DNA of 43,504 nucleotides, from assembly GCA_019634625.1 (NCBI GenBank), contig JAHCBA010000050.1:1-43504 (forward strand), written 5' to 3'. Positions 1 through 43,504 of this stretch are shown in pieces; position 1 is the first letter of the stretch, and every line of letters begins with the position of its first letter. The DNA is from Verrucomicrobiia bacterium (GTDB lineage: Bacteria; Verrucomicrobiota; Verrucomicrobiia; Limisphaerales; CAIMTB01). A program made the position numbers and the translations under genes. The notes under the pieces are model-generated. The model did no database searches. It was not told where the DNA came from and was given only the letters and a program-made list of their open reading frames with translations.

Positions 1-72
1 GCCGGCGACGCGGGACATGCAGTGATAGACCGCAGGGAGGGAAGGATCGGACTTGATGCGCGGGGTTCTCAT
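1..72 (-). CDS. REP-associated tyrosine transposase (TnpA_REP/RAYT), 5' end only
   Basis: Only the first 24 codons lie in the window; the gene runs off the left edge. Reading leftward from the ATG at 70-72 gives MRTPRIKSDP followed by SLPAVYHCMSRVAG. From family knowledge, an N-terminus of basic residues followed by a YHxMSRV motif is the usual opening of IS200-like, REP-associated Y1 transposases, which cut and paste single-stranded hairpin DNA. The HUH motif and catalytic tyrosine lie outside the window, so activity cannot be judged. The AT-rich leader at 100-250 carries two copies of a short motif related to motifs in the islands near 29.8 kb and 35.2 kb. The call rests on 24 residues and is therefore moderate. 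Confidence 0.6.
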   Translation of the reverse strand, partial: MRTPRIKSDPSLPAVYHCMSRVAG

Positions 73-121
73 GGGGTGGTGGTGGATGACGCGGGAAGAT
101 TGTGTAAGCGGGGTGTGTGTT

Positions 122-203
122 GGGTCAATTTAAAATGCCTGGCTCTTAGATCAGCATTTGAAGGGTACTGGGCTGGGTTGAGGGTCAATCTAAAATGACC
201 GGC
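122..203. repeat. Paired 22-bp AT-rich motif in the transposase leader
   Basis: Two near-identical 22-bp units start at 122 and 182 (60-bp period). Both read GGGTCAAT-T/C-TAAAATG and then a CCTGGC or ACCGGC end. The region 73-301 is noticeably AT-richer than its surroundings and holds no other gene I can support. Related motifs recur at 29796-29908 and 35163-35183. The placement directly upstream of a TnpA_REP start suggests transposase-associated repeats, which is inference. Confidence 0.5.
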
Positions 204-301
204 GTTTTAAACAGAAAATGTCAGTTTTATTGAGCCGGTCCCATTGTTGAAGTTGACCATTCTAGAATCGCCGGAGGCATGGCGGCCTGAAATAGTCAGG
301 G

Positions 302-769
302 ATGGTGACTTTGGGCTACTTGGCGGACTCCAGGCAATTCCTGCCGGAATTGGCGCGATGGCATCACGAGGAGTGGGGATGGCTGCATCCGGGAGACACC
401 GTGGAAGCGCGGGCTGTGCGTCTGGAGGGGGAATGCGGGCGGGGAGCGATTCCGACGGTGCTGGTGGCGATGGAGGGGCAGAAGTTGCTCGGTTCCTCGA
501 TGCTGGTGGCGCAGGACATGGAGTCGCGTCCGCAATGGTCGCCGTGGCTGGCCAGCGTGTTCGTGGCGCCGGATCGCCGGGGTGAGGGGATCGGGACGGC
601 GCTGGTCCGGCGGGCCATGGAGGAGGCGGCACGGATGAAGGTCGGACGGCTCTATCTCTATACGCCCAGCGCGGAGCGGTTTTACACCCGCCTGGGATGG
701 TCGTTGATCGAGAGGACGCCGTACCACGGCGCGGAGGTGGCGGTGATGCAGTTCGAGTTTCCAGGGTGA
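302..769 (+). CDS. GNAT-family N-acetyltransferase
   Basis: 155 residues, the usual size for a single-domain GNAT enzyme that moves an acetyl group from acetyl-CoA to an amine. The acetyl-CoA pyrophosphate loop is visible as VAPDRRGEGIGTALV (about residues 82-96), matching the family's R/QxxGxG/A signature. It is followed by the expected helix and a C-terminal SAERFYTRLGW stretch typical of motif B. The substrate cannot be read from sequence. The ATG at 302 has only a weak AGG directly upstream. It lies alone between the transposase leader and repeat copy A. The family call is firm; the specific role is unknown. Confidence 0.85.
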   Translation: MVTLGYLADSRQFLPELARWHHEEWGWLHPGDTVEARAVRLEGECGRGAIPTVLVAMEGQKLLGSSMLVAQDMESRPQWSPWLASVFVAPDRRGEGIGTALVRRAMEEAARMKVGRLYLYTPSAERFYTRLGWSLIERTPYHGAEVAVMQFEFPG

Positions 770-950
770 GGTGTGGGTCTGGCGGTGTCCTTGCCGGGAA
801 TCCCTGCCAGGCCGCAGGCTTGAAGCAGGGTCGGGGGCGCTGGCTGGATCTTTTCGGGCAAGACTCTGCAAGGAGATGGCGGGTCGTTTTGAACGGAGGA
901 TTGATGCGGGAACGGCGGTCTTCAGGCGGGTTGCGAATGCAACGGCCGAT

Positions 951-1132
951 GTTTGCCACGCCGTGCATCCCGAAGTTGTGGGGAGATGTGCGAGTTTCGC
1001 GATGCGTCGTCTCGGAGGGCCGAGTTCCACGAGGCCGCAGCGGAGTGGGGCAATGGGTTGAGGACTCGCGGAGCTCGTCCCTCCGATTCGCTGCCTCCTC
1101 ACCCACAACTCCGGGATGCACCGTTTGCCACG
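951..1132 (+). mobile_element. MITE-like element, copy A (159 bp, 963-1121) with 10-bp flanking direct repeats
   Basis: The element begins GTGCATCCCGAAGTTGTGGG (963-982) and ends with its inverted copy at 1102-1121 (19 of 20 matching). Inside, 1013-1034 pairs imperfectly with 1064-1085 (18 of 22), giving a nested hairpin. The 10-mer GTTTGCCACG stands immediately outside on both sides, at 951-960 and 1123-1132, consistent with a target-site duplication. There is no reading frame worth calling. It lies in the 437-bp gap between the acetyltransferase and the small membrane protein; the rest of that gap shows nothing recognisable. Confidence 0.85.
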
Positions 1133-1206
1133 GGGATTCCCGGTTCCCACTGGTCTTGGGGGAGCGGGTTCTGACAGGATGTTGTCCCGTGGACGTTGCC
1201 AATGGA

Positions 1207-1884
1207 ATGGCGCAGCCTGCGTCGTCGCGATGGAGGGCGGCGTGGCCCGATGCCGTGGCGTTCGTGATGGGGCTTGGGGTGGCGGGGGTATTCGGGTGGC
1301 GGACGGGCGATCTGGTGTGGAGTCTGTGGCTGTCGAGCCTGGTGGTGGGGTATGCGATGATCGTCCGGGGGATCGTGGTGCCGGCCATGGCGACGATGGG
1401 GGCTTCGGGACGGGGTGAGGGATCGGCTGGGAAGGGGGTTGCGACGGTCTTCGGGGGGCTTTTCCTGCTGGGATTCTTCACGGTCCACTTCGGCGGGTTT
1501 CACCTGGTGCACTCGGTCTTTCTGAATGCGTTTTTTCCGGTGGGGGGCGCGTCCTCGAGCGGGCCGGGGATTCCGCCCTACGGGGAGGTGCTGTTGCGGT
1601 ACTGGTGGTTTCTGCCGGCGGCGATGGTGGCGGAGCGGCGCGTGCTGTGGGGATCTTCGGCGGTTGGAGCGGGCGATGCGGAGGGACGCGCCGGTGGAGA
1701 AAAGTCGTGGGGGGATGGTGAGGCGATGGCGGCGCCTTACAAGAATGTGGTGCGACTGCACCTGTTGATCTTCTTTTTCGCGTTCGCCCACTTTGTGAAG
1801 CTGGAAAGTTTCCTGGTGTTCGCGGTGGTGTACGCGGTGTACTTCTTTCCGTGGGGACTTCTGAAAGGGGCGCGGGGGCGATGA
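1207..1884 (+). CDS. Small integral membrane protein, DUF6498-like
   Basis: 225 residues from the ATG at 1207; an open frame extends further upstream but runs through repeat copy A, so the longer start is rejected. Hydrophobic segments lie at roughly residues 15-32, 40-60, 78-100, 125-140 and 180-215. The motif HFGGFHLVHSVFLNAFFP in the middle segment resembles the DUF6498 family, whose function is unknown; that match is from memory. The stop codon overlaps the start of the next gene as ATGA (1881-1884), so translation is probably coupled to the sugar-acid dehydratase. A role in transport or sensing for that pathway is possible but unsupported by any motif. Confidence 0.7.
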   Translation: MAQPASSRWRAAWPDAVAFVMGLGVAGVFGWRTGDLVWSLWLSSLVVGYAMIVRGIVVPAMATMGASGRGEGSAGKGVATVFGGLFLLGFFTVHFGGFHLVHSVFLNAFFPVGGASSSGPGIPPYGEVLLRYWWFLPAAMVAERRVLWGSSAVGAGDAEGRAGGEKSWGDGEAMAAPYKNVVRLHLLIFFFAFAHFVKLESFLVFAVVYAVYFFPWGLLKGARGR

Positions 1885-3611
1885 GTCCGGCGGTGCGCAC
1901 TCCGGAGTCCTTGCGGAGCCACCGGTGGTTCGGGCCGGACGATCTGCGTTCCTTCGGGCACCGGTCGCGGGCGCTGCAGATGGGGTACGACCGGGCCGAG
2001 TTCACGGGCCGCCCGATCATCGCGATCCTGAATACCTGGAGCGAACTGAACACGTGCCACACGCACCTGCGGGAACGGGCGGCCGAGGTGAAGCGGGGGG
2101 TGCTGGAGGCGGGCGGGTTTCCGGTCGAGGTTCCGGTGATGTCGCTGGGCGAGATGTTGATGAAGCCCACCACGATGTTCTACCGGAACCTGCTGGCCAT
2201 GGAGGTCGAGGAGGTGCTGCGGTGTCATCCGGTGGACGGGGCGGTGCTGATGGGCGGGTGTGACAAGACGGTGCCAGCACTGTTGATGGGGGCGTTCAGC
2301 ATGGATCTGCCGTGTCTCTTCCTGCCGGCCGGGCCGATGCTGAAGGGGCGCTGGCGGGACCAGACGCTCGGGAGCGGGAGTGACGCATGGAAGTACTGGG
2401 CGGAACGGTGCGCGGGGCGGTTGCCGGACGGGGCGTGGGAGGAGATCGAGGAGGGGATTGCACGGTCGCCGGGCACGTGCATGACGATGGGCACGGCGTC
2501 CACGATGGCGTCGTTGACGGAGGCGATGGGTCTGACGCTGCCCGGGGCGGCGACGGTGCCGGCGGTGCATTCGGCGCATGCGCGGATGGCGGTGGCCTGC
2601 GGACGGCGGATTGTTTCGATGGTGTGGGAGGATCTCCGCCCTTCGCGATGGGTGGGGCGCGGAACGTTCGAGAACGCGGTGGTCACGCTGATGGCGACGG
2701 GGGGATCCACAAATGCGGTGGTGCATTTGCTGGCGATGGCCCGGAGGGCCGGGGTGGTGCTGGAAATGGAGACGTTCGACCGGATTTCGCGGCAGGTGCC
2801 GGTATTGCTGGATCTGCGTCCGGCGGGGCGCTTCCTGATGGAGGATTTCCACGATGCGGGGGGGGTGCGTGCGCTGCTGCGTGAGGTTCGGGACGCCTTG
2901 GACACCGGGGTGGGAATGTCGGACGGGCGCACGCTGGGGGCCTGGCTCGACGAGGGGGAGTGTCTCGATCCGGAGGTCATCCGGCCGCGGGCGCGCCCGG
3001 TCTGGCCCGAAGGGGGTGTGGCGGTGCTGCGGGGGAATCTGGCGCCGAGGGGTTGTGTGATGAAGCACGCCGCCGCCGAGCCGCGCCTGCATTCGCACGC
3101 GGGTCCGGCGCTGGTGTTCGAGGATTACGCGGATTTGAAGCGGCGGATTGACCGGGACGATCTGCCGGTCACGGCGGATTCGGTGCTGGTGCTGAGGAAC
3201 GCCGGGCCGGTGGGCGGTCCGGGGATGCCGGAGTGGGGGATGCTTCCCATTCCGCGGAAGCTGCTGCGGCAGGGGGTGCGGGATGTGCTCCGGTTGTCGG
3301 ACGCCCGGATGAGTGGCACGGCATACGGCGCGTGCATTCTCCACATTGCCCCGGAATCGGCGGTGGGCGGGCCACTTGGGCTGGTGCGGGATGGCGATCT
3401 GATTGAGGTGTCGGTCTCGGAGCGTCGATTGCACTGGCACGTCTCCGAGGCGGAGGTGGAGGTGCGGCGAAGGGCGTGGCGTGCGCCGCCGCCGCGGTTT
3501 GCCCGGGGGTACGGTTGGTTGTCGGCCCGCGAGATCGGGCAGGCGGATGAGGGATGCGATTTCCGGTTCCTGGACGGGAACGCGCCCACGGCGGAGCCCG
3601 AGATTCACTAG
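1881..3611 (+). CDS. IlvD/Edd-family dehydratase, probable sugar-acid (arabinonate/xylonate-type) dehydratase
   Basis: 576 residues from the ATG overlapping the previous stop. Family members remove water from 2,3-dihydroxy acids using an Fe-S cluster and Mg. The three cluster cysteines are visible: C59 in NTCHTHL, C127 in GGCDKTVP and C200 in GTCMTMGTA. The metal-binding ATGGSTNAVVHL block follows, and the likely proton-abstracting serine is S478 in SDARMSGTAYG. The family contains both branched-chain-amino-acid IlvD and sugar-acid dehydratases. Pairing with a DHDPS-family aldolase 13 bp downstream favours a pentonate or hexonate substrate giving a 2-keto-3-deoxy acid. Exact substrate is unknown. 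An upstream in-frame ATG at 1851 would overlap the previous gene and is less likely. Confidence 0.88.
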   Translation: MSPAVRTPESLRSHRWFGPDDLRSFGHRSRALQMGYDRAEFTGRPIIAILNTWSELNTCHTHLRERAAEVKRGVLEAGGFPVEVPVMSLGEMLMKPTTMFYRNLLAMEVEEVLRCHPVDGAVLMGGCDKTVPALLMGAFSMDLPCLFLPAGPMLKGRWRDQTLGSGSDAWKYWAERCAGRLPDGAWEEIEEGIARSPGTCMTMGTASTMASLTEAMGLTLPGAATVPAVHSAHARMAVACGRRIVSMVWEDLRPSRWVGRGTFENAVVTLMATGGSTNAVVHLLAMARRAGVVLEMETFDRISRQVPVLLDLRPAGRFLMEDFHDAGGVRALLREVRDALDTGVGMSDGRTLGAWLDEGECLDPEVIRPRARPVWPEGGVAVLRGNLAPRGCVMKHAAAEPRLHSHAGPALVFEDYADLKRRIDRDDLPVTADSVLVLRNAGPVGGPGMPEWGMLPIPRKLLRQGVRDVLRLSDARMSGTAYGACILHIAPESAVGGPLGLVRDGDLIEVSVSERRLHWHVSEAEVEVRRRAWRAPPPRFARGYGWLSAREIGQADEGCDFRFLDGNAPTAEPEIH

Positions 3612-3624
3612 CCATGATCCAGCC

Positions 3625-4545
3625 ATGAAACGCACCCCTGTTTTGCCCGACGACCTGCGCGGGGTCATTGCCGTGCCGCCGCTTCCGCGCCGCGACGATC
3701 CGGCGCGTCATCCGGACTTCGAGGCGGCGCGGGCGTTGCTCGACGGGATTGCCGGGGCGGGCATCCGCAGGTTCATGTTCGGGGGCAATGCGTTCTTCTA
3801 CCACGTCACGTTGCGCGAGTATTTGGAGGCGTTGGAGTGGATGACGACGTTGCCGGACGACTGGTGGATGTTGCCGTCGGCGGGACCCGGGTATGGCCGG
3901 CTTCGGGACCAGGCGGAGTTGTTGCGGTCGCGGGGTTTTCCGGCGGTGATGCTGTTGCCGTGCTCGGACCCTCGGGATGCGGGGGGATGGGAGCGCGGTA
4001 TCCGGGAATTCGTTTCGGCGTCGGGGACACCGGTCATTGTGTACCTGAAGTCGGAGGACACGCTGGGGGTGGATCGTGCGGCGGGGTTGGAGGCGCTGGG
4101 GAGGCTGTGCGGCGACGGGTTGTGCGTGGGGATCAAGTACGCGGTGGTGCGGGAGGATCCGGGGGAGGATGCGTACCTGGCCGGGCTGTTGGACCGGGTG
4201 GATCGCGGGCGGGTGGTCAGCGGGATTGGGGAACGACCGGCGGTGGTGCATCTGCGGGACTGGGGGCTGCCGGGGTTCACGACGGGCAGCGGATGCGTGG
4301 CGCCGGAGCGGGCGGTGGCGTTGTATGAGGCGTGCGTGGCGGGGCGGTGGGAGGAGGCGGAGGGGATCCGGGAGCGGTTTCTGCCGCTGGAGGACTGCCG
4401 GGACGCCTGGAATCCGGCGAAGGTGCTGCACCACGCGGTGGAACTGGCGGGTCGGGTGCGGACGGGTCCGGTGACACCGTTTCTATCGGCGCTTGAGGGG
4501 GACCGGCTGGAGCGGGTGCGGGAGGCGCTGGTGCGGTTGGTGTGA
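3625..4545 (+). CDS. DHDPS/NAL-family lyase (2-keto-3-deoxy sugar acid aldolase or dehydratase)
   Basis: 306 residues, the normal length of the (beta/alpha)8-barrel dihydrodipicolinate synthase / N-acetylneuraminate lyase family. The Schiff-base lysine is K171 in CVGIKYAVV, and an upstream GTPVIVYLK segment holds the usual tyrosine region. Family members cleave or dehydrate 2-keto acids. Because it follows a sugar-acid dehydratase within 13 bp, the likely substrate is the 2-keto-3-deoxy acid that enzyme makes: either aldol cleavage or, as in the L-arabinonate pathway, a second dehydration. True DapA is less likely, because no lysine genes are near. The ATG at 3625 starts the alignable sequence. 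Confidence 0.85.
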   Translation: MKRTPVLPDDLRGVIAVPPLPRRDDPARHPDFEAARALLDGIAGAGIRRFMFGGNAFFYHVTLREYLEALEWMTTLPDDWWMLPSAGPGYGRLRDQAELLRSRGFPAVMLLPCSDPRDAGGWERGIREFVSASGTPVIVYLKSEDTLGVDRAAGLEALGRLCGDGLCVGIKYAVVREDPGEDAYLAGLLDRVDRGRVVSGIGERPAVVHLRDWGLPGFTTGSGCVAPERAVALYEACVAGRWEEAEGIRERFLPLEDCRDAWNPAKVLHHAVELAGRVRTGPVTPFLSALEGDRLERVREALVRLV

Positions 4546-4577
4546 TGGGCGGGCAGGGCCGGGAGAGGTGCGGTGAT

Positions 4578-4744
4578 GGGACGGGACGGTGCATCCCCGG
4601 GTTGTGGGTGAGGAGGCAGCGAATCAGAGCGTTCAATCCAAATCACCACCCCCTTTGCGGCCTCGTGGAACTCGGCCCTCCGATGCCACGCCTGGCGAAG
4701 CTCGCACCTCTCCCCACCCTTCCGGGCTGCACAGGGGACCGGAC
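4578..4744 (-). mobile_element. MITE-like element, copy B (decayed, about 147 bp, 4588-4734)
   Basis: Opposite orientation to copy A. Both ends remain recognisable (GGTGCATCCCC... and ...CCGGGCTGCAC), as does the outer GTGAGGAGGCAGCGAAT block and the GCGGCCTCGTGGAACTCGGC arm. The partner arm of the inner hairpin is lost, replaced by unrelated sequence at about 4625-4650, so the copy is degenerate. Flanks GGGACGGGAC (4578-4587) and GGGACCGGAC (4735-4744) match at 9 of 10 positions. It fills most of the gap upstream of release factor 3. Confidence 0.7.
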
Positions 4745-4847
4745 GGGGTTGGTGACGGAGCTTCCCCTGGAAGGCGGGAGTCGGTCATGGTGACGGGCCC
4801 GGGGGGCGACGCGAGGAGCGGACGGACGCGGGGTTGGAGAGGAACCT

Positions 4848-6440
4848 ATGGAAGGCATGGCAGCACAGATTGCCCGGCGACGGACGTTTGCGATCATCTC
4901 GCATCCGGACGCGGGGAAGACGACGTTGACGGAGAAGTTTCTGCTCTATGGCGGGGCGGTGCATCTGGCGGGGTCGGTGACGGCGCGGCGGAACCAGCGG
5001 GCGACGACGTCGGACTGGATGGAACTGGAGCGGAAGCGGGGGATTTCGGTGAGTTCGACGGTGTTGCAGTTCGAGTACCGGGGGTACTGCGTGAACCTGC
5101 TGGACACGCCGGGTCACCGGGATTTTTCGGAGGACACGTACCGGGTGCTGACGGCGGTGGATGCGGCGGTGATGGTGATTGACGCGGGGAAGGGGATCGA
5201 GACGCAGACGCGGAAGTTGTTCGAGGTGTGCCGGCAGCGGGGGATACCGATTTTCACCTTCATGAACAAGATGGACCGGCCGGCGCGGGAGCCGCTGGCG
5301 CTGGTGGACGAGCTGGAGAGCGTGCTGGGGATCCAGGCGTATCCGGTCAACTGGCCGCTGGGGGACGGGGCGGAATTCCGCGGGGTGTATGACCGGCAGG
5401 GACGGCTGGTGCATTTTTTCGAGCGGGTGCCCGGGGGCGGTTACCGGGCCCCGGTGTCGGTGCTGGACCTGTCGGACGGGCAGGTGCGGGAGCGGCTGTC
5501 GGAGTCGGTGTATGCGAAGACGGTGGACGAGCTGGCGATGATGGAGGGGGCGGGGGCGGCGTTCGAGCGGGAGCGGGTGCTGGCGGGGGCGTTGACGCCG
5601 GTGTTTTTCGGGAGCGCGGTGAACAACTTCGGGGTGCAACTGCTGCTCGATGCGTTCCTGGACATGGCGCCTGCGCCGATGGCGCGTTCGGTGGGGGGAC
5701 GGCGGATTGCGCCGGAGGCGGGGGGGTTCTCGGGGTTCATCTTCAAGATCCAGGCCAACATGGATCCGCGTCATCGGGACCGGCTGGCCTTTGTGCGGGT
5801 ATGTTCGGGACGATTCGAGCGGGACATGACGGTGATTCACACGCGGACGGGGCGGCGTCTGCGGTTGTCGAGTTCGCACAAGCTGTTTGCGCGGGAGCGG
5901 GAGACGATGGACGAGGCGTATCCCGGGGATGTGGTGGGGTTGGTGGGGCACGACGATTTCCGGATCGGGGACACGCTGGCGGAGGAGGCGACGCTGGTGT
6001 TCGACGAGATTCCGCGATTCACGCCGGAGTGTTTTGCGTGGCTGCACAGTCCGACGACCGCGCAGTTCAAGCGATTCCGGGAGGGGTTGGAGCAACTGTT
6101 GCAGGAGGGGGTGGTGCAGTCGTTTCTGCTGGATGCGACGACGCAGCGGGTGCCGCTGCTGGGGGCGGTGGGGCCGTTGCAGTTCGAGGTGGTGCAGTAC
6201 CGGTTGCAGACCGAGTACGGGGCGGAGTCGCGGATGGAGGCGGCGCCGTGGAACACGATTCGCTGGGTGGTTCGTGGCGACCCGGATCCGGTGGCGGTGG
6301 AAGGCCTGCTGCCGACGGGGTCGCGGATGGGGCGGGACTCGACAGGCCGGATGGTGTTGTTGTTTCCGAACGAGTGGTCGTGCGAGTACTTCACGGGGCG
6401 GCAGCCGGAGATCGGGTTGAGCGCCCAGCCGCCGCGGTGA
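4848..6440 (+). CDS. prfC: Peptide chain release factor 3
   Basis: 530 residues, the family's usual length. RF3 is a ribosome-associated GTPase that removes RF1/RF2 after peptide release. The G domain shows HPDAGKTTLTEK (G1, about residues 19-30), the RGISVSSTVLQF switch I region, DTPGHRDFSEDTYR (G3) and NKMDRP (G4). Domains II and III follow, with the RF3-typical QRVPLLGAVGPLQFEVVQYR stretch near residue 430. EF-G is excluded by length and by the RF3-specific switch sequence. GAGAGGA upstream at good spacing supports the ATG at 4848; an in-frame ATG at 4857 is an alternative. It is a housekeeping gene with no obvious partner here. Confidence 0.96.
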   Translation: MEGMAAQIARRRTFAIISHPDAGKTTLTEKFLLYGGAVHLAGSVTARRNQRATTSDWMELERKRGISVSSTVLQFEYRGYCVNLLDTPGHRDFSEDTYRVLTAVDAAVMVIDAGKGIETQTRKLFEVCRQRGIPIFTFMNKMDRPAREPLALVDELESVLGIQAYPVNWPLGDGAEFRGVYDRQGRLVHFFERVPGGGYRAPVSVLDLSDGQVRERLSESVYAKTVDELAMMEGAGAAFERERVLAGALTPVFFGSAVNNFGVQLLLDAFLDMAPAPMARSVGGRRIAPEAGGFSGFIFKIQANMDPRHRDRLAFVRVCSGRFERDMTVIHTRTGRRLRLSSSHKLFARERETMDEAYPGDVVGLVGHDDFRIGDTLAEEATLVFDEIPRFTPECFAWLHSPTTAQFKRFREGLEQLLQEGVVQSFLLDATTQRVPLLGAVGPLQFEVVQYRLQTEYGAESRMEAAPWNTIRWVVRGDPDPVAVEGLLPTGSRMGRDSTGRMVLLFPNEWSCEYFTGRQPEIGLSAQPPR

Positions 6441-6535
6441 GGGACGGGTGCGAGCAATCCTGTGAACAACGGTGGACAACCCGGGCTGGCCCCGGGCGTT
6501 GGGCGGGTCAGGATGAGGGATCGTCAAGGTCTGCC

Positions 6536-6853
6536 ATGTCCACATCCGCCAACGCGTCGTCGGTCACCCAGATGGAGCTAGCCTTCGAATCGGCACGCCG
6601 GGCCGGGGACGAGCTGAGCCGGTGGCGGCAGGAGCGGTTGACGGCGCTGAACGCGCTGGCGCGGGAACTGGGTCTGCCGCTGGGGAAGGATGTGGAGGTG
6701 CGGTTGAAGGACGGGACCACCATGCGGGGAGTGCTGGAATTGGCGGATGACGTGTTGTGGGTGGAAGCGCGGCGGGACTTCCGGATGGCGCTGCGGATTC
6801 AGCGCTGCACGTTTCTTCCCGGGGACATCGAAGCGTGCGTCCGGATGGACTGA
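6536..6853 (+). CDS. Small protein with an Sm-like beta-strand C-terminal half
   Basis: 105 residues, not recognised with certainty. Residues 1-45 are predicted helical (ELAFESARRAGDELSRWRQE). Residues about 46-100 read as short alternating strands, including EVRLKDGTTMRGVLELADD then LWVEARRDFRMALRI, which resembles the first strands of Sm/LSm-type or small SH3-like barrels; that comparison is by eye only. The ATG at 6536 is chosen because the frame upstream lies antisense to and over release factor 3. It ends 63 bp before the photolyase start. Codon use matches the neighbours, so I believe it is a real gene. Confidence 0.6.
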   Translation: MSTSANASSVTQMELAFESARRAGDELSRWRQERLTALNALARELGLPLGKDVEVRLKDGTTMRGVLELADDVLWVEARRDFRMALRIQRCTFLPGDIEACVRMD

Positions 6854-6915
6854 GCCGTAGCGGTGCTTTCCTCTTTACTGCCTGGGTACGGATAGGGGGA
6901 AGTTCGGTGCCGCAT

Positions 6916-8382
6916 ATGCCCGAGGCGCGCCCTTCCTGTCTGGTCTGGTTTCGGTTGGATCTCCGGTTGACGGACAACCCGGCTCTGGCGCTGGCCGCGG
7001 CGACGGGCGGCGCGGTGGTGCCGGTGTTCCTCTGGTCGCCGGAGGAGGAGGGGCGCTGGGCTGCGGGTGCGGCGTCGCGCTGGTGGCTGCATCATTCGCT
7101 GACGAGGCTGGATGAAGCGCTGCGGGCGAAGGGGTCGCGGCTGGTGGTGCGGCGGGGGCCGGCGCTGGACGTGTTGCGGGCGCTGGTGCGGGAGACGGGG
7201 GCGGGCTCGGTTTTCTGGAACCGGCGGTACGAACCGGCGACGATCGAGCGGGATCGACAGGTCAAGGAGGCGTTGGGGGCTGAAGGGTTGCGGGTGGAAA
7301 GCGCCAACGGGGCGCTGCTGCACGAGCCGTGGACTGTCCGCAACCGGGCGGGGAAACCGTTCCAGGTCTTCACTCCGTACTGGCGGGAGTGTCTGGGGCG
7401 ATCGGACCCGGACATGCCGGTGGGCGCTCCCGGGCATCTGCCGGCACCGCGGACCTGGCCGGCATCGGAAGGGATCGAGGCGCTGGGGTTGCTGCCGGGG
7501 ATTCCCTGGGATCAGGGGCTGCGGGAGGCGTGGCGGCCGGGGGAGGCGGGTGCGGTTGAGCGGTTGGCCCGGTTCTGTGCGGGAGCGGTGCTGGGCTATG
7601 GGGAGGAGCGGAACCGTCCGGACCGGGAAGGCACGTCGCGGCTGTCGCCTCATTTGCACTTTGGGGAGATCGGGCCACGGCAGGTGTGGCATGCGGTGCG
7701 TCGGGCGGCGGGGAATGCGGGGGTGGTGGAAGCGGTGTGGCGGCGCTGGCAGTTCCTGGCGGAGGTGGGTTGGCGGGAATTCGCGCATCACCTGCTCTTC
7801 CACTTTCCCCACACCGTGGAGCGTCCGTTGCGGGAACCGTTCGAGCGGTTTCCGTGGCGGGAGGACGCGGCTTCGTTGGAGTGCTGGCAGCGGGGTCGGA
7901 CGGGCTACCCGCTGGTGGATGCGGGGATGCGGGAGTTGTGGGCGACGGGCTGGATGCACAACCGGGTGCGGATGGTGGCGGGGTCGTTCCTGGTGAAGAA
8001 CCTGCTGATTTCCTGGCGGGCCGGGGCGGAGTGGTTCTGGGACACCTTGGTGGACGCCGATCTGGCCGACAACACGCTTGGCTGGCAGTGGGTGGCCGGG
8101 TGCGGTGCGGATGCGGCCCCGTATTTCCGGGTGTTCAACCCGGTGGCCCAGGGACGGAAGTTCGACCCGGATGGCGGGTACGTGCGGCAGTGGATCCCCG
8201 AGTTGCGAAGGGTGCCGACGGAATGGGTGCATGCGCCGTGGGAGGCGCCGCCGCTGGTGCTGAGGTCGGCCGGGGTGCGGTTGGGCACCGACTATCCGGA
8301 GCCGAGGGTCAGTGCGACGGCGTCGCGACTCGCGGCGCTCGACGCGCTGGCGAGTCTCAAGGCGGGGAGAATCGGGGGTTGA
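6916..8382 (+). CDS. phrB: Deoxyribodipyrimidine photolyase (class I CPD photolyase/cryptochrome family)
   Basis: 488 residues. The enzyme repairs UV-made cyclobutane pyrimidine dimers with light, FADH- and an antenna chromophore. The N-terminal Rossmann-like photolyase domain opens with SCLVWFRLDLRLTDNPAL. The C-terminal FAD-binding helical domain carries SRLSPHLHFGEIGPRQ, the lesion-binding REFAHHLLFHFP region, GYPLVDAGMREL, and the diagnostic stretch from ADLADNTLGWQWVAGCG to APYFRVFNP. A GTG three codons upstream (6907) sits better behind the GGGGGA at about 6896, so the true start may be 6907. Cryptochrome function cannot be excluded, but repair is the default reading. Confidence 0.95.
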   Translation: MPEARPSCLVWFRLDLRLTDNPALALAAATGGAVVPVFLWSPEEEGRWAAGAASRWWLHHSLTRLDEALRAKGSRLVVRRGPALDVLRALVRETGAGSVFWNRRYEPATIERDRQVKEALGAEGLRVESANGALLHEPWTVRNRAGKPFQVFTPYWRECLGRSDPDMPVGAPGHLPAPRTWPASEGIEALGLLPGIPWDQGLREAWRPGEAGAVERLARFCAGAVLGYGEERNRPDREGTSRLSPHLHFGEIGPRQVWHAVRRAAGNAGVVEAVWRRWQFLAEVGWREFAHHLLFHFPHTVERPLREPFERFPWREDAASLECWQRGRTGYPLVDAGMRELWATGWMHNRVRMVAGSFLVKNLLISWRAGAEWFWDTLVDADLADNTLGWQWVAGCGADAAPYFRVFNPVAQGRKFDPDGGYVRQWIPELRRVPTEWVHAPWEAPPLVLRSAGVRLGTDYPEPRVSATASRLAALDALASLKAGRIGG

Positions 8383-8405
8383 CGCGGTGGGCATGGGGGT
8401 GTTGG

Positions 8406-8429
8406 ATATTTCGCATTGGAGCGAAATAT
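8406..8429. promoter_or_regulatory. Perfect palindrome upstream of arsM, candidate operator
   Basis: ATATTTCGC (8406-8414), a 6-bp spacer, then GCGAAATAT (8421-8429): nine base pairs per arm without mismatch, in an AT-rich patch 22 bp before the arsM start. AT-rich inverted repeats of this size are typical targets of ArsR/SmtB-type dimeric metalloregulators. No arsR gene lies in the window, so the regulator would have to act in trans. It could alternatively be a hairpin ending the photolyase transcript, although there is no T-run. Confidence 0.5.
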
Positions 8430-8450
8430 AAAAGACCAGGAGGCAATGCT

Positions 8451-9293
8451 GTGAAGACGATTGAAGATCAGGAGAAGGATGGGAGCCAGGGGGGGAAGGC
8501 GTTGCGGGAGGACGGGATCCGGCAACAGGTGAGGGAGCGGTACGGGGAGATTGCGCGGCTGGAGCAGCGTGGGTGCGGGGGGGCGCCCTCGTGTTGTTCG
8601 AAGGAGGGGGGCACGGACGCGGTGACACTGGGGTATGCGGCGGAGGATGTGGCCGGGGTACCGGAGGGATCCGAGCTTGGCCTGGGCTGTGGGAATCCGA
8701 CGGTTATTGCGTCGATCCGGGCCGGGGAGACGGTGGTGGATCTGGGGAGCGGGGCGGGGTTCGACTGTTTTCTGGCGGCGCGGCGGGTGGGGTGTGGGGG
8801 GCGGGTGATCGGGGTGGACATGACGCCGGACATGATCAGCAAGGCGCGGGCGAACGCGGGGCGGGGCGGGTACGACAACGTGGAATTCCGGCTGGGGGAG
8901 ATCGAGGCCTTGCCGGTGGCGGACGGGGTGGCGGATCTGATCCTGTCGAACTGCGTGGTGAACCTGTCTCCGGACAAGGCGCGGGTGTGCCGGGAGGCGT
9001 ACCGGGTGTTGAAGCCTGGGGGGCGACTGGCGATCTCGGACATTGTGGCGTTGCAGCCGATACCGGAGGCCTTGAAGGGGGACATGGAGGCGTACTCCGG
9101 GTGCGTGGCGGGGGCGGTGCTTCGTGGAGAACTGGAGGCCATGCTGACCGCCGCCGGGTTTGAGGGGGTGCGGATTGAGGTGAAGGAAGGGAGCCGGGCG
9201 TTCATCGACGAGTGGCTGCCCGGGCGGAATGCGGGGGCGTATGTGGCGTCGGCGGACATCACCGCTTGCAAGCCGGGCGTCCGGGGTGCGTGA
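8451..9293 (+). CDS. arsM: Arsenite S-adenosylmethionine methyltransferase
   Basis: 280 residues. ArsM methylates As(III) with SAM to mono-, di- and trimethylated species, giving volatile or exportable arsenic. The SAM site is TVVDLGSGAGFDCFLAARR (about residues 94-112). The three cysteines conserved in ArsM enzymes are present: C80 in GLGCGNP, C168 in SNCVVNLSPDK and C218 in YSGCVAGA. An extra CGGAPSCC pair near residues 42-49 matches the N-terminal cysteine pair seen in many family members. The GTG at 8451 is chosen because AGGAGG stands 7 bp upstream (8438-8443); the nearby ATG at 8445 opens onto an immediate stop. No arsR, arsC or acr3 is adjacent. Confidence 0.93.
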   Translation: MKTIEDQEKDGSQGGKALREDGIRQQVRERYGEIARLEQRGCGGAPSCCSKEGGTDAVTLGYAAEDVAGVPEGSELGLGCGNPTVIASIRAGETVVDLGSGAGFDCFLAARRVGCGGRVIGVDMTPDMISKARANAGRGGYDNVEFRLGEIEALPVADGVADLILSNCVVNLSPDKARVCREAYRVLKPGGRLAISDIVALQPIPEALKGDMEAYSGCVAGAVLRGELEAMLTAAGFEGVRIEVKEGSRAFIDEWLPGRNAGAYVASADITACKPGVRGA

Positions 9294-9320
9294 TCGGGGG
9301 ATGGGAAACGGCTCTGCCGG

Positions 9321-10481
9321 ATGGGTGACTGGCGCATGATGTTGTCCCGCGAACAGGTGGGACGGCTGGCGCGTGGGGCGGTGATTGCCTTTGTGGTGTG
9401 GACGTTGCTGGCGTTGTTGTTTGCGGGGCAGTACTACGCCTCGAGTGCGATGCAGGGGCGTCCGGTGCCATGGACCCATGCTCTGGGGTACGCGATGGCG
9501 GACTGGTATGTGTTCGCGCTGCTGGCGCCGCCGGTGGCGTGGTTGGGGCGGCAGGTGCGACTGGAGTGGCCGTTGCGGTGGCGTCCGGTGGCGGTGCATC
9601 TCAGCGCGTGCGGGGCGTTCATGCTGGCGTATCTGCTGGTACGGGCGTGGGTGGCGTTGTGGCAGGTACGGCTGGACGGCCGGGCGGAGACCTTTTTCGA
9701 AGTGTTCGAGACCGTGCTGGTGAAGACGTTGCCGCACAGCCTGCTGGTGTATTGGGCGGTGGTGGGGAGCCAGCATGTGGTGGCGTACCAGTTACGGGCG
9801 CGGGAACGGGCGCAGCGGGCGATCGAGCTGGAGCAGCGGCTGACGGCGGCGCGGTTGCAGGCGTTGCAGATGCAGTTGAACCCGCATTTTCTGTTCAACA
9901 CGCTCAACGCGATTTCCTCGCTGATGCATCAGGACGTCGAGGCGGCGGACCGGATGCTGATCCGGTTGAGCGAGCTGCTGCGGCGGGCGTTGGACAGCCG
10001 GGACAGGCAGGAGGTGACGTTGGGGGAGGAACTGGCGTTTCTGGACCGCTATCTCGAGATCGAGCAGGCGCGGTTCGGGACACGGTTGGTGCTGGAACGA
10101 TCGGTGGATCCGGAGCTGCTGACGGCGATGGTTCCGAATCTTTTTCTGCAGCCGCTGGTGGAGAACGCGATCAAGCACGGTATTGAACGGCAGCGGCGCC
10201 AGGGGATGGTGCGGGTGGAGGCGGGGCGGGAGGGGGAGTGGCTGGTCATCGTGGTGCGGGACAACGGGCCGGGGCTGAAGTCCGGGGAGAAGAAGGTGCG
10301 CGGCCATGGGATCGGGTTGTCGAACACGCGGCGCCGCCTCGAGCAGTTGTACGGGGTGCGGCAGGCCCTGGTGATCCGGGATGCGAGCGGCGGGGGGACG
10401 GAGGTTCGGGTGCAGATGCCGTGGCGGGCGTCCGGGGTGGAGTCCGGTGCTGCTGCGGGGGGGCGGGGAGGGACGGCTTGA
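9321..10481 (+). CDS. LytS/YehU-type sensor histidine kinase
   Basis: 386 residues. Four hydrophobic spans (about 18-40, 50-70, 88-112 and 128-150) form an N-terminal membrane sensor. A short coiled segment (about 155-180) leads to the His_kinase block QMQLNPHFLFNTLNAISSLM with the phospho-acceptor at H189. The ATPase domain follows, with PLVENAIKHGIE (N box), VVRDNGPGL (G1) and GHGIGLSNTRRRLEQLYG (G2). Kinases of this type usually pair with a LytTR-domain regulator encoded next door, but none is here; the next gene is thiC behind its riboswitch. The partner is therefore unknown. A second in-frame ATG a few codons downstream is an alternative start. Confidence 0.9.
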   Translation: MGDWRMMLSREQVGRLARGAVIAFVVWTLLALLFAGQYYASSAMQGRPVPWTHALGYAMADWYVFALLAPPVAWLGRQVRLEWPLRWRPVAVHLSACGAFMLAYLLVRAWVALWQVRLDGRAETFFEVFETVLVKTLPHSLLVYWAVVGSQHVVAYQLRARERAQRAIELEQRLTAARLQALQMQLNPHFLFNTLNAISSLMHQDVEAADRMLIRLSELLRRALDSRDRQEVTLGEELAFLDRYLEIEQARFGTRLVLERSVDPELLTAMVPNLFLQPLVENAIKHGIERQRRQGMVRVEAGREGEWLVIVVRDNGPGLKSGEKKVRGHGIGLSNTRRRLEQLYGVRQALVIRDASGGGTEVRVQMPWRASGVESGAAAGGRGGTA

Positions 10482-10510
10482 CGGAGGGGGGCGAAGGGGC
10501 AGACTCGGCG

Positions 10511-10598
10511 GACCGGGGAGCCGTTGGTTGACGGCTGAGAGTTCCGCCGCAGCGGGAGACCCGTTGAACCTGATCCGGCTGATACCGGCGGAGGGAGG
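10511..10598 (+). promoter_or_regulatory. TPP riboswitch (THI element) upstream of thiC
   Basis: The conserved core is plain: GGGGAGCC paired with GGCTGAGA in the first arm, then ACCCGTTGAACCTGATCCGG, then TGATACCGGCGGAGGGA. These match the thiamine-pyrophosphate aptamer consensus (CTGAGA; ACCxxTTGAACCTGATCxGG; AxTACCGGCGxAGGGA) almost base for base. It lies 30 bp after the kinase gene and ahead of thiC. Binding of TPP is expected to shut down thiC expression. The expression platform at 10599-10732 lacks an obvious T-rich terminator, so control of translation initiation is the more likely mode (inference). Confidence 0.97.
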
Positions 10599-10642
10599 CG
10601 GCCGCGACGGACGCGGGGCGCACTTTCCAAGGGGGTGGCTGA

Positions 10643-13217
<2,575 letters not shown>

Positions 13218-13261
13218 GGGGATGGGAAGGGGAGGATGCGAATGTGGGGTGCGGCGTGGGT

Positions 13262-16200
13262 TCAGGGGTGGGCTTCGATGCGGAAGAGGTAGGGAAGGTC
13301 CGTGGCGGGGTTGGGGACGATGGCCGTGGTGGCGGTGCCGGTGCCGCGGATCCAGTCGGTGACGGGAGTCCAGGCGAGGGCATCGGGGCTTCCCTGGACG
13401 CGGTAGCCGACGCCCGCGGCGGAATCCCAGCGGAGGAGGACGTCGCCGGTGACGGTGGCCTGGGGGGGATGGAGGCGAAGGCGCGAGGTGGCGTTGGTGG
13501 GGTTGGTGCCGGCCAGGAACTCGGCGAGGTCGCTGAAGCCGTCGAGGTCGCGGTCGTCCTCGGGGCGGTGTCCGGGGGCGATTTCGCCGAAGAAGTGTTG
13601 TTCCCAGAGATCGCTGATGCCGTTGGAATTGATATCGGGGAAGGTGTAGTGGCCGGCGACGAGGAGGGTGGAGCCCTCGGAGAGGAGGTGGGATTGGGCG
13701 AGGGGTGTTTCGTAGTAGGGAACGCTGCCGAACTCGAAGAGGTATTCGCCGGGCGGCGCGTTGGTGAGGGTGACGAGGCGGCCGCGTTCGATGCGGTTGA
13801 TGGGGCCGCGGAGGGTGACGGCGGCCTGGTGGAGGTTGTTGGAGAGGATGAGGGTGGCGGGGACGTAACTGGAGACGGTGACGGCGATGTCATCGACGAG
13901 CCAGCCGGGGTGGGGGACGGAGTCGATGGCGAGAAGGCCGTAGGCCCAGCCGAGACGGACGATGTGACCGAGGAAGGGGCTGAGGTCCACCTCGACCTGT
14001 TCCCAGCCGTCGGAGGCGGTGCTGTACTGGCGGAGGGGGGTCCAGATGGCGCCGTTGTTGGTGGTGGCGTAGAGGCCGCCGACCTCGAGGATGTCGCCGA
14101 AGTCCGAGCGGGGGTAGAAGTCGTAATTGTGGGTGAAGCGGAGGGTGGCGCGATTGCCGCCGGTGAGGAGGATGGCGGGACTGATGAGGGAGGTGTCGGC
14201 GAGTTCGTTGGGGAGGCCGCGGAGGTTGGTGCCCCAGCAGTGGAGGCCGGACCAGGCGCTGGTGGCGAGTTCGTTGTTGGGGCGGCCGAGTTCCCAGGTG
14301 GAGGTGATGAAGATGGAGAGGACCTCGGCACCGAGGTCGGAGCTGGCGACCGTCCATTCGCCTCCGCCGGCGTCGAGATTGTCGATGAAGGGCGGGGTGA
14401 GGGGTTTGCGGGTGCGGAAGCGATGGAACTGGCCCTGTTTGTTGTCGGTGCGGACATTGCCGGCTGGGTCGCGACAGACGATCTCGAAGGTGTAGTCGCG
14501 GTCCGGTTCGAGGCCGACGAGCCGGAGTTCGTGGACGAACGTGTAATCGGGGTGGTAGGCGGTCAGGTTGGAAGGGAAGGCGACATCGCGGTAGCGGACG
14601 AGGCCGTCGGTGGGTTCCGAAGTGGTCCAGCGGACGATGGCCTCGGTGTAGTCGGGTTCGATCTCGATGTCGGCGATCTCCGGCGGTTCGGTGTCGATGG
14701 TGGCCCGGACGGTGAGGGTCTGTTGGGGGCGGGCATCGCGGTAGGAGACCTCGAGGCGGTCGCCATTGCGGGCCCGGAGGAGTCCGGCGGCGGGCGGGGT
14801 GGTTTCGGGAACGAGCCGGAAGGTGCCGCGGAAGAGGCCCGGCCGCGGGGTGGCGAGGAGTTCGAGGGTGTGCGGGACGGATTCGAGCGGGGTTTGGGCG
14901 GAGACTTCGAGGGATGTCTGGCCGGCGAGGTCGGGATCGGAGACCTCGACCGTGACGAGGGCGGGCAGGGTGTATTGTTCGCGGTCGAGTTCGAGGACGG
15001 CGCGGTCCACGACGCCCGGGGCGAGGAAGCTGAGGACGCGGTAAAGGATGCCGGCGCGGGTGTTGGGCGCGTCGCCGAAGTCGGGGATGGCCTCGAGGGG
15101 GAAGGAGAAGAAGACCACACGGCCGGAGGCGGAATCGGTGCCGGTGGCGGTGGCGGGGTGACGGACGCCGACGGTGCGGCCGGTCCAGGCATCGAAGAGG
15201 ATGGGGGTGGCGTTGGTGGTGGCGCGGAAGGTGTCGGAGAGGTCCGAAGGGATGATGATGAGGTCGGGGAACTCGGAGAAATCGAGTTCGGTTTCGATCT
15301 CGCTGGTCATGGAGAGGTTGTCGTTGCCGTAGATGCCGTCGATGCCGGGATCGACGTCGTAGGATTCGACCCGGAGGACCTGGCGCCGGAAGTTGTCCAT
15401 GCCGGCCTCGTCGAGGCGGCTGAGGAGTTCCATGGAGGAGACGAAGAGGCCGCCGCCGGCATCGACGTATTCGCGGAGGGCGCGGATGCCGGAGACGGTG
15501 AGGGCGGGGAAGAACTCGCTGAGGCGCCACATCACGATGGAGTAGCCGCGCAGATCCTCGAAGTCCGGGGTGCGTTCCTCGTTGGCGACGTCCCACACCT
15601 CGTAGTCGAGGCCGAGGTCATCGAGCGCGGAGGTGTAGGCGAAGAGGGGGAGGTTGAAGAAGGTGAAGGTGGGGTCGTACTGGTCGATGACGAGGATGCG
15701 GGCGGAGGCGGCGAGGCTCGTTTCAAAGGGAATGCCGGCGGCGTCGGCGAGACCCTCGTTGCCGGCGGCGTCGCGGGACCGGACGCGGTAGTACACGGAT
15801 TGTTCCGGGGCGAAGCCGTCGAGGACCACGCGATGGGAGGTGACGAAGGCGCGGTTGGTGACGAAGGAACCGAGGGCGGGGGTGGCGCCGAACTCGACGA
15901 TGGCGTTGGCGGGTTCGTCGGTTTCCCAGGTGATGTTGAGGCGTCCGAAGCGGGTGGCGTCGGCGACGCCGGTCAGGTTGGGCGGGAGGAGGTCGGCGAG
16001 GGCGTCTGAGGTGCGGCGGGCTTCGGGGGAGGCGTCGAGGTAGATGGCCTCGATGGTGTCGCCGTGGGCGATCTGGAGGCGGCCATCGGGGATGGCGGGG
16101 CCGGTGGCGGTGGCGACGGCTCCGGTGAAGAGGCCGGCATTGCCGGAGGCGAGGAGGAGGACGGCTTCGCCGAGGGGTTCGGTGTCGCTGACCACGCGGA

Positions 16201-18478
16201 CCTCGACGGACGAGTCTCCGCGGAGGTCGGCGTCGATGAGGCGGAGCTGGAGGGTGTCGGGGACGGTGTAGGCGGGGCGGTGGAGGGCGATGATGCCATG
16301 ACCCGGGAGGGGCAGATCCCCGGTGATCACCAGGGCGAAATCCTGGAGGGGTTCGGCGTTGGCGCGGCGGAAGACGTCCTCGACGACCCGGGAACCGCGG
16401 ATACGGACGATGTATTCGCCGGCCATGGGGTTGGCGAGATGGACGCCTTCGACGTTGTTGATGGAGTCGGCGGCGAAGGCGTTGGGGATGGATTCGCCGG
16501 CGTCGAAGGCATTGCCTCGGAACCACGTTCCGTCGGGGGCCTCGACTTCGAGGTCGAGGTCGTTGACGAGGGCCTGGAGGGCGGCGGGAAGGGCCGGGAC
16601 ATCCGTGTAGGTGAGGGTGATCTTGAGGGGGACACGGGGGTTGCCGACGAGGATGCGACGTTCGAAGACCTGACCGTTGGTGAGGGCGACGGACTGGTCG
16701 ATGAAGTCGAAGTGGCGCGAGGAACCGATGAGGTTGGTGAGGGTCACGCGGCCCCAGCCTTCGTCCATGTTGGGAATGGAGCGGGTGCCCCAGCCGTCGT
16801 CGAGGTCCACGGAGGAATTGATGAGGGCGGCTTTGACGAGGGCTGGTGAGGGGGTGAGACCGTTGCGGGTTTCGCGCCAGTACTGGACGAAGACGGCGGC
16901 GGCGCCGGAGACGTGGGGACCGGACTGGCTGGTGCCGCCCTGGAACTGGTAGTTGGGGGAGATCGGGGCCCAGGCGTTTTCGCCGGTGGCGGCGCCGGAC
17001 TGGAGCGAGGCGATCCAGGTGCCGGGGGCGACGACGTCGGGCTTGATGCGGCCATCCTCGCAGGGTCCGCGGCTGGAGAAGTCGGCCATGGCCTCGGGGC
17101 CGTCTTCGAAGATGTAGAAGCCGTAGCGGTCGTTCTGGGAGGCGCCGGTGGCGATGACGTTCTTGGCGACGGCGGGGGTGCCGATGGTCTGGGTGCCGGG
17201 ACCGGAATTGCCGGCGGAGAACTCGAGGATGAAGGGTTGATCCCCGGCGGCGAGGGCATCGGCGTCGCGGACCAGGGCGTCGAACTCGGCCGCGGTGAGG
17301 TCGTAGCGGCCGTAGGTGGTGTCGCCCCAACTGTTGGAGCCGATGTCGGCGCCGGCCCGGACGGCATCGCGGGTGAGGGTTTCGAAGGAGGGCGGGGGTT
17401 CGTAGTTGCCGATGCCATCGAACATGCGCTGGGCGACGATGCGGGCGCCCGGGGCGACACCGAGACCGTAGAGATTGCCGTAGGCGTCGGTCTCGCCGGT
17501 GGCGCCGCTTCCGGCGATGATGCCGGCAACGTGGGTGCCGTGCCCGTGCTCGTCGGAGGCGTCCTCGAGCGAGCCATAGAAGAAGAAGGCATCGGCGCGT
17601 CCGGCGAGGTCGGGATGGATCAGGTCGGGGTCGCCGAGGTCGAGTCCGCTGTCGGGCACGGCCACCACGACGCCGGAGCCGTCGAAGCCGAGCTGCTGGG
17701 TGAGGGTGAGGTGTTGGGAATTGGGCAGGCTGTGCTGACGGGGACGCGGGGAGGCATTGGGGGCGAAGCCGAAGTCGTCGTCCCAGTCGCCCGGGAACGG
17801 GAAGTCATCGCCGGGTTCGCCGGTTTCGTAGGAACCGCCGCCGACGATCTTGGAGGAGATGGCGTCGAAGAGGCGCATTCTGGGGGCGGGTTCGATCCAG
17901 AGGACGACCGGGGAGCGGGCGATCAGGGCGAGTTGGGTGGGGGAGACGCGGCCCTGGAGGATGCGTCCGAAGGTGGAAGCGGATTCGCGTTCGAGGCGCT
18001 GGAGTTGTTTGCGGAGGGCGATGAGTTCAGCGGGTGGAACGTCGGGGGCGACGGCGAGGCGGATGTCGAGGTCGGAACCGAGGGCGGCCCAGCGGCGGAG
18101 GATGGCGGCCACCTTGTGGTCCGGGCGGTATTCGCCGATCCAGCGGACGCCGGGGAGGGCGCGGAGTTCGTGGAGGGGCGCCTGGTGGAGGCGGGCGATG
18201 AAGGCGTCGTCGGGGATGTACCGGAGCAGGTGGGCGCCGCGGTCGGCGAGTTCGGCACGGAGCGCCTGGGACGGGGGGCGATCGAACTGGATGAGGAAGA
18301 GACCGGAGGCCGGGGCTTCGGCACGTTGCGGGGCGAGGGGGCGCGCCTGGGGCGGGGTGACGATGGTTTCGTTGCGCAGCCGGATCGCCTTGGTCTCGGC
18401 GGCAAGGGTGTCGGTGACGGCCGCAAGAACGGTCAGGACAATCAGGGCGACGAGGCGCAGGGAGGAGACTGGAACCAC
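13262..18478 (-). CDS. Giant secreted subtilisin-like (S8) serine protease with C-terminal calcium-repeat tail
   Basis: 1738 residues from the GTG at 18478, which gives a clean signal peptide (VSSLRLVALIVLTVLAAVT, cut near TLAAE). The frame stays open to 18844 but runs through repeat copy C, so longer starts are rejected; TTG 18505 is an alternative. An inhibitor-like propeptide (about 40-130) precedes the S8 domain with D276 (VPDSGLD), H316 (HGHGTHVAG) and S517 (GGTSQSGPHVSG). Further on come Fn3-like segments, a ThuA-like block (about 920-1060), another Fn3 (about 1270-1350), an InhA/MAM-like sandwich (about 1360-1540) and a thrombospondin-type-3-like calcium region (DINSNGISDLW, DDRDLDGFSDL, about 1620-1665). 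It is probably exported to degrade protein outside the cell. Confidence 0.88.
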   Translation of the reverse strand: MVPVSSLRLVALIVLTVLAAVTDTLAAETKAIRLRNETIVTPPQARPLAPQRAEAPASGLFLIQFDRPPSQALRAELADRGAHLLRYIPDDAFIARLHQAPLHELRALPGVRWIGEYRPDHKVAAILRRWAALGSDLDIRLAVAPDVPPAELIALRKQLQRLERESASTFGRILQGRVSPTQLALIARSPVVLWIEPAPRMRLFDAISSKIVGGGSYETGEPGDDFPFPGDWDDDFGFAPNASPRPRQHSLPNSQHLTLTQQLGFDGSGVVVAVPDSGLDLGDPDLIHPDLAGRADAFFFYGSLEDASDEHGHGTHVAGIIAGSGATGETDAYGNLYGLGVAPGARIVAQRMFDGIGNYEPPPSFETLTRDAVRAGADIGSNSWGDTTYGRYDLTAAEFDALVRDADALAAGDQPFILEFSAGNSGPGTQTIGTPAVAKNVIATGASQNDRYGFYIFEDGPEAMADFSSRGPCEDGRIKPDVVAPGTWIASLQSGAATGENAWAPISPNYQFQGGTSQSGPHVSGAAAVFVQYWRETRNGLTPSPALVKAALINSSVDLDDGWGTRSIPNMDEGWGRVTLTNLIGSSRHFDFIDQSVALTNGQVFERRILVGNPRVPLKITLTYTDVPALPAALQALVNDLDLEVEAPDGTWFRGNAFDAGESIPNAFAADSINNVEGVHLANPMAGEYIVRIRGSRVVEDVFRRANAEPLQDFALVITGDLPLPGHGIIALHRPAYTVPDTLQLRLIDADLRGDSSVEVRVVSDTEPLGEAVLLLASGNAGLFTGAVATATGPAIPDGRLQIAHGDTIEAIYLDASPEARRTSDALADLLPPNLTGVADATRFGRLNITWETDEPANAIVEFGATPALGSFVTNRAFVTSHRVVLDGFAPEQSVYYRVRSRDAAGNEGLADAAGIPFETSLAASARILVIDQYDPTFTFFNLPLFAYTSALDDLGLDYEVWDVANEERTPDFEDLRGYSIVMWRLSEFFPALTVSGIRALREYVDAGGGLFVSSMELLSRLDEAGMDNFRRQVLRVESYDVDPGIDGIYGNDNLSMTSEIETELDFSEFPDLIIIPSDLSDTFRATTNATPILFDAWTGRTVGVRHPATATGTDSASGRVVFFSFPLEAIPDFGDAPNTRAGILYRVLSFLAPGVVDRAVLELDREQYTLPALVTVEVSDPDLAGQTSLEVSAQTPLESVPHTLELLATPRPGLFRGTFRLVPETTPPAAGLLRARNGDRLEVSYRDARPQQTLTVRATIDTEPPEIADIEIEPDYTEAIVRWTTSEPTDGLVRYRDVAFPSNLTAYHPDYTFVHELRLVGLEPDRDYTFEIVCRDPAGNVRTDNKQGQFHRFRTRKPLTPPFIDNLDAGGGEWTVASSDLGAEVLSIFITSTWELGRPNNELATSAWSGLHCWGTNLRGLPNELADTSLISPAILLTGGNRATLRFTHNYDFYPRSDFGDILEVGGLYATTNNGAIWTPLRQYSTASDGWEQVEVDLSPFLGHIVRLGWAYGLLAIDSVPHPGWLVDDIAVTVSSYVPATLILSNNLHQAAVTLRGPINRIERGRLVTLTNAPPGEYLFEFGSVPYYETPLAQSHLLSEGSTLLVAGHYTFPDINSNGISDLWEQHFFGEIAPGHRPEDDRDLDGFSDLAEFLAGTNPTNATSRLRLHPPQATVTGDVLLRWDSAAGVGYRVQGSPDALAWTPVTDWIRGTGTATTAIVPNPATDLPYLFRIEAHP

Positions 18479-18537
18479 GCGGCACGGTAGTCGCGTCGGG
18501 ACCAACCGACAAGGTGATGGAAACCCGGGATTCGGAA

Positions 18538-18719
18538 GGATGAGGGCGGTGCCTCCTGGAGTTGTGGGTTGAGGCGCGAACTTCGCGAAGCGTTGCTTCG
18601 GAAGGCTGAGTTCCACGAGGCCGCAAGGGGGTGGCGCGTTGGGTTGGGGGCTCGCGGAGCTCGTCCCTCCGATTCGCTGCCTCCTCACCCACAACTTCGG
18701 GATGCACCGGGATGACGGC
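18538..18719 (+). mobile_element. MITE-like element, copy C (18548-18709)
   Basis: Same orientation as copy A. The left end is worn (GGTGCCTCCTGGAGTTGTGG) but the right end ACAACTTCGGGATGCAC is intact, and the inner arms (TCGGAAGGCTGAGTTCCACG and GCTCGCGGAGCTCGTCCC) still pair. Flanks GGATGAGGGC (18538-18547) and GGATGACGGC (18710-18719) match at 9 of 10. It occupies the intergenic space between the divergent protease and oxidoreductase genes, so both promoters must lie in or beside it. Confidence 0.8.
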
Positions 18720-18773
18720 GGGGGGCGACTTCCGGGATTGCCGGCGGAGGGGGAGGCTCGGCAGGATCGGGGC

Positions 18774-20174
18774 ATGCAATCTCCCGTCCCTGATCGGGCG
18801 CCGCGTTCGACCGAGTCGTCCCGTCGCAGTTTTCTGAAGACCACCGGCGCTGCGGTGGGGGTGTCGGCCCTGGCCGGCGTGAAGCTTCCCTACGTTCATG
18901 CGGCGGACAGCAGCACGGTGCGGGTGGCGTTGATCGGGTGCGGGGGACGGGGCACGGGGGCGGCCAATGACGCGTTGAATGTGAAGGGCGGTCCGATGGA
19001 GCTGACGGCGATGGCGGATGTGTTCGAGAACCGGCTGAACAACTCGTACCAGGCGTTGAGGCGGGCGCACGAGAGCAAGGTGGCGGTGCCGCGGGACCAC
19101 ATGTTCATCGGCCTGGACGCCTACAAGCAGGCCATCGACACCTTGAAGCCGGGGGACGTGGCGATCTTCACGACGCCGCCGGCCTACCGCTGGGTGCACT
19201 TCCAGTACGCCATTCAGAAGGGCGTGAATGTGTTCATGGAGAAGCCCGTGACCGTGGACGGGCCGACTTCGCGCAGGATGTTGCAGCTCGGGGAGGAGGC
19301 GTCGCGGAAGAACCTGAAGGTGGGCGTGGGCCTGATGGTCCGGCACTGCCGGGGGCGCCAGCAATTGAAGCAGCGGCTGGACGACGGGGAGATCGGGGAC
19401 CTGATCACGCTCCGGGCCTACCGGATGCACGGTCCGGTCGGGTACGCCTTCTCGGGGCCGAAGCCGGACGACCTGTCGCACATGATGTACCAGATCCAGC
19501 GGTTCCACAGTTTCCTGTGGGCCAGCGGCGGGTTGTACAGCGACTTCTACATCCACCAGGTGGACGAGTGCTGCTGGATGAAGGGGTCATGGCCGGTGCG
19601 GGCGCAGGCCAACGGCGGGCGGCATTACCGGGGGGACGCCATCGACCAGAACTTCGACAATTACACGGTGGAATACACCTTCGCTGACGGGTCGAAGTTC
19701 TTCTTCTATGGGCGGACGATGTCCGGGTGCCGGGACGACTTCAGCAGCTATGCGCATGGGGCGAAGGGATCGGCCGTGATCTCGGGAGGGAGCCACTCGC
19801 CGGGTCGGGTGCGCACCTTCCGGACGCAGAACATCACCATGGCGCGGAACAATCCGGACCTGATCTGGGCCTTCCCGCAGCCGGAGCCGAACCCGTACCA
19901 GCTCGAGTGGGACGACCTCATGGAGGCGATCCGGAACGACCAGCCGTACAACGAGGTGGCGCGCGGAGTGGAGGCGAGTCTGGTGTCGTCGATGGGGCGC
20001 ATGGCGGCCCACACGGGTCAGGAAGTGACCTACGACCAGATCCTCAACTCAACCCACGAGTTCGCGCCCGACCTCGACAAGCTGACCGCGGACTCCCCGG
20101 CGCCGCTGCTCCCAGGCGAGGACGGGAATTATCCGATTCCGGAACCCGGCCGGAAGCGGGACCGCGAGTACTGA
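18774..20174 (+). CDS. Gfo/Idh/MocA-family oxidoreductase with twin-arginine signal
   Basis: 466 residues from the ATG at 18774. The N-terminus carries SSRRSFLKTTG (R17-R18) and a hydrophobic stretch, a Tat signal for export of a folded cofactor-bound protein. After it, VRVALIGCGGRGTGAA is the NAD(P) Rossmann motif, and MEKPVTVDG is the conserved EKP motif with the catalytic-region lysine. The C-terminal half holds the substrate domain, with HQVDECCWMKG and the acidic DDLMEAIRNDQPYNE helix typical of the family. Members act on sugars, inositols and their derivatives. Exported versions are abundant in Verrucomicrobiota and Planctomycetes. The substrate is unknown. Confidence 0.92.
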   Translation: MQSPVPDRAPRSTESSRRSFLKTTGAAVGVSALAGVKLPYVHAADSSTVRVALIGCGGRGTGAANDALNVKGGPMELTAMADVFENRLNNSYQALRRAHESKVAVPRDHMFIGLDAYKQAIDTLKPGDVAIFTTPPAYRWVHFQYAIQKGVNVFMEKPVTVDGPTSRRMLQLGEEASRKNLKVGVGLMVRHCRGRQQLKQRLDDGEIGDLITLRAYRMHGPVGYAFSGPKPDDLSHMMYQIQRFHSFLWASGGLYSDFYIHQVDECCWMKGSWPVRAQANGGRHYRGDAIDQNFDNYTVEYTFADGSKFFFYGRTMSGCRDDFSSYAHGAKGSAVISGGSHSPGRVRTFRTQNITMARNNPDLIWAFPQPEPNPYQLEWDDLMEAIRNDQPYNEVARGVEASLVSSMGRMAAHTGQEVTYDQILNSTHEFAPDLDKLTADSPAPLLPGEDGNYPIPEPGRKRDREY

Positions 20175-20353
20175 GTCCGGTCCCGTTCATCCCGGAGTTG
20201 TGGGTGAGGAGGCAGCGAATCGGAGGGACGAGCTCTGCGAGTCCTCAATCCATCGCTCCACACCGTTGCGGCCTCGTGGAACTCGGCCCTCCGAAGCGCC
20301 GCTTGGCGGAGTTCGCACCCCGCCCATAACGCAGGGATGCACCGAGTCCGGTC
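20173..20353 (-). mobile_element. MITE-like element, copy D (20183-20343) with perfect 10-bp direct repeats
   Basis: Opposite orientation to copy A. Ends are GTTCATCCCGGAGTTGTGGG (20185-20204) and CCCATAACGCAGGGATGCAC; the inner arms GGAGGGACGAGCTCTGCGAG and CTCGTGGAACTCGGCCCTCC pair well. GAGTCCGGTC is repeated exactly at 20173-20182 and 20344-20353. The left repeat overlaps the last two bases of the oxidoreductase stop codon, so the element went in directly behind that gene. Confidence 0.85.
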
Positions 20354-20801
20354 AGGTCTTATCCGGAGGGTGCTGGGCGGCCGGCAGGGTGTTGATCATC
20401 CAGCCGACGCCGAAGCGGTCGGTGAGCATGCCGAAGCGCGGGGACCAGAAGGTCTTCCCGAGGGGCATGGTGACCTGACCGCCTTCGGCGAGGGCGGCGA
20501 AGGCGCGGTCCGCGTCGGCTTCGGAGGCGACGGCCAGGGACAGCGAGAAGCCTGAGAAGGAGGCGCTCTCGGGTCCGCAACCGTCCGAGGCCATGACGAG
20601 GCTTCCGCCGATGTGGAATGAGGCGTGCATGACCTTGTCTTCCCATCCCGGAGGGGTGGTGCCGGGGGGCGGGGCTTCCGGGCTTTCGCGGAAGCGCATC
20701 AGCATTTCCACTCGGGCACCGAGGGCCTTCTTGTAGAACTCGACGGCCTCCTCGCAGCGGCCGTTGAAGAACAGGTAGGGTTGGATGAGGGGCAGGTTCA
20801 T
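20352..20801 (-). CDS. PhnB-like VOC-superfamily protein
   Basis: 149 residues. The opening IQPYLFFNGRCEEAVEFYKKALGA and the closing GKTFWSPRFGMLTDRFGVGWMIN are hallmarks of the PhnB-like group (glyoxalase/bleomycin-resistance fold, once annotated as 3-demethylubiquinone methyltransferase). The protein forms a beta-alpha-beta-beta-beta sandwich, usually a dimer. No catalytic activity is established for most members. It starts 21 bp after the YCII-like gene, so the two are probably co-transcribed. Copy D of the repeat sits directly downstream. Confidence 0.88.
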   Translation of the reverse strand: MNLPLIQPYLFFNGRCEEAVEFYKKALGARVEMLMRFRESPEAPPPGTTPPGWEDKVMHASFHIGGSLVMASDGCGPESASFSGFSLSLAVASEADADRAFAALAEGGQVTMPLGKTFWSPRFGMLTDRFGVGWMINTLPAAQHPPDKT

Positions 20802-20822
20802 GGGATGGGTGAGGAACGGAGT

Positions 20823-21233
20823 TCAGGCGTGGGCAAGGGAGGCGTGTTGGGAGCGGACGCCGATTTCATCGGCGATGGGGCATTGCGGAGCGACGGGGCG
20901 GACTTCAACGCGGATGCCGTGGGGAAGGCCCGGGCAGTCCTTGGCGATGGCCACCGCCTCGTCCAGGGTCGCGACGTTGAGCAGGAAGTATCCGCCGATG
21001 GATTCCTTCGACTCGGCGAAGGGACCGTCGGAGACGACCCGGTTCCGGCCGGCGACGATCTTGCCGACAGGTTCGAGGGGATTGCCGGCGAGGGCGATGC
21101 CTTCGTCCTTCAGGCGGTTGAACCAGGTCATCCACTGGTCGAAGACCTGCTGCATTTGTTCGGGCGAAAGGCCCTGGTACCAGTCGGTGCCGCGGAAGAT
21201 CAGCATGTGGCCGTGATGGGATGGGGTGCTCAT
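20823..21233 (-). CDS. YCII-related (DGPF-domain) protein
   Basis: 136 residues with the defining motif VSDGPFAESKESIGGYFLL (about residues 67-85). YCII/DGPF proteins are small alpha-beta dimeric folds. In actinobacteria and proteobacteria they are commonly encoded with an ECF sigma factor, but none is seen here. The N-terminal MLIFRGTDWYQGLSPEQMQQVF is the usual first strand and helix. It shares a transcript with the PhnB-like gene downstream and may be read with the VOC gene 248 bp upstream. Function is unknown; a role in stress or antibiotic response is only suggested by the company such genes keep elsewhere. Confidence 0.85.
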   Translation of the reverse strand: MSTPSHHGHMLIFRGTDWYQGLSPEQMQQVFDQWMTWFNRLKDEGIALAGNPLEPVGKIVAGRNRVVSDGPFAESKESIGGYFLLNVATLDEAVAIAKDCPGLPHGIRVEVRPVAPQCPIADEIGVRSQHASLAHA

Positions 21234-21481
21234 GGGAGGTCGGTTCGATTTCTATTTGGGAGGCAACATGAATTGCCCCGGTTCGACAAGGCAACGAATG
21301 GCCGGCAGCCGTTGGGACAATAAAGTGCAGGGTTTCCCAGTGGGCGGATTGTGGGTCTGCGTAATGCCAGTAAACGGTGCATGGCTCCTGGACCGTGGAG
21401 CCTTCGCATAAAGGGGGGGGTGGCTGCTTGGGGGAACGGTGGCCCGGTCCGGGGCGGATGAGTCGCGGCGCAGCGGGGCGC

Positions 21482-21859
21482 TCAGGCGTGACCCGCATTG
21501 CGCTTGTGGATGCAGAGGGCATTGCCATCGGGATCGAGAACGAAGGCCATGCGACAGACGGGGGTGGCGAAAGGTTCCATGTGGAAGGGGACGCCGTGGC
21601 GGCGCAGGTGGGCGATGGCGGCGTCGAAGTCGTCCACTTCGAGGCCCACACTGCAACCGGAGGAGGTCGGGTTCCACTCGGGTGCGCCGGCGCCGAGGGA
21701 GAGGGTGCCACCGGCGATGTCGTACTCGGTCCATTGCATGCCTCCCGGTTCTCCGACGGACGAAGAGGGGGACAGCCCGAGGATCTCCTCGTAGAAGCGC
21801 CGGGCGCGGGCCATGTCGGTGACCGGGTAGCAGGAGAAGGCGATTTCGGTGATTTTCAT
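21482..21859 (-). CDS. VOC-family (glyoxalase/dioxygenase fold) protein
   Basis: 125 residues. The two beta-alpha-beta-beta-beta modules are visible: IAFSCYPVTDMARARRFYEE and, after the linker, VGLEVDDFDAAIAHLRRHGV ending in FVLDPDGNALCIHKRN. In metal-dependent VOC enzymes the module ends carry His/Glu ligands; here the first-strand histidine position is F/S and the C-terminal glutamate position is C, so a metal-dependent activity is doubtful. It lies directly downstream of tRNA-Leu on the same strand and heads the group of three small proteins. The substrate is unknown. Confidence 0.85.
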   Translation of the reverse strand: MKITEIAFSCYPVTDMARARRFYEEILGLSPSSSVGEPGGMQWTEYDIAGGTLSLGAGAPEWNPTSSGCSVGLEVDDFDAAIAHLRRHGVPFHMEPFATPVCRMAFVLDPDGNALCIHKRNAGHA

Positions 21860-21870
21860 GGAGGGGGGGA

Positions 21871-21958
21871 TGGTGCCGATGGCGGGACTTGAACCCGCAC
21901 GGCCGTTTCCGGCCAGGGGATTTTAAGTCCCCTGTGTCTGCCATTTCACCACATCGGC
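21871..21958 (-). tRNA. tRNA-Leu (anticodon TAA)
   Basis: Read on the minus strand, the molecule starts GCCGATG (21958-21952) and ends CATCGGC plus A and an encoded CCA (21871-21873), giving a 7-bp acceptor stem. The anticodon arm is GGGGA-CTTAAAA-TCCCC, with TAA in the loop. A long variable arm (GGCCG-GAAA-CGGCC) marks it as a class II tRNA, and the T arm GCGGGTTCAAGTCCCGC is canonical. All expected leucine features agree. Confidence 0.97.
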
Positions 21959-22467
21959 GTCGTTGAGTTGCCGTGGGTCGAACGTCATCGTGTTCCGATT
22001 GCCTGCGTAGGGCGCAGGGCATCCGGCGGAACGAAACACGTGGCCACGCGTTGCGGCCTTCACGGCGGGGGGCACGCTACCTCCCGGCCTTCGATGGCCG
22101 CAAGCAGCGGGTGCGCGGGCTGTGGAACGCCGCGGTTCGGCAGGTGGACTTCAACCCGGCCCTGCAATCCCTCGGTCGCTGGCGCCTCGACTCTGAACCG
22201 GAATCCGGCAATCCGGACGGGCCTTTCGACTTCGCCGCAGCCGGACCACGGCGACGTATCGCCGCACCGGTTCTTCCGGCTCATGGAGGAGCCCTGACCC
22301 GTTCCGCTGAATCGAGGGGGCCGGGGCACTGGGATCGAAAGGAGGCTCAAGGGAGCCGGGTTCATGCCGATGATAAGCCTCGGTTTTTGGCCCGAGGCCC
22401 CATGTGACGGGCGCTCTGGCAACGGAACGTGGGGTGGTGGGTGTACAATCCAACCTGGTAGCGAGCG
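21959..22467. other. 509-bp intergenic region upstream of the chemoreceptor
   Basis: No intact gene is supported. A frame on the plus strand at about 22060-22140 reads RYLPAFDGRKQRVRGLW, which resembles the N-terminus of tyrosine integrases seen in Verrucomicrobia, but it soon runs into unrelated low-quality sequence; this may be a remnant. At 22377-22398, GCCTCGG and CCGAGGC form a 7-bp hairpin in the receptor leader. TACAAT at 22444-22449 could be a -10 box, with no convincing -35 partner. Confidence 0.35.
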
Positions 22468-24534
22468 ATGATCATGAAGGTTCAAACATTGAGAGCGAAA
22501 TTGATACTTTTGCTGGCGTTGCCAGTGCTGGGACTCGCGTTCTTCGGCGGGCGTGGGGCGTGGGAGAAGTGGCAGACCGAGCGGAGTTACGCGCGGTTGG
22601 AGGTGCAATCGGGCGTCCTGCAGCAGGTCGGGGACCTGGTTCACGAACTCCAGAAGGAGCGGGGACGATCGGCGGTGTTCGTCGGGAGCCGGGGGGCCCG
22701 GTTCGCCGAGGAGCTGATCACGCAGCGCCGGGCGAGCGATGTGGAGTTGAGCACGTTTCAGCAGCGCGCCGAGGCGGTGTCAGGACTGAACCTCGGGCGG
22801 GTGTTCGACGAGGGTCTGACGGCGGGTCGGGAGGCGCTGGGCCGGCTGGCGGGCCGGCGTGGGGAGATTTCGGCGTTTCGGATCACCGGGGCGGAGTCCA
22901 CACGGTATTTCACGGAAACCATTGCGACACTGCTGGACCTGGCCATGGCGGTGGCCCTTTCGGTGGAGGACCCGCAGGTGGCGCGGGGGATGTTCGCCTA
23001 TGTCGATTTTCTGAAGGGAAAGGAGCAGACCGGGATTGAGCGGGCGGTGATGGCCACGGTGTTCAGCGAGGACCGGTTTACCGGGGACGCGTTTGCGCGG
23101 ATCAGCCGGATTCTGGCGGTGCAGGAGACGTACCTGACCCAGGCACTGAGCTTTTCGACCGGGGAACAGCGGCAGTTCTACGCCGACACCATGCGGGCCC
23201 CGATCGTCGAGACGGTGTCGGCGATGCGGGAGGGCGCGTTGGCGAAGGCGCAGGAGGGGGGCTTCGGCGTGACCCCGCACGTGTGGTACGACGCCATCAC
23301 GGAAAAGATCGACCTGATGAAGGGGATCGAGAACCGGTTGGCTGCGGACTATCGAAATCAAGGCGTGGTGCTGCGGAGGCAAGCCCGCAACGCCTTCCTG
23401 ATGTTTGCTGCGGCGACGCTGGCGATCGTGGGCCTGACCGTGGCGCTGGGCGTGGCGATCATCCGGTCCATTACGGCGCCGCTGCGGCGGGTGATCGTGG
23501 AACTGACCACCGGATCGGACCAGGTGACGGCCGCGTCCGCCCAGGTGGCGACGGCGAGCCAGTCCCTGGCGGAGGGGGCCAGCGAGCAGGCGGCATCGCT
23601 CGAGGAGACCGGGGCTTCGCTGGAGGAGATGTCGAGCATGACCCGGCGGACGGCGGATCACGCCAGGGGCGCGCAGACGTTGTCGAACGAGACGCGGCTG
23701 GCGGCGGAGACGGGGGCGCAGGACATGACCGAGATGAGCGGGGCGATGGATGCCATCAAGGTTTCGAGCGACAACATTGCGAAGATCATCAAGACCATCG
23801 ACGAGATCGCCTTCCAGACCAACATCCTCGCCCTGAATGCGGCGGTGGAGGCGGCGCGGGCGGGGGATGCGGGACAGGGATTCGCGGTGGTCGCGGACGA
23901 AGTGCGGACGCTCGCGCAACGGAGCGCGCAGGCGGCAAAGGAGACCGCCCAGCGCATCGAGGACTCGATCGAGAAGAGCGAGCGGGGCGTGCGGATCAGC
24001 AGCAAGGTGGCCGACGGATTCCAGGAGATCGTGCGCAAGGCGCGGCAGGTGGACGAATTGATCGGGCAGATTGCCGGCGCCTCCCAGGAGCAGAACCAGG
24101 GCATCGCCCAGGTCAGCACGGCGGTCAGTCAGATGGACCGGGTGACCCAGGCCAATGCGGCCAGCGCGGAGGAGAGCGCCAGCGCCGCGGAGGAACTGAG
24201 CGCCCAGGCGGAGACGCTCCGGCAGGCGGTGACGGAATTGAACCGCCTTGTCGGAATTCACGGCGGAGGAGCGCCGGCCGGAACATCGGAACCGAAAGCA
24301 CCTTCCCGGGAGGAACATCGAACGATCCATGGGGCCAAACCGCAATCCGCGGCCCGGCCTGGATCGAATCGCATGGCGGCCGGAGCGCCGGCGAATCCGC
24401 CGGTGAGACGGGCGTCGATCGCCGCGGCACCTGCCGTTCGCACCGGTGCGACCGCCGCTTCCGCGGCTTTGGTGCCGGGTTCCGGGGCACGGCGTTCGGA
24501 GTTGCCGATGGACGGTGACTTCAGGGATTTCTGA
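22468..24534 (+). CDS. Methyl-accepting chemotaxis protein with a NIT-like periplasmic sensor domain
   Basis: 688 residues. TM1 (about 11-28) is followed by a large periplasmic helical domain whose motifs LQKERGRSAVFVGS and YVDFLKGKEQTGIERAV fit the nitrate/nitrite-sensing (NIT) family. TM2 spans about 309-335, then a short HAMP region (ITAPLRRVIVELTTGSDQV). The cytoplasmic signalling tip IAFQTNILALNAAVEAAR with GFAVVADEVRTLA is fully conserved. The C-terminal tail (about 610-688) is low-complexity, rich in Ala, Gly and Pro, without a CheR-binding pentapeptide. No che genes lie nearby, so it must report to a remote CheA/CheW. ATG at 22474 is an alternative start. Confidence 0.94.
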   Translation: MIMKVQTLRAKLILLLALPVLGLAFFGGRGAWEKWQTERSYARLEVQSGVLQQVGDLVHELQKERGRSAVFVGSRGARFAEELITQRRASDVELSTFQQRAEAVSGLNLGRVFDEGLTAGREALGRLAGRRGEISAFRITGAESTRYFTETIATLLDLAMAVALSVEDPQVARGMFAYVDFLKGKEQTGIERAVMATVFSEDRFTGDAFARISRILAVQETYLTQALSFSTGEQRQFYADTMRAPIVETVSAMREGALAKAQEGGFGVTPHVWYDAITEKIDLMKGIENRLAADYRNQGVVLRRQARNAFLMFAAATLAIVGLTVALGVAIIRSITAPLRRVIVELTTGSDQVTAASAQVATASQSLAEGASEQAASLEETGASLEEMSSMTRRTADHARGAQTLSNETRLAAETGAQDMTEMSGAMDAIKVSSDNIAKIIKTIDEIAFQTNILALNAAVEAARAGDAGQGFAVVADEVRTLAQRSAQAAKETAQRIEDSIEKSERGVRISSKVADGFQEIVRKARQVDELIGQIAGASQEQNQGIAQVSTAVSQMDRVTQANAASAEESASAAEELSAQAETLRQAVTELNRLVGIHGGGAPAGTSEPKAPSREEHRTIHGAKPQSAARPGSNRMAAGAPANPPVRRASIAAAPAVRTGATAASAALVPGSGARRSELPMDGDFRDF

Positions 24535-24562
24535 GGTCCTGGCGCGTCGGCCGGGACATTGC

Positions 24563-24598
24563 ATGGCCCCTTCGCATCACGTGGTGCGAGGGGGCCAT
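24563..24598. terminator. Strong hairpin between convergent genes
   Basis: ATGGCCCCTTCGCA and TGCGAGGGGGCCAT pair at 13 of 14 positions around an 8-base loop, starting 28 bp after the chemoreceptor stop and facing the end of the rhodanese gene. There is no T-run. The position suggests a shared two-way transcription end. Confidence 0.5.
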
Positions 24599-24668
24599 CG
24601 GCGTTCCGGGGCATGGTTCGCGGAGGCCCGGTGATGGGCGCCCCGCAATGAGGGCCGGACCTGGTGGT

Positions 24669-25589
24669 TCAAGGCCCGGTGGCGACGGGGAGGTGCTTCA
24701 TGGCGGCGTACTCCTTCCAGGAGCCTTCGTAGAGCCTGACGTTCGGATAGCCGGCAAGGTGCTTGAGGTAGAACCGCAGCAGGCTGCCTTCCCGGGAGGT
24801 CCCGCAATAGACAAGGATGTCCTTGTCCGGGGTGAGCCCTGCGGCTTCGAGTTCGGGCGCCATCTCGGAGGGCGGTCGGAACTTGTGGGTGTTGGCGTCG
24901 GTCATGACGCGGGCCCAGTGGAAATGGATGGCGCCGGGAATGTGGCCTTGGCGGGGCCAGAGGTCGTCCTCGCCGCGGAACTCGAGCGCCGGGCGGGCGT
25001 CCACCAGGACGACACCGGGACGATCCTTGAGGGACATCACCTCGTGCACGCTGACGGCGATGCCGCGGTTCATGCGGGCGGGAAGGCGTCCGCGCGGGGT
25101 GTCGGGGTAGTCCTGGGTGGTGGCGAAACGGGCGCGGTAGTCGGGCCAGCCGCCGTCGAGGATGCGGATGTCGCGGACGCCGAACTTTTCGAGGACATGG
25201 GCGACCATGGAGGCGCTGAGGATTTCGTCGCCGGTGCCGCCTTCGGCGTAGAGCACATGGGTGCGGTTGCGATCGACCCCGGCCCGGACCAGGAGATGGC
25301 GGGTCAGGTCGTCGGGGAGATACTGGACCGGCACGCCGCGGTCGGTGCCGCGCAGGGTGTCGAAGTTGATGTGGTGGGCGGTGGGGAGGTGGGCGCGGAT
25401 GTAGTCCTTGTAGCCGCCGCGGGTGTCGAGGACGAGGGGGCGGGATCCGGGATCGGCGTGGTGAATGAGGGTGTGGACCTCTTGCGGGGAGATGAGGCCG
25501 ATCTGCGCTGGGGCCCGGGCGGCAAGGAGCAGGGCGGAGATGGATAGCGCCAGCGGAGCGCAGATGGGGATGGATCGGTGTGGGTGCAT
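24669..25589 (-). CDS. Exported two-domain rhodanese (SseA-type sulfurtransferase)
   Basis: 306 residues. The N-terminus (PLALSISALLLAARAPAQ) is a signal peptide ending in AxA, so the protein should be periplasmic. Two rhodanese domains follow: an inactive N-terminal one (VLDTRGGYKDYIRAHLPTAHHI) and a C-terminal one with LVDARPALEFRGEDD and the active-site loop beginning at C262, YCGTSREGS. The loop differs from the CGSGVTA of mercaptopyruvate enzymes, and the arginine in CxxxR resembles thiosulfate-type loops. It starts 17 bp after pstB on the same strand and is likely the last gene of the pst transcript, an unusual partner for phosphate uptake. Confidence 0.88.
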   Translation of the reverse strand: MHPHRSIPICAPLALSISALLLAARAPAQIGLISPQEVHTLIHHADPGSRPLVLDTRGGYKDYIRAHLPTAHHINFDTLRGTDRGVPVQYLPDDLTRHLLVRAGVDRNRTHVLYAEGGTGDEILSASMVAHVLEKFGVRDIRILDGGWPDYRARFATTQDYPDTPRGRLPARMNRGIAVSVHEVMSLKDRPGVVLVDARPALEFRGEDDLWPRQGHIPGAIHFHWARVMTDANTHKFRPPSEMAPELEAAGLTPDKDILVYCGTSREGSLLRFYLKHLAGYPNVRLYEGSWKEYAAMKHLPVATGP

Positions 25590-25606
25590 GGGAGGGGGGA
25601 TTCGAT

Positions 25607-26389
25607 TCAGTCTTCGGTTGGGTTGGAGTGGAGTTGGAAGGGAACGGGGGTGTCGTCGGGGTCCGGGGGAACGGAGTGGACCAGGGTGAGTTCGCCGGCG
25701 CCGTCGCGGGGTTCGAGGAGGGCGATGCGGTCGGCGAGGCGCCGGGCCTGGGGATGGTTGTGGGTGACGAGGAGGATGGCGCGGGTTTGCCGGAGGTGAC
25801 GGATCAGGGATTCGATGGCGTCGGTCGAGGCGGGATCGAGGGCGCTGGTGGGTTCGTCGAGGAGGAGGACCTCGGGTTCGACCGCGAGGGTGCGGGCGAG
25901 GCAGAGGCGCTGTTGCTGTCCGACGGAAAGGTGGAGGGCGGAGTCGTCGAGGCGGTCCTTTACCTCGTTCCAGAGGTGGGCTTCCTGGAGGGCGCGTTCG
26001 AGCCAGTAGGCGGCGTCGGCGCGGGAAAGTCGGACGAGATGGCGGCGTCCGAAGAGGACATTGCGGCGGATTGTGGTCGGGAAGACGACGGGTTGCTGGA
26101 AGATCATGCCCAGGCGGGCCCTGAGGTGGTTGACGTCGAGGGATGGGTCCCGGACCGGGCGGCCACGCCAGAGGATTTCCCCCTCGACTTGGAGGGTCGG
26201 GGTGAGGTCGATGAGGCGGTTGAGGCAGCGGAGGAGGGTGCTTTTGCCGGCGCCGGAAGGACCGAGGATGGCCAGGATTTCCCGTTCGCCGAGGCGCACT
26301 TGAATGTCGCGAAGGACGACGCGATCGCCGGCCCGGACGTGAAGTCTGCGCGTTTCGATCACCGCAGGGGCGGGGGTGGGGTCAGTCAT
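25607..26389 (-). CDS. pstB: Phosphate ABC transporter ATP-binding protein
   Basis: 260 residues from the ATG at 26389, which overlaps the pstA end by 8 bp (ATGACTGA). It powers phosphate import through PstC-PstA. Walker A is GPSGAGKST (43-51), the Q-loop IFQQPVVFP, Walker B VLLLDEPTSALDP, and the H-loop VTHNH. The signature, normally LSGGQ, here reads LSVGQQQ with valine at 156. This is rare at a position that contacts ATP, yet the following QQRLCLAR block is normal PstB. A longer frame upstream lies inside pstA and is rejected. No phoU gene is adjacent in the window. Confidence 0.93.
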   Translation of the reverse strand: MTDPTPAPAVIETRRLHVRAGDRVVLRDIQVRLGEREILAILGPSGAGKSTLLRCLNRLIDLTPTLQVEGEILWRGRPVRDPSLDVNHLRARLGMIFQQPVVFPTTIRRNVLFGRRHLVRLSRADAAYWLERALQEAHLWNEVKDRLDDSALHLSVGQQQRLCLARTLAVEPEVLLLDEPTSALDPASTDAIESLIRHLRQTRAILLVTHNHPQARRLADRIALLEPRDGAGELTLVHSVPPDPDDTPVPFQLHSNPTED

Positions 26390-27233
26390 GACGGGCCTCC
26401 TCATGGGCCCGGAGCCGGGCGGGAAGGGTGACGAGGCTGAGGCTGGCGACGATGGCCAGAAGGACGAGAGCCGCGGTCCAGACGCGGGCGGCGGCATCGG
26501 GATTGTAGGTGTCCTGGGCCAGGACGAAGATGTGGTAGGGCAGGGTGAGAACCGGGTTGTCGCGGATGCCGTTGGGGAGTGTGGCTCCGGCGAAGACGGT
26601 GGCTGTGAACAGGATGGGGGCCGTCTCGCCGGCGGCGCGGGCGAGTCCGAGGAGGGAACCGGTGAGGAGACCGCCGATGCATTGCGGGAGGATGACCGAG
26701 CGGACCACTTGGGAGGGGCGGAGTCCGAGTGCGGCGGCGGAATCGATCCTGGCCTGGGGCAGGGCCTGGATGCGGGTGGCAAGGGAGACGGCCACGGTGG
26801 GGAGCATCATGAGACCGAGGAGGAGGCCTCCGATCAGCCAGGATTTTCCCCAGCCGAGGAAGTGGACGAACACCAGGAGTCCGAAGAGACCGAAGAGGAT
26901 CGAAGGCACGGCATTGAGCAGTGAGAGGAAGGTGGTAAGGCGGCGGCGGGCGGATTCACGGCGCAGATAGACCGCCTGGGTGAGGGCGAGGCCGGTGGCG
27001 ATGGGCGTGCAGACGGCGAGGGCGGTGACGAGGAGAATGAGCGTGCCGAGAATGTTGTGCCGGACGCCACCGGCGGCGCCGGCCCGCTGCATGGGTTCGG
27101 AAAGGAAGGACCAGGAGAATGCGGGGAGACCGCGGGTGACGATGGCAAGGATGAGAAAGGCGAGGATGCCAAGGGCGATGAAGGCGCATAGGGCGGTGCC
27201 CCAGGTGAGGGTGCGGTCAAGGGCGCGGCGCAT
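26382..27233 (-). CDS. pstA: Phosphate ABC transporter permease PstA
   Basis: 283 residues, about six membrane spans (near 15-37, 70-92, 120-140, 145-165, 195-215 and 255-275). The cytoplasmic loop that docks on PstB reads AAALGLRPSQVVRSVILPQCIGGLLTGSLLGLARAAGETAPI, in which the EAA-type and AxGETAP motifs are diagnostic of PstA (segments ALGLRPSQVV and ARAAGETAPI). The ATG at 27233 overlaps the pstC end by 17 bp, and its own end overlaps pstB, so the three are translationally linked. The open frame extends 25 codons further upstream, into pstC; that extension is low-complexity and unlikely. Confidence 0.94.
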   Translation of the reverse strand: MRRALDRTLTWGTALCAFIALGILAFLILAIVTRGLPAFSWSFLSEPMQRAGAAGGVRHNILGTLILLVTALAVCTPIATGLALTQAVYLRRESARRRLTTFLSLLNAVPSILFGLFGLLVFVHFLGWGKSWLIGGLLLGLMMLPTVAVSLATRIQALPQARIDSAAALGLRPSQVVRSVILPQCIGGLLTGSLLGLARAAGETAPILFTATVFAGATLPNGIRDNPVLTLPYHIFVLAQDTYNPDAAARVWTAALVLLAIVASLSLVTLPARLRAHEEARHD

Positions 27234-28143
27234 GGTGGGAGGAGGGCCGCAGGAGGCGGGTGGCGAGGAGGGTGAGGACGGTGACGAGCAGGAGGGTGAT
27301 GAGGCCAAGGCCCATCATGGCGGCCCAGTGGAGCGGGTCGCCGTAGGCAAGATGGACCTCGGCGCCGACCAGTTTGCTGCCGAGCGTCTGTCCTGCTTCG
27401 GTGAGGGGACGAAGGGAGAGGAGGGAGGCCGGCCATTGGTTGTCCTGGCGGCCGACGACGAGGAAGACCGCGATGCCCTCGCCGAAGGCGCGGCCGAGCG
27501 CGAGCAGCACGGCGGCGACGATGCCACGGCGGGCCTCGGGAAGGCAGACCCGCAGGATGGTTTCGGCACGGGTGAGGCCGAGGGCCCGGGCGGCGCGGCG
27601 GTGGGCGGCGGGGACCGCACGCAGGGCGTCGTCCGCCAGGGTGGCGAAGGTCGGGAGGATCATCACCGCGAGAAGGATCCCTGCGGTGAGGAGGGTGTCC
27701 CCGCTGAGGGGGTCGAACGGGGCGAGGAGACGGACGACCCATTCCCGCAGGAAGAGGATCCCGAGCAGGCCATAGACGACCGAGGGGATTCCGGCGAGGA
27801 GTTCGAGGGCTGCCTTGAGGGGCATCCGGGAGCGGGAAGGGGCGATTTCGGCCAGGAAGAGGGCGGTTCCAAGACCGATGGGGACGGCCAGCGCCAAGGC
27901 GACGGCCGAGACGGCGAGGGTGCCGTAGATCATGGCGGCCGCGCCGAATTCCTGCTGCCGATGGAACCAGCGGGCGTCGGTGAGATAGCCCCAACCGGAA
28001 TGGCGCAGGACGGGGACCGTTTCCCAAAGGAACAGGCCGAGCAGGGCGAGCGCGAAGCCGACGGCCAGAAGGGTGCAGGCGAGGCTGGCCGACATGGTCC
28101 AGCTCCATCGGGGACGGGGATGCCGTGGGGCGAGGGGAATCAC
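27217..28143 (-). CDS. pstC: Phosphate ABC transporter permease PstC
   Basis: 308 residues from the GTG at 28143; the ATG at 28095 (MSASLACTLL) would give 292 residues and is a real alternative. PstC is the other half of the phosphate channel. The features are the N-terminal span followed by FGAAAMIYGTLAVSAVAL, the family's PSVVYGLLGILFL segment, and the coupling loop RAARALGLTRAETILRVCLP with ALGRAFGEGIAVFLVVG. About six spans are predicted. The gene is separated from pstS by 260 bp carrying a double-core copy of the repeat, which may lower read-through from pstS. Confidence 0.93.
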   Translation of the reverse strand: MIPLAPRHPRPRWSWTMSASLACTLLAVGFALALLGLFLWETVPVLRHSGWGYLTDARWFHRQQEFGAAAMIYGTLAVSAVALALAVPIGLGTALFLAEIAPSRSRMPLKAALELLAGIPSVVYGLLGILFLREWVVRLLAPFDPLSGDTLLTAGILLAVMILPTFATLADDALRAVPAAHRRAARALGLTRAETILRVCLPEARRGIVAAVLLALGRAFGEGIAVFLVVGRQDNQWPASLLSLRPLTEAGQTLGSKLVGAEVHLAYGDPLHWAAMMGLGLITLLLVTVLTLLATRLLRPSSHHAPRP

Positions 28144-28172
28144 AAGGCGGATGCGGACGGAGCGGTGACGTT

Positions 28173-28395
28173 GGAGGGGCGGGTTCTGGGAACGCGGCGT
28201 TGTGGGATCGGAGGGCCGAGTTCCACGAGGCCGCAGGGGAATGAAGCGATGGGATGAGGACTCGCGGAGCTCGTCCCTCCGAAGGTGAAGCTGGGTTGTG
28301 AAATCGGAGGGCCGAGTTCCACGAGGCTGCGGGGGAATGGAGCGATGGGATGAGGACTCGCGGAGCTTGTCCCTCCGGAGGGTTGGGAGGGGCGG
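28173..28395 (+). mobile_element. MITE-like element, copy E: tandem double core inside the pst operon
   Basis: Two inner-hairpin cores, 28209-28282 and 28305-28377, stand in tandem in copy-A orientation. Each pairs CGGAGGGCCGAGTTCCACG with a CGGAGCTCGTCCCTCCG-type arm. Only a trace of the outer end remains (GGCGTTGTGGGA at about 28195). GGAGGGGCGG appears at 28173-28182 and 28386-28395, consistent with duplication of the target, although the G-rich sequence weakens this. The location between pstS and pstC recalls REP hairpins that stabilise upstream mRNA in transporter operons. Confidence 0.75.
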
Positions 28396-28403
28396 CGCAT
28401 GGG

Positions 28404-29303
28404 TCAGGGAGCGGGCGGGGGCGCCGGTTGATAACCGTGTCGGCGGACGATGGCCTGGCCGCGGTCGCTGAGGAGCAGATCGACGAGTTCGCGGGCGGCG
28501 CCTGACGGCTCGCCATCGGTGAGGAGGTAGAGGGAGCGGCTGAGCGGGTAGCGGCCGGCAGTGAGATCCGCGGGTGTAGGATGCACGACGGTGTCGGGTT
28601 CGAGGCGGAGGCCGAGGGCGAAGGTTGTGGCGTTGTCGGTCCAGGAGGCGGAGAGCGGGGCGATGGCGCCGCGGGTGGAGGCGACCTTGGCACGGGCCTC
28701 TTCGTTGCCGCCGACCTCGGGGAAACTGACGGGAGGCGCGTGGCGGGCATCGCCGTAAAGCCAGTGCACGAAGATCTCCCAGGTGCCGCGGCCGGGTTCC
28801 TTGTTGAAGAAGGCGATGCGGCGGTCGGGGCCTCCCAAGAGGTCCCAGTTGCGAAAGGTGCCCTCGTAGATGCCGCGCGCCTGATCGCGGGTCAGGCTTC
28901 GAACGCCGCCGTCCCAGACGTCGCGCGAGACCACCAGGGCGACGGCATCCACGCCGATCACCGTTTCATGGAAGCGCACCTGCGGGAACCGGGTGCGATC
29001 GGTGTCGGTGAGCGGTTTGGAAGACATGCCGACATGCGCACGTCCGTCACCGAGCAGGGCGATCCCGCCGGCGCTCCCGCCCTGGGTGTCGATGACGATG
29101 CGCAGGCCGCGTTCCCGGCGGAGGATCTCGGCCGCCTCGGCGACGGGCAGATTGACTGTGGTGGAACCGTTGACGCGGAGCACTTCAGATCCAAGTCCAC
29201 GGGGAGTCGGAAGGAAGGTCAGCAGGAGCGTCAGCAGGAGGCATGGGCTGGCGACCGGGCAGAGGCGAGGAAGCGCGGCTGCTGAAGGCCATGGGCAAAA
29301 CAC
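28404..29303 (-). CDS. pstS: Phosphate-binding periplasmic protein PstS
   Basis: 299 residues from the GTG at 29303; GTG 29324 is an alternative. The longer frame overlaps the antitoxin gene on the other strand and lacks a signal sequence. The chosen start gives a signal peptide (ASPCLLLTLLLTFLPTPRGLGS). The mature protein opens LRVNGSTTVNLPVAEAAE, the phosphate-loop region, followed by DTQGGSAGGIALLGDGRAHVGMSSKPL, then GVDAVALVVS and FFNKEPGRGTWEIF, all normal for PBP_like_2 phosphate binders. It captures phosphate outside the inner membrane and hands it to PstCA. As the first gene it should carry the promoter (Pho-type control is likely, but no clear Pho box was found). Confidence 0.9.
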   Translation of the reverse strand: MFCPWPSAAALPRLCPVASPCLLLTLLLTFLPTPRGLGSEVLRVNGSTTVNLPVAEAAEILRRERGLRIVIDTQGGSAGGIALLGDGRAHVGMSSKPLTDTDRTRFPQVRFHETVIGVDAVALVVSRDVWDGGVRSLTRDQARGIYEGTFRNWDLLGGPDRRIAFFNKEPGRGTWEIFVHWLYGDARHAPPVSFPEVGGNEEARAKVASTRGAIAPLSASWTDNATTFALGLRLEPDTVVHPTPADLTAGRYPLSRSLYLLTDGEPSGAARELVDLLLSDRGQAIVRRHGYQPAPPPAP

Positions 29304-29379
29304 ATGCCAAGAAGCGCATGTCACCAGGCCAGTGGCAACAGGAAAGTCCGAGGGTTGAATCCGGGTCCGAGCGGTCGAA

Positions 29380-29406
29380 TTGACGGTGTGGATCGACCTG
29401 TACGAT
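29380..29406 (+). promoter_or_regulatory. Possible sigma-70-type promoter for the antitoxin remnant
   Basis: TTGACG (29380-29385) and TACGAT (29401-29406) stand 15 bp apart, shorter than the ideal 17. The expected start would fall just before the antitoxin ATG at 29415, leaving little or no leader. The spacing makes this a weak call. Confidence 0.3.
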
Positions 29407-29414
29407 ATGGCGTC

Positions 29415-29707
29415 ATGGATAAAGCCAATGCGACCTACACGCGAAATCACTTGAGCGAGATACTGGCCCGCGTTCGGGAGGGAGAGACGATTCTGATCAT
29501 GGATCGGCAGCAGCCAGTTGCCCGGCTGGAACCGGTTGAGGCTGGATCGGTGGAGGGGTTGCTTTGGCAGGGGTGATCTGCGTGCGCCGGGGATTGCTTC
29601 GCCCGGCGCGGCATCGGCTCGACCCGAAGGCGCTTGTGGCCATGCCCTGGCCGGAAGCCAGGGACGGAGGAGATATCGTGGGGTCGCTTTTGGCGGATCG
29701 TGAGTGA
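29415..29707 (+). pseudogene. Phd/YefM-type antitoxin with a single-base frameshift
   Basis: The first 53 codons (29415-29576) give ANATYTRNHLSEILARVREG and then ILIMDRQQPVARLEPVEAGS, the DNA-binding half of a Phd-type antitoxin, and stop at TGA 29574. Shifting frame after the TTG at 29559-29561 (as if one base were lost) continues ALAGVICVRRGLLRPARHR and ends GGDIVGSLLADRE at 29707, a typical Phd C-terminus that binds a PIN toxin. The two halves join at the expected place, so this is one broken gene (or a sequencing error). No intact toxin follows; a short VLFVDSDSGS reading at about 29734-29763 could be the start of a lost PIN toxin. Confidence 0.72.
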
Positions 29708-29976
29708 GGGGCAAGATAAGGGCCAGACTACATAAAGTCTTATTTGTTGACTCGGATAGCGGCTCAAGAAGTCCAATTTCGAGATAAAATAGTAGGTCAG
29801 GCGCTATACTGTTGACGTTAATTTAATTGTTGACTCGGCTAAAATAATTAATGCGTCAGGCGCAATACCGTTGACGATAATAGTAAGGCAGGCGTTGTAC
29901 TGTTGACGGAACGGAATGCTTTCGGTCCGGTGATTCCCGATTGGCCGGGGGGGTGGATGGGCGCACGCTGCCGGGC
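29708..29976. repeat. AT-rich island with three copies of a GTCAGGCG...GTTGACG motif
   Basis: Three 22-bp units start at 29796, 29855 and 29887, each reading GTCAGGCG or GGCAGGCG, then a variable 7-base middle, then GTTGACG. TTGTTGACTCGG also occurs twice (near 29746 and 29828). The base composition is far more AT-rich than the rest of the window and no gene is supported here. In reverse complement the motif (CGTCAAC...CGCCTGAC) resembles those at 122-203 and 35163-35183. Confidence 0.6.
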
Positions 29977-31581
29977 ATGATCGCGTGCATCCGAAGGCAT
30001 CGGTGGCTGGTCCGGGGGGGGAGCTTTTTCGTGCTGGTGGCGATCGGGGTGTTTCTCTGGGTGCGGTGGCGGATGCAGGGTCCGTTTCGGGAGTACCGGG
30101 TGGACACAGCGTTTGTGTCCGGGGGGCCGGAGACACGGAGTGAAGGATTCGAGGTGGGGGTGGCGATGCGGGACATCACCCCGGATCTGGACCAGTACGA
30201 TTCGTGGGTGGACGTGGACGGGAACAGCCGGTTCGAGCCGGAGAAGGGGGACACTTGGGAGGATCGGAACGGGAACGGGAGGTTTGATTTCGTCTGGCTG
30301 GGCGGGTTCCACATCAACCGTCCGGCGCAGGGGGTGAACGATCCGTTGTGGGTGCGGGCGCTGGCGTTCCGGCATCGGGGGACCGTGGTGGCGCTGGTCT
30401 CGATCGACGTGGTGGGCCTGACGCACGAGCGGTTCATCAAGACCCGGCTGGAGCTGGCGGAACGATTGCCGGAGTTGCGTTACGTGGCCTTCACGGCGAC
30501 GCACACTCATAACAGTCCGGACACCATGGGGATATGGAGTCATCGTCCGTTTCCATCGCGCTTCGACGAAGGGTATGTGGAGCGGGTGATGGGCGAGGCG
30601 CGGGAGGCGGTGATCGAGGCGGTGGCGGGTCTGGAGCCGGTGGAGGTGACGGTGGCGGTCGGGGATTTGGAGCCGGAAGGGTTCGTGCGGGATTCACGGG
30701 AGCCGCTGGTGTACGACCGGGTGCTGGGGGTGGCTCGGTTTGCCAGGCTGGATGGCGGGGAAACGGTGGCGACGGCGGTGTCGTGGGGCAACCATCCCGA
30801 GGCGATGGGCAGCAAGAACCCGCTGATCAGCTCGGATTTTCCGCATTATCTGCGGGAGGCGATGGAGAACGGACTGGAGGGGGAGCATGGCATGGAAGGA
30901 TTCGGGGGGACCTGCGTGTTCCTGCAAGGGCCGGTGGGGGGATTAATGACGCCGCTGGGGTTGGAGGTGCCGGACCGGAACGGGCAGGATGTGCACCGAC
31001 AGGATGGGGTGGGGAAGACGCGGGCTTTGGGGGAGAATGTAGCATTGCGGGCGGCGGCGCTGCTGCGGGGTCCGGCGGCGCGGCGGATGGAGGACCACCG
31101 GATTGGCGTGGCGGCGCGGACGATTTTCATTCCCATCGAGGGGACCTTCCGGATCCCGATCATGCTGGGCCTGATTCATCCGGGGTGGTACGGCGGCAAG
31201 GCGCGGACCGAGGTGGCGGCGATGCGATTGGGAGAAATTGAGGTGTTGTGCATTCCGGGTGAGATCTACCCGGAGATTGTGGATGGCGGGGTGGAGTCTC
31301 CGGAAGGGGGCGACTACCCCGGGGAGCCGGTGGAGGTGCCGCCACTACGGCCGCAGATGCGTGGGGCGATGAACTGGGTGCTGAATCTGGCCAATGACGA
31401 GGTGGGCTACATCATTCCGCGGACCCAATGGGACACGCGGGCGCCCTACACGTATGGGCGCGACGAGGCGCCGTATGGGGAGGTCAACTCGGGGGGTTCC
31501 GAGGTGGCCCCGATCGTGCATCGGGAATCGCTGTCGGTGCTGGCGCGGCTCCATGAACACCTGGGAGGCGCAGTGCGGTAG
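29977..31581 (+). CDS. Neutral/alkaline ceramidase-like protein, membrane anchored
   Basis: 534 residues from the ATG at 29977 (a TTG at 29941 is possible). One N-terminal membrane span (about 12-30) anchors a large outer domain. GVAMRDITPDL and the histidine block FTATHTHNSPDTMG are the zinc-region signatures of the neutral/alkaline non-lysosomal ceramidase N-terminal family; WGNHPEAMGS supplies a further likely ligand. Between them lies an acidic stretch, DVDGNSRFEPEKGD then DRNGNGRFD, that looks like paired calcium loops. Family members hydrolyse the amide of ceramide, but many bacterial relatives have no tested substrate. It stands alone next to zwf-pgl. Confidence 0.82.
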   Translation: MIACIRRHRWLVRGGSFFVLVAIGVFLWVRWRMQGPFREYRVDTAFVSGGPETRSEGFEVGVAMRDITPDLDQYDSWVDVDGNSRFEPEKGDTWEDRNGNGRFDFVWLGGFHINRPAQGVNDPLWVRALAFRHRGTVVALVSIDVVGLTHERFIKTRLELAERLPELRYVAFTATHTHNSPDTMGIWSHRPFPSRFDEGYVERVMGEAREAVIEAVAGLEPVEVTVAVGDLEPEGFVRDSREPLVYDRVLGVARFARLDGGETVATAVSWGNHPEAMGSKNPLISSDFPHYLREAMENGLEGEHGMEGFGGTCVFLQGPVGGLMTPLGLEVPDRNGQDVHRQDGVGKTRALGENVALRAAALLRGPAARRMEDHRIGVAARTIFIPIEGTFRIPIMLGLIHPGWYGGKARTEVAAMRLGEIEVLCIPGEIYPEIVDGGVESPEGGDYPGEPVEVPPLRPQMRGAMNWVLNLANDEVGYIIPRTQWDTRAPYTYGRDEAPYGEVNSGGSEVAPIVHRESLSVLARLHEHLGGAVR

Positions 31582-31588
31582 GGGGGAG

Positions 31589-32350
31589 TCAGGGGCGATG
31601 CGTTGCCGGCGGGGCGTGGGTGATCACCACGGTGGGTTTGCCGATCCGGCCGTGGAGGACGCGGGCGAGGGGAGATTCGAGGCGACCGGCGAGGCTGTCG
31701 CGGACGACGGCTGCCTTGCCATCGCCGGTGGCGAGGACGATGACGCGGCGGGCGTTCCACAGCATGGGGTAGCCGAGGGTGAGCCGCTGAGGGGGCGGCT
31801 TGGGTCCGACGACCGAATGGAAGGGCAGCGTGGAGACCAGGTCACTGGGGAGATTGTCGGGGAAGAGGGAGGCGACGTGGCCGTCTTCGCCGACGCCGAG
31901 GAGGACGCAATCGAGGACTTCGCGTTGGGGACCGCGGCGCTCGGCCCACTGGGCCCAATCGGCGTTGGCGCGGATGACGGCCTGGTCTGGCGGGAGTTCC
32001 CCGAGGAGGCGGTGGATGCGGGCGGGAGCGACGGCGAGGCGGTCGAGGAGGGAGGTTTTGGCGACGCGGTAGTTGCTTTCGGGATGGTCGGGACGGACGC
32101 ACCGTTCGTCGGCCCAGAAGAAGTCGGCCTCGGCGAAGGGGGTGTTGCGGAGTTCGGCCTGGCGGGCGAGTTCGGAGCCGAGGATGGGGGCGATGCGTCC
32201 GCCGGAGAGGGCGAGGGCGAAGTCGCGTTCGCCGTCGAGGACGAAGGCATCGAGGAGGGTGCGGGCGGCTTCGGAGGCGGCATGGCGGTCATCGCGGCAG
32301 GCGATGATCCAGACATCCGGATTGGGCGGGAGTGCGTCGCCGGGTTTCAT
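31589..32350 (-). CDS. pgl: 6-phosphogluconolactonase
   Basis: 253 residues of the DevB/SOL family, which hydrolyses 6-phosphogluconolactone in the second step of the oxidative pentose phosphate pathway. Visible motifs are FALALSGGRIAPIL (phosphate-binding SGG loop), FFWADERCVRPDHPESNY (the W-DER signature) and LLGVGEDGHVASLFPD (catalytic GxDGHxAS-type block). It lies 35 bp downstream of zwf on the same strand, so the two form a short operon producing NADPH and 6-phosphogluconate. The gnd gene is not in the window. Confidence 0.95.
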   Translation of the reverse strand: MKPGDALPPNPDVWIIACRDDRHAASEAARTLLDAFVLDGERDFALALSGGRIAPILGSELARQAELRNTPFAEADFFWADERCVRPDHPESNYRVAKTSLLDRLAVAPARIHRLLGELPPDQAVIRANADWAQWAERRGPQREVLDCVLLGVGEDGHVASLFPDNLPSDLVSTLPFHSVVGPKPPPQRLTLGYPMLWNARRVIVLATGDGKAAVVRDSLAGRLESPLARVLHGRIGKPTVVITHAPPATHRP

Positions 32351-32385
32351 GGAGAGTCGGGTGGAAGGGGCGGTGCGGGCCGGGT

Positions 32386-33933
32386 TCAGGCGGGAGGTTG
32401 GGGATGGCGCCAGGCGTGGCCGTAGCGGGCGAGGAGTTCATCGGCGGCCGGGGGACCCCAGGATTGGGCGGGATAGAAGTGGCCGGGTTCGAGGGGACGA
32501 TCGCGCCAGCCGTCGCGGATGGCATCGACGAAGGCCCAGGCGGTTTCGAGTTCGTCGCGGCGGATGAAGAGCGTGGCGTCACCGGCCATGGCTTCGAGGA
32601 GGAGACGTTCGTAGGCCTCGGGGGTGTAGGCACCGAACTCGGCGTCATAGCTGAAGTGCATCCGGACGGGGCGGATCTGCATGGAGGTCCCGGGGACCTT
32701 GCCGTTGAAGCGGAGGGTGATGCCCTCGTCGGGCTGGAGGCGGAGGGTGAGGGAATTGGCGTCGAGACGGGGTCCGCACTGGGCGGCGAAGAGGACGTGC
32801 GGGGTGGGGCGGAACTGGACGCGGATTTCGCTGGCGCTGAGGGGCAGGTTCTTGCCGGTGCGCAGGTAGAAAGGGACGCCGGACCAGCGCCAGTTATCGA
32901 TGAGAACGCGGAGGGCGACGTAAGTTTCGACGGCGGAGTCCGGGGCAACTTTGAGCTCCTCGCGATAGGCGGGGAGGGTTTGGCCGGCGGATTCGCCGGC
33001 GGCGTACTGGCCGCGGACGACGTGGTTGCGGACCTGGTCGGGATCCCAGACGCGGAGGGCGCGGAGCAGCTTGACCTTTTCGTCGCGGATGGATTCGGCG
33101 TCGAGGGAGACGGGCGGTTCCATGGCGGTCAGCGCGAGGACCTGGAGAAGGTGGTTTTGGACCATGTCCCGCAGGGCACCGGCTTCCTCGTAGTAGCCGC
33201 CGCGGGAACCGACGCCGGGTTTTTCGCTGACGGTGATCTGGACGTGCTCGATGGAATCGCGGGACCAGAGGCGTTCGAAGATGGCGTTGGAGAACCGGAA
33301 CATGAGGAGGTTCTGGACGGTTTCCTTGCCGAGGTAATGGTCAATGCGGAAGAGCTGGGACTCGTGGGCGTGACGGGTGAGCTGGGCGTTGAGATCGCGG
33401 GCCGAGGAGAGGTCGGTGCCGAAGGGTTTCTCAATGACCACGCGACGCCAGCCAGAGGCCGATTCGGAACGGTCGATCAGGGCGCTGGCGGAGAGGCGTT
33501 CGACGACATCGGCGAACTGGGTGGGGGAGGTGGCGAGGTAGAAGAGGACATTGTGCGCGAGGGCCGGATCGCCAAAGCCCTTGAGGAGGTTGCGCAGCCG
33601 GACGTAGGCGGGGAGTTCGTGGAACTCGCCCTGGCAGTAGTGGAGGTTGGCGGCGAAGTCGGCCCATACCGCGTCCTCGACGGGACGGGTCCGGGAAAAG
33701 CGATCGAGGGCCGCACGCAGTTCGTCGCGCCATTCCGCATCCGTCTTGGGGCGGCGGGCGAAGCCCACGATGCGAAACGGCATGGGCATCTGCCGGCCGA
33801 GGAAGAGGTGGTAGAGGGCAGGGACCAGTTTGCGGGCGGTGAGGTCGCCGCTGGCGCCGAAGATGACAATGGTGCAGGGCTCCAACTGGCGGCGGCCGCT
33901 GTCGAGACGGCACACCAACAACTCGTCCAGCAT
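32386..33933 (-). CDS. zwf: Glucose-6-phosphate 1-dehydrogenase
   Basis: 515 residues from the ATG at 33933 (GTG 33948 is an alternative; the frame open to 34548 passes through repeat copy F and is rejected). The enzyme oxidises glucose-6-phosphate with NADP or NAD. The coenzyme motif is TIVIFGASGDLTARKLVPAL; the substrate and catalytic site is RIDHYLGKETVQNLL; EKPFGTDLSSARDLN precedes it. The C-terminal domain carries YLRTGKNLPLSASEI and ends normally. It is the first gene of the zwf-pgl pair. The family assignment is unambiguous. Confidence 0.97.
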   Translation of the reverse strand: MLDELLVCRLDSGRRQLEPCTIVIFGASGDLTARKLVPALYHLFLGRQMPMPFRIVGFARRPKTDAEWRDELRAALDRFSRTRPVEDAVWADFAANLHYCQGEFHELPAYVRLRNLLKGFGDPALAHNVLFYLATSPTQFADVVERLSASALIDRSESASGWRRVVIEKPFGTDLSSARDLNAQLTRHAHESQLFRIDHYLGKETVQNLLMFRFSNAIFERLWSRDSIEHVQITVSEKPGVGSRGGYYEEAGALRDMVQNHLLQVLALTAMEPPVSLDAESIRDEKVKLLRALRVWDPDQVRNHVVRGQYAAGESAGQTLPAYREELKVAPDSAVETYVALRVLIDNWRWSGVPFYLRTGKNLPLSASEIRVQFRPTPHVLFAAQCGPRLDANSLTLRLQPDEGITLRFNGKVPGTSMQIRPVRMHFSYDAEFGAYTPEAYERLLLEAMAGDATLFIRRDELETAWAFVDAIRDGWRDRPLEPGHFYPAQSWGPPAADELLARYGHAWRHPQPPA

Positions 33934-34015
33934 CGACGGATCGCTCACGGGCGGCGAGCGTGCCTCAAGGCGGCGGGGCGAGGCAACCGTGGGTGAGTTT
34001 CGTGGGTGAGTTTCG

Positions 34016-34200
34016 GGGTGGCTAGTCGGTGCATCCCGGCGTTGTGGGTGAGGAGGCAGCGGATCGGAGGGACGAGCTCCGCGACTCCTCAATCCATTGC
34101 ACCACTCCGCTGCGGCCTCGTGGAACTCGGCCCTCCGAGGCGACGCTTCGCGAAATTCGCACCTGTCCCCACAACTTCGGGATGCACGGGTGGCTCGTTG
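34016..34200 (-). mobile_element. MITE-like element, copy F (159 bp, 34029-34187) with 13-bp flanking repeats
   Basis: Opposite orientation to copy A and well preserved. Ends are GTGCATCCCGGCGTTGTGGG (34029-34048) and CCCACAACTTCGGGATGCAC (34168-34187), pairing at 18 of 20. The inner arms GGAGGGACGAGCTCCGCGA and CTCGTGGAACTCGGCCCTCC pair. GGGTGGCTAGTCG (34016-34028) and GGGTGGCTCGTTG (34188-34200) touch both ends exactly and match at 11 of 13. It separates the divergent zwf and amidase genes. Confidence 0.85.
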
Positions 34201-34264
34201 GGGAGGGGCGGGTGCTGGAGGTTGAAGGCTTGCAGTTCGGGAGGGGATGGAGAGGGTGCGGGGG

Positions 34265-35044
34265 ATGAGCGGACTGAAAGTGTTGGGGGTGCAGTGGGAT
34301 CTCGCGTGGGAGAGCCCGGAGGCGAACCGGGCGCGGGTGGAGCGGTTGCTGGAAGGGCGGCGGCCCGAACCGGAGACTCTGGTGGTTCTGCCGGAGATGT
34401 TTTCGACCGGGTTCAGCATGAACGCGGAGGGCATTTCGGAGGAGCCCGGGGGGGAGACCGAGCGATGGGCCTGGGACCGGGCGCGGGCTTGGGGCGTATG
34501 GTTGGTGGCGGGGTGGGCCCGGCGCGATGCGCAGGGGGTGGCGGGCAATGAGGCGGTGGTGGTGAGTCCGGCTGGGCGGACGGTGGCGACATATCGGAAG
34601 CGGCGTCCTTTCTCGCCGGGAGACGAACCCCGCCACTACCCAGCGGGCGGGGAGGCGGTGGTGTTCGAGTGGCGTGGGCTGGGGGTGGCGCCATTCATCT
34701 GTTACGATCTGCGCTTCCCCGAGGTTTTCGGAGCGGTGGTGGATCGGCGTCCGGAACTGCTCACGGTCATCGCGAGCTGGCCGGAGCGAAGGATCGAGCA
34801 CTGGATGACGCTGCTGCGGGCCCGGGCGATCGAGCACCAGGCGTACGTGGTGGGGGTCAACCGGACCGGGGAGGATCCGGCGCATCGGTATCCGGGCCAC
34901 TCGGTGGTGGTGGATCCCTGGGGGGAGGTGGTGGTGGATGCCGGCAGCGTGGAGGGTGTGATTGAGGCGACGTTGGATTTGGGGCGGCTGCGGGAGTACC
35001 GGGAGAAACTTCCATTCCTGGAGGATCGGCGGGTGGCGGCTTGA
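34265..35044 (+). CDS. Nitrilase-superfamily amidohydrolase (omega-amidase, YafV-like)
   Basis: 259 residues from the ATG at 34265, which has GGAGAGG 9 bp upstream; the ATG at 34247 is an alternative. The Glu-Lys-Cys triad is visible: E44 in VVLPEMFSTGF, K112 in TYRKRRPFSPGDE and C146 in FICYDLRFPE. The FSTGF after the glutamate and the CYDLRFPE block are typical of omega-amidases, which hydrolyse alpha-ketoglutaramate or ketosuccinamate in the methionine-salvage side route. The substrate is inferred from subfamily resemblance only. It stands alone between repeat copy F and the AT-rich island. Confidence 0.88.
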   Translation: MSGLKVLGVQWDLAWESPEANRARVERLLEGRRPEPETLVVLPEMFSTGFSMNAEGISEEPGGETERWAWDRARAWGVWLVAGWARRDAQGVAGNEAVVVSPAGRTVATYRKRRPFSPGDEPRHYPAGGEAVVFEWRGLGVAPFICYDLRFPEVFGAVVDRRPELLTVIASWPERRIEHWMTLLRARAIEHQAYVVGVNRTGEDPAHRYPGHSVVVDPWGEVVVDAGSVEGVIEATLDLGRLREYREKLPFLEDRRVAA

Positions 35045-35334
35045 GGTCGAAGGTGGACGGAGGGACAGGGCTGCAAAAATATTAGGTCAGGCGTTAAGTT
35101 GCGGACGGCGCGATCCTGCCGGCCTCCCTTGAAATCCCATTTGGCCACTGCGTGGGGGGATGGGGTCAACAGTAATATGCCGGTCTCTTTGTTGATTCAG
35201 TCAACAATTGGGTGTCGGTCGTATTATTATTACGGGGATGACCAAGTCACGGGGGGCAACAAAATAATAATAATGGAGTCAACAATTGGGTGTTGGTCGC
35301 ATTATCCCGATTCGCGATTTGCCCTCAGTTTCGT
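35045..35334. repeat. AT-rich island with a duplicated 29-bp unit and nested palindromes
   Basis: The 29-bp unit AGTCAACAATTGGGTG... occurs at 35199-35227 and 35277-35305 with two differences. The first copy overlaps a perfect palindrome TTGTTGA-TTCAG-TCAACAA (35189-35207). ATTATTATTA (35223-35232) faces TAATAATAAT (35265-35274), enclosing TGACCAAGTCA. GGGTCAACAGTAATATGCCG at about 35163 and TAGGTCAGGCG at about 35092 (reversed) match the motifs in the other two AT-rich regions. No gene is supported here. Confidence 0.6.
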
Positions 35335-36828
35335 TCATTGAGCGGTCCGTGTGCGGCTCGAAATCGGCGCTTCGTCATTCCCGGGAACCACCTCGTCGAT
35401 GGCCTCGATGAGGGCGTGGATCATGCGACGGAGTTGGGTGGGGGTGGTGCAGTAGGGCGGCATGACGACGACGACATCGCCGATGGGCCGGGTGAGGACG
35501 CCGCGTTGGCGCATGGCCTGGCAGACGCGCAGTCCAACCCGTTCGTGCGGGTGGAAGGGGGTGCGGGTGGGCCAGTCGCGGACCAGTTCGACGGCGGCGA
35601 CCAGGCCGACCTGGCGGACGTCGCCGACGGAAGGAAGGTGCCAGAGGGGAGGCAGGAGGCGGGTCAGGGCGGTCTCGAGGTTGGCGCGCTGGCGGAGGCC
35701 GTCAGGATGCTGGAGGAGGTGGAGGCTCTCCAGGGCGACGGCAGCGCCGAGGGGGTTGCCGGTGAAGCTGTGTCCGTGGAAGAAGGTCTTGAATTCCGAG
35801 TACTCACCAAGGAAAGCCTCGAAGACCGGGCCCGTGGTCAGGGTGGCGGCCAGGGGGAGGTAGCCGCCGGAGAGGCCTTTGGCGAGGCACAGGAAGTCAG
35901 GCTGCACGGATTCGCGATGACAGGCGAAGAGGTGGGGTTGCGGGGAGCGGGGGGGGCGGGTGGCGGCGGTGGTGCGGCCGAAGGCGGTGAAGACCTCGTC
36001 GGCAATGAGGAGGGCGCCGTGGCCGCGTACGACCTGGGCGGCACGGGCCAGCCAGCCGTCGGGTTGCGGAATCATGCCGGCGGCGCCCTGGAGGAGGGGT
36101 TCGAAGGCGAAGGCGGCATAGGGGCGGTTCTGGCGGGTGGCGCGGTGACAGGCCTGCTCGATGCGGGAGACGCATTCCCACTGGCAGACGCGGTAGGTGC
36201 GGGCGTCGGCGCGTTCGGGCCGGGCCCGGTTATAGGGGCAGCGGTAACAGTACGGGGCCATGACGGCGTCCGTGCGGTAAAGCATGCCTCCGAAGGCGGC
36301 GTGGAAGCGGTCGATGTGGCCAAGGGCCACGGCTCCGAGGGTGTCGCCGTGGTAGGCGCCCTGCAGGGACAGGAATCGGGGTCGGCGATGGCCGCGGGTG
36401 CGCCGGGCGAATTCCCAGGCCTGCTTGAGTGCGACTTCGAGGGCGGTGGAGCCGTCGTCGGAGTAGAACACCCGTTCGAGGATGGGATTTGGGACGGGGG
36501 CGGCGGGGGATCGGAGCCGGGCGGGGTTGGCGACACGGACCAATTCCGCGGCGAGGAGGGAGGCGGGTTCGTTGGCGAGTCCGAGGGCAGAGCAATGGGC
36601 GATACGGGCGAGTTGACGGCGGAGGGCGCGGTCGAGGGCGGGGTGGCGATGCCCGTGGAGGTTGGTCCAGATCGAGGCGTTGGCGTCGAGGTAGGTGCGG
36701 CCGTGGGCGTCGCGAAGGGTGGCGCCGCGGCCGGAAACAATGACCAGGGGTTCCTCGCTGAGCCAGTCCCGCATCTGGGTGAACGGGTGCCAGACATGCT
36801 TCAAGTCGAGCTGGGCAAGGGGATGCAT
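35335..36828 (-). CDS. bioA: Adenosylmethionine-8-amino-7-oxononanoate aminotransferase
   Basis: 497 residues, slightly longer than the usual 430-450. BioA transfers an amino group to KAPA to give DAPA in biotin synthesis, in most bacteria from SAM. The opening DLKHVWHPFTQMRDW is diagnostic of BioA. The PLP site lysine is K317 in CLAKGLSGGYLPLA, with LIADEVFTAFGRT as the cofactor-holding aspartate motif. A cysteine-rich insert, CYRCPYNRARPERAD with a later VCQWEC, accounts for part of the added length and resembles BioA versions called BioK that use lysine; donor choice cannot be decided by eye. It starts 12 bp after bioF. Confidence 0.93.
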   Translation of the reverse strand: MHPLAQLDLKHVWHPFTQMRDWLSEEPLVIVSGRGATLRDAHGRTYLDANASIWTNLHGHRHPALDRALRRQLARIAHCSALGLANEPASLLAAELVRVANPARLRSPAAPVPNPILERVFYSDDGSTALEVALKQAWEFARRTRGHRRPRFLSLQGAYHGDTLGAVALGHIDRFHAAFGGMLYRTDAVMAPYCYRCPYNRARPERADARTYRVCQWECVSRIEQACHRATRQNRPYAAFAFEPLLQGAAGMIPQPDGWLARAAQVVRGHGALLIADEVFTAFGRTTAATRPPRSPQPHLFACHRESVQPDFLCLAKGLSGGYLPLAATLTTGPVFEAFLGEYSEFKTFFHGHSFTGNPLGAAVALESLHLLQHPDGLRQRANLETALTRLLPPLWHLPSVGDVRQVGLVAAVELVRDWPTRTPFHPHERVGLRVCQAMRQRGVLTRPIGDVVVVMPPYCTTPTQLRRMIHALIEAIDEVVPGNDEAPISSRTRTAQ

Positions 36829-36840
36829 GGGAGCGGGGGA

Positions 36841-38052
36841 TTATCGCGGCCGGATTCCGGTGCGATCGAGGGCGCGACGGAGGGCGGCCAGCAGGGTGGC
36901 GACCTCCTCCGGGCCGTGCAGGGCGCCGGCGGTTAGGCGCAGGCGCGCCTGTCCGCGGGCCACGGTGGGGTAGCGGATGGCGGGAACAAGGCAGCCTTCC
37001 TCGCGCAGAGCCCGGGAGAGTCGGACTGCCCCGGCTTCGTCGCCTACGGTCAACGGGAGGATGGGGGTACGGGGCGGCGGGAGGGTCCAACCGTCGGCCG
37101 CCAGCCCGGCGTGGAGGGCGTCGATGCAGCGGGTCAGGCAGGCGGCCAGGCGGGGGCCTTCCGTGGAAGCGACAATCTCCAGAGCGGCGGTGGCGGCGGC
37201 GGCGGCGGCGGGAGGTGGGGCGGTGGAGAAGAGCAGGCTGCGGGCGCGACTGACGAGGTATTCGCGAAGGATGGCAGGACCGGCGACGTATCCGCCGGCG
37301 GCGCCCAGGGCTTTGCCGAGGGTGCCCATGGGGATGTCGATGCGATGGGACAGGCCGAGAGCGTCGGCCCATCCGCGGAGGCCGGGGCCGGCCGTGCCGG
37401 TGGCATGGGCCTCATCCAGGAGCAGCCAGGCGTCGAATTCGTCCTTGATCCCGACGAGGTCCGGCAACGGCGCGACATCGCCATCCATGGAGAAGACGCT
37501 TTCGGTGAGGATGAGGACCTGGGCGGGGCGACCGCCGGGAGCGGGAGGCAGGGACCGGGTCCACTGGAGAATGCGCCGGAGGTCGTCGGGATCGTTGTGT
37601 CGGAACACACGCAACCGGGCACCGCTGAGGCGGGCGGCATCGACGAGGCAGGCGTGGGCGAGGCGGTCAAGGACGACACAATCGCCGGGCCCGACGAGGG
37701 CGGGAACGACACCGAGGGCGGTGGCATAGCCGCTGGAGAAGGCGAGGGCGGATTCGGATTGTTTGAAGGCGGCCAAGGCGTCTTCCAGATGATGATGCGG
37801 TGCGAGGGATCCGCAGATCAGGCGTGAGGCGGTGGAGCCGGCCCCGAAGCGGCGGGTGGCATCGAGGGCGGCGGCTTGAAGGCGTGGATGACGGGCGAGG
37901 CCGAGGTAATCGTTGGAGGCGAACGAGAGGAGGGAGCGGCCGTCGATCACGAGGCGGGGTCCGACAGACGGTTCGACCGGCTGAAGGGAGCGCCGGAGAT
38001 GGCGGCGATCGAGGTCGGCCAGGCGGTCACGGAGGGAATCGGCGAGGGGCAC
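36841..38052 (-). CDS. bioF: 8-amino-7-oxononanoate synthase
   Basis: 403 residues from a GTG at 38052; no in-frame ATG fits. BioF condenses pimeloyl-ACP or -CoA with alanine to give KAPA, the first committed step of biotin ring formation. SFASNDYLGLARHPRL is the family's start motif, FGAGSTASRLICGSLAPHH the substrate loop, and LLLDEAHATGTAGPGLRG the PLP aspartate region. The Schiff-base lysine is K247 in MGTLGKALGAAGGY. It leads the bioF-bioA pair. bioB, bioD and the pimeloyl genes are absent from the window. A GGTTAACC palindrome lies 14 bp upstream (38066-38073), but no full BirA site was seen. Confidence 0.94.
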   Translation of the reverse strand: MPLADSLRDRLADLDRRHLRRSLQPVEPSVGPRLVIDGRSLLSFASNDYLGLARHPRLQAAALDATRRFGAGSTASRLICGSLAPHHHLEDALAAFKQSESALAFSSGYATALGVVPALVGPGDCVVLDRLAHACLVDAARLSGARLRVFRHNDPDDLRRILQWTRSLPPAPGGRPAQVLILTESVFSMDGDVAPLPDLVGIKDEFDAWLLLDEAHATGTAGPGLRGWADALGLSHRIDIPMGTLGKALGAAGGYVAGPAILREYLVSRARSLLFSTAPPPAAAAAATAALEIVASTEGPRLAACLTRCIDALHAGLAADGWTLPPPRTPILPLTVGDEAGAVRLSRALREEGCLVPAIRYPTVARGQARLRLTAGALHGPEEVATLLAALRRALDRTGIRPR

Positions 38053-38212
38053 GGTCGGGCGTTATGGTTAACCTCGGGGATGAAAAGGTGGGGCGTTGGG
38101 ATGTTGGTTCATGGGTGACAGTAAAGCCATTGACGGGTTCGGGGATAGGGCTTACGGGAAGCGGCAGAGGCGGTAACGCCTTGGGTTCCTCCCGCCCAGC
38201 GGCACTGGTGCA

Positions 38213-40930
38213 TTAGTGTCGCTGGGTTTCTTTTTTGGCGGCCGGGTGGGGGCCCGGGCGGAGGAGGACGAGGAGGGCGGGGAGGGAGATGAGTCCGGCG
38301 AGCATGGCGGCGACGACTCCGAAGGACATGACGAAGCCGAGGCTGACGATGCCCTGGTGGCGGGCCAGCATGAGGCTGGCGAAGCCGGCGACGGTGGTGA
38401 GGCCCGAGACGAGGACGGCTTTGCCGGTGCTGCGGGCGAGGATGGCGGGGTTCTGTTCCTCGGCGAAGCGGGTGAGGATGTGGACGCCGTAGGTGACGCC
38501 GATACCGACGACGAGGGGGAGGGTCATGATGTTGGCGGGATTGAAGGGGACACCGAAGAGGCCCATGAGGCCGGTGAGCCAGATGGCGGAGCAAAGGACG
38601 GGGACGTGGGCGAGGAGGACGGCGGAGAGGGATCGGAACTGGAGGAAGACGAGGACGGCCATGGCGGCGAGGGCGAAGAGGGCGGCTTCCTGGTAACTCT
38701 GCTTGAGGAGGTTGGTGTATTCGAAGAGCTGGACGGGCGTGCCGGTGACTTCGGGGAAGGATTCGCGGAGTTCGCCGATGAAGGCGGCCTGGTTGGACCG
38801 GACCCAGATGTCGAGGGTGGGATAGACCTGGAGCATGAACTTGCCCGACTGACCCACAAACCGGTGGCGGATGGGGGCGGGGAGGTCTTCGATGCGGAGG
38901 GGGGCGGAGGCGTCCTGGTTGCGGAGGGTTTCGAAGGTGGAGCGGAGGTCGTCGAAGAAGGCGGTTTCGAAGGCGGCGAGTTTGGCGGCGGTGCGTTGAC
39001 GGTCGCCATGGGAGATGGCCGTGCGCAGGTGGCCGAGTTCGGCGCGCAGGGATCGGAGTTGGTGAAGGAGGTGGGTCTGGTCGGGTTCCTCTTCGAGGGC
39101 CTGGGCGGCCTGACCGAGGTAGGCCTGGAGAAAGGTGAGGGTCTGACCGAGTTCGGTGAGATTGGGCGGCAGGCCGGACGGGATTGGGAAGCGGAGCGGG
39201 GCGAGGTCTTCCCGGAGGGCGGCGATGAGGGCGAGCTTGGCGTCCTGGTCCCGGGCGATCAGGGGGGCGATGGAATCGATCTCAGCGACAGTGAGGAGGT
39301 TGGTCAGGGCGGATTCGATGTGAACGGCGTGGGGGGCATTGGAGGCGACGACCGCGGCGAACAGGACGGAGCGCGGGGTCGAGTTCATGAGCTTCTTTTC
39401 GAAGACGACCGCGGGGAGGCCCCGGCTCTGGAGGTTGCGCAGGTCGTAGTCGAAGCGGACGCGGGGGAGCTGGGTGAGGCAGAGCAGGCTGACGCCGAGA
39501 CCGATGAAGGTGACGAGGCGTGGACGCCGGATCCAGCCGAGTTCGAGGCGTTCGCGCAGGGAGGGTTCGGCGTCGCCGCGACCGCGATCGATGACGTTCT
39601 GGCGTCCCTTCAGGAGCAGGACGGGCAGCATGGTCATCATGGGGATCAGGCAGACGAGCAGGCCGCCGCCGGTGATGATGCCCATTTCGCGCACGCCGGC
39701 GAAGTCGGTGAGGGCCATGGCGAAGAAGGCGCCGGCGGTGGTGAGGGCGCCTGAGAAGATTCCCTGACCGGTGTTGATCATCGCCTTGCGGAGGGCGAGC
39801 TGGCGGAGGACGCCATGGCGGAGTTCCTCCTCGTAGCGGGTGATGAGGTGGACGCCGAAGTCGATGGCCATGCCGACCAGCATGGGGGCGAAGGTGATGG
39901 TGAGGATGTTGAGGCGTCCGACGGTGAGGGTGGTGTAGCCCATGCTGTAGCACAGCCCGACGAGCAGGCAGAGCATGGCTTTGAGGGGGCGGCCTGTCTC
40001 GTGGTAGCCGTAGATGAAGACCAGACCGATGAGCACCAGCGCGACGAGGGTGGCGCGGATTGTGTCGGCCTGGGCCTGGCGCATTTCGTCCTGTTCGAGC
40101 ACCGACCCGCCGGTGATGTCGGCGTTGACACCGGGGACTTCGAGGCGTGTTTCGTGGACCAGTTCGCGCAGGCGGCGGATGGCGGCGCCGGTGAGGTCCT
40201 CGTGGGCGGGCCGGAGGGAGAGGAGGTAGATGCGCCCGTCATCAAAGGTCAGGTAGGAGCGGCGTTCGGCCTCGGGTCCGCCTCCGAAGAGGGCAGTGAC
40301 TCCGGGGGAGGGCGGGGTGCCGGGGCGCGACAGGCTTTCACGGGCCTGCGTGACGATCCGTTCGAGGGCGGGGAGTGCGCCGAGGAGCGATTCGTTGTCG
40401 CCGTCCGGCGTCCGTTGGGCGGAACGGAACTGCCGGTTGATGACCTGGAAGAGGGAATGGAGGTTGGTGGCGCCGGAGAGGCGCTGAAGGAAGGGGCGGT
40501 AGTCGCCGAGAGTCTGGCGGAGTTCGATCAGTTGGGGTTCGTCGAGAAAGAGGAGGGCCTTGGGCCCGAGCATGGGAAGGTCGCCGCGAAAGAACACATC
40601 GGTGAAGAGCCCGGGTTCCGCCTCGACGCGGGCGCCGAGGCGTTCGATGAACTGACGGTTCTTTTCCGGGGTTTCGCTTTCGACCAGGGCGACGATGTCG
40701 TCCTCGACGGCGAACTCGCGTTTGAACTCGAGGTAGATGCGGTGGTAGCGGAGTTCCTCGCTAACGAGATCGCTGCGGCTGGTCGAGAACTCGAGGTTGT
40801 GGACGGTGTAGAAGACGCAAAGGGCAGCCAGGGCGACCTGGGGCCACAGGAACCAACTCGGGTGATGGAGGACGAGATGGGCTACCCGCTGAAGGGTTCT
40901 CACGCTGAAGGTTGAACCGGGGGCATCCAT
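38213..40930 (-). CDS. MMPL/RND-family exporter, HpnN-like
   Basis: 905 residues with the classical duplicated RND layout: one span (about 28-45), a large periplasmic domain (about 50-280), five or six spans with GRLNILTITFAPMLVGMAIDFGVHLI (about 330-450), a second periplasmic domain and a second helical block (NIMTLPLVVGIGVTYGVHIL). The two D-F-G or Y-G-V-H type motifs are the family's proton-relay regions. Length and arrangement resemble HpnN, which moves hopanoids to the outer membrane, though no hopanoid genes lie here. The cargo is therefore uncertain; a lipid is the best guess. It begins 17 bp after yebC and is likely in the same transcript. Confidence 0.85.
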   Translation of the reverse strand: MDAPGSTFSVRTLQRVAHLVLHHPSWFLWPQVALAALCVFYTVHNLEFSTSRSDLVSEELRYHRIYLEFKREFAVEDDIVALVESETPEKNRQFIERLGARVEAEPGLFTDVFFRGDLPMLGPKALLFLDEPQLIELRQTLGDYRPFLQRLSGATNLHSLFQVINRQFRSAQRTPDGDNESLLGALPALERIVTQARESLSRPGTPPSPGVTALFGGGPEAERRSYLTFDDGRIYLLSLRPAHEDLTGAAIRRLRELVHETRLEVPGVNADITGGSVLEQDEMRQAQADTIRATLVALVLIGLVFIYGYHETGRPLKAMLCLLVGLCYSMGYTTLTVGRLNILTITFAPMLVGMAIDFGVHLITRYEEELRHGVLRQLALRKAMINTGQGIFSGALTTAGAFFAMALTDFAGVREMGIITGGGLLVCLIPMMTMLPVLLLKGRQNVIDRGRGDAEPSLRERLELGWIRRPRLVTFIGLGVSLLCLTQLPRVRFDYDLRNLQSRGLPAVVFEKKLMNSTPRSVLFAAVVASNAPHAVHIESALTNLLTVAEIDSIAPLIARDQDAKLALIAALREDLAPLRFPIPSGLPPNLTELGQTLTFLQAYLGQAAQALEEEPDQTHLLHQLRSLRAELGHLRTAISHGDRQRTAAKLAAFETAFFDDLRSTFETLRNQDASAPLRIEDLPAPIRHRFVGQSGKFMLQVYPTLDIWVRSNQAAFIGELRESFPEVTGTPVQLFEYTNLLKQSYQEAALFALAAMAVLVFLQFRSLSAVLLAHVPVLCSAIWLTGLMGLFGVPFNPANIMTLPLVVGIGVTYGVHILTRFAEEQNPAILARSTGKAVLVSGLTTVAGFASLMLARHQGIVSLGFVMSFGVVAAMLAGLISLPALLVLLRPGPHPAAKKETQRH

Positions 40931-40947
40931 GGCTGGCGGAGCCCGGA

Positions 40948-41682
40948 TCAGACGGTTGCCGGAAGGTCGGCGTTGGCGTGGACGGCCTTCACATCATCGT
41001 GGTCTTCGAGGAGGTCGAGGAGGCGGGCTGCCGCGGCGGCATGGGCTGCGTCTTCCACGGTGGCATGGACGAGGGGCAGGAATGCGATTTCGGCTGAGGC
41101 GCTGGGGAAGCCGGCTGTTTCGAGGGTCTTGACGACCGTTTCGAGCCGGGCGGGATCGGTCAGGATTTCGAAGCCTTCCTGGTCGGCCCGGAAATCGTCG
41201 GCGCCGGCTTCGACGGCGACTTCCATGAGGCGGTCTTCGTTGACCGTGTCCCGGGCGATGAAGATCTGACCCCGACGCTGGAAGAGGCGGGTGACGGAAC
41301 CGGCGGTGGCGATGGACCCGCCGTTCTTGGTGAGGAGGCTGCGGATTTCCGCGGCGGTACGGTTGCGATTGTCGGTACTGATTTCGGCGAGGATGGCGAC
41401 GCCGCCCGGGCCGAAGATCTCGTAGGTCAGGTCCTCGTAGTGGGCTGCATCGTCGCCGCCGACGCCGCGGCGAATGGCCCGATCGGTGTTGTCGGAGGGC
41501 ATGTTGGCGGCGCGGGCCTTGAGGAGGACCATGCGGAGGCGCGGGTTCATCTCCGGGTCCCCGCCGCCCAACCGGGCCGCCACGGTGAGTTCACGGCTCA
41601 GTTTGGCGAAGATGCGCGCGCGTTTGGCGTCGATGGCGCCTTTGAAGTGTTTGACCTTTGCCCATTTGCTATGACCAGCCAT
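40948..41682 (-). CDS. YebC/PmpR-family DNA-binding or translation-associated regulator
   Basis: 244 residues, the standard length. The N-terminus MAGHSKWAKVKHFKGAIDAKRARIFAKLSREL is invariant in the family (segments MAGHSKWAKVKH and DAKRARIFAKLSREL). The family continues with MPSDNTDRAIRRGVG, YEIFGPGGVAILAE and TDNRNRTAAEIR, all present. Some members act as transcription regulators and recent reports tie others to relief of ribosome stalling; which applies here is unknown. In many bacteria yebC sits beside ruvC, but not here. It is transcribed with the RND exporter downstream. Confidence 0.96.
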   Translation of the reverse strand: MAGHSKWAKVKHFKGAIDAKRARIFAKLSRELTVAARLGGGDPEMNPRLRMVLLKARAANMPSDNTDRAIRRGVGGDDAAHYEDLTYEIFGPGGVAILAEISTDNRNRTAAEIRSLLTKNGGSIATAGSVTRLFQRRGQIFIARDTVNEDRLMEVAVEAGADDFRADQEGFEILTDPARLETVVKTLETAGFPSASAEIAFLPLVHATVEDAAHAAAAARLLDLLEDHDDVKAVHANADLPATV

Positions 41683-41799
41683 AAGCGGAGCGGGGACGAG
41701 TGTGCCGCACCGAAGGGAGGCGGTGCAACGACGGGTGTTGGAACGAAGATGGCTTGCTTCGCAGGCAGCGGTCGGGGCATGGAAGAGGTCGGTGACGAC

Positions 41800-42036
41800 A
41801 TGAGCATGGTGTTCCTAGCACTTTTCGGGATCTTTCTACCCACCTTCGAAATGCTGGTGATCTGCGTGTTCGCGGCCAGCCTCCCGGTGGCGTTCATCTT
41901 CTGGCTGCGGCGCTGGCTCGACAATGTGCGGGATGAAGACCCGGAAGACGTTGAGCGGTTGCAGAGCGAGGCGGACAAGGATCACGTTGCTCACCATGGG
42001 CATGGGCATTCCCACGGGGTGCCGCACGGGCACTGA
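41800..42036 (+). CDS. Small membrane protein with a histidine-rich tail
   Basis: 78 residues from the ATG at 41800; ATGs at 41779 and 41806 are alternatives, and GGAAGAGG at 41781-41788 supports 41800 or 41806. One long hydrophobic stretch, FLALFGIFLPTFEMLVICVF and on to FIFWLRRWL (about residues 5-40), forms one or two spans. An acidic linker (DEDPEDVERLQSEADKD) leads to the tail HHGHGHSHGVPHGH, which could bind zinc, nickel or copper. No family is recognised. It lies head to head with yebC across a 117-bp gap. Codon use matches neighbours and the residue pattern is protein-like, so I accept it. Confidence 0.6.
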   Translation: MSMVFLALFGIFLPTFEMLVICVFAASLPVAFIFWLRRWLDNVRDEDPEDVERLQSEADKDHVAHHGHGHSHGVPHGH

Positions 42037-42058
42037 TGGGCACGGATTCCAGGTGCGC

Positions 42059-42106
42059 TGATCCAGGGCCCTGATCCAGGGCCCTGATCCAGGGCCCTGA
42101 TCCACT
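42059..42106. repeat. 13-bp tandem repeat, about 3.6 copies
   Basis: CTGATCCAGGGCC repeats from 42059 with a 13-bp period and ends in a partial unit. Each junction contains the palindrome CAGGGCCCTG, so the array could fold into stacked hairpins. It lies just after the His-rich protein gene and before the end of the convergent isomerase gene, and may work as a transcription end. Confidence 0.8.
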
Positions 42107-42187
42107 GCGGTGGGGGCGGGGATCTGCCGGCATTTTGGCACCGGCCGGGCGGGGCAGGGGCTGGTTCGTGGAGCGTTGGGTGTGGGT

Positions 42188-43237
42188 TCAGCTCTTGCGT
42201 CCCAAGATTCGGTCCAGGGAGTCGGAGGTCTGGTGGATGAGGGCTTCCGGATAGTGCGCGTAGGGGTGGAAGTATTCGAAGGTGAGGAATCCGCGATAGC
42301 CGACCTGGTCGAGCGACTCGGTCACAGCGGGCCAGTTGGTGGTGCCGTCCAGGAGGGGCCGAAAGGTCTCGAGGGAGTGGTCGGTGCCTTTCTTGGTGAA
42401 TTCCTTGAGGTGGATGTTCTTGGTGCGGGCACCGAGGATGGGGATCCAGTGCTCTGGGAACTGGAACAGAGCGATGTTTCCGGTGTCGAAATGGACGCGC
42501 ACCCGGTCGCTGCCGAAGCTGTCCACGAAGGCGTTCATCTCCATGGGGGTCATGAGGTACCCGTTGAAGAAGATGTTCTCGATGTTGAGCGAGACACGGA
42601 GGCGTTCGGCCTGACGGACGAGGTGGCCTACAGCCTCGCGGGCGCGCCGGTCGCAGACATCATTGGGGACGGGTTCATGGTCGTCACGCCACGGGATGTG
42701 GACGGCGCCGGGGACGACGAGGACGTCTTCCACGCCGAGGTCGTGGGCGGCTTGGGCGATCTTGCCGGCGAGTTCGAGGCCGCGCTGGCGTTTGGTGACG
42801 TCGTTGCTGGTCAGGGGATAGGGCCAGAATAGAAACGAGCAAAGGCCGCTGATCTCGATGCCAATATCGTCTGCCATCCGCCGGATAGCCGTGTATTCGC
42901 GGGTGCCGGACTTGGGGGAGAGATCGTTCTCCAGGTCGTAGTTGAGTTCGATGCCCTCAAAGCCGGCGTCCCTGGCCAGTTGCAGGCATTCCCTGAGATT
43001 CATACGATCAGGGTAGGGGAAGGCCCAGAGGTTGATCGACTTGCGCATCGGATAGCGGCGTATGGCGCCGCGGCGGGCGTCTGGCGCGGACGGCGTCGCG
43101 GCGGCGGTTGCGCGGACGGGTTCGAACGCCATGGCGGAGAGAGCGACCGAGCCAAGGGTGGCCTGGAGCGCGGTGCGGCGGGAGACGGGTTGGGCGGTTG
43201 TGCTCAACCGTTTGGAAGGAGTGGTTTCAGTGTTCAT
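42188..43237 (-). CDS. Tat-exported TIM-barrel sugar phosphate isomerase/epimerase
   Basis: 349 residues from the ATG at 43237, which has AGGAGA at close spacing; a longer frame to 43321 is possible but less likely. The N-terminus holds VSRRTALQATLGSVAL (R20-R21), a twin-arginine signal. The barrel opens with INLWAFPYPDRMNLRECLQLARDAGFEGIELNYD (first strand and GIEL motif), with later metal-site motifs LNIENIF, VHFDTGNI and NIHLKEF that fit the xylose-isomerase-like AP_endonuc_2 fold. Family members isomerise or epimerise sugars such as hydroxypyruvate or inosose. The substrate is unknown, but exported sugar enzymes are common in this phylum. Confidence 0.88.
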   Translation of the reverse strand: MNTETTPSKRLSTTAQPVSRRTALQATLGSVALSAMAFEPVRATAAATPSAPDARRGAIRRYPMRKSINLWAFPYPDRMNLRECLQLARDAGFEGIELNYDLENDLSPKSGTREYTAIRRMADDIGIEISGLCSFLFWPYPLTSNDVTKRQRGLELAGKIAQAAHDLGVEDVLVVPGAVHIPWRDDHEPVPNDVCDRRAREAVGHLVRQAERLRVSLNIENIFFNGYLMTPMEMNAFVDSFGSDRVRVHFDTGNIALFQFPEHWIPILGARTKNIHLKEFTKKGTDHSLETFRPLLDGTTNWPAVTESLDQVGYRGFLTFEYFHPYAHYPEALIHQTSDSLDRILGRKS

Positions 43238-43504
43238 GGTCTCCTGTGGGATGAGGCCGACTAGACCAAGGCGGCAGCCCATCGCCAATGGGAAAAGCAG
43301 GTGCGCCATCAATCGCGCCAAGGTGGCGTCCGTGCGTGTCCGTGAAGGATCGGCAGGTTGGGAATGAGGTCAGATGATGAAGGGTGCTCGTAGCCGATGC
43401 GAGAGGGAACCTCGACGCCATGGGTGCCAGCACGCAGACGGCCCGGACTTGGGTTGCACGGCATGGCTGGCGCATTTGGGGAGGTGCTCGAGTGGGTGCT
43501 TTAG
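43238..43504. other. Right-edge sequence without a supported gene
   Basis: No frame longer than a few tens of codons shows coding character. The isomerase promoter probably lies here. The last bases form a short open frame ending in TAG at 43502-43504, too short to call. Confidence 0.4.

Follow-up and report, generated by a model that had tools for sequence, protein, structure and literature searches.

The repeat that separates the phosphate-binding protein gene pstS from the phosphate permease gene pstC in this verrucomicrobial genome is, judging from its sequence, very probably a two-unit tandem REPIN array of the BIME-2-like kind, belonging to a family that is presumably mobilised by a TnpA-REP-like transposase. 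The elements of the locus are listed below by their positions in the window, i.e. the whole stretch of 43,504 nt that was analysed.

28404..29303, minus strand: pstS, encoding the phosphate-binding protein; GTG at 29303 taken as start from the sequence, with uncertainty
27217..28143, minus strand: pstC, encoding a phosphate permease that starts at GTG 28143 or ATG 28095
26382..27308, minus strand: pstA, encoding a phosphate permease further downstream in the cluster; the limits are those of the ORF, and the start is uncertain
25607..26389, minus strand: pstB-like ATPase; closest to PstB TIGR00972, with a score under the cut-off of that family
28208..28377, strand not assigned: two-unit tandem REPIN array between pstS and pstC
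28209..28232, plus strand: REP-B of unit 1, CGGAGGGCCGAGTTCCACGAGGCC
28258..28281, minus strand: REP-A of unit 1, CGGAGGGACGAGCTCCGCGAGTCC on the minus strand
28282..28304, plus strand: linker joining the two units, typical of the tandem subfamily: AAGGTGAAGCTGGGTTGTGAAAT (in the family, AAGGGTGAAGCGGGGTGGTGAAAT), common to many unlinked tandem loci
28305..28328, plus strand: REP-B of unit 2, one substitution (last base)
28354..28377, minus strand: REP-A of unit 2, with GGACAAG replacing GGACGAG (one substitution)

The original prediction described two inner cores in tandem, 96 bp apart, placed between the binding-protein gene and the permease genes, and both parts of this description proved accurate. 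The cores occupy 28208-28282 and 28304-28377, with a start-to-start distance of 96 bp and 90% identity over 92 nt, and they fill part of the 260 nt that separate the pstS stop at 28404 from the earliest potential start of pstC at 28143 (the untranslated stretch amounts to 260-308 nt). Protein family searches place the pstC product in TIGR02138 (E 1e-69, above the cut-off) and match PstS to PF12849 (E 2e-27) and TIGR02136 (E 2e-35, but below the cut-off), while the best family of the pstA product, TIGR00974, is hit just below its cut-off. Each unit of the array is an inverted repeat of ~74 nt made of an opposed REP-B and REP-A, and each REP has a GGAG tag and a short stem, in which a bulge of two mismatches is conserved. 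Near 28172 there may be another, highly degenerate REP-like stretch (a weak match, with five mismatches allowed). An Rfam search found no RNA family at the array, and promoter and terminator scans of the pstS-pstC gap returned nothing.

Searching the whole genome (6.74 Mb in 88 contigs), we found 960 REP half-sites, as opposed to none with a reversed control pattern, and dozens of copies of the core at 85-100% identity; the suggestion that the gap holds a copy of a mobile element is borne out. One doublet is formed by a 24-nt REP-B and a 24-nt REP-A facing each other head-to-head 49 nt apart, an arrangement shared by nearly all doublets in a 0.82-Mb sample. The context of the REPs was assessed in a 1.6-Mb sample (the window and contigs C1-C6, of which C4 and C6 were covered partially), using gene calls from a simple codon-usage caller and no standard annotator: 134 of 144 REP clusters are intergenic, and most of the ten that fall inside called genes consist of a single REP with a loose match. 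The family thus shows what is expected of REPINs and BIMEs, namely two inverted REP stems at a fixed spacing, a high copy number with a mostly intergenic distribution, stem-loop REPs in which complementarity is kept between subtypes, and a RAYT gene (here a putative cognate) flanked by the same REPs. What counts against a plain assignment is the tag, recorded as GGAG or CGGA and sometimes GGAA, as opposed to the GT[AG]G (GTAG or GTGG) that marks the canonical REP superfamily (PMC6006769), and for this reason we file the pst element as a REPIN/BIME-2-like variant.

The candidate transposase is encoded on contig C31 (17148-17648) by a gene of 501 nt with a 166-aa product, which interrupts the largest REP array of the genome and is directly flanked by REP units on both sides. 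The protein matches the E. coli TnpA-REP structure 4er8 (E 1.2e-6) and carries the motifs HMH, YVMENP (Y-x3-NP) and WQ, and so the HUH motif plus Y-x3-NP signature of TnpA-REP proteins (PMC6006769). Its match to the NCBIfam model REP_Tyr_transpos (NF047646) has an E-value of 3.9e-20; since the score of 72.2 bits stays just below the cut-off of 80, a score threshold rather than a biological feature, we call the protein TnpA-REP-like, and the shortfall weighs somewhat against the REPIN reading. No other strong TnpA-REP match occurs in the genome, the one further match being weak and partial. From its sequence and position, the C31 protein is probably the enzyme that mobilises the REPIN family. 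A further point against is that TnpA-REP homologues, which 41 of 58 relatives possess, have no GGAG REP close beside them at the loci examined. Most other Y1 transposase matches of the genome were rejected as REP partners, as they apparently belong to a different multi-copy family with REPs near few of the loci examined; the C31 gene alone fits. One copy of that family (L026 1369-2436, on C5) holds a 355-aa ORF with NHFH and YIDLNP motifs and resembles the long, REP-less Y1 subclass 2.3 (PMC6006769); many copies of the family lie at contig ends.

The two REP subtypes themselves provide a hint as to what is conserved. REP-A and REP-B differ at four of 24 positions, and these make up two compensated base pairs within the stem of the single REP (A-T/C-G and C-G/T-A), while the two adjacent GA/AG mismatches in mid-stem are conserved in both. 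In the long hairpin that could form between the two REPs of a doublet, these four positions show a mismatch or a G-U pair in 83 to 93 of 94 doublets. The pattern speaks more for selection on the individual REP stem than on the long RNA hairpin, and the single stem is the expected substrate of a single-strand transposase; a comparable stem bulge and tag are required by the E. coli TnpA-REP (PMC8266576). The A/B covariation essentially reflects one divergence and so counts as few independent events, which limits its value for the REPIN reading. REP doublets of the same design, some of them A/A, occur in other families of what is presumably the same order, Verrucomicrobiales, and a doublet at locus L066 exhibits a further pair combination. 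We envisage that the C31 protein, as a Y1 (HUH) transposase, would recognise each REP as a single-stranded stem by its GA/AG bulge and GGAG tag, and that it may have dispersed and multiplied the units, a process in which one of them would have reached the pstS-pstC junction.

Most family copies have a long form of ~160 nt, in which outer inverted repeats (GTGCATCCCGGAGTTGTGGG) surround the doublet, a feature that a plain REPIN model leaves unexplained. In the tandem form, doublets are joined by a linker of 23-24 nt and lack outer ends. An exact-pattern search recovered 49 A-linker-B junctions genome-wide, nearly all with one and the same linker and 12 of them within 20 kb on C31, and the tandem copy number varies by locus. 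The pst copy had been described as one that lost most of its outer ends, i.e. as a degraded ~160-nt element whose core was duplicated locally. The REP-A/REP-B core is indeed common to the long form, but the linker of the pst copy is that of the genome-wide tandem subfamily, recurring at many unlinked loci, and no trace of an outer inverted repeat is found beside it: the similarity of the flanks (28173-28207 and 28378-28412) to long-element arms or the linker is no better than that of shuffled sequence. Because the copy is of the tandem form with the shared linker, we reject its derivation by end-trimming, which must be regarded as very improbable. Replication slippage or recombination, acting without a transposase, might instead have multiplied the doublets. 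The variation in copy number from locus to locus is in keeping with such a process, as it would be with any tandem array, but the presence of one linker at many unlinked loci implies that what disperses is a module exceeding a single doublet in length, and we therefore deem this origin of the tandem copies unlikely, while noting that dispersal of the linker module is compatible with later local changes in copy number.

Several observations concern the long form itself. Four copies in the window (960-1123, 18546-18709, 20185-20341 and 34027-34189) show its nested structure, unlike that of a plain REPIN, and a degenerate or rearranged copy at 4582-4748 retains one outer repeat and a single REP. 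No autonomous partner of the outer inverted repeats was found: 149 of 156 such repeats have REPs nearby, and the few that stand alone showed no partner. A different short repeat, GAGTACCGCCCTTCGGGCTGAGTACGAG or a close variant, adjoins several tandem REPIN arrays (L118, L120, L121 and L124).

The pstS-pstC junction was compared in relatives, the nearest named ones being mostly Verrucomicrobiales, which suggests that the genome belongs to that order. In ten orthologous pst operons the distance from the pstS stop to the pstC start mostly ranges from a few to ~90 nt, depending on the start chosen, and no REP is present at the junction in any of the ten. As the orthologous junctions are mostly short and REP-free, we interpret the pst array as an insertion; given PstC identities of only ~54-67%, the relatives document the absence of the REP within the order rather than a recent empty site. 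A rhodanese-type gene lies between pstS and pstC in two relatives (L102 2899-3915 and L106 2921-3859). In the window, a rhodanese-type sulfurtransferase gene (24669-25589) adjoins the pst genes downstream of pstB.

Whether the array matters for expression of the pst genes is a separate question. In E. coli, REPs in the malE-malF gap have been shown experimentally to stabilise mRNA, so that the binding protein is made in excess over the permease. The pst array resembles that case in its location, with REP hairpins separating the gene of a binding protein from those of its permease; for malE-malF stabilisation is an experimental result, whereas the pst array is known from sequence and bears no sign of selection for such a role. 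It had been proposed that the array was co-opted for the same purpose, with its hairpins protecting pstS mRNA from 3' exonucleases. Consistent with this are the position of the array after pstS in a co-directional gene cluster, the lack of a terminator-like T run in the gap, and the predicted fold of the minus-strand gap RNA (-78.5 kcal/mol, z -2.97), along with predicted single hairpins of the units or their junction at -28.7 to -38.4 kcal/mol. However, REPs that stabilise mRNA should prefer gene 3' ends to divergent gaps, and the family as a whole lacks such an orientation preference: the 134 intergenic clusters fall into 42 divergent, 75 co-directional and 17 convergent gaps, against 40.6, 75.6 and 17.8 expected from intergenic length, and tandem arrays also occur between divergent genes. 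In co-directional gaps, REPs seemed to sit closer to the upstream stop (58 of 75), but with conservatively chosen starts the count fell to 44 of 75 (p 0.17), and the trend was dropped. Among 16 ABC-permease matches in the genome, an array is found only at the two in the pst cluster of the window; a few other permease loci have stray single REPs, and a second pst-like locus is without an array. In addition, the GGACAAG substitution in REP-A of unit 2 weakens the long inter-REP hairpin of that unit, and the differences between REP-A and REP-B sacrifice the long hairpin. The proposed stabiliser role is accordingly unsupported, and we find it improbable.

The array might alternatively act as a Rho-dependent attenuator or polarity element, breaking a tight pstS-pstC junction and lowering expression of pstC-pstA-pstB. 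REPs have been tied to Rho-dependent termination (PMC2817692), and the 260-308 untranslated nucleotides here stand against mostly tight orthologous junctions, but such an effect may equally be a neutral side effect of the insertion, and this reading seems to us quite unlikely. Still more doubtful, if slightly, than the stabiliser role is a combined scenario in which a GGAG REPIN family disperses a linker-conserved tandem module and the pst copy was retained for setting the PstS-to-permease ratio. Returning to the array as a transposase-dispersed REPIN, an effect on pst mRNA is plausible from the modelled folds, as the hairpins of about -36 to -38 kcal/mol that it can form in the pst transcript may incidentally slow 3' exonucleases or disturb pstS/pstC coupling; nothing found shows selection for an RNA effect. 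With about 1000 half-sites scattered across intergenic space, the position in the pst cluster alone is weak evidence of function.

The likening to E. coli REPs in the original prediction holds in kind, as the family has bulged stems, inverted doublets, BIME-like tandem arrays and a TnpA-REP relative in its main array. Among the closest parallels is BIME-2 of E. coli (Y/Z2 REPs and TnpA-REP; PMC2817692, PMC8266576), which shares two REP subtypes alternating in inverted orientation, tandem units, a two-mismatch mid-stem bulge, intergenic sites and a tnpA-REP-type gene flanked by arrays; it differs in its GTAG tag as opposed to GGAG and in its phylum, in that cleavage activity of the C31 protein is putative, and in that most copies here carry extra outer inverted repeats. 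The REPINs and RAYTs of Pseudomonas fluorescens SBW25 (PMC3116915) likewise have hairpin REP doublets as the unit, tandem clusters, and clusters beside RAYT genes, whereas REP sequence and tag differ, the units here are heterodimeric (B/A), and the transposase gene lies within the longest array. Abundant REP dimers have been described from the same phylum, Verrucomicrobia, in Opitutus terrae (PMC3733652), with which our family is likened by description, and whose REPs bear a GTAG or GTGG tag instead of GGAG. What we describe is hence a REPIN/RAYT system whose tag departs from the standard, from an order with few accounts of REPs so far. Its transposase gene resides within its own largest array, and its conserved linker shows that multi-REP modules disperse as such, so that the system offers a test of how tandem REPIN arrays form, a question left open by the REP papers cited here.

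Two other features of the window may be mentioned. A 30-nt repeat, AATAGTAGGTCAGGCGCTATACTGTTGACG, and its variants occur in four copies (29788-29908 and 35078-35107), three of which cluster upstream of pstS. Rfam also identified a TPP riboswitch and a tRNA, both ordinary, at 10504-10613 and 21874-21958.
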